The notes beneath the pieces are model-generated. The model saw only the letters and a list, made by a program, of their open reading frames with translations, did no database searches and was not told the DNA's origin. The position numbers and the translations under genes were made by a program. Positions 1-64,000 of a stretch of DNA of 64,000 nt are shown piece by piece (the first letter of the stretch is position 1; each line of letters begins with the position of its first letter). Source of the stretch: Anaerolinea thermophila (GTDB taxonomy: Bacteria > Chloroflexota > Anaerolineae > Anaerolineales > Anaerolineaceae); the NCBI RefSeq assembly GCF_020723905.1, contig NZ_DYHZ01000004.1:241199-305198 (forward strand). The letters run 5' to 3'.

Positions 1-1575
1 CAGCATCCCGTTTGTCCACATGGGGATGTACTGCACCAGTTGCAGGGCGGTGTAGCCGACGATGAAGAACAGTGCGTTCACCGCCACTTCCTTCCACAGC
101 CCGAAGTCGGCGCGGCGCATCTGCGCAAACAGGGCAAGGCTGGCGAGGAAGAAGTACACAAACAGCGGAATGAGGTAGCGCAGGGCGATGGCGAAGTGCG
201 TCGGGCTCATCAGTTTGACTGCGAACACCCAGAAGCGGTAATCGGTCTTGAAGAGGAAGTCGGTGACCAGCAGGGTGGCGTAACCCAGCAGGACAATGGA
301 CAGTGCCAGCACGAAGGCGCGCCCGATCTTCATCCAGTTGAGTTTGCCGTTCCAGGTCAGTCCGTATTCATCCCCGCCGCCGCGCTGGCTTTTCTTGACC
401 AGCAGGAAGTGCCAGATCAACAGCAGGGCGAGGGAAATCAGTCCGTTCAGCACCGCCCAGAAGGTGACCTGGGTGGTGATGTTCTGGGGGAAGAACCACG
501 AGGCTTTGAAGAGTTTGCCTGCCCAGGTGGTGAAGGTGAAGAGGGTCAGCGGACCGATGGCGGCGGTGAGCAGAGCCCCCAGCCACCAGCCCCAGCCGCT
601 CAAGCCTCTGGCGGCAGGCAGAGGATCCACAATGGCTTTGAAGTAGGGCACTTCTACCAGCAGACCGCCCACGGCGAAGAGGAACAGGAAGAAGCCCAGC
701 AGGGCAATCAGCGTGCCAATTTCCTTCCAGTACCAGATTTGATTGCTGGCGGGCAGGGGTGTGCCGCCCTGCAGGGTCTTCTGGAACCAGTCAATGGCGT
801 GACCGATGGCTTGCTGGCTCAGGTGATCGCCGGGGTGGGAGATGCGCGGCTGGTAAAGCACCCGCGCCGTGCCGGCGTTGATATCGCCGTACACTTTGCC
901 CACCTGGATGTCTTCCTGCGTGTTGAAGAGGGCTTTCATCTTGTCGGTCTTGCCGGCATCCACGGCGCGCGGTGTCAGCCACATCAGCCCGGAGAACTCA
1001 TCCCACTGGCTGAAGACTACTGCCACGTTGCGGGGGAACTCGGGGGTGCCGTCGGGTGCGCCGTAAGTGCCGGTGGATGAGCCTTCCAGCACCACCGATT
1101 TGTAGCCATCGGGGAACACCGAGGCGGCAATCAATACTGCCCAGCCGCCCATGGAGTGCCCTTCCAGACCGATGTTGTTCTTGTCCACAATGTCCAGCGA
1201 GCGCAGGTAGCGCAGTCCTTCAATGCCGCCGAAGCCGTCGGCAAAGGCGGGACCTTCGCTGTAGCCGTGCCCGGACTGGTCAAGCGCCAGCACCACATAG
1301 CCGCGGCGGGCAAATTCAATGGCAAAGCCGCTCTGCGTCTCACGCGAGTTGATGTAGCCGTGGATGGCGAGGATGCCCGGCGCGGGCTTTTCCACCGACA
1401 CCCCTTTGGGAATGTAGAGCAGGGCGGAGTAGAGACGTCCGTTGGGTGCGGCAAAGCGCACATCTTTAACGATCACCTGTCCAAAGTTGGTTTGCACGGC
1501 ACTGGCAAGCAATCCCCCGATCAAAATCATTGCCAGCGCAACGATTAAGAGATTGCGATACAGTTTCTGATTCAT
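1..1575 (-). CDS. alpha/beta hydrolase with C-terminal transmembrane region (truncated by left window edge)
   Basis: Manual reverse-strand translation from ATG at 1575: MNQKLYRNLLIVALAMILIGG...GILAIHGYINSRETQSGFAIEFARRGYVVLALDQSGHGYSEGP...GLEGHSMGGWAVL. It has the GHSMGG nucleophile elbow and is open to base 1. Missing from the ORF track because no stop lies in the window. Confidence 0.85.
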   Translation of the reverse strand, partial: MNQKLYRNLLIVALAMILIGGLLASAVQTNFGQVIVKDVRFAAPNGRLYSALLYIPKGVSVEKPAPGILAIHGYINSRETQSGFAIEFARRGYVVLALDQSGHGYSEGPAFADGFGGIEGLRYLRSLDIVDKNNIGLEGHSMGGWAVLIAASVFPDGYKSVVLEGSSTGTYGAPDGTPEFPRNVAVVFSQWDEFSGLMWLTPRAVDAGKTDKMKALFNTQEDIQVGKVYGDINAGTARVLYQPRISHPGDHLSQQAIGHAIDWFQKTLQGGTPLPASNQIWYWKEIGTLIALLGFFLFLFAVGGLLVEVPYFKAIVDPLPAARGLSGWGWWLGALLTAAIGPLTLFTFTTWAGKLFKASWFFPQNITTQVTFWAVLNGLISLALLLIWHFLLVKKSQRGGGDEYGLTWNGKLNWMKIGRAFVLALSIVLLGYATLLVTDFLFKTDYRFWVFAVKLMSPTHFAIALRYLIPLFVYFFLASLALFAQMRRADFGLWKEVAVNALFFIVGYTALQLVQYIPMWTNGML

Positions 1576-1719
1576 GGTTGTCCTCCCGAGAAAAAAAACA
1601 AACAGCGTTGAAAGCGATGAAGTCAGGCGTCAGGTGCGTACTCCCAACAAACCACCCCCTTTCGTGTGAAGGTTCAACCCGATTCATTGTATATTCATTT
1701 TGATTAAAAAATCAAGTTT

Positions 1720-2439
1720 CTAGCGCATGGAATTTCTCGAAGGTCCTGCTCCGTTGTGATGGTGTTCGTGCTTGTTCCGGTACATCTCCCGGTCGGCGCG
1801 GGGGGCTTTCTCGGGCGGGGGCGTCAGGTTCAACCCGTCCACGTGGTTGATGTGCGGCACGTGCACCTCGCCGTCCTCACCGAACACCACCACGCTGAGC
1901 GAGGCGGGCGCCACTGCAAGGCGGTGCAGGGCGTGCAGGGGCATCAACAGGTAATGCGCCACCGCCAGACGCACCACATCGGCATGGGTAAAGCAGGCGA
2001 TCATCTCGCCGGGGTGGCGCTGGCGCAGGTCTTCCAGCTGGGCGATGATGCGCGCCTGCGCTTCGGGGAAGGACTCGCCGCCGGGGAAGGTAAACTGTTC
2101 GGGGCGCTCGCGCAGGGCTTTCCACGCCTTAAGCCGGCGCAGGCTCTTCAGCGTGCGCCCTGCCCATTCCCCGGGGTCCACCTCGTTCAGCCCTGCGGCT
2201 TCCAGAATGGGCAATCCTTTTGCCTCGGCAAGGGGACGGGCGGTCTCGCGGGCGCGTTCCAGCGGGCTGGCATACACCGCGCGGATGGGGGCATCGGCAA
2301 GGCGTTTGCCCAGCGTCTGGGCTTGCTGGATGCCCTTTTCGGTCAGGGTTACGCCGGGCAGACGTCCGGGCAGGCGCCCCTGAGCGACAAAATGGGTCTC
2401 ACCGTGACGAATCAGCAGAAGGATGGTCGGGGGCTTCAT
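1720..2439 (-). CDS. histidine phosphatase family protein (phosphoglycerate mutase-like)
   Basis: [27 protein letters not shown]... carries the RHGE motif and ASPLERARETA. The internal start at 2439 is preferred over the longer ORF. Confidence 0.88.
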   Translation of the reverse strand: MKPPTILLLIRHGETHFVAQGRLPGRLPGVTLTEKGIQQAQTLGKRLADAPIRAVYASPLERARETARPLAEAKGLPILEAAGLNEVDPGEWAGRTLKSLRRLKAWKALRERPEQFTFPGGESFPEAQARIIAQLEDLRQRHPGEMIACFTHADVVRLAVAHYLLMPLHALHRLAVAPASLSVVVFGEDGEVHVPHINHVDGLNLTPPPEKAPRADREMYRNKHEHHHNGAGPSRNSMR

Positions 2440-3784
2440 GGGGGGCGGTCTCCGTTTGAGCGGTTTTCCAGGCACGCCAGCGTTTGAGGCGTTCCTGAAT
2501 GGCGGCTTCATAGCCCTGGTCAGAGGGGTTGTAGAACATCGTTCCCTGCAGGGAGGCGGGCAGGTACTGCTGGGGGACAAAGTGACCGGGGAAATCGTGG
2601 GGGTACAGGTAGCCCTTGCCGTGTCCCAGTCCTCTGGCGTCGCGGCTGGCGTCCATCAGGTGCACGGGGACGGGACCGGCGCCTTCCTGCTGGATGCGCT
2701 CCAGGGCGCTGTAGTACGCCGTGCCCACGGTGTTGCTCTTGGGGGCGGTGGCAAGGTAAAGGGTGGCTTCGGCGATGGGGTAAATGCCTTCGGGCATGCC
2801 GATGTAATCAAAGGCATATGCCGCCGAGACGGCAACCTGCAGGGCGTGCGGGTCTGCCAGCCCGATGTCCTCTCCTGCCAGGATGATGAGGCGCCGCAGG
2901 ATGAAGCGCGGATCCTCGCCAGCGGCGAGCATCTTCGCCAGCCAGTAAAGGGCGGCGTCGGGGTCGGAGCCGCGCACGCTTTTAATGAAGGCGGAGATGG
3001 TGTCGTAGTGGGCATCGCCGTTCTTGTCGTACAGCACGGCGCGGCGCTGGATGGACTCCTGCGCCACCTCCAGGGTGATGTGGCGGACGCCCTCTTGATC
3101 GGGCGGGGTGGATTCAACCGCCAGTTCCAGGGCGTTGAGCAGGTTGCGGGCATCGCCGCCGGATACGCGGATGAGATGCGCGCGGGCTTCGGGGTCCACC
3201 TCCACTTTCAGGTTGCCGTAACCGCGTTCGGGGTCGGTGAGGGCGCGGTCGAACAGCACGCTGAGGTGATGCTCTTCGAGGGGGAGCAACTGGAAGATGC
3301 GCGAGCGCGACACCAGCGCGCTGATCACCTCGAAGTAGGGGTTTTCGGTGGTGGCGCCTACCAGGGTAATCATGCCGCTTTCCACGTGGGGCAAAAGGGC
3401 GTCCTGCTGGGCTTTGTTCCAGCGGTGTACCTCATCCACGAAGAGGATGGTGCGCCGCCGGTACAGTTTGCGGCGTTCTTCGGCTTCCTGAATGACGCGG
3501 CGCAGATCGGGCACACCCGCCAGCACGGCTGAAATGACCTCGAAATGGGCGCGGGTGTACTGGGCGATCAACTGCGCCAGGGTGGTCTTGCCGGTGCCGG
3601 GCGGTCCCCACAGGATGATGGACGAGAAGAGGCGGTCGGTCTCGATGGCGCGGCGCAGCAGTTTGCCGGGACCGATGATGTGTTCCTGCCCGACCATTTC
3701 GTCAAAGGTGCGCGGGCGCAGTCGCGCCGCCAGCGGGGCTTCGCTCTTCATTTGTTCTTCATGAGCATGGTCAAAAAGGTCCAT
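2399..3784 (-). CDS. rarA: replication-associated recombination protein A (AAA+ ATPase, MgsA/RarA)
   Basis: [30 protein letters not shown]...[16 protein letters not shown]...[24 protein letters not shown]; start [12 protein letters not shown] at 3784. Confidence 0.93.
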
Positions 3785-3961
3785 GCGCTTTGTGCTCCTC
3801 CCTGAGATTCTGATGTTGAATATATCATGTTTTGGGGGAGTGTGGAACATTTGTCTGAAGTTTTATGGCGGGCAGGGGGCGCCTCTACCCGCCCGAAAGA
3901 CAAGCCAGACCATCCCCCCGCGGGATGGTCTGGGTCGGATCTGCGCTGGGAAGGGGATGGA

Positions 3962-5830
3962 CTACTCGGCTGGAATCAGGGCTTCGAAATCCTGCAGGGT
4001 ACCGCGGTCGAGGGCGCAGGTGATGATTTGCCTGCCCAGGGGGTCGAGGTCTTCGGTGAGGAAGGGCTGAAGGGTGCGGCGGAAGAACTCGTAGAGGATC
4101 TTCGCGCCCTGATCGTAGCCTTCTTCTCCCACTTCGGGCTGGGTGTCTACCTGCAGGAACCAGCGGGCAATCTGCTGGCCTTCTACCTGCATTTGGTGCA
4201 TGGCGTAGCCCAGCAGGGCGCAGCGCGCCGGGCGGATTTGCTCCGGGCGGAAGCGCGCGCTCCCGCGCCGCGCCAGATACTCGCGGGCAATCCACTGTGC
4301 CATGAAGCCCACCTTCCACGCGCCGATGTGCTGGTTGGGGACGAGGATGTAGCGCATGCGCCGGTAGGCGGCAAACTGGTCGAGCAAAATGTTGGCGTGG
4401 CGCACCTGCAAACCGCTGGAGAAGGGCCAGTACGAGCCGACGCCTTCACTGCTCATGCCTTCTTCATGCACGATACTGGGGTTGTCGTGTCCGCGCGGCG
4501 CCGCCAGACGCCACAGCCAGGCAAGCGCAGGCGGCAGGATGTGGAACAGCCCGATGATGCCGTAACTGGGGTTTTCGCGGGTGCAGGGCGGGGTGCGCAC
4601 TCCAAAACTGCGGATGTCCACCGTCACCGAGCCGTGAATGATGTTGGGGACGATGGCGCGCGGGATGATCACCCGGGGATTGGGGCAGGGCTTGCCGGGG
4701 GCGTCTTCGATGTGCTCCCAGATGAGGGCGCGCGAACCGGGCACGGCGTCAATGTTCAGGAAGAGCAGGGGGCGTTCGGGCTGTGCCGTCAACCCTTCAA
4801 GGAAGGGGTCGGTGCCGTAGCGGCGGATGTGATCCACGCGCACGAACCAGGCACGCTCAGCGTCTTTCAGGCGCAGTTTGCCGTGATTTGCCTGAATGGA
4901 GGGGTGGCACAGCGCCATGTCGTCGGTCACGGGGCGCAGTTCGCAGGCGCGGGGAATCTGCAGGTAGCGTTCCTCGCCGGTGACCAGATTGCGTCCCAGC
5001 AGCCAGCGTCCATCGGGGGCGCGGTGGGCTTGCTCCAGCATTTCGCTCTTACCGCCGCCGCTGGCGCCCTCGTGCATGAGGGTGATCTCGTTGTCGTAGG
5101 GGGTGATGACGCGCACGGTGGAGCAGTGCGCCGTGGTCCAGCCCTCTTTTTCGCCGAGGTTCAGAAGCATGCCGTACACGCCTTTCTTGGCGCTGGGACC
5201 CGGGTAGAGGTTGTAGGAGAACATCTCGTACACTCCGGGCAGGCGGTTGTGCACCACCACCTGTTTGCCCTGAAAGTGGGTGTGGCGGAAGACCGGCGCA
5301 ATGTACACCACCGCCGAGGGGTGGAAATCTGCGGGGATTTCGGCAGGGGGAATCATTCCCTGAAGCATGGCAAGACCCAGGGCAAAGAACCCGGCATTGG
5401 CAGGACACAGCACCAGCGCGCTCAACCCGATCTCATCGGCGCCGGCGTTAAAGGCAAACACGAGCAATTCCTGCGTTTTCAGCCAGTCAAAGGTTTGCTG
5501 GCGCAGTTCCTCAAAAGGCTTGCCAAAGCGTTCGGCAAAGCGGGGCTTGTCGGTTGGCAGGTCATCTCCCACCACCAGGCAGTTGGGGTCTCGTCGGCGC
5601 ATATACGGTTCGAGATAATTGGCGGCAATGCCGTTGCGCACGCGGGCAACGTGGGCTTCAACCACCCGTCCCACGCCGGGCACGTCGTATGCCACCTCAA
5701 AGGCATTGCTCTCGCGACCGCCACACGCCAGATCGGTTAATTCTTGCTCAGAAGCAGGCGAAATGACGCGGGGTGCCTGTTTCAGGATGGCTTTTGCCTC
5801 CTCCGGAATGTTGAACTGCGTCCAGTCCAT
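3962..5830 (-). CDS. DUF4914 family protein (PEPCK-like P-loop)
   Basis: MDWTQFNIPEEAKAILKQAPRVI...; P-loop GASGGGKSEM. Family recalled from sequence style; internal start at 5830. Confidence 0.75.
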   Translation of the reverse strand: MDWTQFNIPEEAKAILKQAPRVISPASEQELTDLACGGRESNAFEVAYDVPGVGRVVEAHVARVRNGIAANYLEPYMRRRDPNCLVVGDDLPTDKPRFAERFGKPFEELRQQTFDWLKTQELLVFAFNAGADEIGLSALVLCPANAGFFALGLAMLQGMIPPAEIPADFHPSAVVYIAPVFRHTHFQGKQVVVHNRLPGVYEMFSYNLYPGPSAKKGVYGMLLNLGEKEGWTTAHCSTVRVITPYDNEITLMHEGASGGGKSEMLEQAHRAPDGRWLLGRNLVTGEERYLQIPRACELRPVTDDMALCHPSIQANHGKLRLKDAERAWFVRVDHIRRYGTDPFLEGLTAQPERPLLFLNIDAVPGSRALIWEHIEDAPGKPCPNPRVIIPRAIVPNIIHGSVTVDIRSFGVRTPPCTRENPSYGIIGLFHILPPALAWLWRLAAPRGHDNPSIVHEEGMSSEGVGSYWPFSSGLQVRHANILLDQFAAYRRMRYILVPNQHIGAWKVGFMAQWIAREYLARRGSARFRPEQIRPARCALLGYAMHQMQVEGQQIARWFLQVDTQPEVGEEGYDQGAKILYEFFRRTLQPFLTEDLDPLGRQIITCALDRGTLQDFEALIPAE

Positions 5831-5961
5831 AAAACGACCTCCTGTAAATGCTGGCAGGCTTTCCTGACTCGTCAGACAAGCGGAAATAATGCCGCAGATT
5901 ATAGCATTTTGAGGGAAAAGGGGAAGATGATTCAGAAAAAAATGACCCTTTTGGGTGAGGA

Positions 5962-7854
5962 TTAATGATCCTCTCCCTCCAGCCACTCGTGCAGTTTTTG
6001 CTCCAGGGTTTGCTGAAGGTTCTGGTAGTCCTGTCCCAGTTTGAGCACCTTTGCCGGGTCGGGTGGGGGCGATTCGAGGGCGCGGCTGAGCACTGCCAGT
6101 TGCTCTTCCAGACGGTGGATCTCGGCTTCCAGTGCCTGCTGGCGTTTGATGCGCTCGCGCTCTCTGTTGCGAGAGGGGGTGGAGCGGGGGGCGGGCTTCT
6201 CGGCGGGCTTGACGGGTGCCGCCTGCGCGCGGCGGGCTTCTTCCTCGGCGCGCAGAACCTCGCGGTACTGGCTGTAGGTGCCCTCGAACACCCGCAGGGT
6301 GCGCGCTTCGGGAATGACTTCCCAGATCTGGGTTGCCAGAGCGTCAATCAGATAGCGGTCGTGCGAAACCAGCAGTACCGTGCCTTCGTAGTCGGCGAGG
6401 ACGGCTTGCAGAATTTCCTGCGAGGGCAAATCCAGATGATTGGTGGGTTCGTCCAGCAGGAGCAGGTTGGCTTTGGAGAGCGCCAGCACCGCCAGCGCCA
6501 GCCTGCCGCGTTCGCCGCCCGAAAGCACCCGCACCGGCTTGAAGACGTCATCTTCGGTGAAAAGGAAGCGCGCCAGATAGTCGCGAATCTGCCCGGGGAG
6601 CATGTGTGGCGCGGCGGCGGCAATTTCTTCCATCAGAGTGTGATCGGGGTTCAGCCCTTCGTGCGCCTGAGCAAAGTAGCCCACCTGCAGGCTGGCGCCC
6701 AGGGTGACCTCGCCTTCGAGGGGGGGCAGGATGCCCAGGACGGTCTTGAGGAAGGTGGTCTTTCCGGCGCCGTTGGGACCGATGACGGCGGCGCATTCGC
6801 CGCGCCGCAGGGTCAGGTCGGGGACGCGGAAGAGCACGCGTCGTTCGTCGGGGTAGCCCACTGCCAGGGCGTGGGTGCGCAGGACCAGATCACCCGAACG
6901 CTGGAGAGGGGTCAGTTGCAGGCGCAGGGCGCGCGGCTTGACCGGCGGGGTCAGGCGGGCGGTTTCCAGCAGGCGCTCCAGACGTTTGAGCCTGCCTTTT
7001 GCCTGGGCGGTGTTCTGCCCGGCAATGTTGCGGCGGATGTATTCCTCTTCTTTTTCAATGAAGGCTTGCTGTGCGGCAAATTCCTCCATGCGGCGGCGGT
7101 AGCGTTCCTCGCGCTGATGCAGGTAGGCGGTGTAATTGCCGGGGTACATTTCCAGCGCCGGGGTCATCTCCCAGATTTGTTCGGCAACCTGATCGAGGAA
7201 GTAGCGGTCGTGCGAGACCAGGAGGACGGCGCCCTGCCATTCTTTGAGGGTGTTTTCCAGCCACTCGATGGCTTGAATGTCGAGGTGGTTGGTGGGCTCG
7301 TCCAGCAACAGCAGGTCGGGCTGGCTGAGGAGGAGGCGTGCCAGCAGGGCGCGGGTTTGCTGTCCGCCAGAGGCTTTGTTCAGCGGGCGCTGGTAGTCGT
7401 TCTCGCTGAAGCCCAGTCCCTGCAGGGTCTGGCGGATGCGCGTTTCGTAGGTATAGCCGCCGGCGCGTTCAAAGGCTTCCTGAAGTTTGCCGTACTGGGC
7501 AAGCGTCTCTTCGGAATGATCGCCGGCGCTCATGCGCGTTTCCAGGGCGTGCAGTTCGTCCTGCATTTGTAACAGGGGGGCAAAGGCGCTCAGACATTCC
7601 TGCCAGATGGTGCGCTGATGGCTGAAGTGGGGGCGCTGGGGCAGGTAGCCCACCCGGCAGTTGCGGGCAATCTGCACCTCGCCGGTGGTGGGTTCTTCCT
7701 CGCCTGCCAGGATGCGCAGGAGGGTGGTCTTGCCCACGCCGTTGACGCCCACCAGCCCGATGCGCGCGCCGTGAGGAATCGCCAGATTGAGGTCGCGGAA
7801 GACATCCAGCGCGCCGTAGGATTTACTCAGGTGGTTGGCAATCAGCACCGACAC
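5962..7854 (-). CDS. ABC-F family ATP-binding cassette protein
   Basis: Two ABC domains (GVNGVGKTT / GPNGAGKTT, two LLLLDEPTNHLD), no TM domains, C-terminal coiled coil. Confidence 0.93.
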   Translation of the reverse strand: MSVLIANHLSKSYGALDVFRDLNLAIPHGARIGLVGVNGVGKTTLLRILAGEEEPTTGEVQIARNCRVGYLPQRPHFSHQRTIWQECLSAFAPLLQMQDELHALETRMSAGDHSEETLAQYGKLQEAFERAGGYTYETRIRQTLQGLGFSENDYQRPLNKASGGQQTRALLARLLLSQPDLLLLDEPTNHLDIQAIEWLENTLKEWQGAVLLVSHDRYFLDQVAEQIWEMTPALEMYPGNYTAYLHQREERYRRRMEEFAAQQAFIEKEEEYIRRNIAGQNTAQAKGRLKRLERLLETARLTPPVKPRALRLQLTPLQRSGDLVLRTHALAVGYPDERRVLFRVPDLTLRRGECAAVIGPNGAGKTTFLKTVLGILPPLEGEVTLGASLQVGYFAQAHEGLNPDHTLMEEIAAAAPHMLPGQIRDYLARFLFTEDDVFKPVRVLSGGERGRLALAVLALSKANLLLLDEPTNHLDLPSQEILQAVLADYEGTVLLVSHDRYLIDALATQIWEVIPEARTLRVFEGTYSQYREVLRAEEEARRAQAAPVKPAEKPAPRSTPSRNRERERIKRQQALEAEIHRLEEQLAVLSRALESPPPDPAKVLKLGQDYQNLQQTLEQKLHEWLEGEDH

Positions 7855-7884
7855 GCTGGAGAGTATACCACAGGCAGGAAGGGT

Positions 7885-8795
7885 TCACGGCGAAGCGGAA
7901 GGGGTTGCGTCATCTGTACGGGCAAACCCTCGCACTGCCCGCACCTCGCGCCAGGAGATGACCTGGATGCGTTCACGCGCCAGCGTTTCCCGGAAGATCG
8001 GATCGGCTGGCAGGCGGTGTTCCCACGTGCGCTTTTCCCAGTGCGGCGCAGTGACGCGCAGTTCCGGACTATCCACGGCTGGATGAAGGAAAAGTTCATG
8101 GACGCCTTCCGGCAGTTGAGTCAGTTTTTTACATACACTGTCGCGGAATGTTTCGTAGGTCTCGCCCGGTAACTTTTCATACGGGTGTGCAAGCAGGCAA
8201 TCCAGCACCGGAACCTTCAGCGCAGTTGCCATCTCTGCAACCTGCTGAAGCATGCCAAGAACTTCCGGGCTGAGCGAATCGCCGATAGCGTCGCCCGGCA
8301 GGAAGCGCGTGGGCAGGCGGAAGGGAAAACCACGTTCGGCACACAGTTGAAAGACCAGGGGAAGGTGGCTCTGCACACCCATCACACCGTAGAGCGACCC
8401 CATGTGATTGTCCAGATGCGAGACGCGCACCCCCCACCGCTCGGCATACGCCAGTTGTGCCCGCATTTCTCGATTGACGTCTGCCGGTTGAGAGAAGCGC
8501 TCCACACTGAACACATCTGGATAAAAATATCCCTCTGCATCCACCAGCGAAGGGACTTCTCCCTGTGCAATCGGGCGCCAGCGTTCATCTGGCGTTTCTC
8601 CACTTGTAAAAGTCAAATGCAAACCAATACACTTCTCCGGATGCGTGCGGGCATATTCTGCTGCTTCAGGGAACCAGGGACAGGGTGTCATGAGAGTAGC
8701 GGAGGTGATCCAGCCCTTTTCCAGCAAATCCATGATGGCAAGATTCGTGGAATGGTTCAATCCAAAATCATCGGCGTTAATGATCAAATAGCGTG

Positions 8796-8799
<4 letters not shown>
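7885..8799 (-). CDS. ChbG/HpnK-type (YdjC-like) carbohydrate deacetylase
   Basis: MTRYLIINADDFGLNHSTNLAIMDLLEKGWITSATLM...GLHLTF...SHLDNHMG. Confidence 0.88.
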
Positions 8800-10124
<1,325 letters not shown>

Positions 10125-10380
10125 GGGCGTCCCTTTCCTGTCTGCTGAATCTTTTATTAATTCTAGCATGAATACCCGATTCACTGATTTTTGCCTTGCT
10201 GACCGGGGGCGTGGATGAAATGGTCTTTGCCTGCACTGAACGGACTGGTCTCAAGAGTCTGTCAGGCAGGTTTGTGAATGGTTATATTATCCTGTCTTTC
10301 AGCCGGATACCGGTATCCGCGCCAGCGTTTCCCGGCGTTTTGTGCCTGTTTGATGGGGGGGCTTTTCAGGGCATACCCGT

Positions 10381-11214
10381 TCAGTAGATGCGCTCACCGG
10401 GTTTCAGGTCGCCAAACCAGCGCTCAAAGGTTGTGTTGTAGAAGGACAGAATGGCAAGGTTGCCCAGTCTCCAGTCTGCGTGGAAAGCCTTTTGAGGGCA
10501 TCCGGTCAGGCAGCGGTAACAGCGGATACAGCGATCTCCCAGAATCGGATAGGGTTGCAGGGTGATGTTATGCACCGGACACTCATAGACGCACCACTGG
10601 CACCGATTGCATCGTGCCGGGTCAGGTTTGGGTTCTGGCAACATCCGGCGCAGAAAGCCATCTGTGCTGATGAGGGCGACAAGGTTGTAAAACCTTCCTC
10701 CCGGCTTAAAGGTATCGGGACGGCTCTCAGCCACAGGGTCAGGGGAGCCAGCCGAGACATGTTCGATGAGCGCTGTAGCGAAGCGCCGCGCCCGGGCAAA
10801 ATCCTCTGCGTTGGGGCGCCCCGGAAACCTGCCCTGAAGACAGGGCGCAGGATGATGAAGTTCTCCACGGGCGAGAAAGCCGCTCACCACATCAGCCCCC
10901 CTGGCTTGCAGCAGGCGCGTCAGGTCGAAAAGGACTCGACCCGGCGCACCGCCCGATGTGGCAAAAACAAAAGCACGCCTGCCTTCCAGCGCCGGCAGAT
11001 TCTGCAGGAATGTTTTGATGGGCGCAGGTGCCTGGCTGGAAAAACAGGGCGTTCCTATGCCCAGCAAATCGCCCGCGGCAGCATCCTGAGGAGAGGCTTT
11101 CTTCAGCGAGATCAGCCGTGTGGCATGTCCCGCTTCCCGAAAACCTTCAGCCATTGCCTCAGCAATGCGACGCGTGTTGCCCGTCTGAGAAAAGTAAATC
11201 AGTCTGATATCCAT
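10381..11214 (-). CDS. EFR1-type flavodoxin-ferredoxin fusion protein
   Basis: N-terminal flavodoxin (IYFSQTGNTRRIAEAM) plus two 4Fe-4S motifs (CNRCQWCVYECP, CIRCYRCLTGCP). Confidence 0.85.
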   Translation of the reverse strand: MDIRLIYFSQTGNTRRIAEAMAEGFREAGHATRLISLKKASPQDAAAGDLLGIGTPCFSSQAPAPIKTFLQNLPALEGRRAFVFATSGGAPGRVLFDLTRLLQARGADVVSGFLARGELHHPAPCLQGRFPGRPNAEDFARARRFATALIEHVSAGSPDPVAESRPDTFKPGGRFYNLVALISTDGFLRRMLPEPKPDPARCNRCQWCVYECPVHNITLQPYPILGDRCIRCYRCLTGCPQKAFHADWRLGNLAILSFYNTTFERWFGDLKPGERIY

Positions 11215-11325
11215 GGAATGTCTCCAAATAGTCCACCACTGCCCGGAGACATCGGGTTTAGCCAGACCGCAGAGAGCAGCGTCGAGTGAAAGGGGATGTC
11301 GGATCTTTCCTGTACGATCCTGACG

Positions 11326-12129
11326 TTATTCTCCTTTCATGACCAGAGGTAAATGGATCTGAGCACCCGGGGCAATCACGGTGAGGGTGGGGTCGTACAC
11401 CAGCACCGTACCCGAACCGCCGTACCGTTTGCCGAGGAAGTAGAAAGTATGTGTGCCGGCGGTTACCGGCTTGAGCACCGAGAGAGCCACGGACTCGTCC
11501 GTGCCGTCTCCGGAGTCGTCGTAGATGTTGACCCAGCGGTCAATGTCAGCATCGCCGCTGATGGTATCAATGCCAATCTCAAAAAGGGCTTCGTATTCGC
11601 CATTTTGCCGCGCCACCGAACCATTGGTGGAGATGAACACCCAGCCGGCTTGCGGTACGGTGAGGGTGCACTGGCGAATGACCTGAAAACTGCTGGAGGT
11701 TGTCGTCCAACTTGTATTTCCCGATGCGCCGCAGGTTAAGAGGGAGCCACCCGCGGCGAGTACTGCTGCCAGGTTACTGGAGAGGGTAGATGACATCCGC
11801 TCATCGTCGTTCCTGGATCCAGAATCGGGTGGAGCGCTCCATGTTTCTCCAGAGGGGTTCTCAATGACAGGTCTGGCGCTACCGTTTTTGGACAGGGGGT
11901 CTGGCGTAAGAATGGAAAAGAAATCATCGTCAGAGTCCGGTTCGGGAGGCAGAAAACTGTTTTTATCGGAGGGAACGGGGGTAGACGCCTCGGGTATGGG
12001 AATATCGGATGGCAATCTGTCGACATTAGAACCCGATACGCGATTTGTCTGTGGCAGTGCCATGATGCTGATCAGAGCGATAATCGCCCCAAACACATAC
12101 CGTAGATGAGCAATGCGTAACCTGTTCAC
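11326..12129 (-). CDS. secreted protein with C-terminal LPLVMKGE tail
   Basis: N-terminal hydrophobic segment, S/P-rich linker, C-terminus GAQIHLPLVMKGE. Confidence 0.7.
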   Translation of the reverse strand: MNRLRIAHLRYVFGAIIALISIMALPQTNRVSGSNVDRLPSDIPIPEASTPVPSDKNSFLPPEPDSDDDFFSILTPDPLSKNGSARPVIENPSGETWSAPPDSGSRNDDERMSSTLSSNLAAVLAAGGSLLTCGASGNTSWTTTSSSFQVIRQCTLTVPQAGWVFISTNGSVARQNGEYEALFEIGIDTISGDADIDRWVNIYDDSGDGTDESVALSVLKPVTAGTHTFYFLGKRYGGSGTVLVYDPTLTVIAPGAQIHLPLVMKGE

Positions 12130-12427
12130 AGTCGGCTCCTTTTCAGGTGGATTGACCTTCTCTCCTGTGCAATCAACCGTTAAGGGCAGGGATGTGCCGC
12201 GGCTGTGATGCGTGGTTTGCTCACCCCCATAAAGAGTAAATCTTCTACTTCTTAAAATTATATATCAAAATTATTTATTTAACCTATTCCGGGTGTGGAA
12301 ACATCGACCACGGGTAATCCCGTTCGAAAAAAGGCTGTTTTTTTTTTCTGTGGGGGGAAAGGTTCTGGCTTTCTACATTAAAAATCCCTTCCTTGACGCC
12401 CGGCGCAAGATTCGGTAAGATGAACGC

Positions 12428-13657
12428 ATGTATTTATCTGGCTCCAGGTGGAGCATGACGCGCCGCAAACGGCGCGCCAACCCGCTCAGGCTGATGGTCT
12501 TGATTGCCGCCGTCGGGGTGATGCTGTACGTTAACCAGTTCGTCGTGCCCAACACCCCGCCGCTCTTTGTGCCTACCCCCACCCCGACCCGCTCTCCCGA
12601 ATCGTTCCTGCAGGAAGCCCGCGCGTTTGCCGCCGAAGGGCGCTTTACCCAGGCGGAAGCCGCCTACCAGCAAGCCCTGCAGGCAGATCCCAAGAACATC
12701 ACCATTTATCTGGAACTGGCGCGTCTGCAAGCCCTTTACGGCAAGTATGCCGAGGCGCAAAAGAACGCCGAGAATGCCATCCTGCTCAACCCCAACAGCA
12801 GTCTGGCGCATGCCATCCACGGATGGGCGCTGGGCTTGCAGGGCGAGTACCTGCCCGCTCAGGCAGAACTGAACAAAGCCATCGAAATGGAGCCCGGCAA
12901 CGGGCTGGCGTATGCCTATCTGGCAGAGGTGCTGGCACTGCAAAAAATCGAGGGGAAAGACGACCCCACCACGCTGGATAAAGCCATTGAAGCCTCGCGC
13001 AAGGCGGTGGAACTGGCGCCTGATCAGATGGAATCCTACCGCGCCCGCGGCTACGTGCTGGAGATCACCAGCAATTACGCCGATGCGGTGGTGGCGTTCC
13101 AGCAAGCCATTGCCCTCAACAGCAACCTTGCCGACCTGCACCTGGCGCTGGGACGCAACTACAAAGCCCAGGACATTTACGATAAAGCCATTGAAGAATT
13201 CAACAAAGCCATTGCCCTGCGACCCGACGATCCACGCCCCTACGTGGAGACAGCCCTGACCTACCTGCGCTACGGCGAGTTTGCCAAAGCCGCCCAGTAC
13301 GCCGAGCAAGCCATTCAGCAAGATCCCTCCGACCCCTTCCTGTACGGCTATCTGGGCACCATTCACTACCGCTCGCGCAACTACAATCAGGCGGTGAAGT
13401 TCCTGCGCCTTGCCACCCGCGGCGGACTCTCTGAGAGCGGTACGATTGTGCAGGGGCTGCCCCTGGATGCCACCAGCCAGTATCTCTACACCCGCTACGG
13501 CATCTCGCTGGCGTATGTGGGCGAGTGCGGCGAAGCCCTGCAAATTTCGCAGGCGCTCCAGCAAGCCTTCCCCGATGATGCGGTCAATCTGGACAACGCC
13601 GCCGAGATTGTGCGCATCTGTGAGACGGGCGGCGACCAGCCCACCCCCACCCCATAA
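12428..13657 (+). CDS. membrane-anchored TPR repeat protein
   Basis: One TM helix, P/T linker (PTPTPTRSPESF), then repeated TPR motifs (AEAAYQQALQADPKNITIYLELARLQ). Confidence 0.88.
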   Translation: MYLSGSRWSMTRRKRRANPLRLMVLIAAVGVMLYVNQFVVPNTPPLFVPTPTPTRSPESFLQEARAFAAEGRFTQAEAAYQQALQADPKNITIYLELARLQALYGKYAEAQKNAENAILLNPNSSLAHAIHGWALGLQGEYLPAQAELNKAIEMEPGNGLAYAYLAEVLALQKIEGKDDPTTLDKAIEASRKAVELAPDQMESYRARGYVLEITSNYADAVVAFQQAIALNSNLADLHLALGRNYKAQDIYDKAIEEFNKAIALRPDDPRPYVETALTYLRYGEFAKAAQYAEQAIQQDPSDPFLYGYLGTIHYRSRNYNQAVKFLRLATRGGLSESGTIVQGLPLDATSQYLYTRYGISLAYVGECGEALQISQALQQAFPDDAVNLDNAAEIVRICETGGDQPTPTP

Positions 13658-13660
13658 GCC

Positions 13661-15034
13661 ATGGCGCAAAAATACCTGTTCCGCAAACGGTCTTCTTCCA
13701 ACCCCTACACCATTCTGGCGCTTACGGTGGTCTTGCTGGCGCTGGTGGCGGTTCTGCGCGGCTTGCAAACGCAGCAAATTGAGCCGCTCTTTCTGCCCAC
13801 CCCCACCCCCACGCGCACCTCGAACTCTTACGCGCTGGAAGGGCAGACTCACTTTCAGGCGGGCAACCTGAAAGGCGCCATCGAAGCCTATCAGCAAGCC
13901 CTGCAGACCGAGCCCAACAACGCACGCATCTGGATGGAACTGGCGCAGATTCAAACCTACTCCTACAAATCGCTGACCACCCGCGAAGCCCAGCGCCAGC
14001 GTCTTGCCGAGGCGCTGGAATCGGCAAACCGCGCGGTGGAACTGGCGCCCGAAGACAGCAGTGCCTATGCCATCCGCGCTTTCGTGCGCGACTGGAACGC
14101 CGGACTGCTTGAATCGGGCGAGGAGCGCAGTCGCCTGCTGGTGGAAGCCGAGCAGGACGCTCAAAAAGCCCTCCTGCTGGATAAGAACAACGTGCTGGCG
14201 CTGGCGTACTCTGCCGAAATCCTCAACGACCAGCAGAAATGGGATCAAGCCCGCCAGTACATTCAACTGGCGGTGGAGCGCAACCCCAACCTGATGGATG
14301 TGTGGCGGGTGCAAGCCGCCATCCTCGAAACGCTGGGCGATTATCAGGGCGCCATTCAAGCCTACGACCGCGCCATCGAACTTGCCCCCAACCTCACCTT
14401 CCTGTATGTGCAGGCGGGCGTCATTTACCGTCATCTGGGCATGACCCAGACCCAGAAGAACGTTGCCATGCAGTATTACACCACCGCGCTGGATTACTTT
14501 GCCAAAGCGGTGAACAAAAACAAACAACTGGGCATCGAAGACCCCGTGCCGTATATCGCCATTGGTAAGGTGTACACTCAGATGGGCGAGTTTTTTGTGG
14601 CGGCACTGAATGCCAAGAAAGCTCTGCAGATTGACCCCTACAGCCCTGACCTGTACGGACAACTGGGCATGGTGTACTTCAAAGCCCGCAACTATGAGAC
14701 AGCCATCCCCGCCCTGCAGTGCGCGGTTGAGGGCTGTCCTCCGCAGGTGTCCTGCGAGGTGCGCGACTGCGACCCTGCCACCGACCCGCCGATTGAGATT
14801 CAGGGCATTCCCCTGGAACCCAATGACCCCGCCACGGTGGTGTATTACTACACCTACGGCTCGGTGCTTGCCGGAATGTACCGCCCCGTGGGCGAGACCA
14901 GAGACTACTGCGACCGCGCGCTGAAGGTTTTTGACCGGGTGCGGGCGCTCTACGCCAGCGACAGCACGGTGATGGGCATCGTGCAAGCCAGCGAGTCCAT
15001 CTGTGCGTCGTTTGGCATTACCCGCAATCCGTAA
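13661..15034 (+). CDS. membrane-anchored TPR repeat protein (paralogue of preceding gene)
   Basis: Same architecture: TM, LPTPTPTRTSNSYALEGQTHFQAGNLKGAIEAYQQALQTEPNN; 3 nt downstream of the previous stop. Confidence 0.88.
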   Translation: MAQKYLFRKRSSSNPYTILALTVVLLALVAVLRGLQTQQIEPLFLPTPTPTRTSNSYALEGQTHFQAGNLKGAIEAYQQALQTEPNNARIWMELAQIQTYSYKSLTTREAQRQRLAEALESANRAVELAPEDSSAYAIRAFVRDWNAGLLESGEERSRLLVEAEQDAQKALLLDKNNVLALAYSAEILNDQQKWDQARQYIQLAVERNPNLMDVWRVQAAILETLGDYQGAIQAYDRAIELAPNLTFLYVQAGVIYRHLGMTQTQKNVAMQYYTTALDYFAKAVNKNKQLGIEDPVPYIAIGKVYTQMGEFFVAALNAKKALQIDPYSPDLYGQLGMVYFKARNYETAIPALQCAVEGCPPQVSCEVRDCDPATDPPIEIQGIPLEPNDPATVVYYYTYGSVLAGMYRPVGETRDYCDRALKVFDRVRALYASDSTVMGIVQASESICASFGITRNP

Positions 15035-15046
15035 TACGGGGCGGCG

Positions 15047-15805
15047 TTATCGCGGAGCGGTTTCTTCCCGACGGGTGCGCGCTTCCAGCGCTTTGTAGAG
15101 CATGATGGAACCTGCCACCGCGGCGTTGAGCGATTCAATCCTGCCGCGCATGGGCAAACTTACCAGCACGTCGCAGTGCCGGCGAACCAGCGGGCGCATG
15201 CCTTCCCCCTCATTGCCCACCACCAGCACCAGCGCCCCATCCAGGCGCACGCGATCGTAAGGCTGGGCTTCGGACGAGCCTTCCAGCCCGACCACCCAGG
15301 CATCGGCATCTTCCTTGAAGGTTTCCAGCGCCTGTGCCAGGTTGGCTTGCGCCACCAGCAAGTGCTCGCTGGCGCCCGAAGAAGCCTGCACCACCGCAGG
15401 GGTGATGCCTGCCGCCCGCGCCAGCGGAATCACCACCCCGTGCACCCCCACCGCCTCGGCACTGCGCAACAGCGTGCCCAGATTCTGCGGATTCTGGATT
15501 AAATCCAGCCCCAGTGCCAGCAGGGGCTCGCCGCGCTGACGCGCCAGTGCGAGGATATCCTGCAGGGTGGCGTAGGGGTAGCCCGAACACTCCAGCGCCA
15601 CCCCCTGATGACTCTCACTCAAACTGTCCAGTTGCGCGCGGGGAACACGGGAAACAGGCACCCGCCGCGCGGCGCTCAGGGCAAGAATCTCTTCCACCCT
15701 GCCCTTTTCTTCCACCCCGCTGGCAATCAGCAGGCGGAAGAACTGCCTGCGGCGGGCGCGCAGGGCTTCGTAAACGGCATTTCTACCGCTGATCCACTCT
15801 TTCAC
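15047..15805 (-). CDS. rlmB: TrmH/SpoU family RNA 2'-O-methyltransferase (RlmB-like)
   Basis: [14 protein letters not shown]...[32 protein letters not shown]...[10 protein letters not shown]...[22 protein letters not shown]. Confidence 0.9.
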
Positions 15806-17208
15806 TTCTCGTACCGCCAGAGGGTGCCTTCGCGGGTATCTTCGAGGGTCACGCCCAGCGCGGCGAGACGGTCGCGAATCATGTCGGAGAGCGCCCAGAG
15901 TTTCTGCTTGCGCAGTTCGCTGCGCACCTCCACCAGCAGGTCAATGAAGGGGGCGGCTTCCTGCGGTTTTCCCTCTTCCATGCGCAGACGCAGACCCAGC
16001 ACCCCCGCCAGTTCGCGCAGGACGTTTTGACCCACCGCCAGTTGTTCATCGGTAGCGCCCTCGGTGCGGGCGGTGTTGATGGCGCGCACCAGTTCAAAGA
16101 GATGGCTGAGCGCCCCCGCGGTGTTGAAGTCATCGTCCATGGCTTCCTTAAAGCCTGCGCGGGCGGCGCGCGCCGCCTCTTCCAGCGCCTTGACCGCCTC
16201 GGCGGAAATGCCCGCCGCCCCGGGCAAAGCCGGACGCAGGGCAGATTTCAGGCGCTCCAGGGCGCGTTCGGTCTGCTCGATGACCTCGTCGTTGAAGGTC
16301 AGGGGAGCGCGGTAGCCCGAGTTGAGCACCATCAGGCGCAGGACATCGGCATCGTGTCTGGCGAGGAACTCGTCAATGGTCACCAGATTACCCAGCGACT
16401 TGGACATCTTCTCGCCGCCGAACTGGAGCATGCCGTTGTGCACCCAGTAACGGGCAAAGGGTTTACCCGTGTAGGACTCGGACTGGGCAATCTCGTTTTC
16501 GTGGTGCGGGAAGATGAGGTCGTTGCCGCCGCCGTGGATGTCAATTTGCTCGCCGAGGTGGTGCAGGTTCATCGCCGAGCACTCGATGTGCCAGCCGGGG
16601 CGTCCTTTGCCCCAGGGGCTGTCCCAGGCGGGTTCGCCGGGTTTGGCGGCTTTCCACAGGGCAAAGTCCATGGGATGTTCCTTCTGTTCGCCCACCTCGA
16701 TGCGCGCGCCCGCCTGCATCTCGTCCAGTTTTCTGCCGGAGAGGCGTCCGTAATCCTCATCGCGGGTTACTCGGAAGTACACATCGCCGTTGGGAGCGGC
16801 GTAGGCATAACCCTTCTCGATCAAGCCCTGGATGATGGTGATGATCTGGTCAATTTCCTGCGTGGCGCGCGGGTTGATGGTTGCCGGAAGGACGTTGAGG
16901 TCTTCCAGATTCTTGCGGTATTCCTGAATGTGCATCTCCGCCAGCGCAAACGGATCCATGCCTAACTGGCTGGCGCGCAGGATGATTTTGTCGTCCACGT
17001 CGGTGTAGTTCATGGCGTGTTTGACCTCATAGCCGCGGTATTCCAGATAGCGGCGGATGATGTCGAACACCAGTGCCGACATGGCATGCCCCACATGGGC
17101 TTTGTTGTACACCGTCGGACCGCACACGTACATACGAACCTTACCCGGTTCGATGGTCTCGAAGGGTTCTTTCTTTCGGGTCAGGGTATTATAAATTTTC
17201 AAAGCCAT
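15802..17208 (-). CDS. cysS: cysteine--tRNA ligase
   Basis: [51 protein letters not shown]...MSKSLGN. Confidence 0.97.
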
Positions 17209-17226
17209 AGGTCTTTCCCTCTTTTT

Positions 17227-18315
17227 TCATTCGTTTTCGCGTTCAGGACGGGCAAAAATCATGCGCCCGGCGGCGGTTTGCAGAACTTTGGTCACCACCA
17301 CATTGATTTCCTGATCCATGTAGTCGCGTCCATTCTCAACCACCACCATGGTGCCGTCATCCATGTAGCCCACCCCCTGAGATGGCTCTTTGCCTTCCTG
17401 GATGACGCGCACCTGAAGCATCTCGCCGGGGAGCAGGACCGACTTCACCGCATTTGCCAGTTCATTGATGTTGAGGATGGTGACGCCCTGCAGTTCGGCA
17501 ATGCGGTTGAGGTTGTAATCGTTGGTGAGGATGGGACAGCGCAGTTGACGGGCAAGGATGACCAGTTTGTCATCCACCTCGCGCACACCCTCCACATCCA
17601 GATCGGTGATGCGCACCGGGATGCCGGGCTCTTTCTGCAGTTGCGCGAGCACCTCCATGCCGCGCCTGCCGCGCTGACGGCGCAGGGCGTCTGGCGAATC
17701 GGCAATGTACTGCAGTTCGTTGAGCACGAAGCGCGGGATGAGCAGGGAGCCGGGCAGAAAACCGGTGCGGGCAATGTCGGCAATTCGTCCATCAATGATG
17801 ACGCTGGTATCCAGCAAGATGGTACGTTCTGCCATGGGAGCGCCCCCCTCGCCCGCCATGCCGGGGGCTCCGCCGCGCGAAAAGCCCTGCATCAGGGTAA
17901 AGAGGTCATCCTGCCGGGTGACAAACACCGAGACGCCCAGATACGCCATCACCAGCACGCCGATGAAAGGCATGACCTGCCCGAAGGGGGCGGGCAACAG
18001 CGAGAGCGGAAACGACAGCAGGGCGGCGATAATCAAGCCCACGATCAGCCCGATCAGCGATGCCAGCAGGGAGCGGGTGGACAGGCGGCTCAACTGCATG
18101 CGCAGAGATTTAATGGGGCGAGTGGTGAGATAAGGGGTCAGGATGAGTCCAATCAACGCGCCAACCATGCCGATGGTGAAGGCGTACTGTTCCACAGAAA
18201 AAATGAACTCGCCGGGGGTCTCATTTGCCAGCCTGCCCAGGTGAGTGCCCAGATATACGCCGAGGATGGAAAAGACGATCATGCCGATCAAGCGAGCCAC
18301 AAAATCAGCGCTCAT
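17227..18315 (-). CDS. PIN/TRAM domain membrane protein (YacL-like)
   Basis: N-terminal TM helices; ILLDTSVIIDGRIADIARTGFLPGSLLIPRFVLNELQYIADSPDALRRQRGRRG. Confidence 0.9.
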   Translation of the reverse strand: MSADFVARLIGMIVFSILGVYLGTHLGRLANETPGEFIFSVEQYAFTIGMVGALIGLILTPYLTTRPIKSLRMQLSRLSTRSLLASLIGLIVGLIIAALLSFPLSLLPAPFGQVMPFIGVLVMAYLGVSVFVTRQDDLFTLMQGFSRGGAPGMAGEGGAPMAERTILLDTSVIIDGRIADIARTGFLPGSLLIPRFVLNELQYIADSPDALRRQRGRRGMEVLAQLQKEPGIPVRITDLDVEGVREVDDKLVILARQLRCPILTNDYNLNRIAELQGVTILNINELANAVKSVLLPGEMLQVRVIQEGKEPSQGVGYMDDGTMVVVENGRDYMDQEINVVVTKVLQTAAGRMIFARPERENE

Positions 18316-18611
18316 GAATAATTCCTCCTTTTTTAAGGTGCAGAAAAAAATAAGAAGATAATTGCTGGTATTCTGGATGATAGCATGCCTTGAGGGGGTT
18401 CGTCAATGAGAAATGTGCCCTTTTCCCCTCGCCCTTCGGCAGATGAAAAGCCGCCGGGTGTTGTTGCTTCTCCACTCGAGGCGCTCCCTGCGGTGGTCTC
18501 TCCGGCAGACAAGCGGTGAACAGCGTCGAACTGCAAAAGAGGTCAAAAAAGGGTCAAGACGGCTTTCTTTTCGCTGACGATATGTTATTTTTAAGTGAGG
18601 GACGGGATGAT

Positions 18612-19553
18612 ATGCTCACAGAACTCAATCGGCGTTTGACGGAGACGGCGGAAGCCCTGCAACGAAAAAATGCCCTGATGCAAGAGAAGCAAACCACGGA
18701 GGAAGTGCTCTGGCGTCTGCGTCAGGATCTGGATGATCTGGAGGATCGCCTGCAAAAGTCGGCGGCGCGTCTGCAGGCGCTGGAAGGCGCTTCTCTGCAG
18801 GCGGGCTGGCACAGTCTGCTGGGAGACCGTGATGAGCAGGCGGCGCAGGCGCGCCAGGACCTTCAACGGCTCAAAGGGCAGGTGCAAAAGACGCGGCGGG
18901 CGGTACAGGAAGCCGAAGCCCGTCTGTCGGAACTGGAAGCGCAACTGGCGCAACTGATGGGGGTGGAAGATGCTTTTGAAAACCTGATGCTCCAGAAGGA
19001 ACAGGCGCTTCTCTCTGCCCGGCACCCCCTGAGCGCGGAACTGCAGGAAATCAACCGCCGCCAGCAAAGCCTGCACGCCGAAAAGCGCGAGATTGGTGAG
19101 GCACTGCAGGCAGGACTGGATGCGCTGGACAGGCTGAAGGAAGCCATTGAGGCGCTGGAGAGCGCCAGCGGGCTGGGCGTGTGGGACATACTGGGAGGCG
19201 GAGGGCTGGTAAGTGTCTTCAAGCATTCGCGCATTCGAGATGCCCGCGACCTGCTGGAACAGGCGCAGAGGGCTCTCAACCGTTTTGAGCGCGAACTGCG
19301 CGATGTGCAGTCTTCATCCGATTCTGATCTGCAGGTGGGCGGGCTGGAACTTTTCCTGGATATCTTTGCCGACGGTTTGCTGGTGGACGCGTGGGTGCAA
19401 AGTAAAGTCTCTGCCGCCCTGGATCGCGCCCGTGACCGGCACGCTGACCTCATTGCCGCGCTGAACCGGCTCAACCAGCGCTACCGGCAACTGGAGCGGG
19501 AAGAAGTCGACCTGCACAGGCGCCGCCGCGAAATCCTGACCGCCCCCGGCTAA
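18612..19553 (+). CDS. coiled-coil protein of unknown function
   Basis: Long heptad-rich E/Q/R/L stretches; start at 18612 after a GAGGGA-like site (ORF track start is 18516). Confidence 0.7.
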   Translation: MLTELNRRLTETAEALQRKNALMQEKQTTEEVLWRLRQDLDDLEDRLQKSAARLQALEGASLQAGWHSLLGDRDEQAAQARQDLQRLKGQVQKTRRAVQEAEARLSELEAQLAQLMGVEDAFENLMLQKEQALLSARHPLSAELQEINRRQQSLHAEKREIGEALQAGLDALDRLKEAIEALESASGLGVWDILGGGGLVSVFKHSRIRDARDLLEQAQRALNRFERELRDVQSSSDSDLQVGGLELFLDIFADGLLVDAWVQSKVSAALDRARDRHADLIAALNRLNQRYRQLEREEVDLHRRRREILTAPG

Positions 19554-19601
19554 TTTTCCGGATGGGATCTTTCCAGAAGGCAGGTGTAAAAAGGATGTGA
19601 A

Positions 19602-20300
19602 TCAGGGTTCAGCAGGTTCAGGGTGCGGGGCGGCAGAGGCTTTCCACAGGTCGCTCAGGTGCATCACCGGGCGGTAGGTGCGGCGGTGCAGGGGGCAGGG
19701 ACCCCACTGCTGAAGCGCACGGCGGTGACGGGCGGTGCCGTACCCCTTATGCACCTCAAAACCGTACTGCGGATACTGGCGGGCAAGGTCGCGCATCAGC
19801 GCATCGCGGGCCGTTTTTGCCAGCACCGAGGCGGCGGCAATGCTTAAACTACGCGCATCGCCCTTGATCAGGCTGGTTTGCGGGAGGGGGATCTCCGGCA
19901 GGCGCAGGGCGTCAATCAGCAGGTGGCGGGGGTAGAGGGCGCATTCCTGCAGGGCGCGCATCATCGCCAGGCGGGTTGCCGGGACAATGCCGTGGGTCTC
20001 GATCTCCTCCACGCTGGCAAAGCCCACTCCCCAGGCGAGGGCTGTCTCGCGAATCACGGCGGCGAACCCCTCGCGGGCTCTGGCGGTCATCTGTTTGGAA
20101 TCGCGCACGCCGTGCAGGTGTTTCAGTAAATCGGCATCGTCAGGGGGCAGAATCACCGCGGCGGCGGCAACCGGTCCCGCCCATGCGCCGCGTCCGGCTT
20201 CATCCAGACCGGCGGTGGGGAAGACACCTGCCTGCCAGAGGCTTTGCTCAAATTCCAGCGTGGGCAGAGGGGGAAGGTCAGCGAGGGGCTGGCGCGCCAT
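19602..20300 (-). CDS. rnhB: ribonuclease HII
   Basis: AGLDEAGRGAWAGPVAAAAVIL...LLIDALRLP...KGDARSLSIAAASVLAKTARD. Confidence 0.93.
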   Translation of the reverse strand: MARQPLADLPPLPTLEFEQSLWQAGVFPTAGLDEAGRGAWAGPVAAAAVILPPDDADLLKHLHGVRDSKQMTARAREGFAAVIRETALAWGVGFASVEEIETHGIVPATRLAMMRALQECALYPRHLLIDALRLPEIPLPQTSLIKGDARSLSIAAASVLAKTARDALMRDLARQYPQYGFEVHKGYGTARHRRALQQWGPCPLHRRTYRPVMHLSDLWKASAAPHPEPAEP

Positions 20301-21018
20301 CGTACAACCCCCGGCGGGCGTTCAGGCGGATGCGGATTAAATCGGCAAACATGGCGTAGGAGTCGCGCAGGACGCGAATCTTGCTCTCGGCGTTGTAGTA
20401 CCACGGGATGGGCACTTCCACCACGCGGTAGCCCATGCGCCGGGCAATGAAGAGCACCTCGACGTCAAATGTCCAGCCGTGCAGGGTCTGCAGGGGGAAG
20501 ATGCGATCGGCAATGTCGCCGCGGAAGCACTTGAAGCCGCACTGGGTATCCTGCAAGCCGGGCAGTGCCACCCAGCGCACCAGCGTGTTGAAGCCGCGCC
20601 CGATGATGTGGCGCAGGATGGGCTCGTGGTAGCGCACCGCGCCGGGGGCTTCGCGCGAGGCAATGGCAATTTCCACATCGGGCAGGGCGGGAGGGATGAA
20701 GCGGGAGATCTGCTCCACGGGCATGGAGAAGTCCACATCGCAGAACATGCGGTACTGTCCGTGCGCCGCCAGCATGCCGCGCTGAACGGCTAAGCCCTTG
20801 CCGCGCCGCTCGTCGGTGAGGGGAACGATATAGGGAAAGCGTGCGGCGTACTCTGCCAGCACCTCGCGGGTGCGGTCGGTACTGCCGTTTTCCACCACCA
20901 CCACCTCAAAGGCAAACGGTTGAGCGGAAAGGAAGGCGTGGAGACCCTCCAGCGCCGGGGGGAGACGGTGTTCTTCGTTGTGGGCGGGAAGGATGATGGA
21001 GAGGAAAGGGGCGCTCAC
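20278..21018 (-). CDS. family 2 glycosyltransferase (dolichyl-phosphate glucosyltransferase-like)
   Basis: LSIILPAHNEEHRLPPALEGL...VVVENGSTDRT...FCDVDFSMP...LQDTQCGFKCFRGDIA. Confidence 0.9.
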   Translation of the reverse strand: MSAPFLSIILPAHNEEHRLPPALEGLHAFLSAQPFAFEVVVVENGSTDRTREVLAEYAARFPYIVPLTDERRGKGLAVQRGMLAAHGQYRMFCDVDFSMPVEQISRFIPPALPDVEIAIASREAPGAVRYHEPILRHIIGRGFNTLVRWVALPGLQDTQCGFKCFRGDIADRIFPLQTLHGWTFDVEVLFIARRMGYRVVEVPIPWYYNAESKIRVLRDSYAMFADLIRIRLNARRGLYDGAPAPR

Positions 21019-21045
21019 GGTTGCCTGCCCGGCGATACCCGCCCG

Positions 21046-21369
21046 TTACAGAATGGGGACGCCCTTGAGCACATCCCGCGCTTCGGCAGTGTCGCCATCG
21101 CCACAGCGCACCCATTCAGCGCCGTTGTGGGAGACGAGGGTGACCGGCGCGCCCAACTCAAATTGATTGCCCCAGGGGGCAAGACGTTTGCCGCTGTAGA
21201 TCACCTGCCGGGCGCGCAGGCGCTGGATCAGTTCCTCGCGGCGCACCAGAATGTGATCGCCATACACGGCGCCCCGACGTTCATGGAGACGGACGAAATC
21301 AATCTTCCCCTCAGGGGTGTAATGGACGGCTTCGACAACTGCATCCACTTTGCGGGGTGCCTTTCCCAT
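21046..21369 (-). CDS. hypothetical protein
   Basis: MGKAPRKVDAVVEAVHYTPEGKIDFVRLHERRGAVYGDHILVRREELIQRL; start moved to 21369 because the longer ORF reads through the tRNA. Confidence 0.6.
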   Translation of the reverse strand: MGKAPRKVDAVVEAVHYTPEGKIDFVRLHERRGAVYGDHILVRREELIQRLRARQVIYSGKRLAPWGNQFELGAPVTLVSHNGAEWVRCGDGDTAEARDVLKGVPIL

Positions 21370-21395
21370 AAGGCTTCCATGCTCCTGTCTGGATA

Positions 21396-21436
21396 TGAAT
21401 TCAACCGCCAGCAAACCCGGCGGTTGGTTGAATTCA
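21396..21436. repeat. inverted repeat directly 3' of tRNA-Pro
   Basis: TGAATTCAACCGCC (21396-21409) versus GGCGGTTGGTTGAATTCA (21419-21436). Confidence 0.75.
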
Positions 21437-21437
21437 G

Positions 21438-21511
21438 TCGGGGTGGGCGGATTTGAACCGCCGACCACATGCCCCCAATGCACGTGCGCTACCGGACTGC
21501 GCTACACCCCG
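21438..21511 (-). tRNA. tRNA-Pro (anticodon TGG)
   Basis: Cloverleaf read by eye: acceptor CGGGGTG/CACCCCG, anticodon arm CGTGC-ATTGGGG-GCATG, T-loop GGTTCAAATCC. CCA not encoded. Confidence 0.93.
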
Positions 21512-21582
21512 GGCATGTACGAGTATAATCCGAATCGGGCGAAACCGTCAAGAAGCCCTTAAGAAGGGGGAAGAAGAGGCTT

Positions 21583-22290
21583 TTAGCGCAGGGAACCGGT
21601 ATGCAACGGCTTTGCTGACAGGTCTTCATTCCAGCGCCGGCTCACCCGTTTATGAATATACCAGGTATACGGCAATCCAAGATTGGTTTCAATGAGTGAA
21701 TTTACAACAACAGGCTGCCAGAGAGGCGGGCGGATGCCGTTAATCAGCAGTGCGGCTTCCCAGGCAAATTGAACGCCAATGCCGATTGCCAGCAACCAGA
21801 GGATGTTTACTTTTTCTCCTCCCTTCAGGTTTCGAAAGACGATAAAGGCATAGCCGATACAAAGAATCAGCGCCATGACGCCGTGATAGGACCCTGTGCC
21901 GCGCGAGATGGTTATTTCCGGAAACCCGCCCCCGAAGTTATGACTCAACTGCCCAACGGTGATCCACCCCAGGATGGGTAAAAGGGACCATTCGACCGCA
22001 TGACCATCGCCGTCCAGTAAAAGCCATATCCATGCGAAATTGGTAAACCCATAACTCATGCTCAACCACAGCAGGAACCAGAAAGGATCTGCGCCGTAAA
22101 CCTCTCGTGTGCCGAGAAGTTTGTAGAAAATCCCGAAATCAACCAGAAAATAGACCACACCCGCCAGCAGTCCCACAATGACAGCCAGCCTTCGTCTAAA
22201 GTAAAGCAGGAAAGCGGCAAAAAACAATAACCAGATGATGTCAAGGAAGATATAAAGCGAACTGAATGTCCGTGAAACGGTAAAATCCAT
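21583..22290 (-). CDS. hypothetical polytopic membrane protein
   Basis: Several hydrophobic helices (FLDIIWLLFFAAFLLYF, LAVIVGLLAGVVYFLVDF). Confidence 0.7.
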   Translation of the reverse strand: MDFTVSRTFSSLYIFLDIIWLLFFAAFLLYFRRRLAVIVGLLAGVVYFLVDFGIFYKLLGTREVYGADPFWFLLWLSMSYGFTNFAWIWLLLDGDGHAVEWSLLPILGWITVGQLSHNFGGGFPEITISRGTGSYHGVMALILCIGYAFIVFRNLKGGEKVNILWLLAIGIGVQFAWEAALLINGIRPPLWQPVVVNSLIETNLGLPYTWYIHKRVSRRWNEDLSAKPLHTGSLR

Positions 22291-22314
22291 CTGTTTCTCC
22301 TGCGGGTATCTGCC

Positions 22315-22731
22315 TTAACTGCGGAGATTCTGCATGAGTTTAATAGCCGTGGCAATCTCTACATTGAGGGTATCGCCGTTATGTTTTCCATACCTCGTGA
22401 TTTGAAGAGAATCCCCAAAAGCATCCATTGCAATGCCTGCATCCAGGGAGGAAAAGATTTGCACCCGTTCCGCATTGAAAAAGGTTTCAGCCTCTTCCTG
22501 GTTTTCGCCAAGCAAGATGAATTTTCGGTCAAATTCCGGGAAGGCGGTTAGATGGACACGTTGCAATCCTCTGAAGTTGGAAGCCCATCCAATCATGGAA
22601 TCCGCAAGCCTGTTCATGATGTTGCCCAGTCTGTCATCCAGGTCTGGCATTTGCATCAGGGCAAAATGGGGCAGTCGTAAGAATGGAGAAACTGCAACCA
22701 ATCGATCTTCCAGTTTCATATCGCTGTTCAA
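22315..22731 (-). CDS. hypothetical protein; likely 3' part of a frameshifted gene
   Basis: Apparent TTG start; the same frame reads back as KKTLDGDLYLYDGVLNSDMKLEDRL into the A8 run. Confidence 0.5.
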   Translation of the reverse strand: MNSDMKLEDRLVAVSPFLRLPHFALMQMPDLDDRLGNIMNRLADSMIGWASNFRGLQRVHLTAFPEFDRKFILLGENQEEAETFFNAERVQIFSSLDAGIAMDAFGDSLQITRYGKHNGDTLNVEIATAIKLMQNLRS

Positions 22732-22738
22732 GACCCCA

Positions 22739-22996
22739 TCATAGAGATATAAATCCCCGTCCAGGGTCTTTTTTTTGACTTATACGGATGATTTGCAGGT
22801 TTGCTGTATCGTTATGCTGCAAGGCGCGAATGCGGTTAAAGAGTTCTTGCGGTGGAGATTCAAGGGGATGAAAACCCAGTTGCTTCCGGCGGATTTCTCC
22901 CGGGTCCACTCTTTCTTTACGCAGTACGCCCAGTACAATCAGAATGGCAACAAAAATGATCAGTGTGAGCACAATAACAAGGAGGGAAGAATTCAT
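22739..22996 (-). CDS. hypothetical single-TM protein; likely 5' part of a frameshifted gene
   Basis: MNSSLLVIVLTLIIFVAILIVLGVLRKERVDPGEIRRKQLGF...IIRISQKKD; ends shortly after the A8 run. Confidence 0.5.
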   Translation of the reverse strand: MNSSLLVIVLTLIIFVAILIVLGVLRKERVDPGEIRRKQLGFHPLESPPQELFNRIRALQHNDTANLQIIRISQKKDPGRGFISL

Positions 22997-23005
22997 AAGA
23001 CAGGT

Positions 23006-24070
23006 TTATTTTTCACTCTCGCCTTTTAATCCATGTTTTTCAATGGCTTGTGTTACTTTAGTTAGCCACGCAAACAACCACTCGATTTCCTTCTCTGAGA
23101 ATTTTCGATTTATCTGGCACTTTAATTCTCTACCTGCGGGCTGAAATAGACCAGAATTCTGTGCTTCTTCAAATAAAGCCTGCAGTTCTTGTTCTGAAAT
23201 ATCTATTTTGCCTGATAAACCGCCGCGTCCAAAAAGAGCCGTATATATGGATTGCTGAAACACAGATGTTGGTGGATACCCAAAACAAAAAACCACGTGA
23301 TTACCGGATAAATTGACATTCAGTGAGAAACCCTTAATGCCCCAGTGAATTGGAAACGATTTCGATTTCGCCCATGTCAGCAATTTTTCAAAAATGAATC
23401 TACCGTTTGCGTCTACCGAATTGAAAAAGGCTTTTTCAGAAATTCGGGGCAATGAACCCGATGTGATAGTAGAAATATTATCTGCTTCGTTCCCAACGAC
23501 GATATTTGTGGAAAACAACCTTAATCCGTCATCGGCTTTGTAAAAGGTAAACTCTACACAGGTGACCCTTACGCCTTTTTTTCGCAGGAAAGTGGACGTT
23601 TGACGAATTTCGGGTGTGATTTTTTGACCAATAATTACAATCCGCTGCTCTTTATTGAATACAACTGCTTCGTCAGTGTCTAAATGGAAATACTCATGAT
23701 GATACTGGGCAAGATTTATGACTTCATCACCTGCATATTTTCTGAAAATTTCGTCCAACTGCTCATAGCCTAATTTTTCAACAAAGGACAGGTACTCAAG
23801 AGCCTGTACCAGCGTTTCTCGGGGAGTGCGGTTTCTCTTCAGTTCGATAACGACTGAATTGCCCTCTTTGTCGATGGCGAGCAGGTCAATAAACCCCCCA
23901 AGATTTGTTGCAACCTGTCGCCCAATCATTAACAAATTGCCGTTTTCAATGATCTTATCTGGATTATTTTCAAGCCAGGTTTCTAAAACGGATTCATGGT
24001 GTTCATCATGAAATCCAATCTCAGCACATTCTATAAACTTATCATCGGGTGTGATACTGTATATTTTCAT
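23006..24070 (-). CDS. PD-(D/E)XK nuclease-like protein (DUF91/NucS-C-like N-terminal domain)
   Basis: HESVLETWLENNPDKII...NLGGFIDLLAIDKEGNSVVIELKRNRTPRETLVQALEYLS: D...(I)ELK nuclease core. Confidence 0.75.
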   Translation of the reverse strand: MKIYSITPDDKFIECAEIGFHDEHHESVLETWLENNPDKIIENGNLLMIGRQVATNLGGFIDLLAIDKEGNSVVIELKRNRTPRETLVQALEYLSFVEKLGYEQLDEIFRKYAGDEVINLAQYHHEYFHLDTDEAVVFNKEQRIVIIGQKITPEIRQTSTFLRKKGVRVTCVEFTFYKADDGLRLFSTNIVVGNEADNISTITSGSLPRISEKAFFNSVDANGRFIFEKLLTWAKSKSFPIHWGIKGFSLNVNLSGNHVVFCFGYPPTSVFQQSIYTALFGRGGLSGKIDISEQELQALFEEAQNSGLFQPAGRELKCQINRKFSEKEIEWLFAWLTKVTQAIEKHGLKGESEK

Positions 24071-24210
24071 CGGCTCCTCGAATTTCAAAGATAACGGTTT
24101 CCCTTACCCGATAAGCCATCCTTCCCAATTAAATTACTGCTGAAAACCACACGTTTATCCGAAAAAACATGAACTATTCTGTTTTTCCGGAAGATCGTTA
24201 CTCCTCTTTT

Positions 24211-25008
24211 CTACCCTACCGCAAGGCGGCGGTAGGTGTCGCAGCGTTCGCACGTTTCCCGCTGGCACAGCAGCGCCAGGGGATCCTGCCAGATGACCTC
24301 GCGCAGGCGCTCCAGCATGGGCGCCAGCGGGATGACCTGTACCACCGCCCGGGCAATGCTTGCGCGGCGGGTGAGGTCTTCCAGCAGAGGGGCGGCGGCG
24401 TCGAAGCCGTCGGAACAGCCGGGAAAGCCGGGGCATTCCCACACCCCCCGGGGGGTGAGCGCCCAGCGGATGAAGCCCTGCCTGCCAGCCAGCGCCTCGG
24501 CGTAGTGGATGCTGGTGTTGACGGTGTGGTTCACCCCGATCAGCACCACCTCGCCGTCCATCTTTGTCAGCGCGCCGATGGGCGCCAGCGGCTCCGCCAG
24601 GGTTTGCGCGGCAAGCACCTCCTCCAGCCCGATGCCCGCAAACGAGAGGATGGGATGCATGGAGCGCTGTGCCTGCGGGTGACGGCGCACCGTCTCTGCC
24701 AGAATGCCCATCAGCGGGTCGGCGGGCATGTCGGGAAGGAAGAACTCTGCCATCTGATTCAGGTCTTTGCCCGAGCCGTAGGTCAAGCCGTTGTTTTCCG
24801 GTCCAGCCTCGGGGATGATCATGGTCCTGTAGGTGAAGGCAGGCGTCATCACCCGCCCGCTGACGGCGAGCAGGGCGCCCAGCAGGGTATCGGCGCCGCC
24901 GCGAATCTCCTCTCCAAACGAGGAGAGCGAAGCGTGCACCAGAACGGGTTGCCGGGGTGAAAGCCCCAGCGAGCGAAACGTCTGAACCAGATCGCGGAAT
25001 GAGAGCAT
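24211..25008 (-). CDS. AAC(3)-family N-acetyltransferase-like protein
   Basis: LVHASLSSFGEEIRGGADTLLGALLAVSGRVMTPAFTYRT...GILAETVRRHPQAQRSMHPILSFAGIG. Confidence 0.82.
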   Translation of the reverse strand: MLSFRDLVQTFRSLGLSPRQPVLVHASLSSFGEEIRGGADTLLGALLAVSGRVMTPAFTYRTMIIPEAGPENNGLTYGSGKDLNQMAEFFLPDMPADPLMGILAETVRRHPQAQRSMHPILSFAGIGLEEVLAAQTLAEPLAPIGALTKMDGEVVLIGVNHTVNTSIHYAEALAGRQGFIRWALTPRGVWECPGFPGCSDGFDAAAPLLEDLTRRASIARAVVQVIPLAPMLERLREVIWQDPLALLCQRETCERCDTYRRLAVG

Positions 25009-25035
25009 GTGATTTTCCTCCCCGGGGTTAATGCG

Positions 25036-25707
25036 TTATGCCCAGTCGCCGGTATTATCCACCTCGAACAGCGTGCCGGGTTCAGCCTGGGTGTGACCGT
25101 GCAGGATTTGTGCCGCTAGTTGCGCCGTAATCAACGCGCCGCGCGGGTTGACGCTTTCCAGACACAGCCCCAGCACGCGGATGCCCAGCGGCGCCAGTTC
25201 GGCGGCAGAGCGGGTGAGCGCGCGCAAGCCCGCCTGACTGGCGGCAAAGGCGGATTTTCCCGCCCCGGGCGGACGCGCCCCGCCGCCGGTGATGACGTGC
25301 AGGATGGTGCCGCCGCGCCCTTCCTCGCGCCAGATGCGTCCCAGCGCCTGAAGCATGAGGAACGGACCGCCGATGTTGCTTTCCAGCGTGCGCTGGAAGT
25401 CCCACTCGTCCAGTTCCAGAATGCCCGCAGTGGGCTGTGCCAGCGGGCAGTTTACCAGCGCGTCCAGCGTCTCCCAGCGTTCCAGCACCTCGTCAATCAG
25501 CATGCGCACCGCCAGCCCTTTGGAGGGGTCGGCAACGTGGGTGGAGACCTCTGCCCCCTGTGCCTGCACCAGCGCCGCCGTCTCTTCCAGCCCCATGGGG
25601 GTCAGGTCGGTCAGCGCCAGGCGCGCGCCGGGTTCCGCCAGCGCCAGAGCAATGGATTTTGCCGGTTCGCGCCCGGCTGAGGTGATTAAAACTGTCAGCG
25701 GGCTCAT
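25036..25707 (-). CDS. SDR-like protein with non-canonical active site
   Basis: Rossmann/SDR layout (VLITSAGREPAKSIALALAEPGARLALTD...LVNCPLA...GKSAFAASQAGLRALTRSAAELAPLGIRV) but YxxxK is FAASQ. Confidence 0.75.
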   Translation of the reverse strand: MSPLTVLITSAGREPAKSIALALAEPGARLALTDLTPMGLEETAALVQAQGAEVSTHVADPSKGLAVRMLIDEVLERWETLDALVNCPLAQPTAGILELDEWDFQRTLESNIGGPFLMLQALGRIWREEGRGGTILHVITGGGARPPGAGKSAFAASQAGLRALTRSAAELAPLGIRVLGLCLESVNPRGALITAQLAAQILHGHTQAEPGTLFEVDNTGDWA

Positions 25708-27455
25708 CCTAACTCCGCATGGTTGCGAAATTCCACCACCGGACGGTGCAGATCATCCAGTTCCAGCACCACGATTTCGTTTTCGCCTTCTTTCAGCAGG
25801 GGGGCAGGCACGTAGAGCGTCTTCTGCGGTCCGCGCTTCCAGTAACGCCCGATGTTGAAGCCGTTGATCCACACCACCCCTTTGGTCCATCCCGGCAGGG
25901 CAAGGAAGGTATCGGCGGGTTTTCCGGGAATGGTCCAGGTGCCGCGCAGGAAGGCTGGAAATTCTTCCGGCTCACCGGGCAGATAACGGATGGCGGAGAG
26001 GTCATCCAGCGGCAGGGGATAAACCGTCCAGCCGAACAGCCACTGCTGACCCAGCAAAACCCCCTCGGTGATGCCCTTGCGGTCGGCAAGGTCGGGACCG
26101 TAGTTGACCCGTCCCATGTTCTCCACCAGAATGCGCAGGCGCACTCCCTGATCAATGACCGAGAAGGACAGCGGTCGGGCGTGATTTTCGCGCTCGACGA
26201 TGCCCACCAGGTCGTTATCCACAAAGACATGCCCGCGGTCGTGCAGTCCGCGGATGATCAGGCGGGCTTCTTCGCGGGGACCGGTCAACTGGGTCTCGTA
26301 GAGGATGAAGCCGTAGTTCTGGTCGTACATCTCCATGGGCAGGGGGGCGGTGCTGTACTCGGGGGTGGAGAGCGCATCCACCTGCGCAAGCAGGGGCGCC
26401 CACTCCTCCAGTTCCACCTTGCCGTAGGCTTCCCGGTGCACCGGTGCAAAGTCGGGCATTTTGGGCAGGTCCACGTACCTGCCGATGACCTCGCGCAGGG
26501 CGTGGTACTTGGGGGTGATCTCGCCGTACTCGTTGAGCGGGGCGTCGTAGTCGTAACTGGTCACCGTGGGGGCGTAACCGGGAGAGGGGAAGGCGTTGGC
26601 GCCGTTCATGAAGCCGAAATTGGTGCCGCCGTGGAACATGTACAGGTTGACCGAAGCACCCTCGGAAAGTAAATCATCCAGCACGCGGGCAACCTCTCCC
26701 CCCGAGCGGGTGTGATGGCGCTCGCCCCAGTGGTCAAACCAGCCGTCCCAGAATTCCGCCACCAGCAGGGGACCGGTGGTCTGGTACTCGCGCAGTTTGT
26801 CGAAGGCGTCGCCCGGGCGGTTGCCGAAGTTCACCGCCCTGAAGAGGTGCGGCAGACCGCCGTACTGCATCATTTCGTCGCTGACGCCGTCGGCGGTGAA
26901 GAGGAACACGTCTACCCCGCACTGGCGCAGGAGTTCTTCCAGATATTTGATGTAGCGGGTATCGTTGCCGTAACTGCCGTATTCGTTTTCCACCTGCATG
27001 GCAATGATGGGACCGCCGCGGGTGCTTTGCAGGGGCACAAGCCGGCGCATCAACTGGCTGAAGTAGGCTTCCACTGCATCCAGATAGGGCTGGTACATAC
27101 AGCGCAGTTTCATCTGCGGGTCTTTGAGAAGCCATGCCGGCAGACCGCCCATCTCCCACTCGGCGCAGATGTAGGGACCCGGGCGCACGATGACGTACAG
27201 TCCCAGTTCGCCTGCCAGTTCAATGTAGCGTTCGATATTCAGCCAGTCGCCGAAATGAAATTCCCCCTCATGAGGCTCGTGCAGATTCCATGCAATGTAG
27301 GTCTCCACCGTATTGAGCCCCATGGCTTTGAGTTTGAGCAAACGGTCTTTCCAGTACGCCGGGTGCACGCGAAAGTAATGCATTGCCCCGGCGAGAATAC
27401 GGAAGGGCTCTCCGTCTAACTCAAAATGGTCATCCTCGATTGTTAAAGTGGACAT
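25704..27455 (-). CDS. glycoside hydrolase family 35 beta-galactosidase
   Basis: FRILAGAMHYFRVHPAYWKDRLLKLKAMGLNTVETYIAWNLHEPHEGEFHF...GGPIIAMQVENEYGSYG...MFHGGTNFGFMNGAN. Confidence 0.95.
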   Translation of the reverse strand: MSTLTIEDDHFELDGEPFRILAGAMHYFRVHPAYWKDRLLKLKAMGLNTVETYIAWNLHEPHEGEFHFGDWLNIERYIELAGELGLYVIVRPGPYICAEWEMGGLPAWLLKDPQMKLRCMYQPYLDAVEAYFSQLMRRLVPLQSTRGGPIIAMQVENEYGSYGNDTRYIKYLEELLRQCGVDVFLFTADGVSDEMMQYGGLPHLFRAVNFGNRPGDAFDKLREYQTTGPLLVAEFWDGWFDHWGERHHTRSGGEVARVLDDLLSEGASVNLYMFHGGTNFGFMNGANAFPSPGYAPTVTSYDYDAPLNEYGEITPKYHALREVIGRYVDLPKMPDFAPVHREAYGKVELEEWAPLLAQVDALSTPEYSTAPLPMEMYDQNYGFILYETQLTGPREEARLIIRGLHDRGHVFVDNDLVGIVERENHARPLSFSVIDQGVRLRILVENMGRVNYGPDLADRKGITEGVLLGQQWLFGWTVYPLPLDDLSAIRYLPGEPEEFPAFLRGTWTIPGKPADTFLALPGWTKGVVWINGFNIGRYWKRGPQKTLYVPAPLLKEGENEIVVLELDDLHRPVVEFRNHAELG

Positions 27456-27556
27456 AGGGATTTCTTCTTTATGCCTTTATCCAGAGAAATGTGTACCCTT
27501 ATTTTAACGTAAGTTTGGCTCCAGTTGACGCCCATTCGGGGAAATGGGGGCAAAAT

Positions 27557-28288
27557 TCAGGGGGAAACATTGTCTGAGTCGGTGGGCAGGCAGGTGGGGA
27601 TGCCGTTCTGCAGGGTTTCGGTGTTCAGGTTCATGCCGAAGTACGGCGAGGGGTCGAGGGTGTTGGCGATTTCCCGCTCGTCGAGAAAGCGTCCGGTGCC
27701 GTCGTCGCGCACGATGGAGAAATGCAGGTGTACGCCCACCGGCGTGCCCGGGGTGCCGGAGAAGTTGCCCTGATAGCCCAGCAGAGTGCCCGCTTCCACA
27801 AAGACTTCCTGCGTGCCCGGCGGGAAGGCAGGGTCAATCAGGGGGGTGCCCTGCGGGTCTGCCAGATGGGTGTAGTAGGTCCAGATCTGCCGGTCCGGCT
27901 GGAGCGGGTCGCGGGGGATGCGGATGATCAGGCTGGAGCGCCACTCGGGCAGACGCGTCAGATAGCCGGAGGCGGCGGCGTATACGGGGGTTTCTCCCGG
28001 GGCGGTGCCGCCGAAGATGTCCAGCCCGGTGTGATGATGTCCCGGACGGAAGGAATCATTCCACACGTAGCCGATAAAGCCGCGCGTGGGCAGGCGGAAG
28101 GAGGCGCCCGGGCACTGCGTGCCGGCGTCCAGCGCCCAGTCGGCGTGGGCTGAGGGGTTGCGGATGAAGGAAATCACCCGCTGGTCGCGGGTGGAACTGC
28201 CCTGCACGGTGCGGCGAATTGCCCACGCGCCCAGAGCGGCGGCGGCAAAGGCGGCAAGGATGAGCAAGAAAAACAGGACTTTGCGCAT
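27557..28288 (-). CDS. M23-like peptidoglycan endopeptidase, membrane anchored
   Basis: HHHTGLDIFGGTAPGETPVYAAASGYL...TYYTHLADPQG...VGVHLHFSI. Confidence 0.85.
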   Translation of the reverse strand: MRKVLFFLLILAAFAAAALGAWAIRRTVQGSSTRDQRVISFIRNPSAHADWALDAGTQCPGASFRLPTRGFIGYVWNDSFRPGHHHTGLDIFGGTAPGETPVYAAASGYLTRLPEWRSSLIIRIPRDPLQPDRQIWTYYTHLADPQGTPLIDPAFPPGTQEVFVEAGTLLGYQGNFSGTPGTPVGVHLHFSIVRDDGTGRFLDEREIANTLDPSPYFGMNLNTETLQNGIPTCLPTDSDNVSP

Positions 28289-28340
28289 GGAGAAAAAAAG
28301 CCGCGCAGGGCAGGCGCCCGGCGCGGTGTTCCTCAGAAAT

Positions 28341-29657
28341 TTATTTCTTCAAACTGCCGATCATGGACCACGGACCCGTCCAGGTGATGTGTACGTCCCG
28401 GATGTGTCCGCGCAGGTCTTCCTCGCTCTCGACAAAGACCAGTTTGTTGGTGGGGGTGCGCCCTTTCCAGCGCTGTTTCACCTTTTCCTCGAACAGCACC
28501 GGCACGGTCTCGCCCAGATAGCGGGCGTTGATTTCGCCCGCGATGCGTTCCTGCAGTTCCTCCAGCATGCGGAAGCGGCGCATTTTTTCCCCGGCGGGGA
28601 CATCGTCCTTCATGCGGCGTGCCGAGACGGTGCCCGGGCGGGGGGAGTAGCGCGCCAGATGGGCAACATCCAGGCGCAGTTCTTCCAGCAGGCGGTAGGT
28701 GTTCATGAATTGCTCTTCGGTCTCGCCGGGGAAGCCCACGATGATATCGGTGGCGATGGAGACGCCGGGAATGCGCTCGCGGATGCGGGCAATCAGCGCA
28801 CGGTACTGGTCGGCGGTGTAGCCGCGCTTCATGTTCTCCAGCACGGTGTCGTCGCCCGCCTGCACCGGCACCTCGATGTGAGGCATCACCTTGGGCAGGC
28901 TGGCAACCGCGTCCAGCAGTTCGTCGGTCATCCAGTTGGGGTGCGAGGTGAGGAAGCGGATGCGCTCCAGCCCGTCCATTTCGTTCAGGCGGATGAGCAA
29001 GCCTGCCAGCGTGGGATAGTCGGGGTTGTCCTTGCCGTAGCGGTCCACAATCTGTCCCAGCAGGGTGATCTCTTTGACGCCCTGGCGCACCAGCGCGCGG
29101 GCTTCTGCCAGAATGTCCTCAGGGGGACGACTGCGCTCAATGCCGCGGCGGTAGGGGATGATGCAGTAGGTGCAGGCGTGCGAACAGCCGTACACCACCG
29201 GAATGTGCGCCGAGACCAGTTTGCCGCGTTCGGCTTCGGGCAGGACCAGGTCGCCGTCCATGTAGGCGTAGCGGGTGGCGGTGGCGCTTTCTTCCATGGC
29301 GCGCACCTCCGACTGGGTGAGGAATGCCACCAGCGGCGAGGGGTCGGACGGCGGCGAGAACACATCCACAAAGGGGAAGCGTTTGCGCAGGGCATCGTTG
29401 TTGCGGATGCCCACCAGACAACCCATTAAATTAATCACCAGATGCGGGTTCTTCTCCTTCAACGGGCGCAGGGAGTTCAGCCTGCCGTAGGCTTTATCCT
29501 CGGCGGACTGGCGCACCACGCAGGTGTTCAGCACGATGACATCGGCTTCTTCGGGTCTGGGCGTGACCGAATAGCCGAGGTGCTCGAGCGCCGAAGCCAC
29601 CCGTTGAGAATCTGCCACGTTCATCTGACAGCCTTCTGTCCAGATATGGTACTTCAT
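28341..29657 (-). CDS. miaB: tRNA-2-methylthio-N6-dimethylallyladenosine synthase (MiaB-like methylthiotransferase)
   Basis: YHIWTEGCQMNVADSQRVASAL...VVYGCSHACTYCIIPYRRGIERSR...C-terminal TRAM-like region. Confidence 0.92.
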   Translation of the reverse strand: MKYHIWTEGCQMNVADSQRVASALEHLGYSVTPRPEEADVIVLNTCVVRQSAEDKAYGRLNSLRPLKEKNPHLVINLMGCLVGIRNNDALRKRFPFVDVFSPPSDPSPLVAFLTQSEVRAMEESATATRYAYMDGDLVLPEAERGKLVSAHIPVVYGCSHACTYCIIPYRRGIERSRPPEDILAEARALVRQGVKEITLLGQIVDRYGKDNPDYPTLAGLLIRLNEMDGLERIRFLTSHPNWMTDELLDAVASLPKVMPHIEVPVQAGDDTVLENMKRGYTADQYRALIARIRERIPGVSIATDIIVGFPGETEEQFMNTYRLLEELRLDVAHLARYSPRPGTVSARRMKDDVPAGEKMRRFRMLEELQERIAGEINARYLGETVPVLFEEKVKQRWKGRTPTNKLVFVESEEDLRGHIRDVHITWTGPWSMIGSLKK

Positions 29658-29811
29658 AGGATGAAATTATACCAAATTCAGACTGGTTTGGGTGGATTCG
29701 GTGCAGGCGTCTGGCGGGATCTTCCAGAACAGCCTCTGTTCTGTATCCTCCGCGAGAGCGGTGTGCCTTGATGCCCTGGCGTTTATGTTACAATACTTTT
29801 GAAGGGTACTT

Positions 29812-32800
29812 ATGGACGAAGAAGAGAAACTCCCACCTGTGAATCCCCCGGAAGATACCGCCGGGCGGAAACTGCGCCGCATCCTTGAGGAAGGCAAAAA
29901 GGCGGAAGAAGCCCTGGAAAACACCCAGCCTTCCCGCCTTTCTCCCAGACCCGTCGAACCGCCCGCCGATGCCGCCGCCACTCAGCCGGTTACGGGCGAG
30001 ACGACACCCCCTTCCCCTCCACCCTTTTTAGAGGAAGACATCGTACCGCCCCTGCGTCCGCGCGGCGAACCTGCCGGGACTTTGCCGGTGTCGCCGTTCA
30101 GCGCGCCGCCGGAAAGTTTGTCCATCCCACCAGCCGATGAAGCCCCCACCCTGCCGCCCGAGGTGGCAAGCGAAGCCCCTGCGCTGAGCGGCGGTGTGCC
30201 GGACGATGAAGCCCATCTGGCGCCCACCATCCCACCGTTCCTGCTGGAATCGGACGCCGATATCCTGCCCATACGGGTGGAAGAGACCGATCTGGAAGCC
30301 ACTCAGGTGTCGCCCAGCGCCTATGACCTGCCCACCCTGTATCCTTCGCGCCCGGCGACGCAGGAACCGCCCACCCAGCCTTTTGCCGTGCGGGTGCGAC
30401 CTGCGGCGCGCGAACCCGGTTCACGTCCCACCGTTCCGCCGCGCACCCCGCCTTCTCCGCCGCCCGCGGCGCGCCGTGCGCGTCCCGTTCAGCCCCGCCC
30501 TGCGGAGACAGAAGAAGGCGGCGGACGCTCCCCCTGGGGATGCATCCTGCAGGCGGTACTGGGACTTGTTGTCCTTATCATTGTGCTGGCAGGTGTGGTG
30601 GCAACCTTCCTGATTTATCAGTACTTCTCCATTGCCCGCACCCTGCCGGATATTTCCAACCTGAAGGAACGCGCCTCGCAGTTTGAGACCACCCGCATTC
30701 TCGACCGCAACGGCAACGTGCTGTACGAAATCCTCGACCCCAACGCGGGACGGCGCACCTACGTGCCGCTCAAGCGCATTTCGCCTTACATGGTTGCCGC
30801 CATCATTGCCACCGAGGATAAGGAGTTCTACAACAACCCCGGGTTTGACCCCTTCGGCATTGCCCGGGCGCTGTGGCAGAACTACACCAGCGGAGAGGTG
30901 GTTTCGGGCGCTTCGACCATCACCCAGCAACTGGCGCGCGCCATTCTGCTCAGCCCGGAAGAAGCCGCCCAGCGCACCGTTCAGCGCAAGGCGCGCGAGA
31001 TTGTGCTTGCCGCCGAACTCACCCGCCGGTACAGCAAGGATCAAATCCTTGAACTGTACCTGAACGAGATTTACTACGGCAACCTTGCCTACGGGGTGGA
31101 AGCCGCTGCCAATACCTACTTTGGCACCAGCGCCGACAAACTGACCCTGGCGCAAGCCTCGTTCCTTGCCGGTCTGCCGCAAGCCCCCAGCGTGTACGAT
31201 ATCTTCAGCAATCGAGAGCAAGCCCTGCGCCGCCACAAGCAGGTGCTGGTGCTGATGTACGAACTGAGCCGCGAGAAGAACTGCATTGAGGTCTCCAACA
31301 GCGTCCAGCCGGTGTGCGTGGATGCCGCCGCCGCTACCGCCGCGGCGCAGGAGATTGAAGCCTACAACTTCCAGCCGCCGCGCAACACCATCCGCTATCC
31401 GCACTGGGTCAATTACGTGCGCTCCCTGCTGGAAGAGCAGTACGATGCCCAGACCATCTACCGCTCCGGGTTTACCGTGTACACCACCCTCGATCCCAAC
31501 CTGCAGGAGCAAGCCCAGAACATTGTGGCAGAGCAGGTGCGTTCGCTCTCGGGGCGCAACGTGCAGAACGGCGCGCTGGTTGCCATCCGTCCTGCCACGG
31601 GTGAGATTCTTGCCATGGTGGGGTCGGCGGATTACTTTAACGAGGACATCAGCGGGCAGATCAACATGGCACTGGTGCCGCGCCAGCCGGGTTCATCCAT
31701 CAAGCCGCTCACCTATCTGGCGGCGTTTGAAAAAGGCTGGACGCCCGCCACGCTCATCTGGGACGTGCCCTCCGAGTTTCCGCCATCCGGCAGACCCGAC
31801 GACCCGCGCGAGCCGTACAAGCCGGTCAACTACGATGGACGCTTCCACGGTCCCGTCACGGTGCGCAGTGCGCTGGCGAATTCCTACAATGTGCCTGCCG
31901 TCAAAGCCCTGCAGTTCGTGGGCATCTACGATGACCCCAGCACCCCGCAGAGCGAGGGGCTGATCGGCATGGCGAAACGTCTGGGCATCACCACCCTGAC
32001 GCGCGATGATTACGGGCTTTCGCTGACGCTGGGCGGCGGCGAGGTGACCCTGCTGGAGATGACCTCGGCGTTTGGCACGATGGCGAACGCCGGTCGGCGC
32101 ATGCCCCCGTATGCCATCACCCGCATCGAGGATTACGCCGGTAACGTGGTCTATGAGCACAAAGCGCCCCCCGGCGAGCAGGTTCTGCGCCCCGAACATG
32201 CCTTCCTGATCAGTTCCATCCTTTCCGATAATCAAGCCCGCGCGCCCATGTTCGGCACCAACTCGGTGCTGGCATTGCCCTTCCCCGCCGCCGCCAAGAC
32301 CGGCACCACCAACGACTTCCGCGATAACTGGACGCTGGGCTATACCCCCGACCTTGCTGTGGGCGTGTGGGTGGGCAACGCCGATTACACCCCCATGGAA
32401 GGCGTCAGCGGGGTGACCGGCGCCGCACCCATCTGGGCGCAGTTCATGCAGACTGCCGTCCCCGCCCTCACCGGCGGCAACCCCAGCCCCTTTGTGCGCC
32501 CTGCCAATGTGGTCGAGCGGGTGGTGTGCGCCATCTCCGGAACCGAGCCTTCGGAGTGGTGTCCGGGTCAGCGCACCGAGTTCTTTGCCGCCGATCAACT
32601 GCCCCTGCCCAAGGATGAAGATCTGTGGAAGCGCGCTCAGATTGACACCTGGACGGGGCTGCGCGCATCGGCGGCGTGCTCCGGCTTTACCGCCGAGAAG
32701 TTTGTCCTCAACGTCACCGATAAGGACGCGGTGCGCTGGATTCGGGAGACCGAAGAAGGACGCCGCTGGGCGGAGAGCATTGGCTTTTCGGATGATTTCT

Positions 32801-33303
32801 TCTTCATCCCCGAACGGGAATGTCGGGAAAGCGATCCCCGTCCCAACATTTACTTTGCCGGGCTGGCGGAAGATCAAGCCATCCTCTCGGCGCCGCTGGA
32901 TATTTACGCGGTGGTGGACGCCACCGACGATTTCCGCCGCTGGCGTCTGGAGTGGGGACTGGGGAGCGACCCCGGTGAGTGGAAGACCCTGCTGGAGGGC
33001 ATGACCTCGCCGGTCAAGTCGCCCGACCGCATTTACTCGTGGGATTTGCAGGATGTGCCGCGTGAGACCATCACCCTGCGCATTTATCTGGAGAGCACCG
33101 AGGACGGCTACGCCGAGAAGCGCATCCGCCTGCGCATTCAGGCGCCCACGCCCACCCCGACGCCCACCCTGACCCCGACGGTGACGCCCACGCCCACTCT
33201 GACACCCACCCCCACGCTGACGCCTACCCCCACGGAGACGCCCACCCCCGTGCCAACAGATACGCCCGTAGCCACCGCGGGGGCAGCGCTGGAACGAGTG
33301 TAA
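29812..33303 (+). CDS. class A penicillin-binding protein (transglycosylase/transpeptidase) with P/T-rich C-terminus
   Basis: [27 protein letters not shown]...[13 protein letters not shown]...[18 protein letters not shown]...[14 protein letters not shown]; (TPTPT)n tail. Confidence 0.95.
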   Translation: [1163 protein letters not shown]

Positions 33304-33312
33304 GCCCCGGGA

Positions 33313-33367
33313 AGCACGGTTTTCACTGGCTGTGCGCCGTTGTGCGCCGGTGAGGGAAAACCGTGCT
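33313..33367. repeat. intergenic inverted repeat / hairpin
   Basis: AGCACGGTTTTC (33313-33324) is perfectly complementary to GAAAACCGTGCT (33356-33367); the inner CACTGGC/GCCGGTG extends the stem. Confidence 0.8.
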
Positions 33368-33408
33368 ATGCTTAACCTGTCCATCCAATTTGCCTCTGGA
33401 GGGTTGAC

Positions 33409-33753
33409 ATGGAAAAGCGTTTCAAAGTCCTGCGTTTCGTGGGGACGCTGTACAAAATCTTTGGCGTGGTGGTCGGTGTGGCGATGCTGATTCTCGCCCT
33501 GGGCATTTGTGCCGTTTCGGTCATGGGCGGCGCCAGCATGGCAGATTATGCCCGCGAGTACGGCATGCACGGCATGGAAGTGTTCGGCGCGCTGGGCGGG
33601 GTGATTATAAGCGGTGTGGTGCTGATCGCCGGGGCGGTGTGGGCAATTTCCCTGTATGCCATCGGCGAGGGGGTGTACCTGTTTATTGCCATTGAGGAAA
33701 ATACCCGTGCCGCCGCCCTGCGCCTGCAGGCGCCCGTTCCGCCAGTTGAATGA
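33409..33753 (+). CDS. small two-TM hypothetical membrane protein
   Basis: MEKRFKVLRFVGTLYKIFGVVVGVAMLILALGICAV...GVIISGVVLIAGAVWAISLYAIGEGVYLFIAIEENTR. Confidence 0.75.
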   Translation: MEKRFKVLRFVGTLYKIFGVVVGVAMLILALGICAVSVMGGASMADYAREYGMHGMEVFGALGGVIISGVVLIAGAVWAISLYAIGEGVYLFIAIEENTRAAALRLQAPVPPVE

Positions 33754-33772
33754 TGGATTCGCACAGCGCACC

Positions 33773-33801
33773 TTGAAAGAAACGCCAGCCTGCTGTATAA
33801 T
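33773..33801 (+). promoter_or_regulatory. sigma70-type promoter of tRNA-Thr
   Basis: TTGAAA (33773-33778), 17-nt spacer, TATAAT (33796-33801), 13 nt before the tRNA. Confidence 0.75.
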
Positions 33802-33814
33802 TTGGCGCGCACAC

Positions 33815-33887
33815 GCCACCGTAGCTCAGCCGGCAGAGCAGACGTTTCGTAAACGCCAGGTCGTGGGTTCGAATCCCACCGGTGGCT
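33815..33887 (+). tRNA. tRNA-Thr (anticodon CGT)
   Basis: GCCACCGTAGCTCAGCCGGCAGAGCAGACGTTTCGTAAACGCCAGGTCGTGGGTTCGAATCCCACCGGTGGCT; anticodon loop TTCGTAA. Confidence 0.95.
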
Positions 33888-33926
33888 CTTTTTGTTTAAA
33901 TTTCCCGGAATTGGCTCAATCGAATC

Positions 33927-34943
33927 CTACGGGACGCTGAGCGGCGCAATGCGCCCGACCTGCATTTCCGCCAGGACGCCGCGCACCAGTTCCTGCCTGC
34001 CGGGGGAGAAGAGCGCCTCGTTCACGTGGGTAAAAGCAATCGGCACCCGCACCAGGGCGGGAGGCGCAGAAGCGGAGAAGACCTCATCCAGTGCGGCGGT
34101 GAGATCCCAGTCCAGCGTCACCGCCCACTGTTCGGATAATGCTTCGGGCGGGGGGACGATGCCCAGCACCCGCACCGGCTGGGTGAACTGCACCAGCCCC
34201 TTCAGGTAAGCAATCACCTCGGGGTGAACGGCGGCATGGGAGAGGTAGAAGACGTCCACCTTGCCTTCGTCGAACAGTTTTGCCGCCACTGCCGCCCAGT
34301 CGCTGCCGCTGTCCGTGTCCACCCCGGCGGTGAGGGGGAAGTTCATGCCGAGGGGCCAGCCGGGCGAGCATACCCCGCAGAAGTAGCGCCCGCCGTTCAA
34401 AAAGGCTTCCTGAATGCCGGGCTGACTGGAGGGAATCAAACCCGCGGCGCGCCAGTCATCCGAAATGACCGTGGCGGTGAGACCGGCGGCAAACGCCAGC
34501 GCCTGTGGATCGGCAAGCAGGGTGGTGAGGTTGGGGGCTTCGGGCAGGGTTTGAGCGGAGAGCACCACAAAGCGCGTCTGCGGCGCGGCGTTGAGGGCAT
34601 CGCCGAGCGAGGGAGGTTCTGCCAGCGCCAGCACCAGCGGCACGTCTGCCCCGAAGGCCCGTTCGCTCCACTCTGAAAGCACCTCTACGGGGGCGCCGCC
34701 GCTGGCAAGCGTTTCCAGATGGGCGCGCGCTGTTTCCACCCACTCAGGGTTGACATCTGCCGGAGCGTACACCACCATGCGTTGCGGGGGCGGGGTGGGC
34801 GTCTCGGAGGGAGAGGGGGTGGGAGAAACGACAGGGGTATTCTCCGCCGTATTGCCCGGGGCGGGCGAAGGCGACACCGGGCTCTGTCCCTGACAGGCGG
34901 TCAGCCACAGGGCGAGCAGGAGCAGGGCAAGTACACGTCTCAT
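33927..34943 (-). CDS. lipoprotein resembling BMP-type ABC substrate-binding protein
   Basis: MRRVLALLLLALWLTACQGQSPVSPSP lipobox, S/T/P linker, periplasmic-binding-like body; start at 34943. Confidence 0.7.
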   Translation of the reverse strand: MRRVLALLLLALWLTACQGQSPVSPSPAPGNTAENTPVVSPTPSPSETPTPPPQRMVVYAPADVNPEWVETARAHLETLASGGAPVEVLSEWSERAFGADVPLVLALAEPPSLGDALNAAPQTRFVVLSAQTLPEAPNLTTLLADPQALAFAAGLTATVISDDWRAAGLIPSSQPGIQEAFLNGGRYFCGVCSPGWPLGMNFPLTAGVDTDSGSDWAAVAAKLFDEGKVDVFYLSHAAVHPEVIAYLKGLVQFTQPVRVLGIVPPPEALSEQWAVTLDWDLTAALDEVFSASAPPALVRVPIAFTHVNEALFSPGRQELVRGVLAEMQVGRIAPLSVP

Positions 34944-34989
34944 AAGGGCGAATTGTACCCGAGAACCCCACGGAGGCAAAGGCAGGGGG

Positions 34990-35433
34990 TTAACGCTCCA
35001 CTTCAATGAGTACTTCCAGTGCACCGGCGTTGTCTTCCAGGCGGGTATCGTTGATGCGCAGGAAGAGCGTTCCGCGTTCGCCCAGACGCTGATCGAAATC
35101 CCGTCCGACGTAGAAGGGCTGACTGTTGCCCACCCTGCCGATGAGCGCGGCGTGTGAGATGCCTTCGGCAACGTTGCAGTCACAGCGGGGATCGCCGCCC
35201 GACCCGACCGCGTCGAAATTGCCGCCGTTCCACGGCGACCACAGCCCGGAAATCTGGCGGATGCGCACGCGCATGCCCGGTTTGATCGGGATGCCGGTGT
35301 CCTGCCAGTCAGCATCGGCGCGCACCACAAAGGTGAGGGCATCGTCATTTTCGACCGAACCGGGGAGCGAGAGACGGCACCCCATCAGCGGCAACAGCGC
35401 CGCAAACAGCATCACCCACCGCAAGGCTTTCAT
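34990..35433 (-). CDS. lipoprotein with PA-IL-like (LecA) lectin-type domain
   Basis: MKALRWVMLFAALLPLMGCRLSLPG; DWQDTGIPIKPGMRVRIRQISGLWSPW...GRVGNSQPFYVG...GTLFLRINDTRLEDNAGALEVLIEV. Confidence 0.7.
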   Translation of the reverse strand: MKALRWVMLFAALLPLMGCRLSLPGSVENDDALTFVVRADADWQDTGIPIKPGMRVRIRQISGLWSPWNGGNFDAVGSGGDPRCDCNVAEGISHAALIGRVGNSQPFYVGRDFDQRLGERGTLFLRINDTRLEDNAGALEVLIEVER

Positions 35434-35612
35434 GACGGCATTCCTCCAACGAGGATTATACGGTGCGGGGAGGCTCTCCGGCAAGACAGAGGCTGTCTGG
35501 ATGCGGCGCTTCTTCATTGCAAAAACGTCTCAAAAAAGCCTTTGCACCGGGCGGGAAATTCGGTTATGCTTTTTTTATCCCGGAAGGGACTTTCAATGAA
35601 AGGAATTTACAG

Positions 35613-36182
35613 ATGAATGGACCTGTTCCAAAAATTTTATCTCCCGGAGAGCGGGAGGAACTGCTCCGCACGCTGAAGGTGCGTTTTGAGAAGCACATGC
35701 ACCGCCACGCCGGGCTGGAATGGAGCCGGGTGCAGGCGCGTCTGGACGAGCGCCCCGAAAAATGGTTCTCGCTCTACGAGATGGAGCGGACGGGCGGTGA
35801 GCCGGATGTGATCGGCGTTGACGAGAAGACGGGCGAAATCCTGTTTTGCGACTGTGCGGAGGAAAGCCCAAAGGGACGCCGGAGTCTGTGCTACGACCGC
35901 GAAGCCTGGGAAGCCCGCAGGGAAAACAAGCCCTTGGGAAATGCAGTGGACATGGCGTCCGCCATGGGCATCGAGATTCTGACGGAGGAGCAGTACCGGT
36001 TTCTGCAAACGCTGGGAGAGTTTGACACCAGAACATCCAGCTGGGTGAAAACGCCCCCGGAGATTCGTCGGCTGGGCGGCGCGCTCTTCTGTGACCGGCG
36101 GTATAACACTGTCTTCGTCTATCACAACGGCGCCGATTCTTACTACGCATCCAGAGGGTTTCGCGGTCTGTTGAGGGTGTAA
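35613..36182 (+). CDS. DUF4256 family protein
   Basis: LLRTLKVRFEKHMHRHAGLEWSRVQARLDERPEKWFSLYEMERTGGEPDVIGVDEKTGEILFCDCAEESPKGRRSLCYDREA. Confidence 0.85.
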   Translation: MNGPVPKILSPGEREELLRTLKVRFEKHMHRHAGLEWSRVQARLDERPEKWFSLYEMERTGGEPDVIGVDEKTGEILFCDCAEESPKGRRSLCYDREAWEARRENKPLGNAVDMASAMGIEILTEEQYRFLQTLGEFDTRTSSWVKTPPEIRRLGGALFCDRRYNTVFVYHNGADSYYASRGFRGLLRV

Positions 36183-36501
36183 AGGCGGTTCCATTGTTCT
36201 CTATCTCACCCTTTCATTCCTTCCTGGCAGTGTGAAGGAGAAAAAGTTTTGCTTTTTCTGCCATCGGCAGTATCCCAGACAAACAGCCCCCCTTCTCCTC
36301 GGGGAAGAGGGGCAGGGGGGATGGGGCGAGTGGAGGAATGCTTTCTTGACGTTTACAGGTTGTGGTTTCACCGTTTTCAACTTTGAGAAAGCCCGTTAAG
36401 CGTTCTCCCATGCTTGACGCCTTCCCCCGCATGTGATAGATTGCTCTTTCAGAACCTGGCAGTGTCTCAGCCGTGTCTCTGCGGCTGTATATAATGGAGG
36501 A

Positions 36502-38454
36502 ATGATTGTGAAACGCTGGATGCCTCTTGTGCTGATGACTCTGGCGCTGGTGAGCGGATGTATTGTGCCGCCCAGCCCCACCCCGGCGGCGAGCGTCACG
36601 CCCACCGCCTTACCCCCTACCCCCACCGAAACGCCCATCCCCACCCCGGAAATGCCCCGTACGCTGGTGGTGTGCCTTGCCGAAGAACCGCAGACGCTGT
36701 ATCCCTACGGCGGCAATTCGCGCAGTATGTGGGCGGTGCTGGAAGCCCTGTACGATGGTCCCTTTGATACCCGTCAGTACGGCGTCCAGCCGGTGATTCT
36801 GGAGAAGATGCCCGCGCTGAGCGACGGCGATGCCCGCATTGAAGCGGTTGAGGTTCGGGCAGGCGACCCTGTGGTGGATGCGGCGGGCAATCTGGTGGCG
36901 CTGGCGGCGGGTGTGCAGGTGCTCCCGGCGGGGTGTGCCTCGCCGGAGTGCGCCGTCACCTGGGACGGATCCAGTTCTCTGCAGATGGATCGTCTGACGG
37001 TCACCTTCCGCCTCAAGGAGGGCATTCAGTGGTCAGACGGCGCCCCGCTCACCGCCGAAGATTCGGTCTTTTCCTTCAATATTGCCGCCGACCCGGCAAC
37101 GCCGACCGCCAAGGGGCTGATTGACCGCACTCTCTCTTACACGGCGCTGGATGAGCGTACGGTGGAGTGGGTGGGCGTGCCCGGTTTTCTGGAGCGCAAC
37201 TACCCGGCGTATTTCTTCCTGCCTCTGCCCAGACATGCCTGGGGGACGCTGAGCGCGGCGCAGATTTTACAGGATGAGCAGATTCGCCGCGCGCCGCTGG
37301 GCTGGGGGGCGTATACGGTGCAGGAGTGGACGGCGGGCGATCACATCACCCTGAAGAAGAATCCGCTGTACTTCCGCGCCGCCGAGGGGTTGCCTGCCTT
37401 CGATACGCTGGTGTTCCGCTTCTCGGGCAATCCGCCCGACAGCGCTTTGATGGCGCTGGTGGCGGGCGAGTGCGACATCGTCGAACCCAATGCCGATTTC
37501 CTGCCCCTGCTGGAAGAACTCATCAACACGCAGAACAACGGGCGCTTGCAGTTACTGCTGGCGCAGGGTCCGGAGTGGGAGCATGTGGCGTTTGGCATCC
37601 GCCCGGCGTCTTACGATGACGGCTACGACCCGGCGGCGGGCGACCGCCCCGATTTCTTCGGCGACGTGCGCACCCGCCAGGCGTTTGCACTGTGCGCCAA
37701 CCGGGAGGCGATTGTCCGGCAGGTGTTCTTCAACCGTGTGGAAGTGCCGCGCGGCTATCTGGCGCCCGATCACCCCGCCTACAACAAAGAGGCACTGCCC
37801 GAATATCCCTACGACCCGGCGCGGGGGAGTGCCCTGCTGGATGAGGTGGGCTGGAAGGACCTCGATAACGACCCCGGCACCCCGCGCGTGGCGCAGGGGG
37901 TGAGCGGCGTCCCCGACGGCACCCCTCTGAAGGTGGAATTGCTCACCACACAGGCGGCACTGCGCACCCAGACCGCGCAGACCCTTCAGCAGTCCTGGCG
38001 CGCCTGCGGCATTGAAACGACCATTGCCCAGTTGCCCCCCGGCGAGATGTTCGCCCCCGGTCCGGATGGGGCAGTCTTTGGCAGGCGCTTTGACCTTGCC
38101 ATGTTCTACTGGCAGACCAGTCAGCGCAATGCCTGCGCGCTGTACACCAGTGCCCAGATCCCCGGTGCCATCAACCAGTGGATTGGCGTCAACGTGAGCG
38201 GTTTTTCCTCGCCCGCCTACGATGCGGCGTGTCTGGATTCACTGCGGGCGCATGCCACCCCCGCAGAAGATCTGCAAGCCCTGCAGAACGCCGAGAAAGT
38301 CTTTGCAGAGCAGTTGCCCGTCCTGCCGCTGTACTTTCAGTTGAAGATTGCCATTGCCCGCCCCGATCTGTGCGGTTTTGCGCTTGATCCCACGGCGCGC
38401 AGTTTCCTGTGGAACATTGAAGATATCCATATCGGTGAGGGTTGTCAGCCGTGA
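36502..38454 (+). CDS. ABC substrate-binding lipoprotein, family 5 (canonical domain order)
   Basis: Lipobox LVSGC; LVVCLAEEPQTLYPYGG...VTFRLKEGIQWSDGAPLTAEDSVFSFN...LGWGAYTVQEWTAGDHITLKKNPLYF...RQAFALCANREAIV. Confidence 0.9.
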   Translation: MIVKRWMPLVLMTLALVSGCIVPPSPTPAASVTPTALPPTPTETPIPTPEMPRTLVVCLAEEPQTLYPYGGNSRSMWAVLEALYDGPFDTRQYGVQPVILEKMPALSDGDARIEAVEVRAGDPVVDAAGNLVALAAGVQVLPAGCASPECAVTWDGSSSLQMDRLTVTFRLKEGIQWSDGAPLTAEDSVFSFNIAADPATPTAKGLIDRTLSYTALDERTVEWVGVPGFLERNYPAYFFLPLPRHAWGTLSAAQILQDEQIRRAPLGWGAYTVQEWTAGDHITLKKNPLYFRAAEGLPAFDTLVFRFSGNPPDSALMALVAGECDIVEPNADFLPLLEELINTQNNGRLQLLLAQGPEWEHVAFGIRPASYDDGYDPAAGDRPDFFGDVRTRQAFALCANREAIVRQVFFNRVEVPRGYLAPDHPAYNKEALPEYPYDPARGSALLDEVGWKDLDNDPGTPRVAQGVSGVPDGTPLKVELLTTQAALRTQTAQTLQQSWRACGIETTIAQLPPGEMFAPGPDGAVFGRRFDLAMFYWQTSQRNACALYTSAQIPGAINQWIGVNVSGFSSPAYDAACLDSLRAHATPAEDLQALQNAEKVFAEQLPVLPLYFQLKIAIARPDLCGFALDPTARSFLWNIEDIHIGEGCQP

Positions 38455-39332
38455 AAAAAGGCTACCTGTACGCGTTTCTGGCTTACGGCATGTGGGGCGT
38501 TTTTCCGTTGTACTGGAAAGCCCTGCAGGATGTGCCTTCGGTTCAGATTCTGGCACACCGTGTGGTGTGGTCGCTGGTGTTTCTGGTCTTCCTGATCTCC
38601 CTGCGGCGGGAGTGGGAAGCCCTGCGCGGCATGCTTTCGCGGCGGGTCTTGCTGGTATATGCCCTCTCGGGGGCGCTGGTGACCCTGAACTGGGGACTGT
38701 ACATCTGGGGCGTCAACGCCAATCATGTGGTGGAAGCCTCGCTGGGGTACTTCATCAATCCGCTGGTGAACGTCCTGCTGGGGGTGGTGTTCCTGCGCGA
38801 GCGTCTGCGCCCTGCGCAGTGGGCGGCTATCGGGCTGGCGATGGTGGGCGTGCTGTACATGACCGTTGCCTATGGGCGTTTGCCCTGGCTGGCGCTGGCG
38901 CTGGCGTTCACCTTTGGTATTTATGGCTACCTGAAGAAGACCTTTCCGCTTAATTCCCTGCACGGATTGACGCTGGAGACCGGCGCAGTCACCCCGCTGA
39001 TGCTGGCGTATCTGGTGTATCTGGAGGTCAACGGGCAGGGGGCGTTCCTGCACGGCAGTGCCCTGCGATCTTTTTTGCTGGCGCTGGCGGGGGTGGTGAC
39101 GGCAACCCCACTGCTCTTCTTCGGCATGGGGGCGCGCCTCATTCCGCTCTCGACCATGGGGTTGATTCAGTACCTCTCGCCGACCATTCAGTTTCTGCTG
39201 GGGGTTTTTCTCTATCATGAGCCGTTCGATCAGGCGCGCCTGATTGGCTTTGGGGTGGTGTGGCTGGCGCTGGCGCTGTATCTGGTGGAGGGGTATCTGC
39301 ATCAGCGCCGGGCTGTCCCTGCCACCGGGTAG
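38442..39332 (+). CDS. rarD: EamA/RarD-type transporter
   Basis: KKGYLYAFLAYGMWGVFPLYWKALQDVPSVQILAHRVVWSLVFL. Confidence 0.9.
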   Translation: MSAVKKGYLYAFLAYGMWGVFPLYWKALQDVPSVQILAHRVVWSLVFLVFLISLRREWEALRGMLSRRVLLVYALSGALVTLNWGLYIWGVNANHVVEASLGYFINPLVNVLLGVVFLRERLRPAQWAAIGLAMVGVLYMTVAYGRLPWLALALAFTFGIYGYLKKTFPLNSLHGLTLETGAVTPLMLAYLVYLEVNGQGAFLHGSALRSFLLALAGVVTATPLLFFGMGARLIPLSTMGLIQYLSPTIQFLLGVFLYHEPFDQARLIGFGVVWLALALYLVEGYLHQRRAVPATG

Positions 39333-39407
39333 AGATGCCGGAATGCGCCCCGGGATGCCGCAACGGGCGTAAAATGAGGGTATCCGTCTGGTGTATGGAG
39401 GATTTTC

Positions 39408-40010
39408 ATGGCTGAATCCATGCGTGAGATTCTGGCAAAGGTGGAGCGCGGGGAACTGACTCCCGAAGAGGCAGAGGCAATGCTGCGCGGGGAGACCCCG
39501 TCCACCCCGACTGAGCCGCCCGCGGAGGATGTCCCGCCGGTGGAGGGTGAGGTGCTGGAAAGCCCTGCGGAGGTGGATCTCCGCCTCAACCGCTGGCGAC
39601 TGTGGTGGCTGGTGCCGCTGGGCATTGGCGGTTTCATCCTGGTGGTGGGCATTTCCCTCATCACCCTGGGATATGCTTCCTCAAGCCCGTTCTGGTTCGT
39701 CTGCGGCTTTTTCCCGCTCTTTCTCGGTCTGATGGTGGCGGTGCTGGCGCTGTGGAGCCGGAAGGCGCGCTGGCTGCACCTGCGGGTGCGCGAGAAAGGC
39801 AAGATGCAGGTGGCGCTTTCGTTCCCCATTCCCATTCTGATGGGAAAGTGGTTCTTCACCCTGTTTGGCGGCGTCATCCCCGGATTGCGCGACCAGCCCG
39901 GGGTGGTTGAATCCATGCCGGAGATGCTGGACGCGGTCGGCAGGTCCCGCGAACCGCTCATCGTCGAAGTCAACGATGGGGATACTGAAGTAAAGATATA
40001 TTTAATTTGA
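39408..40010 (+). CDS. hypothetical membrane protein with N-terminal SHOCT-like helix
   Basis: MREILAKVERGELTPEEAEAMLRGE followed by two TM helices. Confidence 0.7.
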   Translation: MAESMREILAKVERGELTPEEAEAMLRGETPSTPTEPPAEDVPPVEGEVLESPAEVDLRLNRWRLWWLVPLGIGGFILVVGISLITLGYASSSPFWFVCGFFPLFLGLMVAVLALWSRKARWLHLRVREKGKMQVALSFPIPILMGKWFFTLFGGVIPGLRDQPGVVESMPEMLDAVGRSREPLIVEVNDGDTEVKIYLI

Positions 40011-40068
40011 AGATCCAATACCGGATTCCTTACCGGACGTGCGGTGATGCTCGTGTTATACTTTCCCC

Positions 40069-40710
40069 ATGCAGACGACTTCCATTCAAGCCCTTCTCTT
40101 TGATGTGGGCGGGGTGATTCTGCGCACCGAAGATCCCGCGCCACGCGAGGCGCTGGCGCGTGAGTACGGGATGACCCGCGCCGAACTGGAGAAACTGGTC
40201 TTTGCCTCTCCGGCGGCGCTGGCGGCGGAACGCGGCGAGGTGGATGAGCCTGCCGTGTGGGACGCCATTGCCCGCACCCTGCGCCTTTCGCCCCCGCAGT
40301 TGAGTGCCTTCCGCGAGCAGTTCTGGGCAGGAGACCGCGTGGATACGGCTCTGCTGACCTTTCTGGCAGAGGCGCGTCCGCGGGTGCGTACGGGCTTGCT
40401 CTCCAACGCCTGGACACGCGACCTGCGCGCTCTGCTGTGCGCTTACGGCGCCCCCGCCGACCTGCTCGACCGCGCCGTGGAGGTGTGGCTGACCTCATCC
40501 ATGCTGGGGGCGCGCAAGCCCGATCCGCGTGCCTTTGCGGCGGCGCTGGAGCATCTGGGTGTGTCAGCCCATCAAACCGTCTTTGTGGATGATTTTGTGG
40601 AAAACGTGGAAGGCGCGCGCCGCGCCGGGCTGGTGGGCGTGCACTTCCAGAACACCGCTCAGACCCTCGATACCCTGCGCCGCCTGCTGGAGAACAGATG
40701 GAGCCGCTGA
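40069..40710 (+). CDS. HAD-superfamily hydrolase
   Basis: ALLFDVGGVILRTEDPAPREAL...GLLSNAWT...GARKPDPRAFAAAL...VFVDDFVENVEGARRAG. Confidence 0.9.
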   Translation: MQTTSIQALLFDVGGVILRTEDPAPREALAREYGMTRAELEKLVFASPAALAAERGEVDEPAVWDAIARTLRLSPPQLSAFREQFWAGDRVDTALLTFLAEARPRVRTGLLSNAWTRDLRALLCAYGAPADLLDRAVEVWLTSSMLGARKPDPRAFAAALEHLGVSAHQTVFVDDFVENVEGARRAGLVGVHFQNTAQTLDTLRRLLENRWSR

Positions 40711-41294
40711 TCACCCTTGGCGTGGTTGCCGATACGCACGTCCCCGACCGGGTTAATGCCCTGCATCCTGAACTGATTTCTTCTCTGCGCAGGCAGGGTG
40801 TACAGCGCATCCTGCACGCCGGAGATGTGTGTGTTCCGGCGGTGCTGGAGGAACTGGAGCAGGTTGCGCCGGTTACAGCGGCGCGTGGCAACCGCGACTG
40901 GATGTTCCATCCGTCCCTGCCGTGGGTGGTGGAGATGGAACTGGGCGGCGTGCGTCTGGCGCTGATTCACGGGCAGGGCTCTTTCCTGCGCTACTGGTGG
41001 GACAAAACCCTGTATGTCCTGCAGGGCTACCGCTTCGAGCGCTACCGCAACGTTCTCCTGCGCACCTGTCCGCAGGCGGATGTGTATCTCTACGGGCACA
41101 CTCATCAGGCAGAAAACCGCCGCGAGAACGGCAAACTCTTCTTTAATCCGGGTTCTGCCAGTCTTGGCATCATCCCCGGGCGGGTGCCGCCTTCGTTTGG
41201 CATCCTGCGCATGGACGCCAGCGGCAGGGTGGAGGGGGAAATTCATGTGCTGAAAGGCTGGAAAGTCCAGCGCGGTGGGTGGGTCAGAGATTAA
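40698..41294 (+). CDS. YfcE/MJ0936-type metallophosphoesterase
   Basis: TLGVVADTHVPDRVN...ILHAGDVC...ARGNRDW...IHGQGSF...YGHTHQAENRRENGKLFFNPGSAS. Confidence 0.9.
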   Translation: MEPLITLGVVADTHVPDRVNALHPELISSLRRQGVQRILHAGDVCVPAVLEELEQVAPVTAARGNRDWMFHPSLPWVVEMELGGVRLALIHGQGSFLRYWWDKTLYVLQGYRFERYRNVLLRTCPQADVYLYGHTHQAENRRENGKLFFNPGSASLGIIPGRVPPSFGILRMDASGRVEGEIHVLKGWKVQRGGWVRD

Positions 41295-41394
41295 GCACCT
41301 TACTCATCAGTACATCCAGAATCTGGACGATTCGGCTTACTCTGTGGTAAAATCCATCGGCTCGCCGAAGAGGGGAGCAAAAAATCAACTCACA

Positions 41395-41454
41395 CGCTGG
41401 CTGACTGCTTCTGCGTGCCCCCGCAGGGGGTGAGGAAGCGGGATGAGGACAGCG
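41395..41454 (+). promoter_or_regulatory. nested stem-loop in the rpsB 5' leader
   Basis: CGCTG/CAGCG (41395-41399 / 41450-41454), CTGCTTC/GAAGCGG (41405-41411 / 41435-41441), CCCCC/GGGGG (41418-41422 / 41426-41430). Confidence 0.65.
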
Positions 41455-41484
41455 GGAGAATAACGCAAAGGAGAAAAAAGAATA

Positions 41485-42318
41485 ATGGCTACTGTGATCT
41501 CCATGAAAGCCCTTCTGGAGAGCGGCGTCCACTTTGGGCACCGCACGAACAAATGGAACCCCCACATGCGCCCGTACATCTTCACCGAGCGCAACGGGAT
41601 TCATATCATCGATCTTCAGCAAACTGTTAAAGCCCTGAATACGGCGTACAACCTGGTGCGCGATACCGTTGCCAACGGCGGTACGGTGCTGTTTGTTGGC
41701 ACCAAACGCCAGGCGCAGGAAACCGTGCGCGAGGAAGCCGAGCGCTGCGGTATGCCCTACGTGGTGGAGCGCTGGATGGGCGGTATCCTCACCAACTGGA
41801 TTACGTTCTATCAGCGTATTCAGGAACTGGAGCGCATGGAGCGCATGCGCGATAGCGGCGAGATTTCCCGCCTGACCAAGAAGGAAGGTCTGCTGATTCA
41901 GCGTGAGATTGACCGCCTCGAGGTGCGCCTGGGCGGTATCCGCAAGATGAAGCGCCTGCCCGACCTGCTCTTCGTGGTGGATGTGGATCGCGAAGCCACC
42001 GCCGTGCACGAAGCCAACAAGATGGGCATCCCCGTGATTGCGCTGGTGGATACCAACTGCGATCCGCGCGGCGTGGACTACGTCATTCCCTCCAACGATG
42101 ACGCCATCCGCGCCATCAAACTGCTGGTGGGCAAGATTGCCGATGCCGTCATTGAGGGCAAAGCCTACCGCAAGGAAGAAGTGAGCGAGGAAGAAGCCGC
42201 GGTGGACTTTAGCGCGGTGACCGTGGGCGTGGAAGAGGATATTGACGACGAAGCCCTGCTGGGCGAATCCACGCTGGCAAAGATGAAGGGGATGGTGGAT
42301 GACGAGATCGAGGAATAG
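41485..42318 (+). CDS. rpsB: 30S ribosomal protein S2
   Basis: [47 protein letters not shown]. Confidence 0.98.
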
Positions 42319-42373
42319 TGCATTCCTCTGGTAAGCGAATCTGGCACATTTTGAGAAAGACGGGAAAAAGACC

Positions 42374-42976
42374 ATGGCAATTACGACTGAAATGATCAAG
42401 CAACTGCGCGAGGCAACCGGCGCAGGTATTCTGGACTGCCGAAAGGCGCTGGAGCAATCCAACGGCGATTACGAAAAGGCAGTAGATTACCTCCGCGAGA
42501 AAGGGCTGGCGCAAGCCGCCAAGCGCTCAGACCGCACTGCTTCTGAAGGCGTTATCGAAGTGTACTCGCACGGCAACGGGCGTGTGGCAGTGGTGGTGGA
42601 AGTCAACTGCGAGAGCGATTTCGTCGCCCGCGAAGCCTCCTTCCGCGCCTTTGCCCATGAACTGGCGCTGCAGATCGCGGCTTCCTCCCCCCGCTGGATC
42701 AAGGAAGAGGACATCCCCGAAGCCGAACTGAAGCGCGAAGCCGACATTGCGGCGGCGCGCGCCCGCGAAGAGGGCAAACCGGAAGCGGTGATTCCCCGCA
42801 TTGTCGAGGGGTACCTCAATAAATTCAAGGACGAGACCGTGCTGATGCGCCAGAAGTACATCCGCGATGAGAGCAAGACCATCCAGGATCTGTACAACGA
42901 ACTGGCAGTGTCTTTGAAAGAGAACATCGTCGTGCGGCGGTTCGTCCGCTGGGAACTGGGCGAAGCCTCGAGTTAA
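42374..42976 (+). CDS. tsf: elongation factor Ts
   Basis: MAITTEMIKQLREATGAGILDCRKALEQSNGDYEKAVDYLREKGLAQAAKRSDR...VVVEVNCESDFVAR. Confidence 0.98.
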   Translation: MAITTEMIKQLREATGAGILDCRKALEQSNGDYEKAVDYLREKGLAQAAKRSDRTASEGVIEVYSHGNGRVAVVVEVNCESDFVAREASFRAFAHELALQIAASSPRWIKEEDIPEAELKREADIAAARAREEGKPEAVIPRIVEGYLNKFKDETVLMRQKYIRDESKTIQDLYNELAVSLKENIVVRRFVRWELGEASS

Positions 42977-43788
<812 letters not shown>

Positions 43789-43792
43789 TTTT

Positions 43793-43826
43793 GCGCACGG
43801 GGAGAACATCTCCGTGCGCTTTTGTT
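43793..43826 (+). terminator. rho-independent terminator after pyrH
   Basis: GCGCACGGGGAG-AACAT-CTCCGTGCGC followed by TTTTGTTTG. Confidence 0.75.
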
Positions 43827-43959
43827 TGTGGGGGGGAGGTGCAGGGTATGGATTATTTGGGAACAGAGAATACCCGGTTAAGGAAGGCATCCAAAAGTGC
43901 CGCAGAATCCTGCCAGCCGGCTGAGGGCTGAGTTGGGTGGTGTTTTGTTGTGAAATACT

Positions 43960-44550
43960 TTACTTGCTATTAAGGGCATGTGCGCGCTCGTAGTTCACGA
44001 CAATAACACCGCTCGGGGTGACTTTGCTTTCTGTCACCTTGAACCTCATTGGAATTGTGCCATCGGCAAATAACCGCTTTCCAGCGCCCAATGTGATTGG
44101 GTATATCATCAGCCAGAATGCATCTACCAGATCATGCTTGATAAGGGTCTGAACAAGTCTGCTACTTCCCCAGACGTGCAAATCTGAACCCTGTTGTTGT
44201 TTGATTTCGGCAACTTTTTCTTCAATATCTCCATTTAAAAACACAGACGGCTGCCAATTGCTGGAGGTTCTGGTATTTGATGCAACATACTTGGTTGCTG
44301 CGTTGACATTGGGCCATATATTCCCATGTTGAGGCCAGTATGACTCCCAGATTTCAAAGGTGGTGCGTCCTAACAACAGGTCGAACGGCAAGTTCATCTG
44401 CCTTCTCAGAAGCATTCCAAGGACATCATCGGAAAATAAACTGATCCACCCACCATGCACAAAACCACCACTCATGTCCTCTTCGGGTCCGCCCGGGGCC
44501 TGTATGACACCATCAAGGGAAATATGTTCAAGCACAATAATTTTTCTCAT
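43960..44550 (-). CDS. dihydrofolate reductase family (RibD C-terminal-like) protein
   Basis: [25 protein letters not shown]...[17 protein letters not shown]...[39 protein letters not shown]. Confidence 0.88.
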
Positions 44551-44643
44551 AACTGGGTTTCTTCCATGTTTGAATGATTATAGTGTAATCCGGTATTTTT
44601 TTCAGCAAGCCAGCCAGCGGTTTGCGTCAGCGGGTTGCGAAGT

Positions 44644-45135
44644 TTAGAACAATTTCCATCGCTTATATTTTCCCAGTTCTTTCCTGACACGGTTTTCAAA
44701 TTCTTTCCGATCTGTCAGCATGGCATCCGTTTTTGCGGCTTCAAGGGCCTGTTCCAGGTACTTTCGGGTATCTTCTTCTCGTCCAACCTGTCTGGAGAGG
44801 GTAGCCAGGTTGAAATAGAGGGGTGCACTGCCAGGGCGAATCTGTTGAGCCTGTTCCATAGCCTTAAGCGCTTCTCCCGGGCGATTCAAAGCGCTAAAGC
44901 AGGCCGATAAGTAAAAATAGGCATCAAACATCTCTGGCGTGCGATCAATCACCTCGAGGAAGCACGCGATCGCTGCCGCATAATGTTCTTTATAAAATAA
45001 TTCAACTCCACTGCTCATCAGGATGGTGATCTCTTTGTCGGGTGAGCGATATTCGGGGTTTTCACTGCCGCAGTACGAACATACTTTATCGTAGTCAGAT
45101 ACATTGGCTCCACAACTGGTGCATTTTACTGCCAT
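44644..45135 (-). CDS. zinc-ribbon plus TPR protein
   Basis: MAVKCTSCGANVSDYDKVCSYCGSENPEY then TPR-like repeats. Confidence 0.8.
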   Translation of the reverse strand: MAVKCTSCGANVSDYDKVCSYCGSENPEYRSPDKEITILMSSGVELFYKEHYAAAIACFLEVIDRTPEMFDAYFYLSACFSALNRPGEALKAMEQAQQIRPGSAPLYFNLATLSRQVGREEDTRKYLEQALEAAKTDAMLTDRKEFENRVRKELGKYKRWKLF

Positions 45136-45267
45136 GATCCTGATCTCCTGCTGAATGTGTTGCAGATCATCTGCTGGAAAAACGCTGTTTCTACTGTGTT
45201 TTTTTTTATGGTAGGGGGTATGGCGAAACGCTCAGACTATCTTTTGATACGCGGTTTTTTCGCGTAC

Positions 45268-45464
45268 AGCCAGCCGAAAAAGGATGTTATGACCTGTTTT
45301 GCCCTGGGATTGGAAACCCTCCGAAATGATTAATAATAAATAAATTATATATCTAACTCCGCAAAATCAAGTATTTTTCCCGCCTGTTCCATTCCCCCCT
45401 GGATATCAGAACCCCTCAACCTGCACGAAAACCACCCTCACCCATCGGGCGAATGATGGGCAGG
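45268..45464. repeat. diverged ~200-nt repeat, copy 1
   Basis: Conserved blocks shared with 49649-49854: AGCCAG..AAAAAGGATGTTATG; GGATAtCAGAACCCCTCAACCTGCACGA; AACCACCCTCACCCAtcGGGCGAAtGATGGGCAGG. Confidence 0.8.
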
Positions 45465-45600
45465 TCCTCGGGGGCTTTTGTCAGGTGGGATTCGATTTCG
45501 GCTTGCATGGAAATCTCTCCTGGAAAATCCTGTACCTTAATGCTCCGAAAGGCTTCGGGGGCATCAGATTCCAGTCTGTACGTACCCGGCATGCTCCTGA
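45465..45600 (-). pseudogene. decayed 3' fragment of a fumarase beta-subunit gene
   Basis: Translates as GTYRLESDAPEAFRSIKVQDFPGEI-SMQAEIESHLTKAPEDL versus intact GVYKLEFGAPEAFWVIEVEDFPVVVTMDAGGNSLHAEIEARSAKVLEDL at 49903-50532. Confidence 0.8.
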
Positions 45601-45602
45601 GC

Positions 45603-45679
45603 GCCCTCATTCGCGCACTGAAGGGCGAACCCGTGGGCACACTGGTGAGCGATTAAGCGCCCCTTCAACCAGCCTGCTG
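45603..45679 (+). repeat. 77-nt direct repeat, copy 2 (displaced pyrH 3' end)
   Basis: Encodes [17 protein letters not shown] as in pyrH; one mismatch (GTA to GTG, synonymous). Confidence 0.95.
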
Positions 45680-45724
45680 AGAATCCCCTTTGCGGGGTTT
45701 TCAGGTACAATCATTGCAGACTTC

Positions 45725-46381
45725 ATGGATGCTCAGGCTGGCGAAATTGTCCTTCTGTCTCTGCGCGTTTCCGGGGTAGCCCTGTTTTTCAGTTCTCTGC
45801 TGGGAATTCCTGCGGGTGTTTTACTGGGACTGAACCGCTTTCCCGGAAAGCGGCTTGCCGTCATTCTGATTTACACCGGCATGGGCTTTCCCCCGGTGGT
45901 CATTGGCTTGCTGGTGTATTTTTTGCTCTCCCAGCGCAGTCCGCTGGCGGGGTTGCCTTTTCTGCCCGATTTGTTCACTCCCGAAGCCATGATTCTGGCG
46001 CAGATCATTCTGGCGTTTCCGCTGGTAGCGGGCTTTACCATGACCGCCATCCAGGCGGTGGACCCTGCTCTGCGCCTGCAGGTGATGGCGCTGGGTGCCA
46101 CCCGCGCCCAGGCGGCGCTTTCCATCCTGCGCGAAGCCCGCAACGGGGTGATTGCTGCCATTGTGGCGGGTTTTGGGGGTATTATCTCCGAGGTGGGGGC
46201 GGTGATGATGGTGGGCGGCAATATCGCTGGACGCACCCGCGTACTCACCACCGCCATCGTTCTGGAAACGCGTCAGGGTAACTTTGAGGCGGCACTGTCG
46301 CTCAGCCTGATTTTGCTGGGCATGGCTTTTGTGGTGAACGCGTTGCTTTTTATCTTGCAGGACCGCTGGCAGAACGACTGA
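45725..46381 (+). CDS. tupB: tungstate-type ABC transporter permease
   Basis: SLRVSGVALFFSSLLGIPAGVLLGL...LQVMALGATRAQAALSILREARNGVIAAIVAGFGGIISEVGAVMMVGGNI; start set inside the ORF because the upstream part overlaps repeated DNA. Confidence 0.85.
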   Translation: MDAQAGEIVLLSLRVSGVALFFSSLLGIPAGVLLGLNRFPGKRLAVILIYTGMGFPPVVIGLLVYFLLSQRSPLAGLPFLPDLFTPEAMILAQIILAFPLVAGFTMTAIQAVDPALRLQVMALGATRAQAALSILREARNGVIAAIVAGFGGIISEVGAVMMVGGNIAGRTRVLTTAIVLETRQGNFEAALSLSLILLGMAFVVNALLFILQDRWQND

Positions 46382-46387
46382 AATCCT

Positions 46388-47119
46388 ATGGACATTCTGT
46401 ATCGGGTGGAAGGTCTTCAGCAAATCTATCAGAATCGCACGGTGCTGGATGTGCCGGAACTGGACATCTACAGGGGCGAGATTCTGGCGGTGGTTGGTCC
46501 CAGCGGAGCGGGAAAAAGCACGCTTCTGCGCCTGCTGGCGTTTCTCGAATCCCCTGCCCGCGGGCAAATCCTTTTTGAGAACTACCCCTTCACCCCCTTG
46601 ACCGCCGAAATGCCGCTTTCTCTGCGGCGGCGGGTGACGATGGTGTTTCAGCGTCCGGTGTTGCTCCATGACAGCGTGCGTGCCAATGTGATGTATGGGT
46701 TGCGCCTGCGCGGCGAGCGCGACCACCATTCGCGGGTGGAGCAAGCCCTGCGCGAGGTGGGCATGGACAGGATGGCACATGTGCGCGCCCGCACCCTCTC
46801 CGGCGGGGAGATTCAGCGAACTGCTCTGGCGCGCGCCATTGTCCTTCAACCAGAGGTGCTTTTGCTGGATGAGCCTACCGCCAATCTCGATCCCTACAAC
46901 GTGCGCCTCATTGAAGATCTCATCCAGCGTCTGAACCGTCAGTACGGCATGACGCTGGTGATCGTTACCCACAACGTCTTTCAGGCGCGCCGGCTGGCAC
47001 ACCGCACTGCGCTCCTGCTGGACGGCAAGTTGATCGAGGTGCGGGATACCCATACCTTTTTTGAGTCGCCCGGCGACGCCCGCACCCGCGCTTTTATTCA
47101 TGGAGAATGGGTGTGCTGA
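46388..47119 (+). CDS. tupC: tungstate-type ABC transporter ATP-binding protein
   Basis: VVGPSGAGKSTLLRLLAFLE...LSGGEIQRTALARAIVLQPEVLLLDEPTANLDPYN. Confidence 0.85.
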   Translation: MDILYRVEGLQQIYQNRTVLDVPELDIYRGEILAVVGPSGAGKSTLLRLLAFLESPARGQILFENYPFTPLTAEMPLSLRRRVTMVFQRPVLLHDSVRANVMYGLRLRGERDHHSRVEQALREVGMDRMAHVRARTLSGGEIQRTALARAIVLQPEVLLLDEPTANLDPYNVRLIEDLIQRLNRQYGMTLVIVTHNVFQARRLAHRTALLLDGKLIEVRDTHTFFESPGDARTRAFIHGEWVC

Positions 47120-47955
47120 AACGGGCGTTCTTCTTCCTCCTTGCACTTCTGGCGCTCAGCGCCTGCCAGAGACCTTCTGCATTGCCGCATTTGCGCCTTG
47201 CCACCACGACCTCAACGCAGGATTCGGGACTGCTGGATATGCTCATCCCGGTCTTTGAGGAAGCCTATCCTGTCCGGGTGGATGTGATTGCCACTGGCAC
47301 GGGGCAAGCCCTGAAACTGGGCGAGGATGGCAATGCCGATGTCTTGCTGGTGCACGATTTCGAGCGGGAGCAGGCGTTTATGGCGGCTGGGTACGGGGTG
47401 CGCCGCGAGGACGTAATGTTCAACGATTTTGTGCTGGTTGGACCGGCGGAAGATCCCGCAGAGGCGCGCGGCGCCGCTTCCATGACCGAAGCCTTCCAGC
47501 GCATTGCCTGGAGCCGGGCATTCTTCATCTCCCGCGGCGATTCCTCCGGCACCCATGTCCGTGAGCAGGCTTTGTGGGAGCAAGCCGGTATCCACCCGCA
47601 GGGCGAGGACTGGTACTTCTCGGCGGGGCAGGGCATGGGCGAAGTGCTCACCCTTGCCGAAGAACAACGCGCCTACACCCTCAGCGACCGCGCCACCTTC
47701 CTGCGCCGTCAGCAAAACGGACTGCAACTGGTGATTTTACGGGAAAAAGAGGAAGGATTGCGCAACCCCTATGGGGCAATTGTGGTCAGTCCTGCCCGGG
47801 GGGCGGATATTCAGGTGGAGTGGGCAGAGACCTTTGTGGACTGGCTGATTTCCGTCCCCGTTCAGCAAAGGATTGCCCGCTTTGGTGTGGACGAGTTTGG
47901 ACAACCGCTCTTCTTCCCCGATTCACGGCTTTGGCGGGAGCAGAATCAGCCCTGA
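47107..47955 (+). CDS. tupA: tungstate-type ABC substrate-binding lipoprotein
   Basis: LLALSACQRPS lipobox; LRLATTTSTQDSGLLDMLIPVFEEAYPVRVDVIATGTGQALKLGEDGNADVLLVHD. Confidence 0.87.
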   Translation: MGVLKRAFFFLLALLALSACQRPSALPHLRLATTTSTQDSGLLDMLIPVFEEAYPVRVDVIATGTGQALKLGEDGNADVLLVHDFEREQAFMAAGYGVRREDVMFNDFVLVGPAEDPAEARGAASMTEAFQRIAWSRAFFISRGDSSGTHVREQALWEQAGIHPQGEDWYFSAGQGMGEVLTLAEEQRAYTLSDRATFLRRQQNGLQLVILREKEEGLRNPYGAIVVSPARGADIQVEWAETFVDWLISVPVQQRIARFGVDEFGQPLFFPDSRLWREQNQP

Positions 47956-47962
47956 GGCGTCT
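47933..47962 (+). repeat. 30-nt direct repeat, copy 1 (tupA 3' end)
   Basis: GGCGGGAGCAGAATCAGCCCTGAGGCGTCT; 29/30 to 49874-49903. Confidence 0.85.
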
Positions 47963-48021
47963 TCGGCGGCGCAGTGGGCTGGAACGAGGGGTTAGCCCGC
48001 CTTTTATGGCTCAGGGTACAA

Positions 48022-48327
48022 CTACGCCACCGCATGGTCCTGTTTTTTCGATAATACCATGATGGGATTAACAACCCAGTTGTATTCTGGAGGAACGTTT
48101 TCTAACAAACGCATTGCCTGCGCAAAGTTTCCCGTTTCCCTAGCTATCTCGGCTTTCATAATCCTCTCATCGGGTTTCTTTTCATCTAAAAGGTCGGATA
48201 GTCGGGTGAGATTTTCGTGTAACTTCTCGAGGTATTCTGCGGGAATCTGCGCTTTTGCATTTTTGCGCACCAGGTCATTGACTGCCCACCAGAAGCGCAC
48301 ACGGAGATAGCGCTCTTTTTCCACCAC
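48022..48327 (-). CDS. hypothetical protein, possibly 5'-truncated
   Basis: VEKERYLRVRFWWAVNDLVRKNAKAQIPAEYLEKLHENLTRLSDLLDEKKPDERIMKAEIARETGNFAQAMRLLE; the frame stays open upstream of the annotated start. Confidence 0.5.
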   Translation of the reverse strand: MVEKERYLRVRFWWAVNDLVRKNAKAQIPAEYLEKLHENLTRLSDLLDEKKPDERIMKAEIARETGNFAQAMRLLENVPPEYNWVVNPIMVLSKKQDHAVA

Positions 48328-48329
48328 CC

Positions 48330-48574
48330 TTATGGGCTGCTTTTCAAGACAAGAGGTGGAAACACCCGCGCCCGCACCACATTCACCCGGAAAGTGTCAT
48401 CCGCCGTCTTGAGACTATCACTTACCCGGATAGCACATCACAACTGTCCAGCCACCCTGTTTGCGGGTGAATGTTCACAAAGTTCCCGGCATTGATTCTT
48501 TCCCACAGTACCGGTACTGCTTTTCTTGTCCGCCCAATCGTTGACGTTGCTTGCTCCAGTTGCAGGTTAGGCTT
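48330..48574 (-). pseudogene. possible decayed 3' end of a secreted-protein gene
   Basis: Two shifted frames read coding-like: KPNLQLEQATSTIGRTRKAVPVLWERINAGNFVNIHPQTGWLDSCDVLSG* then VSDSLKTADDTFRVNVVRARVFPPLVLKSSP*. Confidence 0.35.
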
Positions 48575-48624
48575 CTACAGAAAGGCTGTCTTGGCAAGAT
48601 TCTTACAGCGATTACAGAGATTCC

Positions 48625-49560
48625 TCAAGGCAGTTTCTCGATATGAGGTTTGCACGCCTTCTCCAGACGAACCATGGCATCGATCATCGAATCCTGCAAT
48701 TTGTCCCAACCTTCGCGGTTGCGGAGGCCGCCGTGACCATGAATATAATAACAGATACGCGCGGCGCGCTTCTCTTCCAATCGTTGCCATTCCAGGGGTG
48801 CCCCAAAGGCTTGCTCTATGGCTTCTTTACGTTGGGCTAGAAAATCAAAGATAACCTTGTTACGCTCACTATCTTGTGTGTCAATGTAAAGTTCCACCCG
48901 GCCATGGTCTTTGAGAACTACATAAGCCCATGTGAGGCCAGCTCTTCCAGCGCCAGTGCTAATCCAATGTTCCTTCGAGGGAGAAATGTTTGAAAAAAGT
49001 GCGGAGCGCTGACGGACTTTTTCCAACAGTTTTTCCCAAAACTCCAGCCGCAAAATATGCCGTTCAGCCAGTTCTTTGCGCTGAGCGCCAATTTGACGAC
49101 TTTCGGGACTAGGTCCAGCGATCACGGTGAAAAGTGGGGCAGAGGGAGAGTCGTCAATCCGAACTGCTTCTACCTGAATCAGATAAAAAGCAGTATCGGC
49201 CGGAAGCATCTCATTGAGCCAGTGTACAGCCTTTTCGTGCTCTGGTCTGGGCTGACTGGTTACCCAAATGGCTGTCTTGGCCTCGTGATTGGACATATAG
49301 GTGATCAATTTGCCCAAGTGATCATGGTCTGTGCGCTCCAGCTGGTTTTCGATCACCACGAGATTCCCATCGCGGTCTTCCGCCAAGATGTCTACAGCAA
49401 AATCACCAATGGACGCTTCTGTTTCGACCAATGAGAGAGACAATCCGGTACACTTTTCCAGATAGTCAAGGTTTTTGGCTAGCCAGCGGCTAAAGTTGCG
49501 GGCTTCGTGGTTCCACACTTCGCGCAATGGGACACGGGTAAGTTTGCCAATTTGAACCAT
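48625..49560 (-). CDS. DUF4268-type protein with PD-(D/E)XK nuclease-like N-terminus
   Basis: LTRVPLREVWNHEARNFSRWLAKNLDYL...ASIGDFAVDILAEDRDGNLVVIENQLERTDHDHLGKLITYM...C-terminal WISTGAGRAGLTWAYVVLKDHGRVELYID. Confidence 0.85.
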   Translation of the reverse strand: MVQIGKLTRVPLREVWNHEARNFSRWLAKNLDYLEKCTGLSLSLVETEASIGDFAVDILAEDRDGNLVVIENQLERTDHDHLGKLITYMSNHEAKTAIWVTSQPRPEHEKAVHWLNEMLPADTAFYLIQVEAVRIDDSPSAPLFTVIAGPSPESRQIGAQRKELAERHILRLEFWEKLLEKVRQRSALFSNISPSKEHWISTGAGRAGLTWAYVVLKDHGRVELYIDTQDSERNKVIFDFLAQRKEAIEQAFGAPLEWQRLEEKRAARICYYIHGHGGLRNREGWDKLQDSMIDAMVRLEKACKPHIEKLP

Positions 49561-49648
49561 ATCAGCCTCCTTTTATCTATTCTACCAATTATACCAAAGA
49601 CTAACTATTCATTATACGGATTTCAAATATCCTGCCTTTTTACTGGAT

Positions 49649-49854
49649 AGCCAGTTCCAAAAAGGATGTTATGGTTATTCGAAGTAATCCTGTAAAAAAA
49701 TATATACCTACCCCTTGAAGTCAAGCCCTTCTTAATGCCTGCTTCATCCACCCCGGATACCAGAACCCCTCAACCTGCACGATAAAGCCTGGTCCGGAAA
49801 GGGCAGGCGCTTAAAATCAAACCACCCTCACCCATTGGGCGAACGATGGGCAGG
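49649..49854. repeat. diverged ~200-nt repeat, copy 2
   Basis: Shared blocks with 45268-45464; final 35-nt block 33/35 identical. Confidence 0.8.
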
Positions 49855-49873
49855 GATTTGCTTTGAATCGGCT

Positions 49874-49903
49874 GGCGGGAGCAGAATCAGCCCTGAAGCG
49901 TCT
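49874..49903 (+). repeat. 30-nt direct repeat, copy 2 (tupA 3' end abutting the fumarase stop)
   Basis: GGCGGGAGCAGAATCAGCCCTGAAGCGTCT; tupA-like TGA is 6 nt from the fumarase stop. Confidence 0.85.
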
Positions 49904-50532
49904 CAGGATGTTTCTTCGCTGAGCAGGTCTTCCAGCACTTTTGCCGAGCGGGCTTCGATTTCGGCGTGCAGGCTGTTGCCGCCTGCATCCATGGTCACCA
50001 CCACGGGGAAGTCCTCGACCTCAATGACCCAGAAGGCTTCGGGGGCGCCGAATTCCAGTTTGTACACGCCCAGCACGCGCTTCACCGTCTGCGCCAGCCA
50101 CGAGGCGGCGCCGCCCACTGCGTGCAGGTACAACCCCGGCACTTCCTGGCAGGCTTGCAGGGTTTTGGCACCCATTCCGCCCTTGCCGATGACGCCCTTG
50201 ACGTTGAAATGGCGCATGATGTCGCCCTGATAGGGTTCCTCGCGGATGCTGGTGGTTGGACCCGCCGCCACGAAGCGGTACTCGCCGGTTTCCGTCTGGC
50301 TCACCACCGGACCACAGTGGTAAATCACCCCGCCGTTGAGCAGTTTCTTGAGGGCTTCGTACACTTCCAGATCATCGCCCTGCGGTTCGCGTTTATGGGT
50401 GATGAAGGTGTCCATCAGCCATTTGTGAGCCGCATCGCGGGCAGTGACCATGACCCCCGAAAGGGTGATAGGGTCGCCGACTTCCAGCGAGCGCACCACG
50501 TCATCTGAGATGGGAATCTGCACTTTGCGCAT
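49903..50532 (-). CDS. fumarate hydratase class I, beta/C-terminal subunit
   Basis: SLEVGDPITLSGVMVTARDAAHKWLMD...IYHCGPVV...AGPTTSIREEPYQGDIMRHFNVKGVIGKGGMG. Confidence 0.93.
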   Translation of the reverse strand: MRKVQIPISDDVVRSLEVGDPITLSGVMVTARDAAHKWLMDTFITHKREPQGDDLEVYEALKKLLNGGVIYHCGPVVSQTETGEYRFVAAGPTTSIREEPYQGDIMRHFNVKGVIGKGGMGAKTLQACQEVPGLYLHAVGGAASWLAQTVKRVLGVYKLEFGAPEAFWVIEVEDFPVVVTMDAGGNSLHAEIEARSAKVLEDLLSEETS

Positions 50533-50546
50533 GGCAACCTCCATTC

Positions 50547-51428
50547 TTATTCGTACGTCACCTGACCGTCTTTCCAGATCATTCTGCGGCGGCGGTACGC
50601 CCAGCACATGTACGAGATGGTGACGAAATAACTGGCGGGCAGGCGGTGCAAACCGGTGATCTTCGTCCCCAGCACGGTGGTATTGCCGCCAAACCCCATG
50701 GGACCGATGCCCAGCTGGTTGGCTTCTTCGGTGATGCGTTCTTCCATCTCCGCCAGTTGCGGATCGGGGTTGGGTTCGTCCATCTTTCGGAAGAGCACCT
50801 CTTTTGAAGCATAGTAGGCAGAGCCGCGGTCACCGCCGATGGCAACCCCGAGGATGCCCGGCGAACAGCCCTGTCCCTGGGCTTTCTGAACGGCATCCAG
50901 CACCGCCCGGCGCACACCTTCCAGATCGCGCCCGGCAGGCACGCCGCCGCCCACGCGGGCAGGCAGGGAGTACTGCGCGCCGACGTTCTCACACCCGCCG
51001 CCTTTGAGCATCAGGTCCACGGTGAGGGTATCGCCGTCCACCTCTTCAAAGTGAATGGTGGGGAAGTGGTCATCGCCGAGGTTGTTGCCAGTGTTTTTGT
51101 CGGTCAGCGAATCCACCGAATTGGGACGCAGGTAAGACCGGCGGGTGGCTTCTGCCACCGCTTCCTGAATCACCTGGCGCAGTTTGCGGGTGGACCAGCC
51201 TTCGGGGTGGTACACGTAAAAGATGGGCGTGCCGGTATCCTGACAGATGGGGGTGGAGCGCCTGCGGGAGAGTTCCACGTTTTTCAGGATGGTTTCCAGT
51301 GCGCCGTATGCCGCCGAGCCGGGTTCCTCGCGCTCCAGCGCCTGCCGGAGCGATTTTTCCACATCGGGGGGCAGGTTGGTTGCCGCCAGCCGAATCAACT
51401 CAATTAAAGGTTCTTTCAGATGTTCCAT
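50547..51428 (-). CDS. fumarate hydratase class I, alpha/N-terminal subunit
   Basis: STPICQDTGTPIFYVYHP...LMLKGGGCENVGAQYSLPA...CSPGILGVAIGGDRGSAYYASKEVLFR. Confidence 0.93.
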   Translation of the reverse strand: MEHLKEPLIELIRLAATNLPPDVEKSLRQALEREEPGSAAYGALETILKNVELSRRRSTPICQDTGTPIFYVYHPEGWSTRKLRQVIQEAVAEATRRSYLRPNSVDSLTDKNTGNNLGDDHFPTIHFEEVDGDTLTVDLMLKGGGCENVGAQYSLPARVGGGVPAGRDLEGVRRAVLDAVQKAQGQGCSPGILGVAIGGDRGSAYYASKEVLFRKMDEPNPDPQLAEMEERITEEANQLGIGPMGFGGNTTVLGTKITGLHRLPASYFVTISYMCWAYRRRRMIWKDGQVTYE

Positions 51429-51710
51429 CTTCCGCCTCCGGGGAAAATACAACCGTGTACCTTTATTTTACACTTATTTTATTAGATTTCTCCGGATTTT
51501 TCACCCTATTGCAGAAACTTGCGGGGATTTTCTCAGAGGTGAACCAGAACCCTTACCCCGGCATCTCCCCTTTGTCCTCTACTGCAAGGGCTGGGGATGA
51601 GGAAATCATCGGGGGGTATGCGCGCCGCGGGGCAGTTGCGCCAAAAGCCGATTTGATTTATCATTTTTTCAAACCTTTGTGGTATTCTGGCTGGCAGGAG
51701 AGGAACCCGC

Positions 51711-54206
51711 ATGAAACCTTCCCCTTTTTTCCTTGGGCGTACGCTTGCCGCTGAAGGGGGTGAACCCCAACCCGTCACCTACGATCCCGATGACCTGACC
51801 ACTCACGGCGTGATTGTCGGGATGACCGGTTCCGGCAAGACCGGTTTGATGATCGGCATTCTGGAAGAAGCCGCCCTGCACGGCATTCCTGCCATCGTCA
51901 TTGACCCCAAGGGCGACCTGACCAACCTGCTCCTGCACTTCCCCGATCTGCGCCCGGAAGACTTTGAGCCGTGGATTGACCCGGAAACCGCCCGCCGGCA
52001 GAATCAGAGCGTTGCCGAACTGGCGGCGGCGACGGCGGCAAAGTGGCGCGAGGGCTTGAGCGGCTGGGGGCTGGGGCGCGATCACCTGCTGGCACTTCAG
52101 CAAGCCGTGGATTACGTGGTGTACTCCCCCGGTTCCACCGTCGCCGAACCGGTCAATCTGCTCTCGTCGTTTGCGCCCCCCGCCGGGCTGACCTTTGAGG
52201 AACACGGCGAGGTTCTGCGCGAGCGCATTGCCGCCACCGTTACCGCCCTGCTGGGGCTGGTGGGTTTGAAAGACCTCGACCCCCTGCGTTCGCGGGAGCA
52301 CATTCTGCTCTCCAATCTGATCGAATCGGCGTGGAGCAAAGGCGTTGCCCTGGATTTGAGCGAATTGATTATGCAGGTGCAGACGCCGCCTTTCGAGCGC
52401 CTGGGCGCTTTTCCGGTGGACCGCTTTTTCCCGGAGAAGGACCGTTTCGATCTGGCGGTGCTGTTAAACAACTTCCTTGCCGCGCCCTCTTTCCAGGCAT
52501 GGACGCGCGGACAGTCCATTGATCCGCAGTCCTTCCTGTACACCCCCGAGGGACGCCCGCGCATGAGCATTTTCTATCTGGCGCACCTCAGCGAAGCCGA
52601 GCGCATGTTCTTTGTCACCCTCCTGCTGGCAAATGTGGAGTCGTGGATGCGCTCCCAGCGCGGCAGCAGTGGACTGCGCGCCCTGCTGGCGTTCGATGAA
52701 ATCTTCGGCTACCTGCCGCCCATTGCCAATCCGCCCTCGCGCCCGGTGCTGTTGCGCCTGCTTAAACAGGCGCGCGCCTTCGGGCTGGGGCTGTTGCTGG
52801 CAACCCAGAATCCGGTGGATGTGGACTACAAGGGGCTTTCGAACGCCGGTACGTGGTTCATCGGGCGCCTGCAAACCGAGCAGGACAGGGAACGCCTGCT
52901 GGACGGCTTGCAAGCCATCGAGGGCGGGGTGGACCGCGCCGGGTATGCCCGCCTGATTTCGGCGCTGAAGCCGCGCACGTTCCTGCTTCACAATGTGCAT
53001 CACCGCGGCGGGGCGCAGATTTTCTCCACCCGCTGGTGTCTTAACTACCTTGCCGGTCCGCTCACCCGCGCGCAGTTAAGCGGGTTGAAGGCGCTGGGTT
53101 CTGCGCCGGAAGGCGCCGCGGTGAACGTCACCACCACCGCGCCTGCCGCTGTCCCTGCGGCAGGCTCCGCGCCGGTTGCCGCGGCAGGGGCGCCTTCAGC
53201 GGGCGCCTTCAGTACGCTGACCCGTACTCCGCCGCCTCCGCCGGCAGGCGTGCCGGTGGTATTCCTGCCCACCGAACTCACCCTGAGCCAGGCGCTGGCA
53301 CAGCGCGGCGGCGCTTTCAGCGGTCCTGCCCGTCCCGAAGGGTTGTTCTACCGCCCCGCTCTGCTTTTCCAGGCAGAGGTGCGCTACCTCAACCGCCGGT
53401 ACAGCGTGGATACCGTCCAGCAGGTAGCCTGTCTGGTGCAGGATGCCGCCAACGGGCGCATTGACTGGGAAGCCTGCCTGCGTACGCCTTTTGACCCGCG
53501 GAAACTGGATCCTCAACCCCTGCCCGATGCGCGCTTTGAGCCGCTACCCGCGGCGTTTGCCAACCCCCGCACCCTTGCGGCGGCGCAAAAGGATTTTCTG
53601 GACTGGCTCTACCGGCGCAGCAGTCTGCGCCTGTTGGCGAATGAAACCCTGAAACTGTACGGCGATGCCGACGATACCATGGCGACCTTTCGCTCCAAAT
53701 GCGACGAAGCCGCAAGGCGGGCGCTGAAAGAGGAAACCCAGAAAATTGAGAGCACCTTCCGCAGCAAACTGGAAAATCTGGCGCGGCGGGTGGAGCGTCA
53801 GCAGACCATTGTCAAAAAGTACGAAGATGAGGTGGGCAGACGACGCATAGAAGAACTGGGAAGCGGCGCCGAACTGGTGCTGGGATTGTTTGGCGGGCGC
53901 AAGCGCAGTATCTCCAGCGCGCTTTCCAAAGGGCGCATGACCGCCAAAGCCAAAGCCGAACTGGAAGCCGCCGAGAAAGCCCTGGACACCCTGCAGGATG
54001 AGTACGAAGACCTGCAAAAGCAGAAAGAAGAAGCCCTGCGCGAGGCGCAGGAACGCTGGGCGAAAGCCGCCGCCGAAATCACCGAAATCACCCTGACTCC
54101 CCAGCGCAAGGACATCTTCCTCGACATTGCCGCTCTGGCATGGATTCCGGTGTATCTGGTTCAGGCGCAGGGAATGACGCTGGAAGCCCTCGCCATATCG
54201 CGTTGA
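51711..54206 (+). CDS. HerA/VirB4-like ATP-binding protein with C-terminal coiled coil
   Basis: GVIVGMTGSGKTGLMIGILEEAALHGIPAIVIDPKGDLTNLLLHF...LLAFDEIFGYLPP...LATQNPVDVDYKGLSNAGTWFIGRLQTEQDRERL. Confidence 0.85.
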   Translation: MKPSPFFLGRTLAAEGGEPQPVTYDPDDLTTHGVIVGMTGSGKTGLMIGILEEAALHGIPAIVIDPKGDLTNLLLHFPDLRPEDFEPWIDPETARRQNQSVAELAAATAAKWREGLSGWGLGRDHLLALQQAVDYVVYSPGSTVAEPVNLLSSFAPPAGLTFEEHGEVLRERIAATVTALLGLVGLKDLDPLRSREHILLSNLIESAWSKGVALDLSELIMQVQTPPFERLGAFPVDRFFPEKDRFDLAVLLNNFLAAPSFQAWTRGQSIDPQSFLYTPEGRPRMSIFYLAHLSEAERMFFVTLLLANVESWMRSQRGSSGLRALLAFDEIFGYLPPIANPPSRPVLLRLLKQARAFGLGLLLATQNPVDVDYKGLSNAGTWFIGRLQTEQDRERLLDGLQAIEGGVDRAGYARLISALKPRTFLLHNVHHRGGAQIFSTRWCLNYLAGPLTRAQLSGLKALGSAPEGAAVNVTTTAPAAVPAAGSAPVAAAGAPSAGAFSTLTRTPPPPPAGVPVVFLPTELTLSQALAQRGGAFSGPARPEGLFYRPALLFQAEVRYLNRRYSVDTVQQVACLVQDAANGRIDWEACLRTPFDPRKLDPQPLPDARFEPLPAAFANPRTLAAAQKDFLDWLYRRSSLRLLANETLKLYGDADDTMATFRSKCDEAARRALKEETQKIESTFRSKLENLARRVERQQTIVKKYEDEVGRRRIEELGSGAELVLGLFGGRKRSISSALSKGRMTAKAKAELEAAEKALDTLQDEYEDLQKQKEEALREAQERWAKAAAEITEITLTPQRKDIFLDIAALAWIPVYLVQAQGMTLEALAISR

Positions 54207-54207
54207 G

Positions 54208-55767
54208 ATGAACGCCCGCCTGTCAATCCGTCTGGCGCTGACCGTTTTCTTCCTGTTTGCCCTGCCCGCGCTGGCGTGCAACCTGCCCACCGCGCCGCAG
54301 GAGACTTCCGCTCCGGCCGCGGATTTACCTCCTCCTGCGGAGGGCGCACAGCCGCCAGATGCCCCTGTCAGCACCCCTCTGCCGGCGCAGGCTTTCCGCG
54401 GACTGCGGATCCCGCAGCATTTCACCCCGCCGCTTCCGCTGGATACCTACTCAGGCAACGGCGAGAACTTCCCGTACTTCACCCAGCCCGGCGATACCCT
54501 GGATGTCATCCGGCGGCGGTTTCGTCTGGATTCCACCACGTCTCTCCTCACCCCACAACCCCTGGAAGCGGAGGCGCTCCTGCCCGCAGGGCTGGAGATA
54601 CAGGTGCCGGTGTTCTTCTCTCAGACGCTGAGCGGGACGGCGCTCTTCCCCGACAGCGAGGTGGTGTACGGTCCGCCTTCGGCAGATTTTGATGTGGAAG
54701 CGTGGGTGGCGCAGACTCAGGGGTTCCTCAGCCGCTACAGCGAGACGGTGGAGGGCGAGACGCTCACCGGTGGGCAAATTGTGCGGCGGGTGGCGCTGGA
54801 GACGTCCATTAACCCGCGCCTGCTGCTGGCGGTGCTGGAATGGCGCTCCGGCTGGGTGCTGGGCGAGCCTGCCGCGGTCAACACGGATCATCCGCTGGGA
54901 TTCGATGCCCCTTCGCACGTGGGGCTGTACCGCGAATGGCTGCTCTCCACCCGCTTTCTGACTATGGGCTACTACGGCTGGCGGAGCGGCACGCTGGACC
55001 ACATCGAGTTTGCCGATGGTACTGCCTACCTGCCCAGCCCGTTCCTCAATGCCGGTTCGGTGGCGGTGCAGAATCTGGGGGCAAAGTTCACCCGCGATGG
55101 ATCGCGCTGGTCCGAGAGCCTTTACGGCGCAGAGGGCTTGCTGGCAGTGTACACGCGCCTGTTTGGCAGTCCCTGGGAAAATGCCCTGCCTTACGAGCCG
55201 CATCTGCCCGCCCGCGAGGCGCTGAACGAACCGCTCTGGGAACTGCCTTTTCCGGAAGGCGAAGCCTGGAGTTTTACGGGCGGTCCGCATGTTGCCTGGG
55301 GACTGGGCAGTCCGCGCGGAGCGGTGGATTTTGCGCCAGTGGAACAACCCAAAGGGTGTTCCACGTCCAGTCACTGGGCGACTGCCAGCGCCGCGGGGGT
55401 GGTGGCGCGCTCGGAGCGCGGCGCGCTGGTGCTGGATACCGACGGGGACGGTCGCGAGCAAACCGGCTGGACACTGCTCTACCTGCATCTTGCCGATGAG
55501 GGGCGCTTACCGGTGGGAACCCGCGTGCAGGTCAACGACTGGCTGGGGCATCCTTCCTGCGAGGGCGGCGCAGCCACCGGCAGGCATGTGCACATTGTGC
55601 GCCGTTACAACGGGGAATGGATTGGCATTTTGCCGGTCTTCCCCTTTGTGTTGAGCGGGTGGGAGGTTCAGGCGGGCGAGTTGGCTTATCAGGGCAGGCT
55701 GGTGCGGGGCGATGCGCAGGTCACCGCCAGACCCGATGGCTCGGCAGAGGCGCGCATTCAGCGCTGA
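54208..55767 (+). CDS. lipoprotein, LysM-like plus M23-like peptidase architecture
   Basis: FALPALACNLP lipobox; TQPGDTLDVIRRRF; GAVDFAP...GWTLLYLHLADEGRLPVGTRVQVNDWLGHPSCEGGAATGRHVHIVRRYNGEW. Confidence 0.75.
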   Translation: MNARLSIRLALTVFFLFALPALACNLPTAPQETSAPAADLPPPAEGAQPPDAPVSTPLPAQAFRGLRIPQHFTPPLPLDTYSGNGENFPYFTQPGDTLDVIRRRFRLDSTTSLLTPQPLEAEALLPAGLEIQVPVFFSQTLSGTALFPDSEVVYGPPSADFDVEAWVAQTQGFLSRYSETVEGETLTGGQIVRRVALETSINPRLLLAVLEWRSGWVLGEPAAVNTDHPLGFDAPSHVGLYREWLLSTRFLTMGYYGWRSGTLDHIEFADGTAYLPSPFLNAGSVAVQNLGAKFTRDGSRWSESLYGAEGLLAVYTRLFGSPWENALPYEPHLPAREALNEPLWELPFPEGEAWSFTGGPHVAWGLGSPRGAVDFAPVEQPKGCSTSSHWATASAAGVVARSERGALVLDTDGDGREQTGWTLLYLHLADEGRLPVGTRVQVNDWLGHPSCEGGAATGRHVHIVRRYNGEWIGILPVFPFVLSGWEVQAGELAYQGRLVRGDAQVTARPDGSAEARIQR

Positions 55768-56177
55768 TCGGGCGCGCGCAGGAAGCCGTGTTCTTCCAGC
55801 CAGGCTGGATCGGGACCTTCCCACAGGTGCAGTGACATCTTCACCCTGCCTCTGGCGTCAAAGGCAACCCCCTCGGCTTCGAGGCGGCGGCGCTGTTCCT
55901 CGCGGCTCTTGCCCACGATGATGAGGCGTCCATCCGCGGCGGGGACGCGGTGCCACGGCACGTCATCGGGGCAGACGGCTATGGCCTGTCCTGCCCAGCG
56001 GGCGCGGTGCACGCGGTACAGGTCAGGCGAGACCTCCGGCGGGCAGGGGATGTAAGCGGCAATTTTGCCGTAGGGGAACACCTTTCCCGGGGGAATCTGG
56101 CGGGTAATTTCCCACACGGCGGTGTAGAAGGCGGTTTCTGCCGTGCGCGGAAGCGCGGCATGGGTGGATGGAGCCAT
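55758..56177 (-). CDS. alkyltransferase-like (ATL) protein of the MGMT family
   Basis: QIPPGKVFPYGKIAAYI...VPWHRVPAADGRLI: Trp replaces the acceptor Cys of PCHRV. Confidence 0.82.
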   Translation of the reverse strand: MAPSTHAALPRTAETAFYTAVWEITRQIPPGKVFPYGKIAAYIPCPPEVSPDLYRVHRARWAGQAIAVCPDDVPWHRVPAADGRLIIVGKSREEQRRRLEAEGVAFDARGRVKMSLHLWEGPDPAWLEEHGFLRAPDQR

Positions 56178-56507
56178 GGGTAACCCTCCTGAAGCGGACC
56201 TTCATCTGACGATGAAGAATGATACCAGCATACCGGCTTCCGGGGGATGGGACAGGCACATGAAAGTTTTTTCATGCTGGCAGGGGGCGGTTTAGCCGTT
56301 TTCGACTTTGAGAATGCCATGGGGATTTTTTTCTTTTGGAAGAATTGACAAATCATGGGGATTGTTTATAATGACCTTTATCCCCACAGGATTTCCAATC
56401 CATGGACCATTTGAGGAGGTGGTTGCCCGTTCATTCCTGTGTTGTTTTTCCCGATGCCCTTTCGGGATAACAAAATCCAAATCCAACCTTTGCCAAAGGA
56501 GGAGATT

Positions 56508-58235
56508 GTGTTCAAGCGTTCATTGTTTACCTTTGTGGCTTTGCTGGTCGTTTTGAGTCTGGCGCTGGCGGCATGCCAACCCAAACCCACCGAAGCGCCC
56601 ACTCAGCCCCCTGCACAGCAGGAACCGACCAAAGTTCCGGAACAGCCTACCGCTACACAGGCGCCGGAACAGCCTACCGCCCCCGCTTTTGAGGGTATGA
56701 AAGTCGAAGCCCCCAACTGCGATTACGGTGGCGAACTCAAGTCCATCGAAGCCGTGGATGCGCAGACGGTGAAGTTCACCCTGTGCTATCCGGATCCAGC
56801 GTTCCCCTCCAAGGTGGCGTTCAATGTGTTTGCCATCGTGGATAGCGACTATCTGGCTCAGGTGGGGGGCGACTCGATTAAGATGTCCGACGCGCCGGTC
56901 GGCACGGGTCCCTTCAAACTCAAATCCTGGGTGCGCGGGGACAGCATCACCTTCGAAGCCAACCCCGAGTACTGGGGCGAGAAACCCAAATACCAGACCC
57001 TGATCTTCCGCTGGTCTGAGCAGTCGGCTCAGCGCCTGCTGGAACTGCAATCCGGTCAGGTGGATGGGATTGACAACCCCGCGCCGGAAGATTTCGCCAC
57101 CATCGAAGCCGATTCGAACCTGCAACTGATTCCGCGCGACCCGTTGAACATCTTCTACATTGGCTTCAACGTGGATCTGGCGCCGTTCAACAATGAAAAG
57201 GTGCGCCAGGCGTTCGCCATGGCAATCGACCGCAAGAAGATCGTGGACAACTACTACCCCGAAGGTTCTGAGGTTGCCACGGTGTTTGTCCCGCCCGCCC
57301 TCAAACCCGGCTGGAGCGATGCCAACCCGTGGTACGAGTACAACCCCGACATGGCGAAACAACTGCTCACCGAGGCGGGCTTTGACTTCAATCAGGAAGT
57401 CAAACTCTCCTTCCGCAATGTGGTGCGCGGTTACCTGCCCACCCCGGATAAGGTGGCTCAGGAAATTCAGGCTCAACTGGCGGAGATTGGCGTCAAGGTG
57501 AAACTGAACCAGATGGAATCGGCGGCGTTCATTGACTCTACCGCCGCAGGCAACGAAGCCTTCTACCTGCTGGGCTGGGGCGCCGACTATCCGGATGCCA
57601 CCAACTTCTATGACTATCACTTCGCCAACGAAAACAACAAGCAGTTTGGCACGCTCTTCCCCGACATCGTCGAGCCCATCCGCAAAGCCGCGCAGATTGC
57701 TGACCCGGCAGAGCGCCAGAAACTGTACGATGAGGTTAACGCCAAACTGAAAGAGCACGTCCCGATGATCCCGGTGGCGCACGGCTCTTCAGCGGTTGCC
57801 TTCACCGCTTCGGTCAAGAATGCCATGACCGGTCCATTGAGCAACGAACCCTTCTTCATCATGGACCCCGGCAAGGACACGCTGGTGTGGATGCAGAACG
57901 GCGAACCGGCGGCAATTTACTGCCCGGATGAAACCGACGGCGAAGCCCTGCGCGCCTGCCAGCAGATTTTCGAGACCCTCCTGCTCTTCAAACCCGGCAC
58001 GGCTGAGGTGGGTCCCGGTCTGGCGGAGTCCTACACCGTCAACAGTGATGCTACCGAGTACGTCTTCACCCTGCGCAAGGGCGTGAAGTTCCACAACGGC
58101 GCCGATCTGGACGCCAATGATGTGGTGGCTTCCTTCAAGGCGCAGTGGGATGCCAAAGACCCCAATCACAAGGGTCGCACGGGTACCTTCGAGTACTTTG
58201 GAGCCTTCTTCGGCGCGTTCCTCAACGCCGAGTAG
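56508..58235 (+). CDS. ABC substrate-binding lipoprotein, family 5, circularly permuted
   Basis: GTG start after AAAGGAGGAG; lipobox LALAAC; body begins with mid-domain ELKSIEAVDAQTVKFTL and ends with canonical N-terminal segment DGEALRACQQIFETLLLFKPGTAEVGPGLAESYTVNSDATEYVFTLRKGVKFHNGADLDANDVVASF. Confidence 0.9.
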   Translation: MFKRSLFTFVALLVVLSLALAACQPKPTEAPTQPPAQQEPTKVPEQPTATQAPEQPTAPAFEGMKVEAPNCDYGGELKSIEAVDAQTVKFTLCYPDPAFPSKVAFNVFAIVDSDYLAQVGGDSIKMSDAPVGTGPFKLKSWVRGDSITFEANPEYWGEKPKYQTLIFRWSEQSAQRLLELQSGQVDGIDNPAPEDFATIEADSNLQLIPRDPLNIFYIGFNVDLAPFNNEKVRQAFAMAIDRKKIVDNYYPEGSEVATVFVPPALKPGWSDANPWYEYNPDMAKQLLTEAGFDFNQEVKLSFRNVVRGYLPTPDKVAQEIQAQLAEIGVKVKLNQMESAAFIDSTAAGNEAFYLLGWGADYPDATNFYDYHFANENNKQFGTLFPDIVEPIRKAAQIADPAERQKLYDEVNAKLKEHVPMIPVAHGSSAVAFTASVKNAMTGPLSNEPFFIMDPGKDTLVWMQNGEPAAIYCPDETDGEALRACQQIFETLLLFKPGTAEVGPGLAESYTVNSDATEYVFTLRKGVKFHNGADLDANDVVASFKAQWDAKDPNHKGRTGTFEYFGAFFGAFLNAE

Positions 58236-58340
58236 CGCCCGGCAACTACCGCATGACTGACTAATCATGGGCGGGGCGAGTCTGAAGACCGGGTTCTGGT
58301 TCGACAGGCTCGCCCCTGCCTCTTAAAGATAGAAGAGCCT

Positions 58341-59417
58341 ATGTTACAGTTCATCACGCGTCGTCTCATTTTGCTCGTTCCAGTGCTGATTGGCGTCCTG
58401 CTGGTCACCTTTATCATCGTGCGCGCCATTCCGGGCGATCCCTGTAAGGTGATGCTGGGGGAGCGCGCCACGGAGGAAAAGTGCGCCGAGTTTCGTGAGC
58501 GCTACGGCTTGAACGATAACCTGCTGGTGCAGTTTGGGCGCTTCCTGGTCAACATGGGCAAGGGAGACCTGGGCGTGTCCATCCGTTTTGGGCAGCCCGT
58601 CGTTAGCCTGATTGCCGCCCGCCTGCCCATGACCATCGAACTGACGATTGGTGCCATGCTCTTCTCCACCATTGTGGGGGTGTTTCTGGGCATTATCTCG
58701 GCGCTCAAACGCAACACCATCGTGGATACCCTCACCATGGTCATTGCCAATGTGGGCGTATCCATGCCGGTGTTCTGGCTGGGGCTGGTGCTGGCGTATG
58801 TCTTTGCGCTGTTGCTCAAAGATACCCCCTTCTTCCTGCCTCCCTCGGCGCGCCTGACCTCCGGGCTGGCGCTGACCCAACTGGCGGATTACTGGGGTTT
58901 GAAAGACATGAGCGGCTTCCAGAAGTTTGTGGTGGATTTTCTCACCCACTCCCTGCTGGTGAACGCTCTGGCGACCGGCAACTGGAAACTGCTGGGCGAC
59001 GGCTTGCGCCATCTCATCCTGCCGTCAGTGGCGGTTGGAACGATTCCCATGGCAATCATCGCCCGCATGACCCGCTCCAGCCTGCTGGAAGTGCTGGGGC
59101 AGGATTACATCCGTACGGCGCGCGCCAAGGGCTTGCCCTACAACAAGGTGATTACCCGACATGCCCTCTCCAATGCCATGATCCCCATCGTCACCATCAT
59201 CGGGCTGGAGACGGGCGCCCTGCTTTCGGGGGCGGTGCTGACCGAGACGGTTTTCAACCTGCCGGGGGTGGGCACGGCGCTGGTGGGCGCCATTCTGGCG
59301 CGCGATTACCCCGTGGTGCAGGGGTTTACCCTGGTGGTTGCCATGGTGTTTATCCTGGTCAACCTGCTGGTGGATATTTCCTATGCCTACCTTGACCCGC
59401 GCATCCGCCTGGAGTAA
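58341..59417 (+). CDS. dipeptide/oligopeptide ABC transporter permease (DppB-like)
   Basis: MLQFITRRLILLVPVLIGVLLVTFIIVRAIPGDPC...RTARAKGLPYNKVITRHALSNAMIPIVT. Confidence 0.93.
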   Translation: MLQFITRRLILLVPVLIGVLLVTFIIVRAIPGDPCKVMLGERATEEKCAEFRERYGLNDNLLVQFGRFLVNMGKGDLGVSIRFGQPVVSLIAARLPMTIELTIGAMLFSTIVGVFLGIISALKRNTIVDTLTMVIANVGVSMPVFWLGLVLAYVFALLLKDTPFFLPPSARLTSGLALTQLADYWGLKDMSGFQKFVVDFLTHSLLVNALATGNWKLLGDGLRHLILPSVAVGTIPMAIIARMTRSSLLEVLGQDYIRTARAKGLPYNKVITRHALSNAMIPIVTIIGLETGALLSGAVLTETVFNLPGVGTALVGAILARDYPVVQGFTLVVAMVFILVNLLVDISYAYLDPRIRLE

Positions 59418-59429
59418 AAGGGAGAAGCC

Positions 59430-60356
59430 ATGAGCGCAGTATCGCTGAACCATACCCCTAAAGCCGTCGAACGCTGGTCTCCCACCCGCGAGGCGTGGCG
59501 GCGTTTGCGCCGTCACCGCTCGGCGCAAATTGGCATGATCATCCTGGGGCTGATGGTGCTGGTGGCAATTTTTGCCCCGCTGATTGCCCCTTACGACCCC
59601 GTCAAACAGATGCAGAACGTCAAGCGCCGCGAGCCGCCCTGCATTCATTTACTGGGGTGTCCCGCCGAGAAACCGGAGCATCTCTTCGGCATTGACGGCA
59701 ATTTCCGCGATCTGTTCTCGCGGGTCGTGTTTGGCTCGCGGCTGTCCCTGCAAATCGGTTTTGCCACCATTGGCTTTGCCATTCTGGTGGGTGGTTTGCT
59801 GGGGGCTGTCTCGGCATATGCAGGCGGCTGGGTGGATAACCTCATCATGCGCACCATGGATGTGCTGATGGCGTTTCCCAGTCTCCTGCTGGCGATTGCC
59901 ATTGTGGCGGTGCTGGGCACCGGTCTGATCAACGCCCTGCTTGCCATTGGCATTGTGTCCATTCCGCGCTATGCCCGGTTGGTGCGGGCAACCGTTCTGC
60001 AGGTGCGTGAGATGGAGTACGTGCAGGCTTCGCGCGCGCTGGGCGCAGGTGGACTGCACATCCTCTTCCTGCGCATTTTGCCCAACGCCATTACCCCGCT
60101 CATTGTGCAGGGCACGCTGGGCATTGCCGGGGCGATCATTGATGCGGCGGCGCTGTCGTTCCTCGGGCTGGGCGCTGAGCCGCCCACCCCCGAATGGGGC
60201 TTGATGCTGGGCGAGGAGCGCAACAGTGTGTTCAATGCCCCCCATCTGGTGTTCTTCCCGGGGTTAGCCATCATGCTCACGGTGCTCTCGTTTAACCTGC
60301 TGGGCGACGGTTTGCGCGATGCGCTCGATCCGCGCCTGCGGGGGAATGTTTCCTGA
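59430..60356 (+). CDS. dipeptide/oligopeptide ABC transporter permease (DppC-like)
   Basis: LRRHRSAQIGMIILGLMVLVAIFAPLIAPYDP...RDLFSRVVFGSRLSLQIG...LGLGAEPPTPEWGLMLGE. Confidence 0.93.
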   Translation: MSAVSLNHTPKAVERWSPTREAWRRLRRHRSAQIGMIILGLMVLVAIFAPLIAPYDPVKQMQNVKRREPPCIHLLGCPAEKPEHLFGIDGNFRDLFSRVVFGSRLSLQIGFATIGFAILVGGLLGAVSAYAGGWVDNLIMRTMDVLMAFPSLLLAIAIVAVLGTGLINALLAIGIVSIPRYARLVRATVLQVREMEYVQASRALGAGGLHILFLRILPNAITPLIVQGTLGIAGAIIDAAALSFLGLGAEPPTPEWGLMLGEERNSVFNAPHLVFFPGLAIMLTVLSFNLLGDGLRDALDPRLRGNVS

Positions 60357-60422
60357 AGCCATATCCCTCAGGGGGGAGTGAAGCAACGGCAAGAAGACTT
60401 AAAAAAAGCCCCCTGAACCCTT

Positions 60423-60454
60423 GCCCCCGACATTGTCCCGTCGGGGGCTTTTTT
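60423..60454 (+). terminator. rho-independent terminator after the peptide ABC operon
   Basis: GCCCCCGAC-ATTGTCCC-GTCGGGGGC followed by TTTTTT. Confidence 0.88.
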
Positions 60455-60638
60455 GTGTGGGAATGCCCGGATGAAGTTTGAAGAGCGGTCAGGGGAGCAT
60501 GGCGGGTGCGGGGGTGGAAATTAGAATCTCTTAACATAACCTTGCAAAATACCCATTTTGGCGAATCTCCGTTAAAATCCACACACAGGGAATGTTTTCT
60601 TGTGAACCGCCCTGTGATTGCTTTTAAAGGAGTTTGAT

Positions 60639-61841
60639 ATGTTGCGTAAACTTTTGCCCTTGCTGGCGGTGATGGCTCTCCTGCTTGGCGCATGCCAGCC
60701 GCAAACTGCAGGCAGTAAAGCCCCCATCAGCGGCACGCCCATGGCAGATTGTCAGGTTTCCCCCATCCTGCCCACCCCCAACCCCACCCTGCAGGCGCTG
60801 ATTCCCGCTCCCGGCAAGGACGATCATATCCTCGGTAAAGAGACCGCGCTGGTCACCATCATCGAGTACAGCGATTATCAGTGCCCATACTGCGCGCTTC
60901 TGGCGCCGGTTCTGCATCAACTGGTGGATAAGTACCCCGACGATGTGCGCGTGGTCTTCCGGTACTTCCCGTTGACTTCGCACCCCAATTCGTGGACGGC
61001 AGCGCAAGCCGCCGAAGCCGCCGGAAAACAGGGAAAGTTCGTGGAAATGCACGAATTGATTTTTGCCCGGCAGGATCAACTGGCGGGTTATGCTCCCGAA
61101 AACGCCCTGGATTACTTCGTCACCCTTGCGGAGGAGTTGAAATTAAACGTGGAGCAGTTCAAGAAGGACTATGCCAGCGAGGAAGTCAGAGCGCGCATTC
61201 AGAAAAATCTGGATGAAGCCATGAATTCCGGTTTGCCCGGCACCCCCTTCCTCTTCCTGAACGGCCTGCCCTACCAGGACCGCATGGATCTGGAGACGCT
61301 TTCCAGTCTGGTGGAACTGTTTAAATTACAGGCGCGCCAGTACACCTCCTGCCCGCCGATGATTATAGATCCCGCCAAACAGTACACGGCAACCCTGGAG
61401 ACGGAAAAGGGCAAAATCGTCATCAAACTGTATGCCGATAAAGCCCCGCTGGCGGTGAACAATTTCGTCTTCCTGGCGCGCGAAGGCTTCTTCAACGGCG
61501 TCACCTTCCACCGCGTCCTGCCGGGCTTTGTGGCTCAGGCGGGCGATCCCAGCGGAAGCGGTTATGGTGGTCCGGGATACGTCTTCAAGAATGAGAACGC
61601 CGACGCCAAGTTTGACCGCAAGGGTCTGGTGGCGATGGCGAACTCTGGCGCCGATACCAACGGCAGTCAGTTCTTCATCACCCTGGATGCGCAGGAGAGC
61701 CTCAACGGCAATTACACCATCTTCGGCGAGGTCATCGAGGGCATGGACGTGGTGGAAAGCCTCACCCCGCGCGATCCTGCCAGTGATGCAACTCTTCAAC
61801 CCGGCACCCGAATTCTCAAGGTGACCATTTCGGAGAAATAG
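60639..61841 (+). CDS. lipoprotein fusing a DsbA/thioredoxin-like domain to a cyclophilin-type PPIase
   Basis: Lipobox MALLLGAC; EYSDYQCPYCALLAPVLHQLVDKYPDDVRVVFRYFPL; then NNFVFLAREGFFNGVTFHRVLPGFVAQAGDPSGSGYGGPGYVF...NGSQFFITL. Confidence 0.92.
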   Translation: MLRKLLPLLAVMALLLGACQPQTAGSKAPISGTPMADCQVSPILPTPNPTLQALIPAPGKDDHILGKETALVTIIEYSDYQCPYCALLAPVLHQLVDKYPDDVRVVFRYFPLTSHPNSWTAAQAAEAAGKQGKFVEMHELIFARQDQLAGYAPENALDYFVTLAEELKLNVEQFKKDYASEEVRARIQKNLDEAMNSGLPGTPFLFLNGLPYQDRMDLETLSSLVELFKLQARQYTSCPPMIIDPAKQYTATLETEKGKIVIKLYADKAPLAVNNFVFLAREGFFNGVTFHRVLPGFVAQAGDPSGSGYGGPGYVFKNENADAKFDRKGLVAMANSGADTNGSQFFITLDAQESLNGNYTIFGEVIEGMDVVESLTPRDPASDATLQPGTRILKVTISEK

Positions 61842-61848
61842 GTTTTGC

Positions 61849-63096
61849 ATGGATTCTCAGCCAGCCTTCCCTACCCGTGCATTGTTCCAGTTTCTGTTGA
61901 GCCTGCTGGGGCTTATCTCGGCGTGGCTCATGGCGCTGGTGATGCTGGTGATGGGAGGGCTGTCGTACGTCTCCGGTAGCGCCCTCTTCCACACCACAGC
62001 AGAGCCTCTGCTGGCAATGGGCTGGGTGTTCGGTCTGCTGGGAGGGGTGGCAATTCCTTCTCTGTGGACTTCGGGAATGCGCCTGTTCGGCAGAGAACCC
62101 GAGCCGGTGCGCCTGAATCTGGTGTCGGCGTCGCTTGCCCTCTTGCTGGTACCGCTCGTCATTGTCATGGGGGCGGGCATCCTGCAGGCAGATGGCGCTC
62201 TGCGCCTGTTCATGCCCTTCCTGCAAATTGCGGTGGTGGTCATCCCTGCGCTGTGGCTGGTGGCGTACCTCACCCGTCCCGTCCAGCCGGTGCGCGCCGG
62301 GCGATTCTGGGGCGCCATGAATGTGGGGGTGTTCTTCAGCACCCCGCTCATCCTGCTGGTAGAGGGTTTGCTGCTCGTCTTCATTGGACTGGCAGTGATG
62401 GCTTTCCTCTCTACCCGTCCCGAGATGCTGCAGGCGCTGGAAGACCTCTCTTCGCGCCTGCTTAACGCGGGGGGCGATCCGGAGGTAATTTTGCGCATTT
62501 ACCGCCCCATTCTGCGCCATCCCATGGTGCTGTTTGGCACGGCGGCAATTTTCACCGTGATTGTCCCGCTCATTGAAGAAGCCCTCAAGCCGCTGGCGGT
62601 GTGGCTGCTGGCAGGCGACCGTCTGACCCCCGTCGAGGGGTTCTGGCTGGGCGGGGTGTGCGGTGCGGGTTTTGCGCTGGTGGAGTCGCTTTTTTCGGTT
62701 CTCGGGGCAGATGCCACCTCGTGGATTGCCCTGGCGGTTGGACGAATCGGCACAACCACCCTGCATATCACCACCGCTGCGCTGATGGGCGGTGCGCTGG
62801 CGCAGGCGTGGCACTCGCGGCGCTATGAACGCCTGGGCTGGACGTATCTGCTGGTGGTGGCGCTGCACGGTCTGTGGAATCTGCTGGCGCTGACCAGCGG
62901 GCTTGCCCGCGTGCTGGATCCCGTCCAGCCGCTCAAAGAGGTGCTTGCTCTGGCAGATCGTCTCTCTCCGGTGGCTTTGCTGGTTCTGGCGCTGGCATTG
63001 TTCTGGATCCTCGCCATTGAACGCACGGCGGTGAACCGTGCGGCGGTATCGTCCGCGCTGGTGCCGGAAAATTCTTTTGAACGCAAGGAAAGTTAA
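61849..63096 (+). CDS. PrsW-like polytopic intramembrane protease family protein
   Basis: Polytopic; LIEEALKPLAVWLLAG (EExxK), GAGFALVESLFSVLG, LHITTAALMGGALAQAW. Confidence 0.65.
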   Translation: MDSQPAFPTRALFQFLLSLLGLISAWLMALVMLVMGGLSYVSGSALFHTTAEPLLAMGWVFGLLGGVAIPSLWTSGMRLFGREPEPVRLNLVSASLALLLVPLVIVMGAGILQADGALRLFMPFLQIAVVVIPALWLVAYLTRPVQPVRAGRFWGAMNVGVFFSTPLILLVEGLLLVFIGLAVMAFLSTRPEMLQALEDLSSRLLNAGGDPEVILRIYRPILRHPMVLFGTAAIFTVIVPLIEEALKPLAVWLLAGDRLTPVEGFWLGGVCGAGFALVESLFSVLGADATSWIALAVGRIGTTTLHITTAALMGGALAQAWHSRRYERLGWTYLLVVALHGLWNLLALTSGLARVLDPVQPLKEVLALADRLSPVALLVLALALFWILAIERTAVNRAAVSSALVPENSFERKES

Positions 63097-63102
63097 GACT
63101 TT

Positions 63103-63771
63103 ATGGATGTTTTGCTGGAACTCTTTCGCTGGTTTGTGGACTTTGTCCTGCACATGGACCGTCATTTACCCCAGATCGTCAACGATATTGGCATCTGGGT
63201 GTATGCGGTGCTGTTTCTGGTCATTTTTGTGGAAACCGGTCTGGTGGTGACGCCCTTCCTGCCCGGCGATTCTCTGCTCTTTGCGGCAGGGGCAGTTTCG
63301 GCAACCACCAGCTTACATCCGCTGATGCTGTGGGCATTGCTGGCACTCGCCGCCGTGCTGGGTGATACGGCAAATTACTGGATCGGGCATTTTGTCGGTC
63401 CAAAGGTGTTCACACAGGAATCGCGCTGGTTCAAGCGGGAGTATCTGGACCGCACCCATGCCTTCTATGAAAAGCATGGCGGGAAGACCATCTTCCTGGC
63501 GCGCTTCATCCCCATCATCCGCACCTTTGCGCCTTTTGTGGCGGGGATCGGCCGCATGCGCTACGGCTACTTCATCAGTTATAACGTGATAGGCGGAATT
63601 GTGTGGACGGGGTTGTTCATCGGCGCGGGCTATTTCTTTGGAAACCTGCCCATCGTCAAAGAGAACTTCTCTCTGGTGATTCTTGCGATCATCCTCATTT
63701 CGCTCGTCCCTGCAGTGGTGGAATATGTGAAAGAAAAAGCGCGTCCCCGTCCCGCAGTGGTGAAGGAATAA
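63103..63771 (+). CDS. DedA/SNARE-associated family membrane protein
   Basis: FVETGLVVTPFLPGDSLLFAAGA...GDTANYWIGHFVG...HGGKTIFLARFIPIIRTFAPFVAGIGRMRY. Confidence 0.93.
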   Translation: MDVLLELFRWFVDFVLHMDRHLPQIVNDIGIWVYAVLFLVIFVETGLVVTPFLPGDSLLFAAGAVSATTSLHPLMLWALLALAAVLGDTANYWIGHFVGPKVFTQESRWFKREYLDRTHAFYEKHGGKTIFLARFIPIIRTFAPFVAGIGRMRYGYFISYNVIGGIVWTGLFIGAGYFFGNLPIVKENFSLVILAIILISLVPAVVEYVKEKARPRPAVVKE

Positions 63772-63808
63772 AGCGCATCTTTTCTTCAGGTTGGGAGTTA
63801 TAAAAAGT

Positions 63809-64000
63809 ATGGAACATTCAATTTCCCAGACCAAAACCAGCCGCAAACCGTGGATGGATCGTCAAAAACTGCAGGTCATTTTCGATAAACTCATTCATGC
63901 GCTCACCCGCCCGGAGTTTCACGGGGTGGAAAACGTGCCTCAGGAGGGCGGTGTCATCCTTGCCACCAATCATATGAGCCGCATGGATACCCTGCTGCTG
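63809..64000 (+). CDS. 1-acyl-sn-glycerol-3-phosphate acyltransferase-like protein (truncated by right edge)
   Basis: MEHSISQTKTSRKPWMDRQKLQVIFDKLIHALTRPEFHGVENVPQEGGVILATNHMSRMDTLLL; NHxxxxD motif. Absent from the ORF track. Confidence 0.75.
   Translation, partial: MEHSISQTKTSRKPWMDRQKLQVIFDKLIHALTRPEFHGVENVPQEGGVILATNHMSRMDTLLL

Follow-up and report, generated by a model that had tools for sequence, protein, structure and literature searches.

The window analysed here, a stretch of 64,000 nucleotides from Anaerolinea thermophila, contains a gene for a family-5 substrate-binding lipoprotein whose segments, as proposed in a first-pass annotation made from the sequence letters alone, follow each other in a circularly permuted order. 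The locus raises the question of whether this order is a natural property of a working receptor, how it might have originated and what it would change in the encoded protein.

Segment order and operon of the window gene

The open reading frame (ORF) begins with a GTG codon at 56508, which is immediately preceded by an AGGAGG sequence, and terminates with a stop at 58235. The gene and its surroundings display the following features:

56345..56372, + strand: sigma-70-type promoter, TTGACA-16-TATAAT, with a consensus match of 12/12
56508..58235, + strand: gene of the proposed circularly permuted family-5 substrate-binding lipoprotein, ORF of 575 amino acids with PF00496 in two swapped stretches
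56508..56576, + strand: signal peptide and lipobox with Cys23, sequence LALAAC
56577..56717, + strand: P/T/Q-rich tether linker of about 47 amino acids, assigned from its sequence
56718..56786, + strand: new N-terminus of the fold with Cys71 and Cys93, a probable disulfide judged from the counts of the pair across aligned rows
56727..57860, + strand: 'MC' segment with the remaining part of domain Ib, the core of domain Ia, domain II and the old C-terminus (PF00496 profile 62-367)
57852..57875, + strand: joint of the old C-terminus to the old N-terminus, placed by the segment spacing in permuted ORFs
57870..58232, + strand: 'NP' segment, the old N-terminal part, now C-terminal and ending ...FLNAE (PF00496 profile 1-55)
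58341..59417, + strand: DppB-type permease (NCBIfam DppB model 1-336/339, E 4e-89)
58443..58484, + strand: DppB scoop motif CKVMLGERATEEKC with E41/R42 kept and Cys35 and Cys48 flanking
59430..60356, + strand: DppC-type permease (NCBIfam GsiD and DppC models, E ~1e-90)
60423..60448, + strand: intrinsic terminator at the end of the operon, with a 9-bp stem containing 8 GC pairs followed by T6

Counterparts of the DppA residues R383 (VVRGY) and D436 (GWGADY) are both located in the MC segment. The ribosome binding site of the gene and its position just upstream of two matching permeases, which had already been remarked upon, are borne out by the AGGAGG sequence and the identification of DppB and DppC. 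On its upstream side, the gene is flanked by an Ogt/MGMT-like ORF on the opposite strand, which rules out that an N-terminal domain had been missed in this region. Elsewhere in the window, positions 60618-61841 encode a lipoprotein in which a DsbA/thioredoxin-like domain, similar to the Rcas_1661 family, is joined to a cyclophilin-type prolyl isomerase.

Compared to PF00496, the whole protein of 575 amino acids scores 312.7 bits, above the gathering cut-off of 32.4, with positions 62-367 of the profile being matched first and positions 1-55 last, so that the protein as it stands does not follow the profile in linear order. In separate scans, residues 74-378 correspond to profile 62-367 (257 bits) and the C-terminal 121 amino acids to profile 1-55 (65 bits, E 1e-17), and restoring the pieces to canonical order yields a single collinear match to profile 1-367 with 326 bits. 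The identical swap is found with respect to all close PDB relatives with residue-level alignments, comprising structures of DppA, GbpA and HbpA, as exemplified by the GbpA/HbpA entry 3m8u, where residues 478-567 of the query align with 24-120 of the chain and residues 76-434 with 125-487. The second substrate-binding protein of the window (36502-38454) shows the canonical PF00496 order, in agreement with its initial description. A natural circular permutation, as initially suggested, is supported by this profile order and by the deep conservation, the tree position and the kept ligand residues and permeases described below.

Cut, joint and predicted fold

Mapped on DppA from E. coli, the cut falls between precursor residues 144 and 152 in subdomain Ib and, on SapA, it is located near residue 176, within domain Ib and close behind the loop 139-162. 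In SapA, domain Ib comprises residues 69-229 and the loop is disordered in the crystal (PMC8519434). The position of the cut is pinned by a group of basal permuted proteins (L106-L111, L118 and L119), which have kept canonical residues on both of its sides: their chains stop after ...FGGFKGE, where canonical relatives continue with ...WNGFKGDSIVTNIEKVDDYTVK, and they start with KSLLRWVEAVDEYTVK, compared to WNGFKGDSIVTNIEKVDDYTVKF in the canonical L081. In a set of 106 permuted ORFs, which includes repeat copies of some genes, the old C-terminal and N-terminal ends are spaced by 6-13 residues (median 7) and the chain ends at a median of 2 residues past the NP segment.

An AlphaFold model of the window protein was obtained with a pLDDT of 80.6 and a pTM of 0.80, with low confidence for the last 26 residues, whereas a run on 8 near-identical rows had a pLDDT of 54 and was discarded. 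In a Foldseek comparison, which is limited to alignments in sequence order, the first ~375 residues of the model match GbpA/DppA with a TM of 0.67 of the full 505 and an rmsd of 2.9, and the best structural matches are cluster C peptide-binding proteins. The chain is predicted to adopt the ordinary DppA fold. Alternatively, the NP segment could be swapped between molecules and pack onto an adjacent one, in which case the receptor would be a dimer or chain. We consider such swapping improbable, as the joint and the termini are uniformly short, which would suit a chain that closes on itself, and the monomer was modelled with the pTM given above.

Distribution and origin of the permuted order

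In the survey of homologues proposed in the first-pass annotation, 396 sampled genomes of the same class were searched. The permuted order occurs in at least 143 of them, with at least 150 genes among the matches listed and at least 30 family codes covered. All 150 listed matches are collinear across the joint and are taken as permuted because a canonical gene cannot align collinearly in this region. A profile of 16 permuted proteins recovered the same order in families f67, f71 and f79 from other classes of the phylum and nothing but canonical-order matches in further phylum families. The canonical-order genes of the class that a de-permuted query retrieved do not exceed an identity of about 39%. 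When all species were scanned with exact 8-residue patterns, permuted loci appeared solely in records of Chloroflexota or Anaerolineae. The best plasmid matches outside of the phylum consist of two pieces across a stretch of canonical length, and viral contigs scanned for additional rows contained no relatives.

The permuted order is inherited and not a one-off. Working from one sequence, the first-pass annotation could not exclude an artefact, a worry that is removed by the recurrence of the order in independent assemblies of more than 100 genomes. The probability that it reflects faulty assembly or binning, or else a decayed tandem duplicate, is practically negligible: the collinear genes in the class and in other classes are nearly all fully open, their ligand residues are invariant and their new ends are tight.

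In a tree of 59 rows calculated from both segments, all 38 permuted rows are found in one clade with a support of 100/99, and the long-branched canonical row L093 is placed inside this clade with weak support. Constraining the permuted rows to one clade comes at a cost of 0.54 log-likelihood units and is not rejected (p-AU 0.295), which is compatible with a single origin. Two independent permutations at one site, as suggested by a first quick tree, are unneeded since the careful tree and the AU test accept one clade. The likeliest scenario is a single permutation event in Chloroflexota that started from a tandemly copied canonical gene, where the C-terminal end of one copy would have become fused in frame to the N-terminal part of the next and the outer pieces would have been lost. 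No intermediate of the type NP-MC-NP was found among the relatives recovered. A tandem duplication with partial loss had already been invoked for the window gene, and it gains indirect support from an inner linker remnant in two related proteins.

These proteins, L100:1866-3602 (genome G085) and L121:1164-2930 (G109), are intact lipoproteins from two species of the same genus with 89% identity, and the two assemblies agree in the kinds of genes upstream and in having DppB downstream. Their chains start with YEAVRQALAMAID, continue through the old C-terminal end, the N-terminal part and a stretch EVPPATATDTKYEAPNCDYGG and end with ...IGLNNDVKP. The inner stretch resembles the lipoprotein linker of permuted relatives such as L033 (...SATDTKYAAVDCKYGG). 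The two proteins thus appear to be the product of a second permutation that was built upon the first and that retained the old linker within the chain, where it would be the trace of a permuted copy having been fused to its successor. Because a linker remnant is expected if the end of a copy joins the next copy past its signal peptide, they seem to offer the best evidence available in support of the tandem-copy route. The second cut is located at about mature residue 275 of DppA. This position we take to be the start of domain II, with limits assigned by analogy to SapA (PMC8519434).

Within the permuted proteins, the main clade appears to be marked by pairs of cysteines at the new N-terminus and in the scoop of DppB. 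Of the 31 main-clade permuted rows, 29 contain both Cys71 and Cys93, a combination seen in 0 of 21 canonical rows. The pair around E41/R42 of the DppB scoop is contained in all main-clade partners read (34 segments, which leave out one wrong-frame match, and L100), whereas all 3 partners of basal permuted proteins lack it and a single one of 15 canonical partners has it. As both pairs map to one branch, their association counts as one event. The pairs may be joined as disulfides and thereby hold the new end and the scoop in place.

Predicted function, fusions and relation to known systems

In DppA, R383 and D436 contact the termini of the bound dipeptide, and in the complex E41/R42 of the scoop loop of DppB touch both residues (PMC12136057). 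All 59 rows, of which 38 are permuted and 21 canonical, contain the equivalents of R383 and D436 without exception, and E41 and R42 are retained in DppB of the window. With 252.9 bits, the window protein scores below the cut-off of 1005 of the NCBIfam DppA equivalog NF043070. No ATPase gene adjoins the operon. Elsewhere in the same genome, the C9 ATPase pair, which is also near another substrate-binding protein with permeases, is 73-78% identical to DppD/DppF adjoining the permuted gene in L036 and probably works with the window operon.

The presence of the ligand-binding and scoop residues, the promoter, DppB/DppC, the terminator and related ATPases leads us to infer that the window protein is an ordinary dipeptide receptor in an unusual chain order. 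We are fairly confident in the overall reading of a working Dpp-type receptor, predicted to bind dipeptides or short peptides, whose ends were moved from domain Ia to a surface loop of domain Ib by permutation with one tandem-copy origin. This receptor would close on peptides whose amino and carboxyl ends are both free, by contacts to the Asp and Arg, and dock on DppB/DppC, where the scoop loop would displace the ligand, and import would be powered by DppD/DppF encoded elsewhere in the genome. The tether would be the sole difference, with the lipid anchor and linker entering via domain Ib. Of the changes considered possible in the first-pass annotation, in the hinge, the tethering geometry or the permease docking, a shift of the tether attachment is unavoidable. 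The conserved Arg/Asp, and Glu41/Arg42 of DppB, argue for docking and release to proceed as in ordinary DppA. A role outside of transport, in which the protein would act as a sensor or an adhesin and provide other modules with its binding domain, could be envisaged from two diverged relatives, L101 and L102, which resemble membrane-anchored receptors. It is nevertheless unlikely, given that DppB, with a matching scoop motif, and DppC follow the window gene and most relatives examined.

Among the 150 permuted genes listed, at least 43 are located in ORFs of 750 amino acids or longer. Ahead of the permuted domain, the majority of the ORFs scanned from this group contain SBP_bac_3, one or two Peripla_BP_6 or both kinds of domains. 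Because the closest canonical relatives contain the same kinds of N-terminal fusions, permutation is not required for fusion, and the idea that it had enabled the fusions is ruled out as stated. The SBP_bac_3 domains of the permuted L028 and the canonical L086 are 84% identical although permuted and canonical genes share less than 40% identity in their family-5 parts, and N-terminal receptors have therefore been exchanged between genes. Across the pairs L028/L086, L056/L085 and L050/L080, the fused SBP3 or BP6 domains of permuted and canonical hosts are 65-84% identical.

L050:3270-7286, L055:5269-9276 and L111:1122-4541 are lipoproteins of ~1140-1340 amino acids with three binding-protein domains, either two Peripla_BP_6 or Peripla_BP_6 and SBP_bac_3, followed by permuted SBP5; the clusters of L050 and L055 also contain polar-amino-acid-type permeases besides DppB/DppC. 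L101:427-3669 (1080 amino acids, one genome), which does not adjoin DppB, combines caspase (Peptidase_C14), HEAT and FHA domains and a transmembrane-like segment with permuted SBP5, and in the membrane-receptor-like L102:1186-3495 the permuted SBP5 is preceded by a soluble domain at the N-terminus and then a transmembrane-like segment. Tentatively, and with somewhat less than even confidence, the family might be viewed as modular multi-flytrap receptors, in which the family-5 domain was permuted twice, family-3 and family-6 domains were exchanged, several importers are fed and disulfide-stapled ends of the binding proteins have co-adapted with the scoops.

With DppA/GbpA (HbpA) of family-5 cluster C (PDB 1dpp, 3m8u and 8z1y), the window protein shares all segments of the fold, the Asp and Arg binding the dipeptide, the DppB/DppC partners and, as predicted, the capture and delivery of substrates to an ABC permease; it differs by a chain that starts in subdomain Ib and has the old N-terminal part last, by an identity of ~28-35% and by its extra cysteine pairs. 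Tp0684 (TpMglB-2) from T. pallidum is likewise a naturally permuted binding lipoprotein of an ABC importer, in this case for sugars, that is kept in many species and for which a tethering rationale was also proposed (PMC4990184). It belongs to the Type I/cluster B sugar-binding fold ('Type Ic'), another superfamily with a different cut, and the part of this report available to us describes neither a second permutation nor a fusion series, unlike in the window family. In GlnPQ, too, a single chain contains multiple binding domains, with two domains of an amino-acid importer fused to the permease itself (PMC8025302), whereas in the fusions seen here a secreted lipoprotein carries family-3 and/or family-6 domains ahead of a family-5 domain of permuted or canonical order. 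A full-text search, with most subscription papers and all bioRxiv preprints outside its reach, returned no published natural permutation of a family-5 protein, and the novelty of the permutation is thus provisional.

Among large two-lobed binding proteins, few natural circular permutations have been documented, and the full-text search yielded one example of a substrate-binding protein, of another fold. Linear domain annotation conceals such proteins because it labels them as plain SBP_bac_5. The fusions of receptor domains hint at multi-specific capture proteins, which are undescribed as far as our searches reached. If the two successive permutations hold true, the anchor would enter at domain Ia in canonical proteins, at domain Ib after the first and at the start of domain II after the second permutation. 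Within one phylum, canonical, permuted and re-permuted homologues are available together with similar types of permeases, and with their help one could test by which route permutations originate in vivo and if the position of the tether on the receptor of an ABC importer matters.
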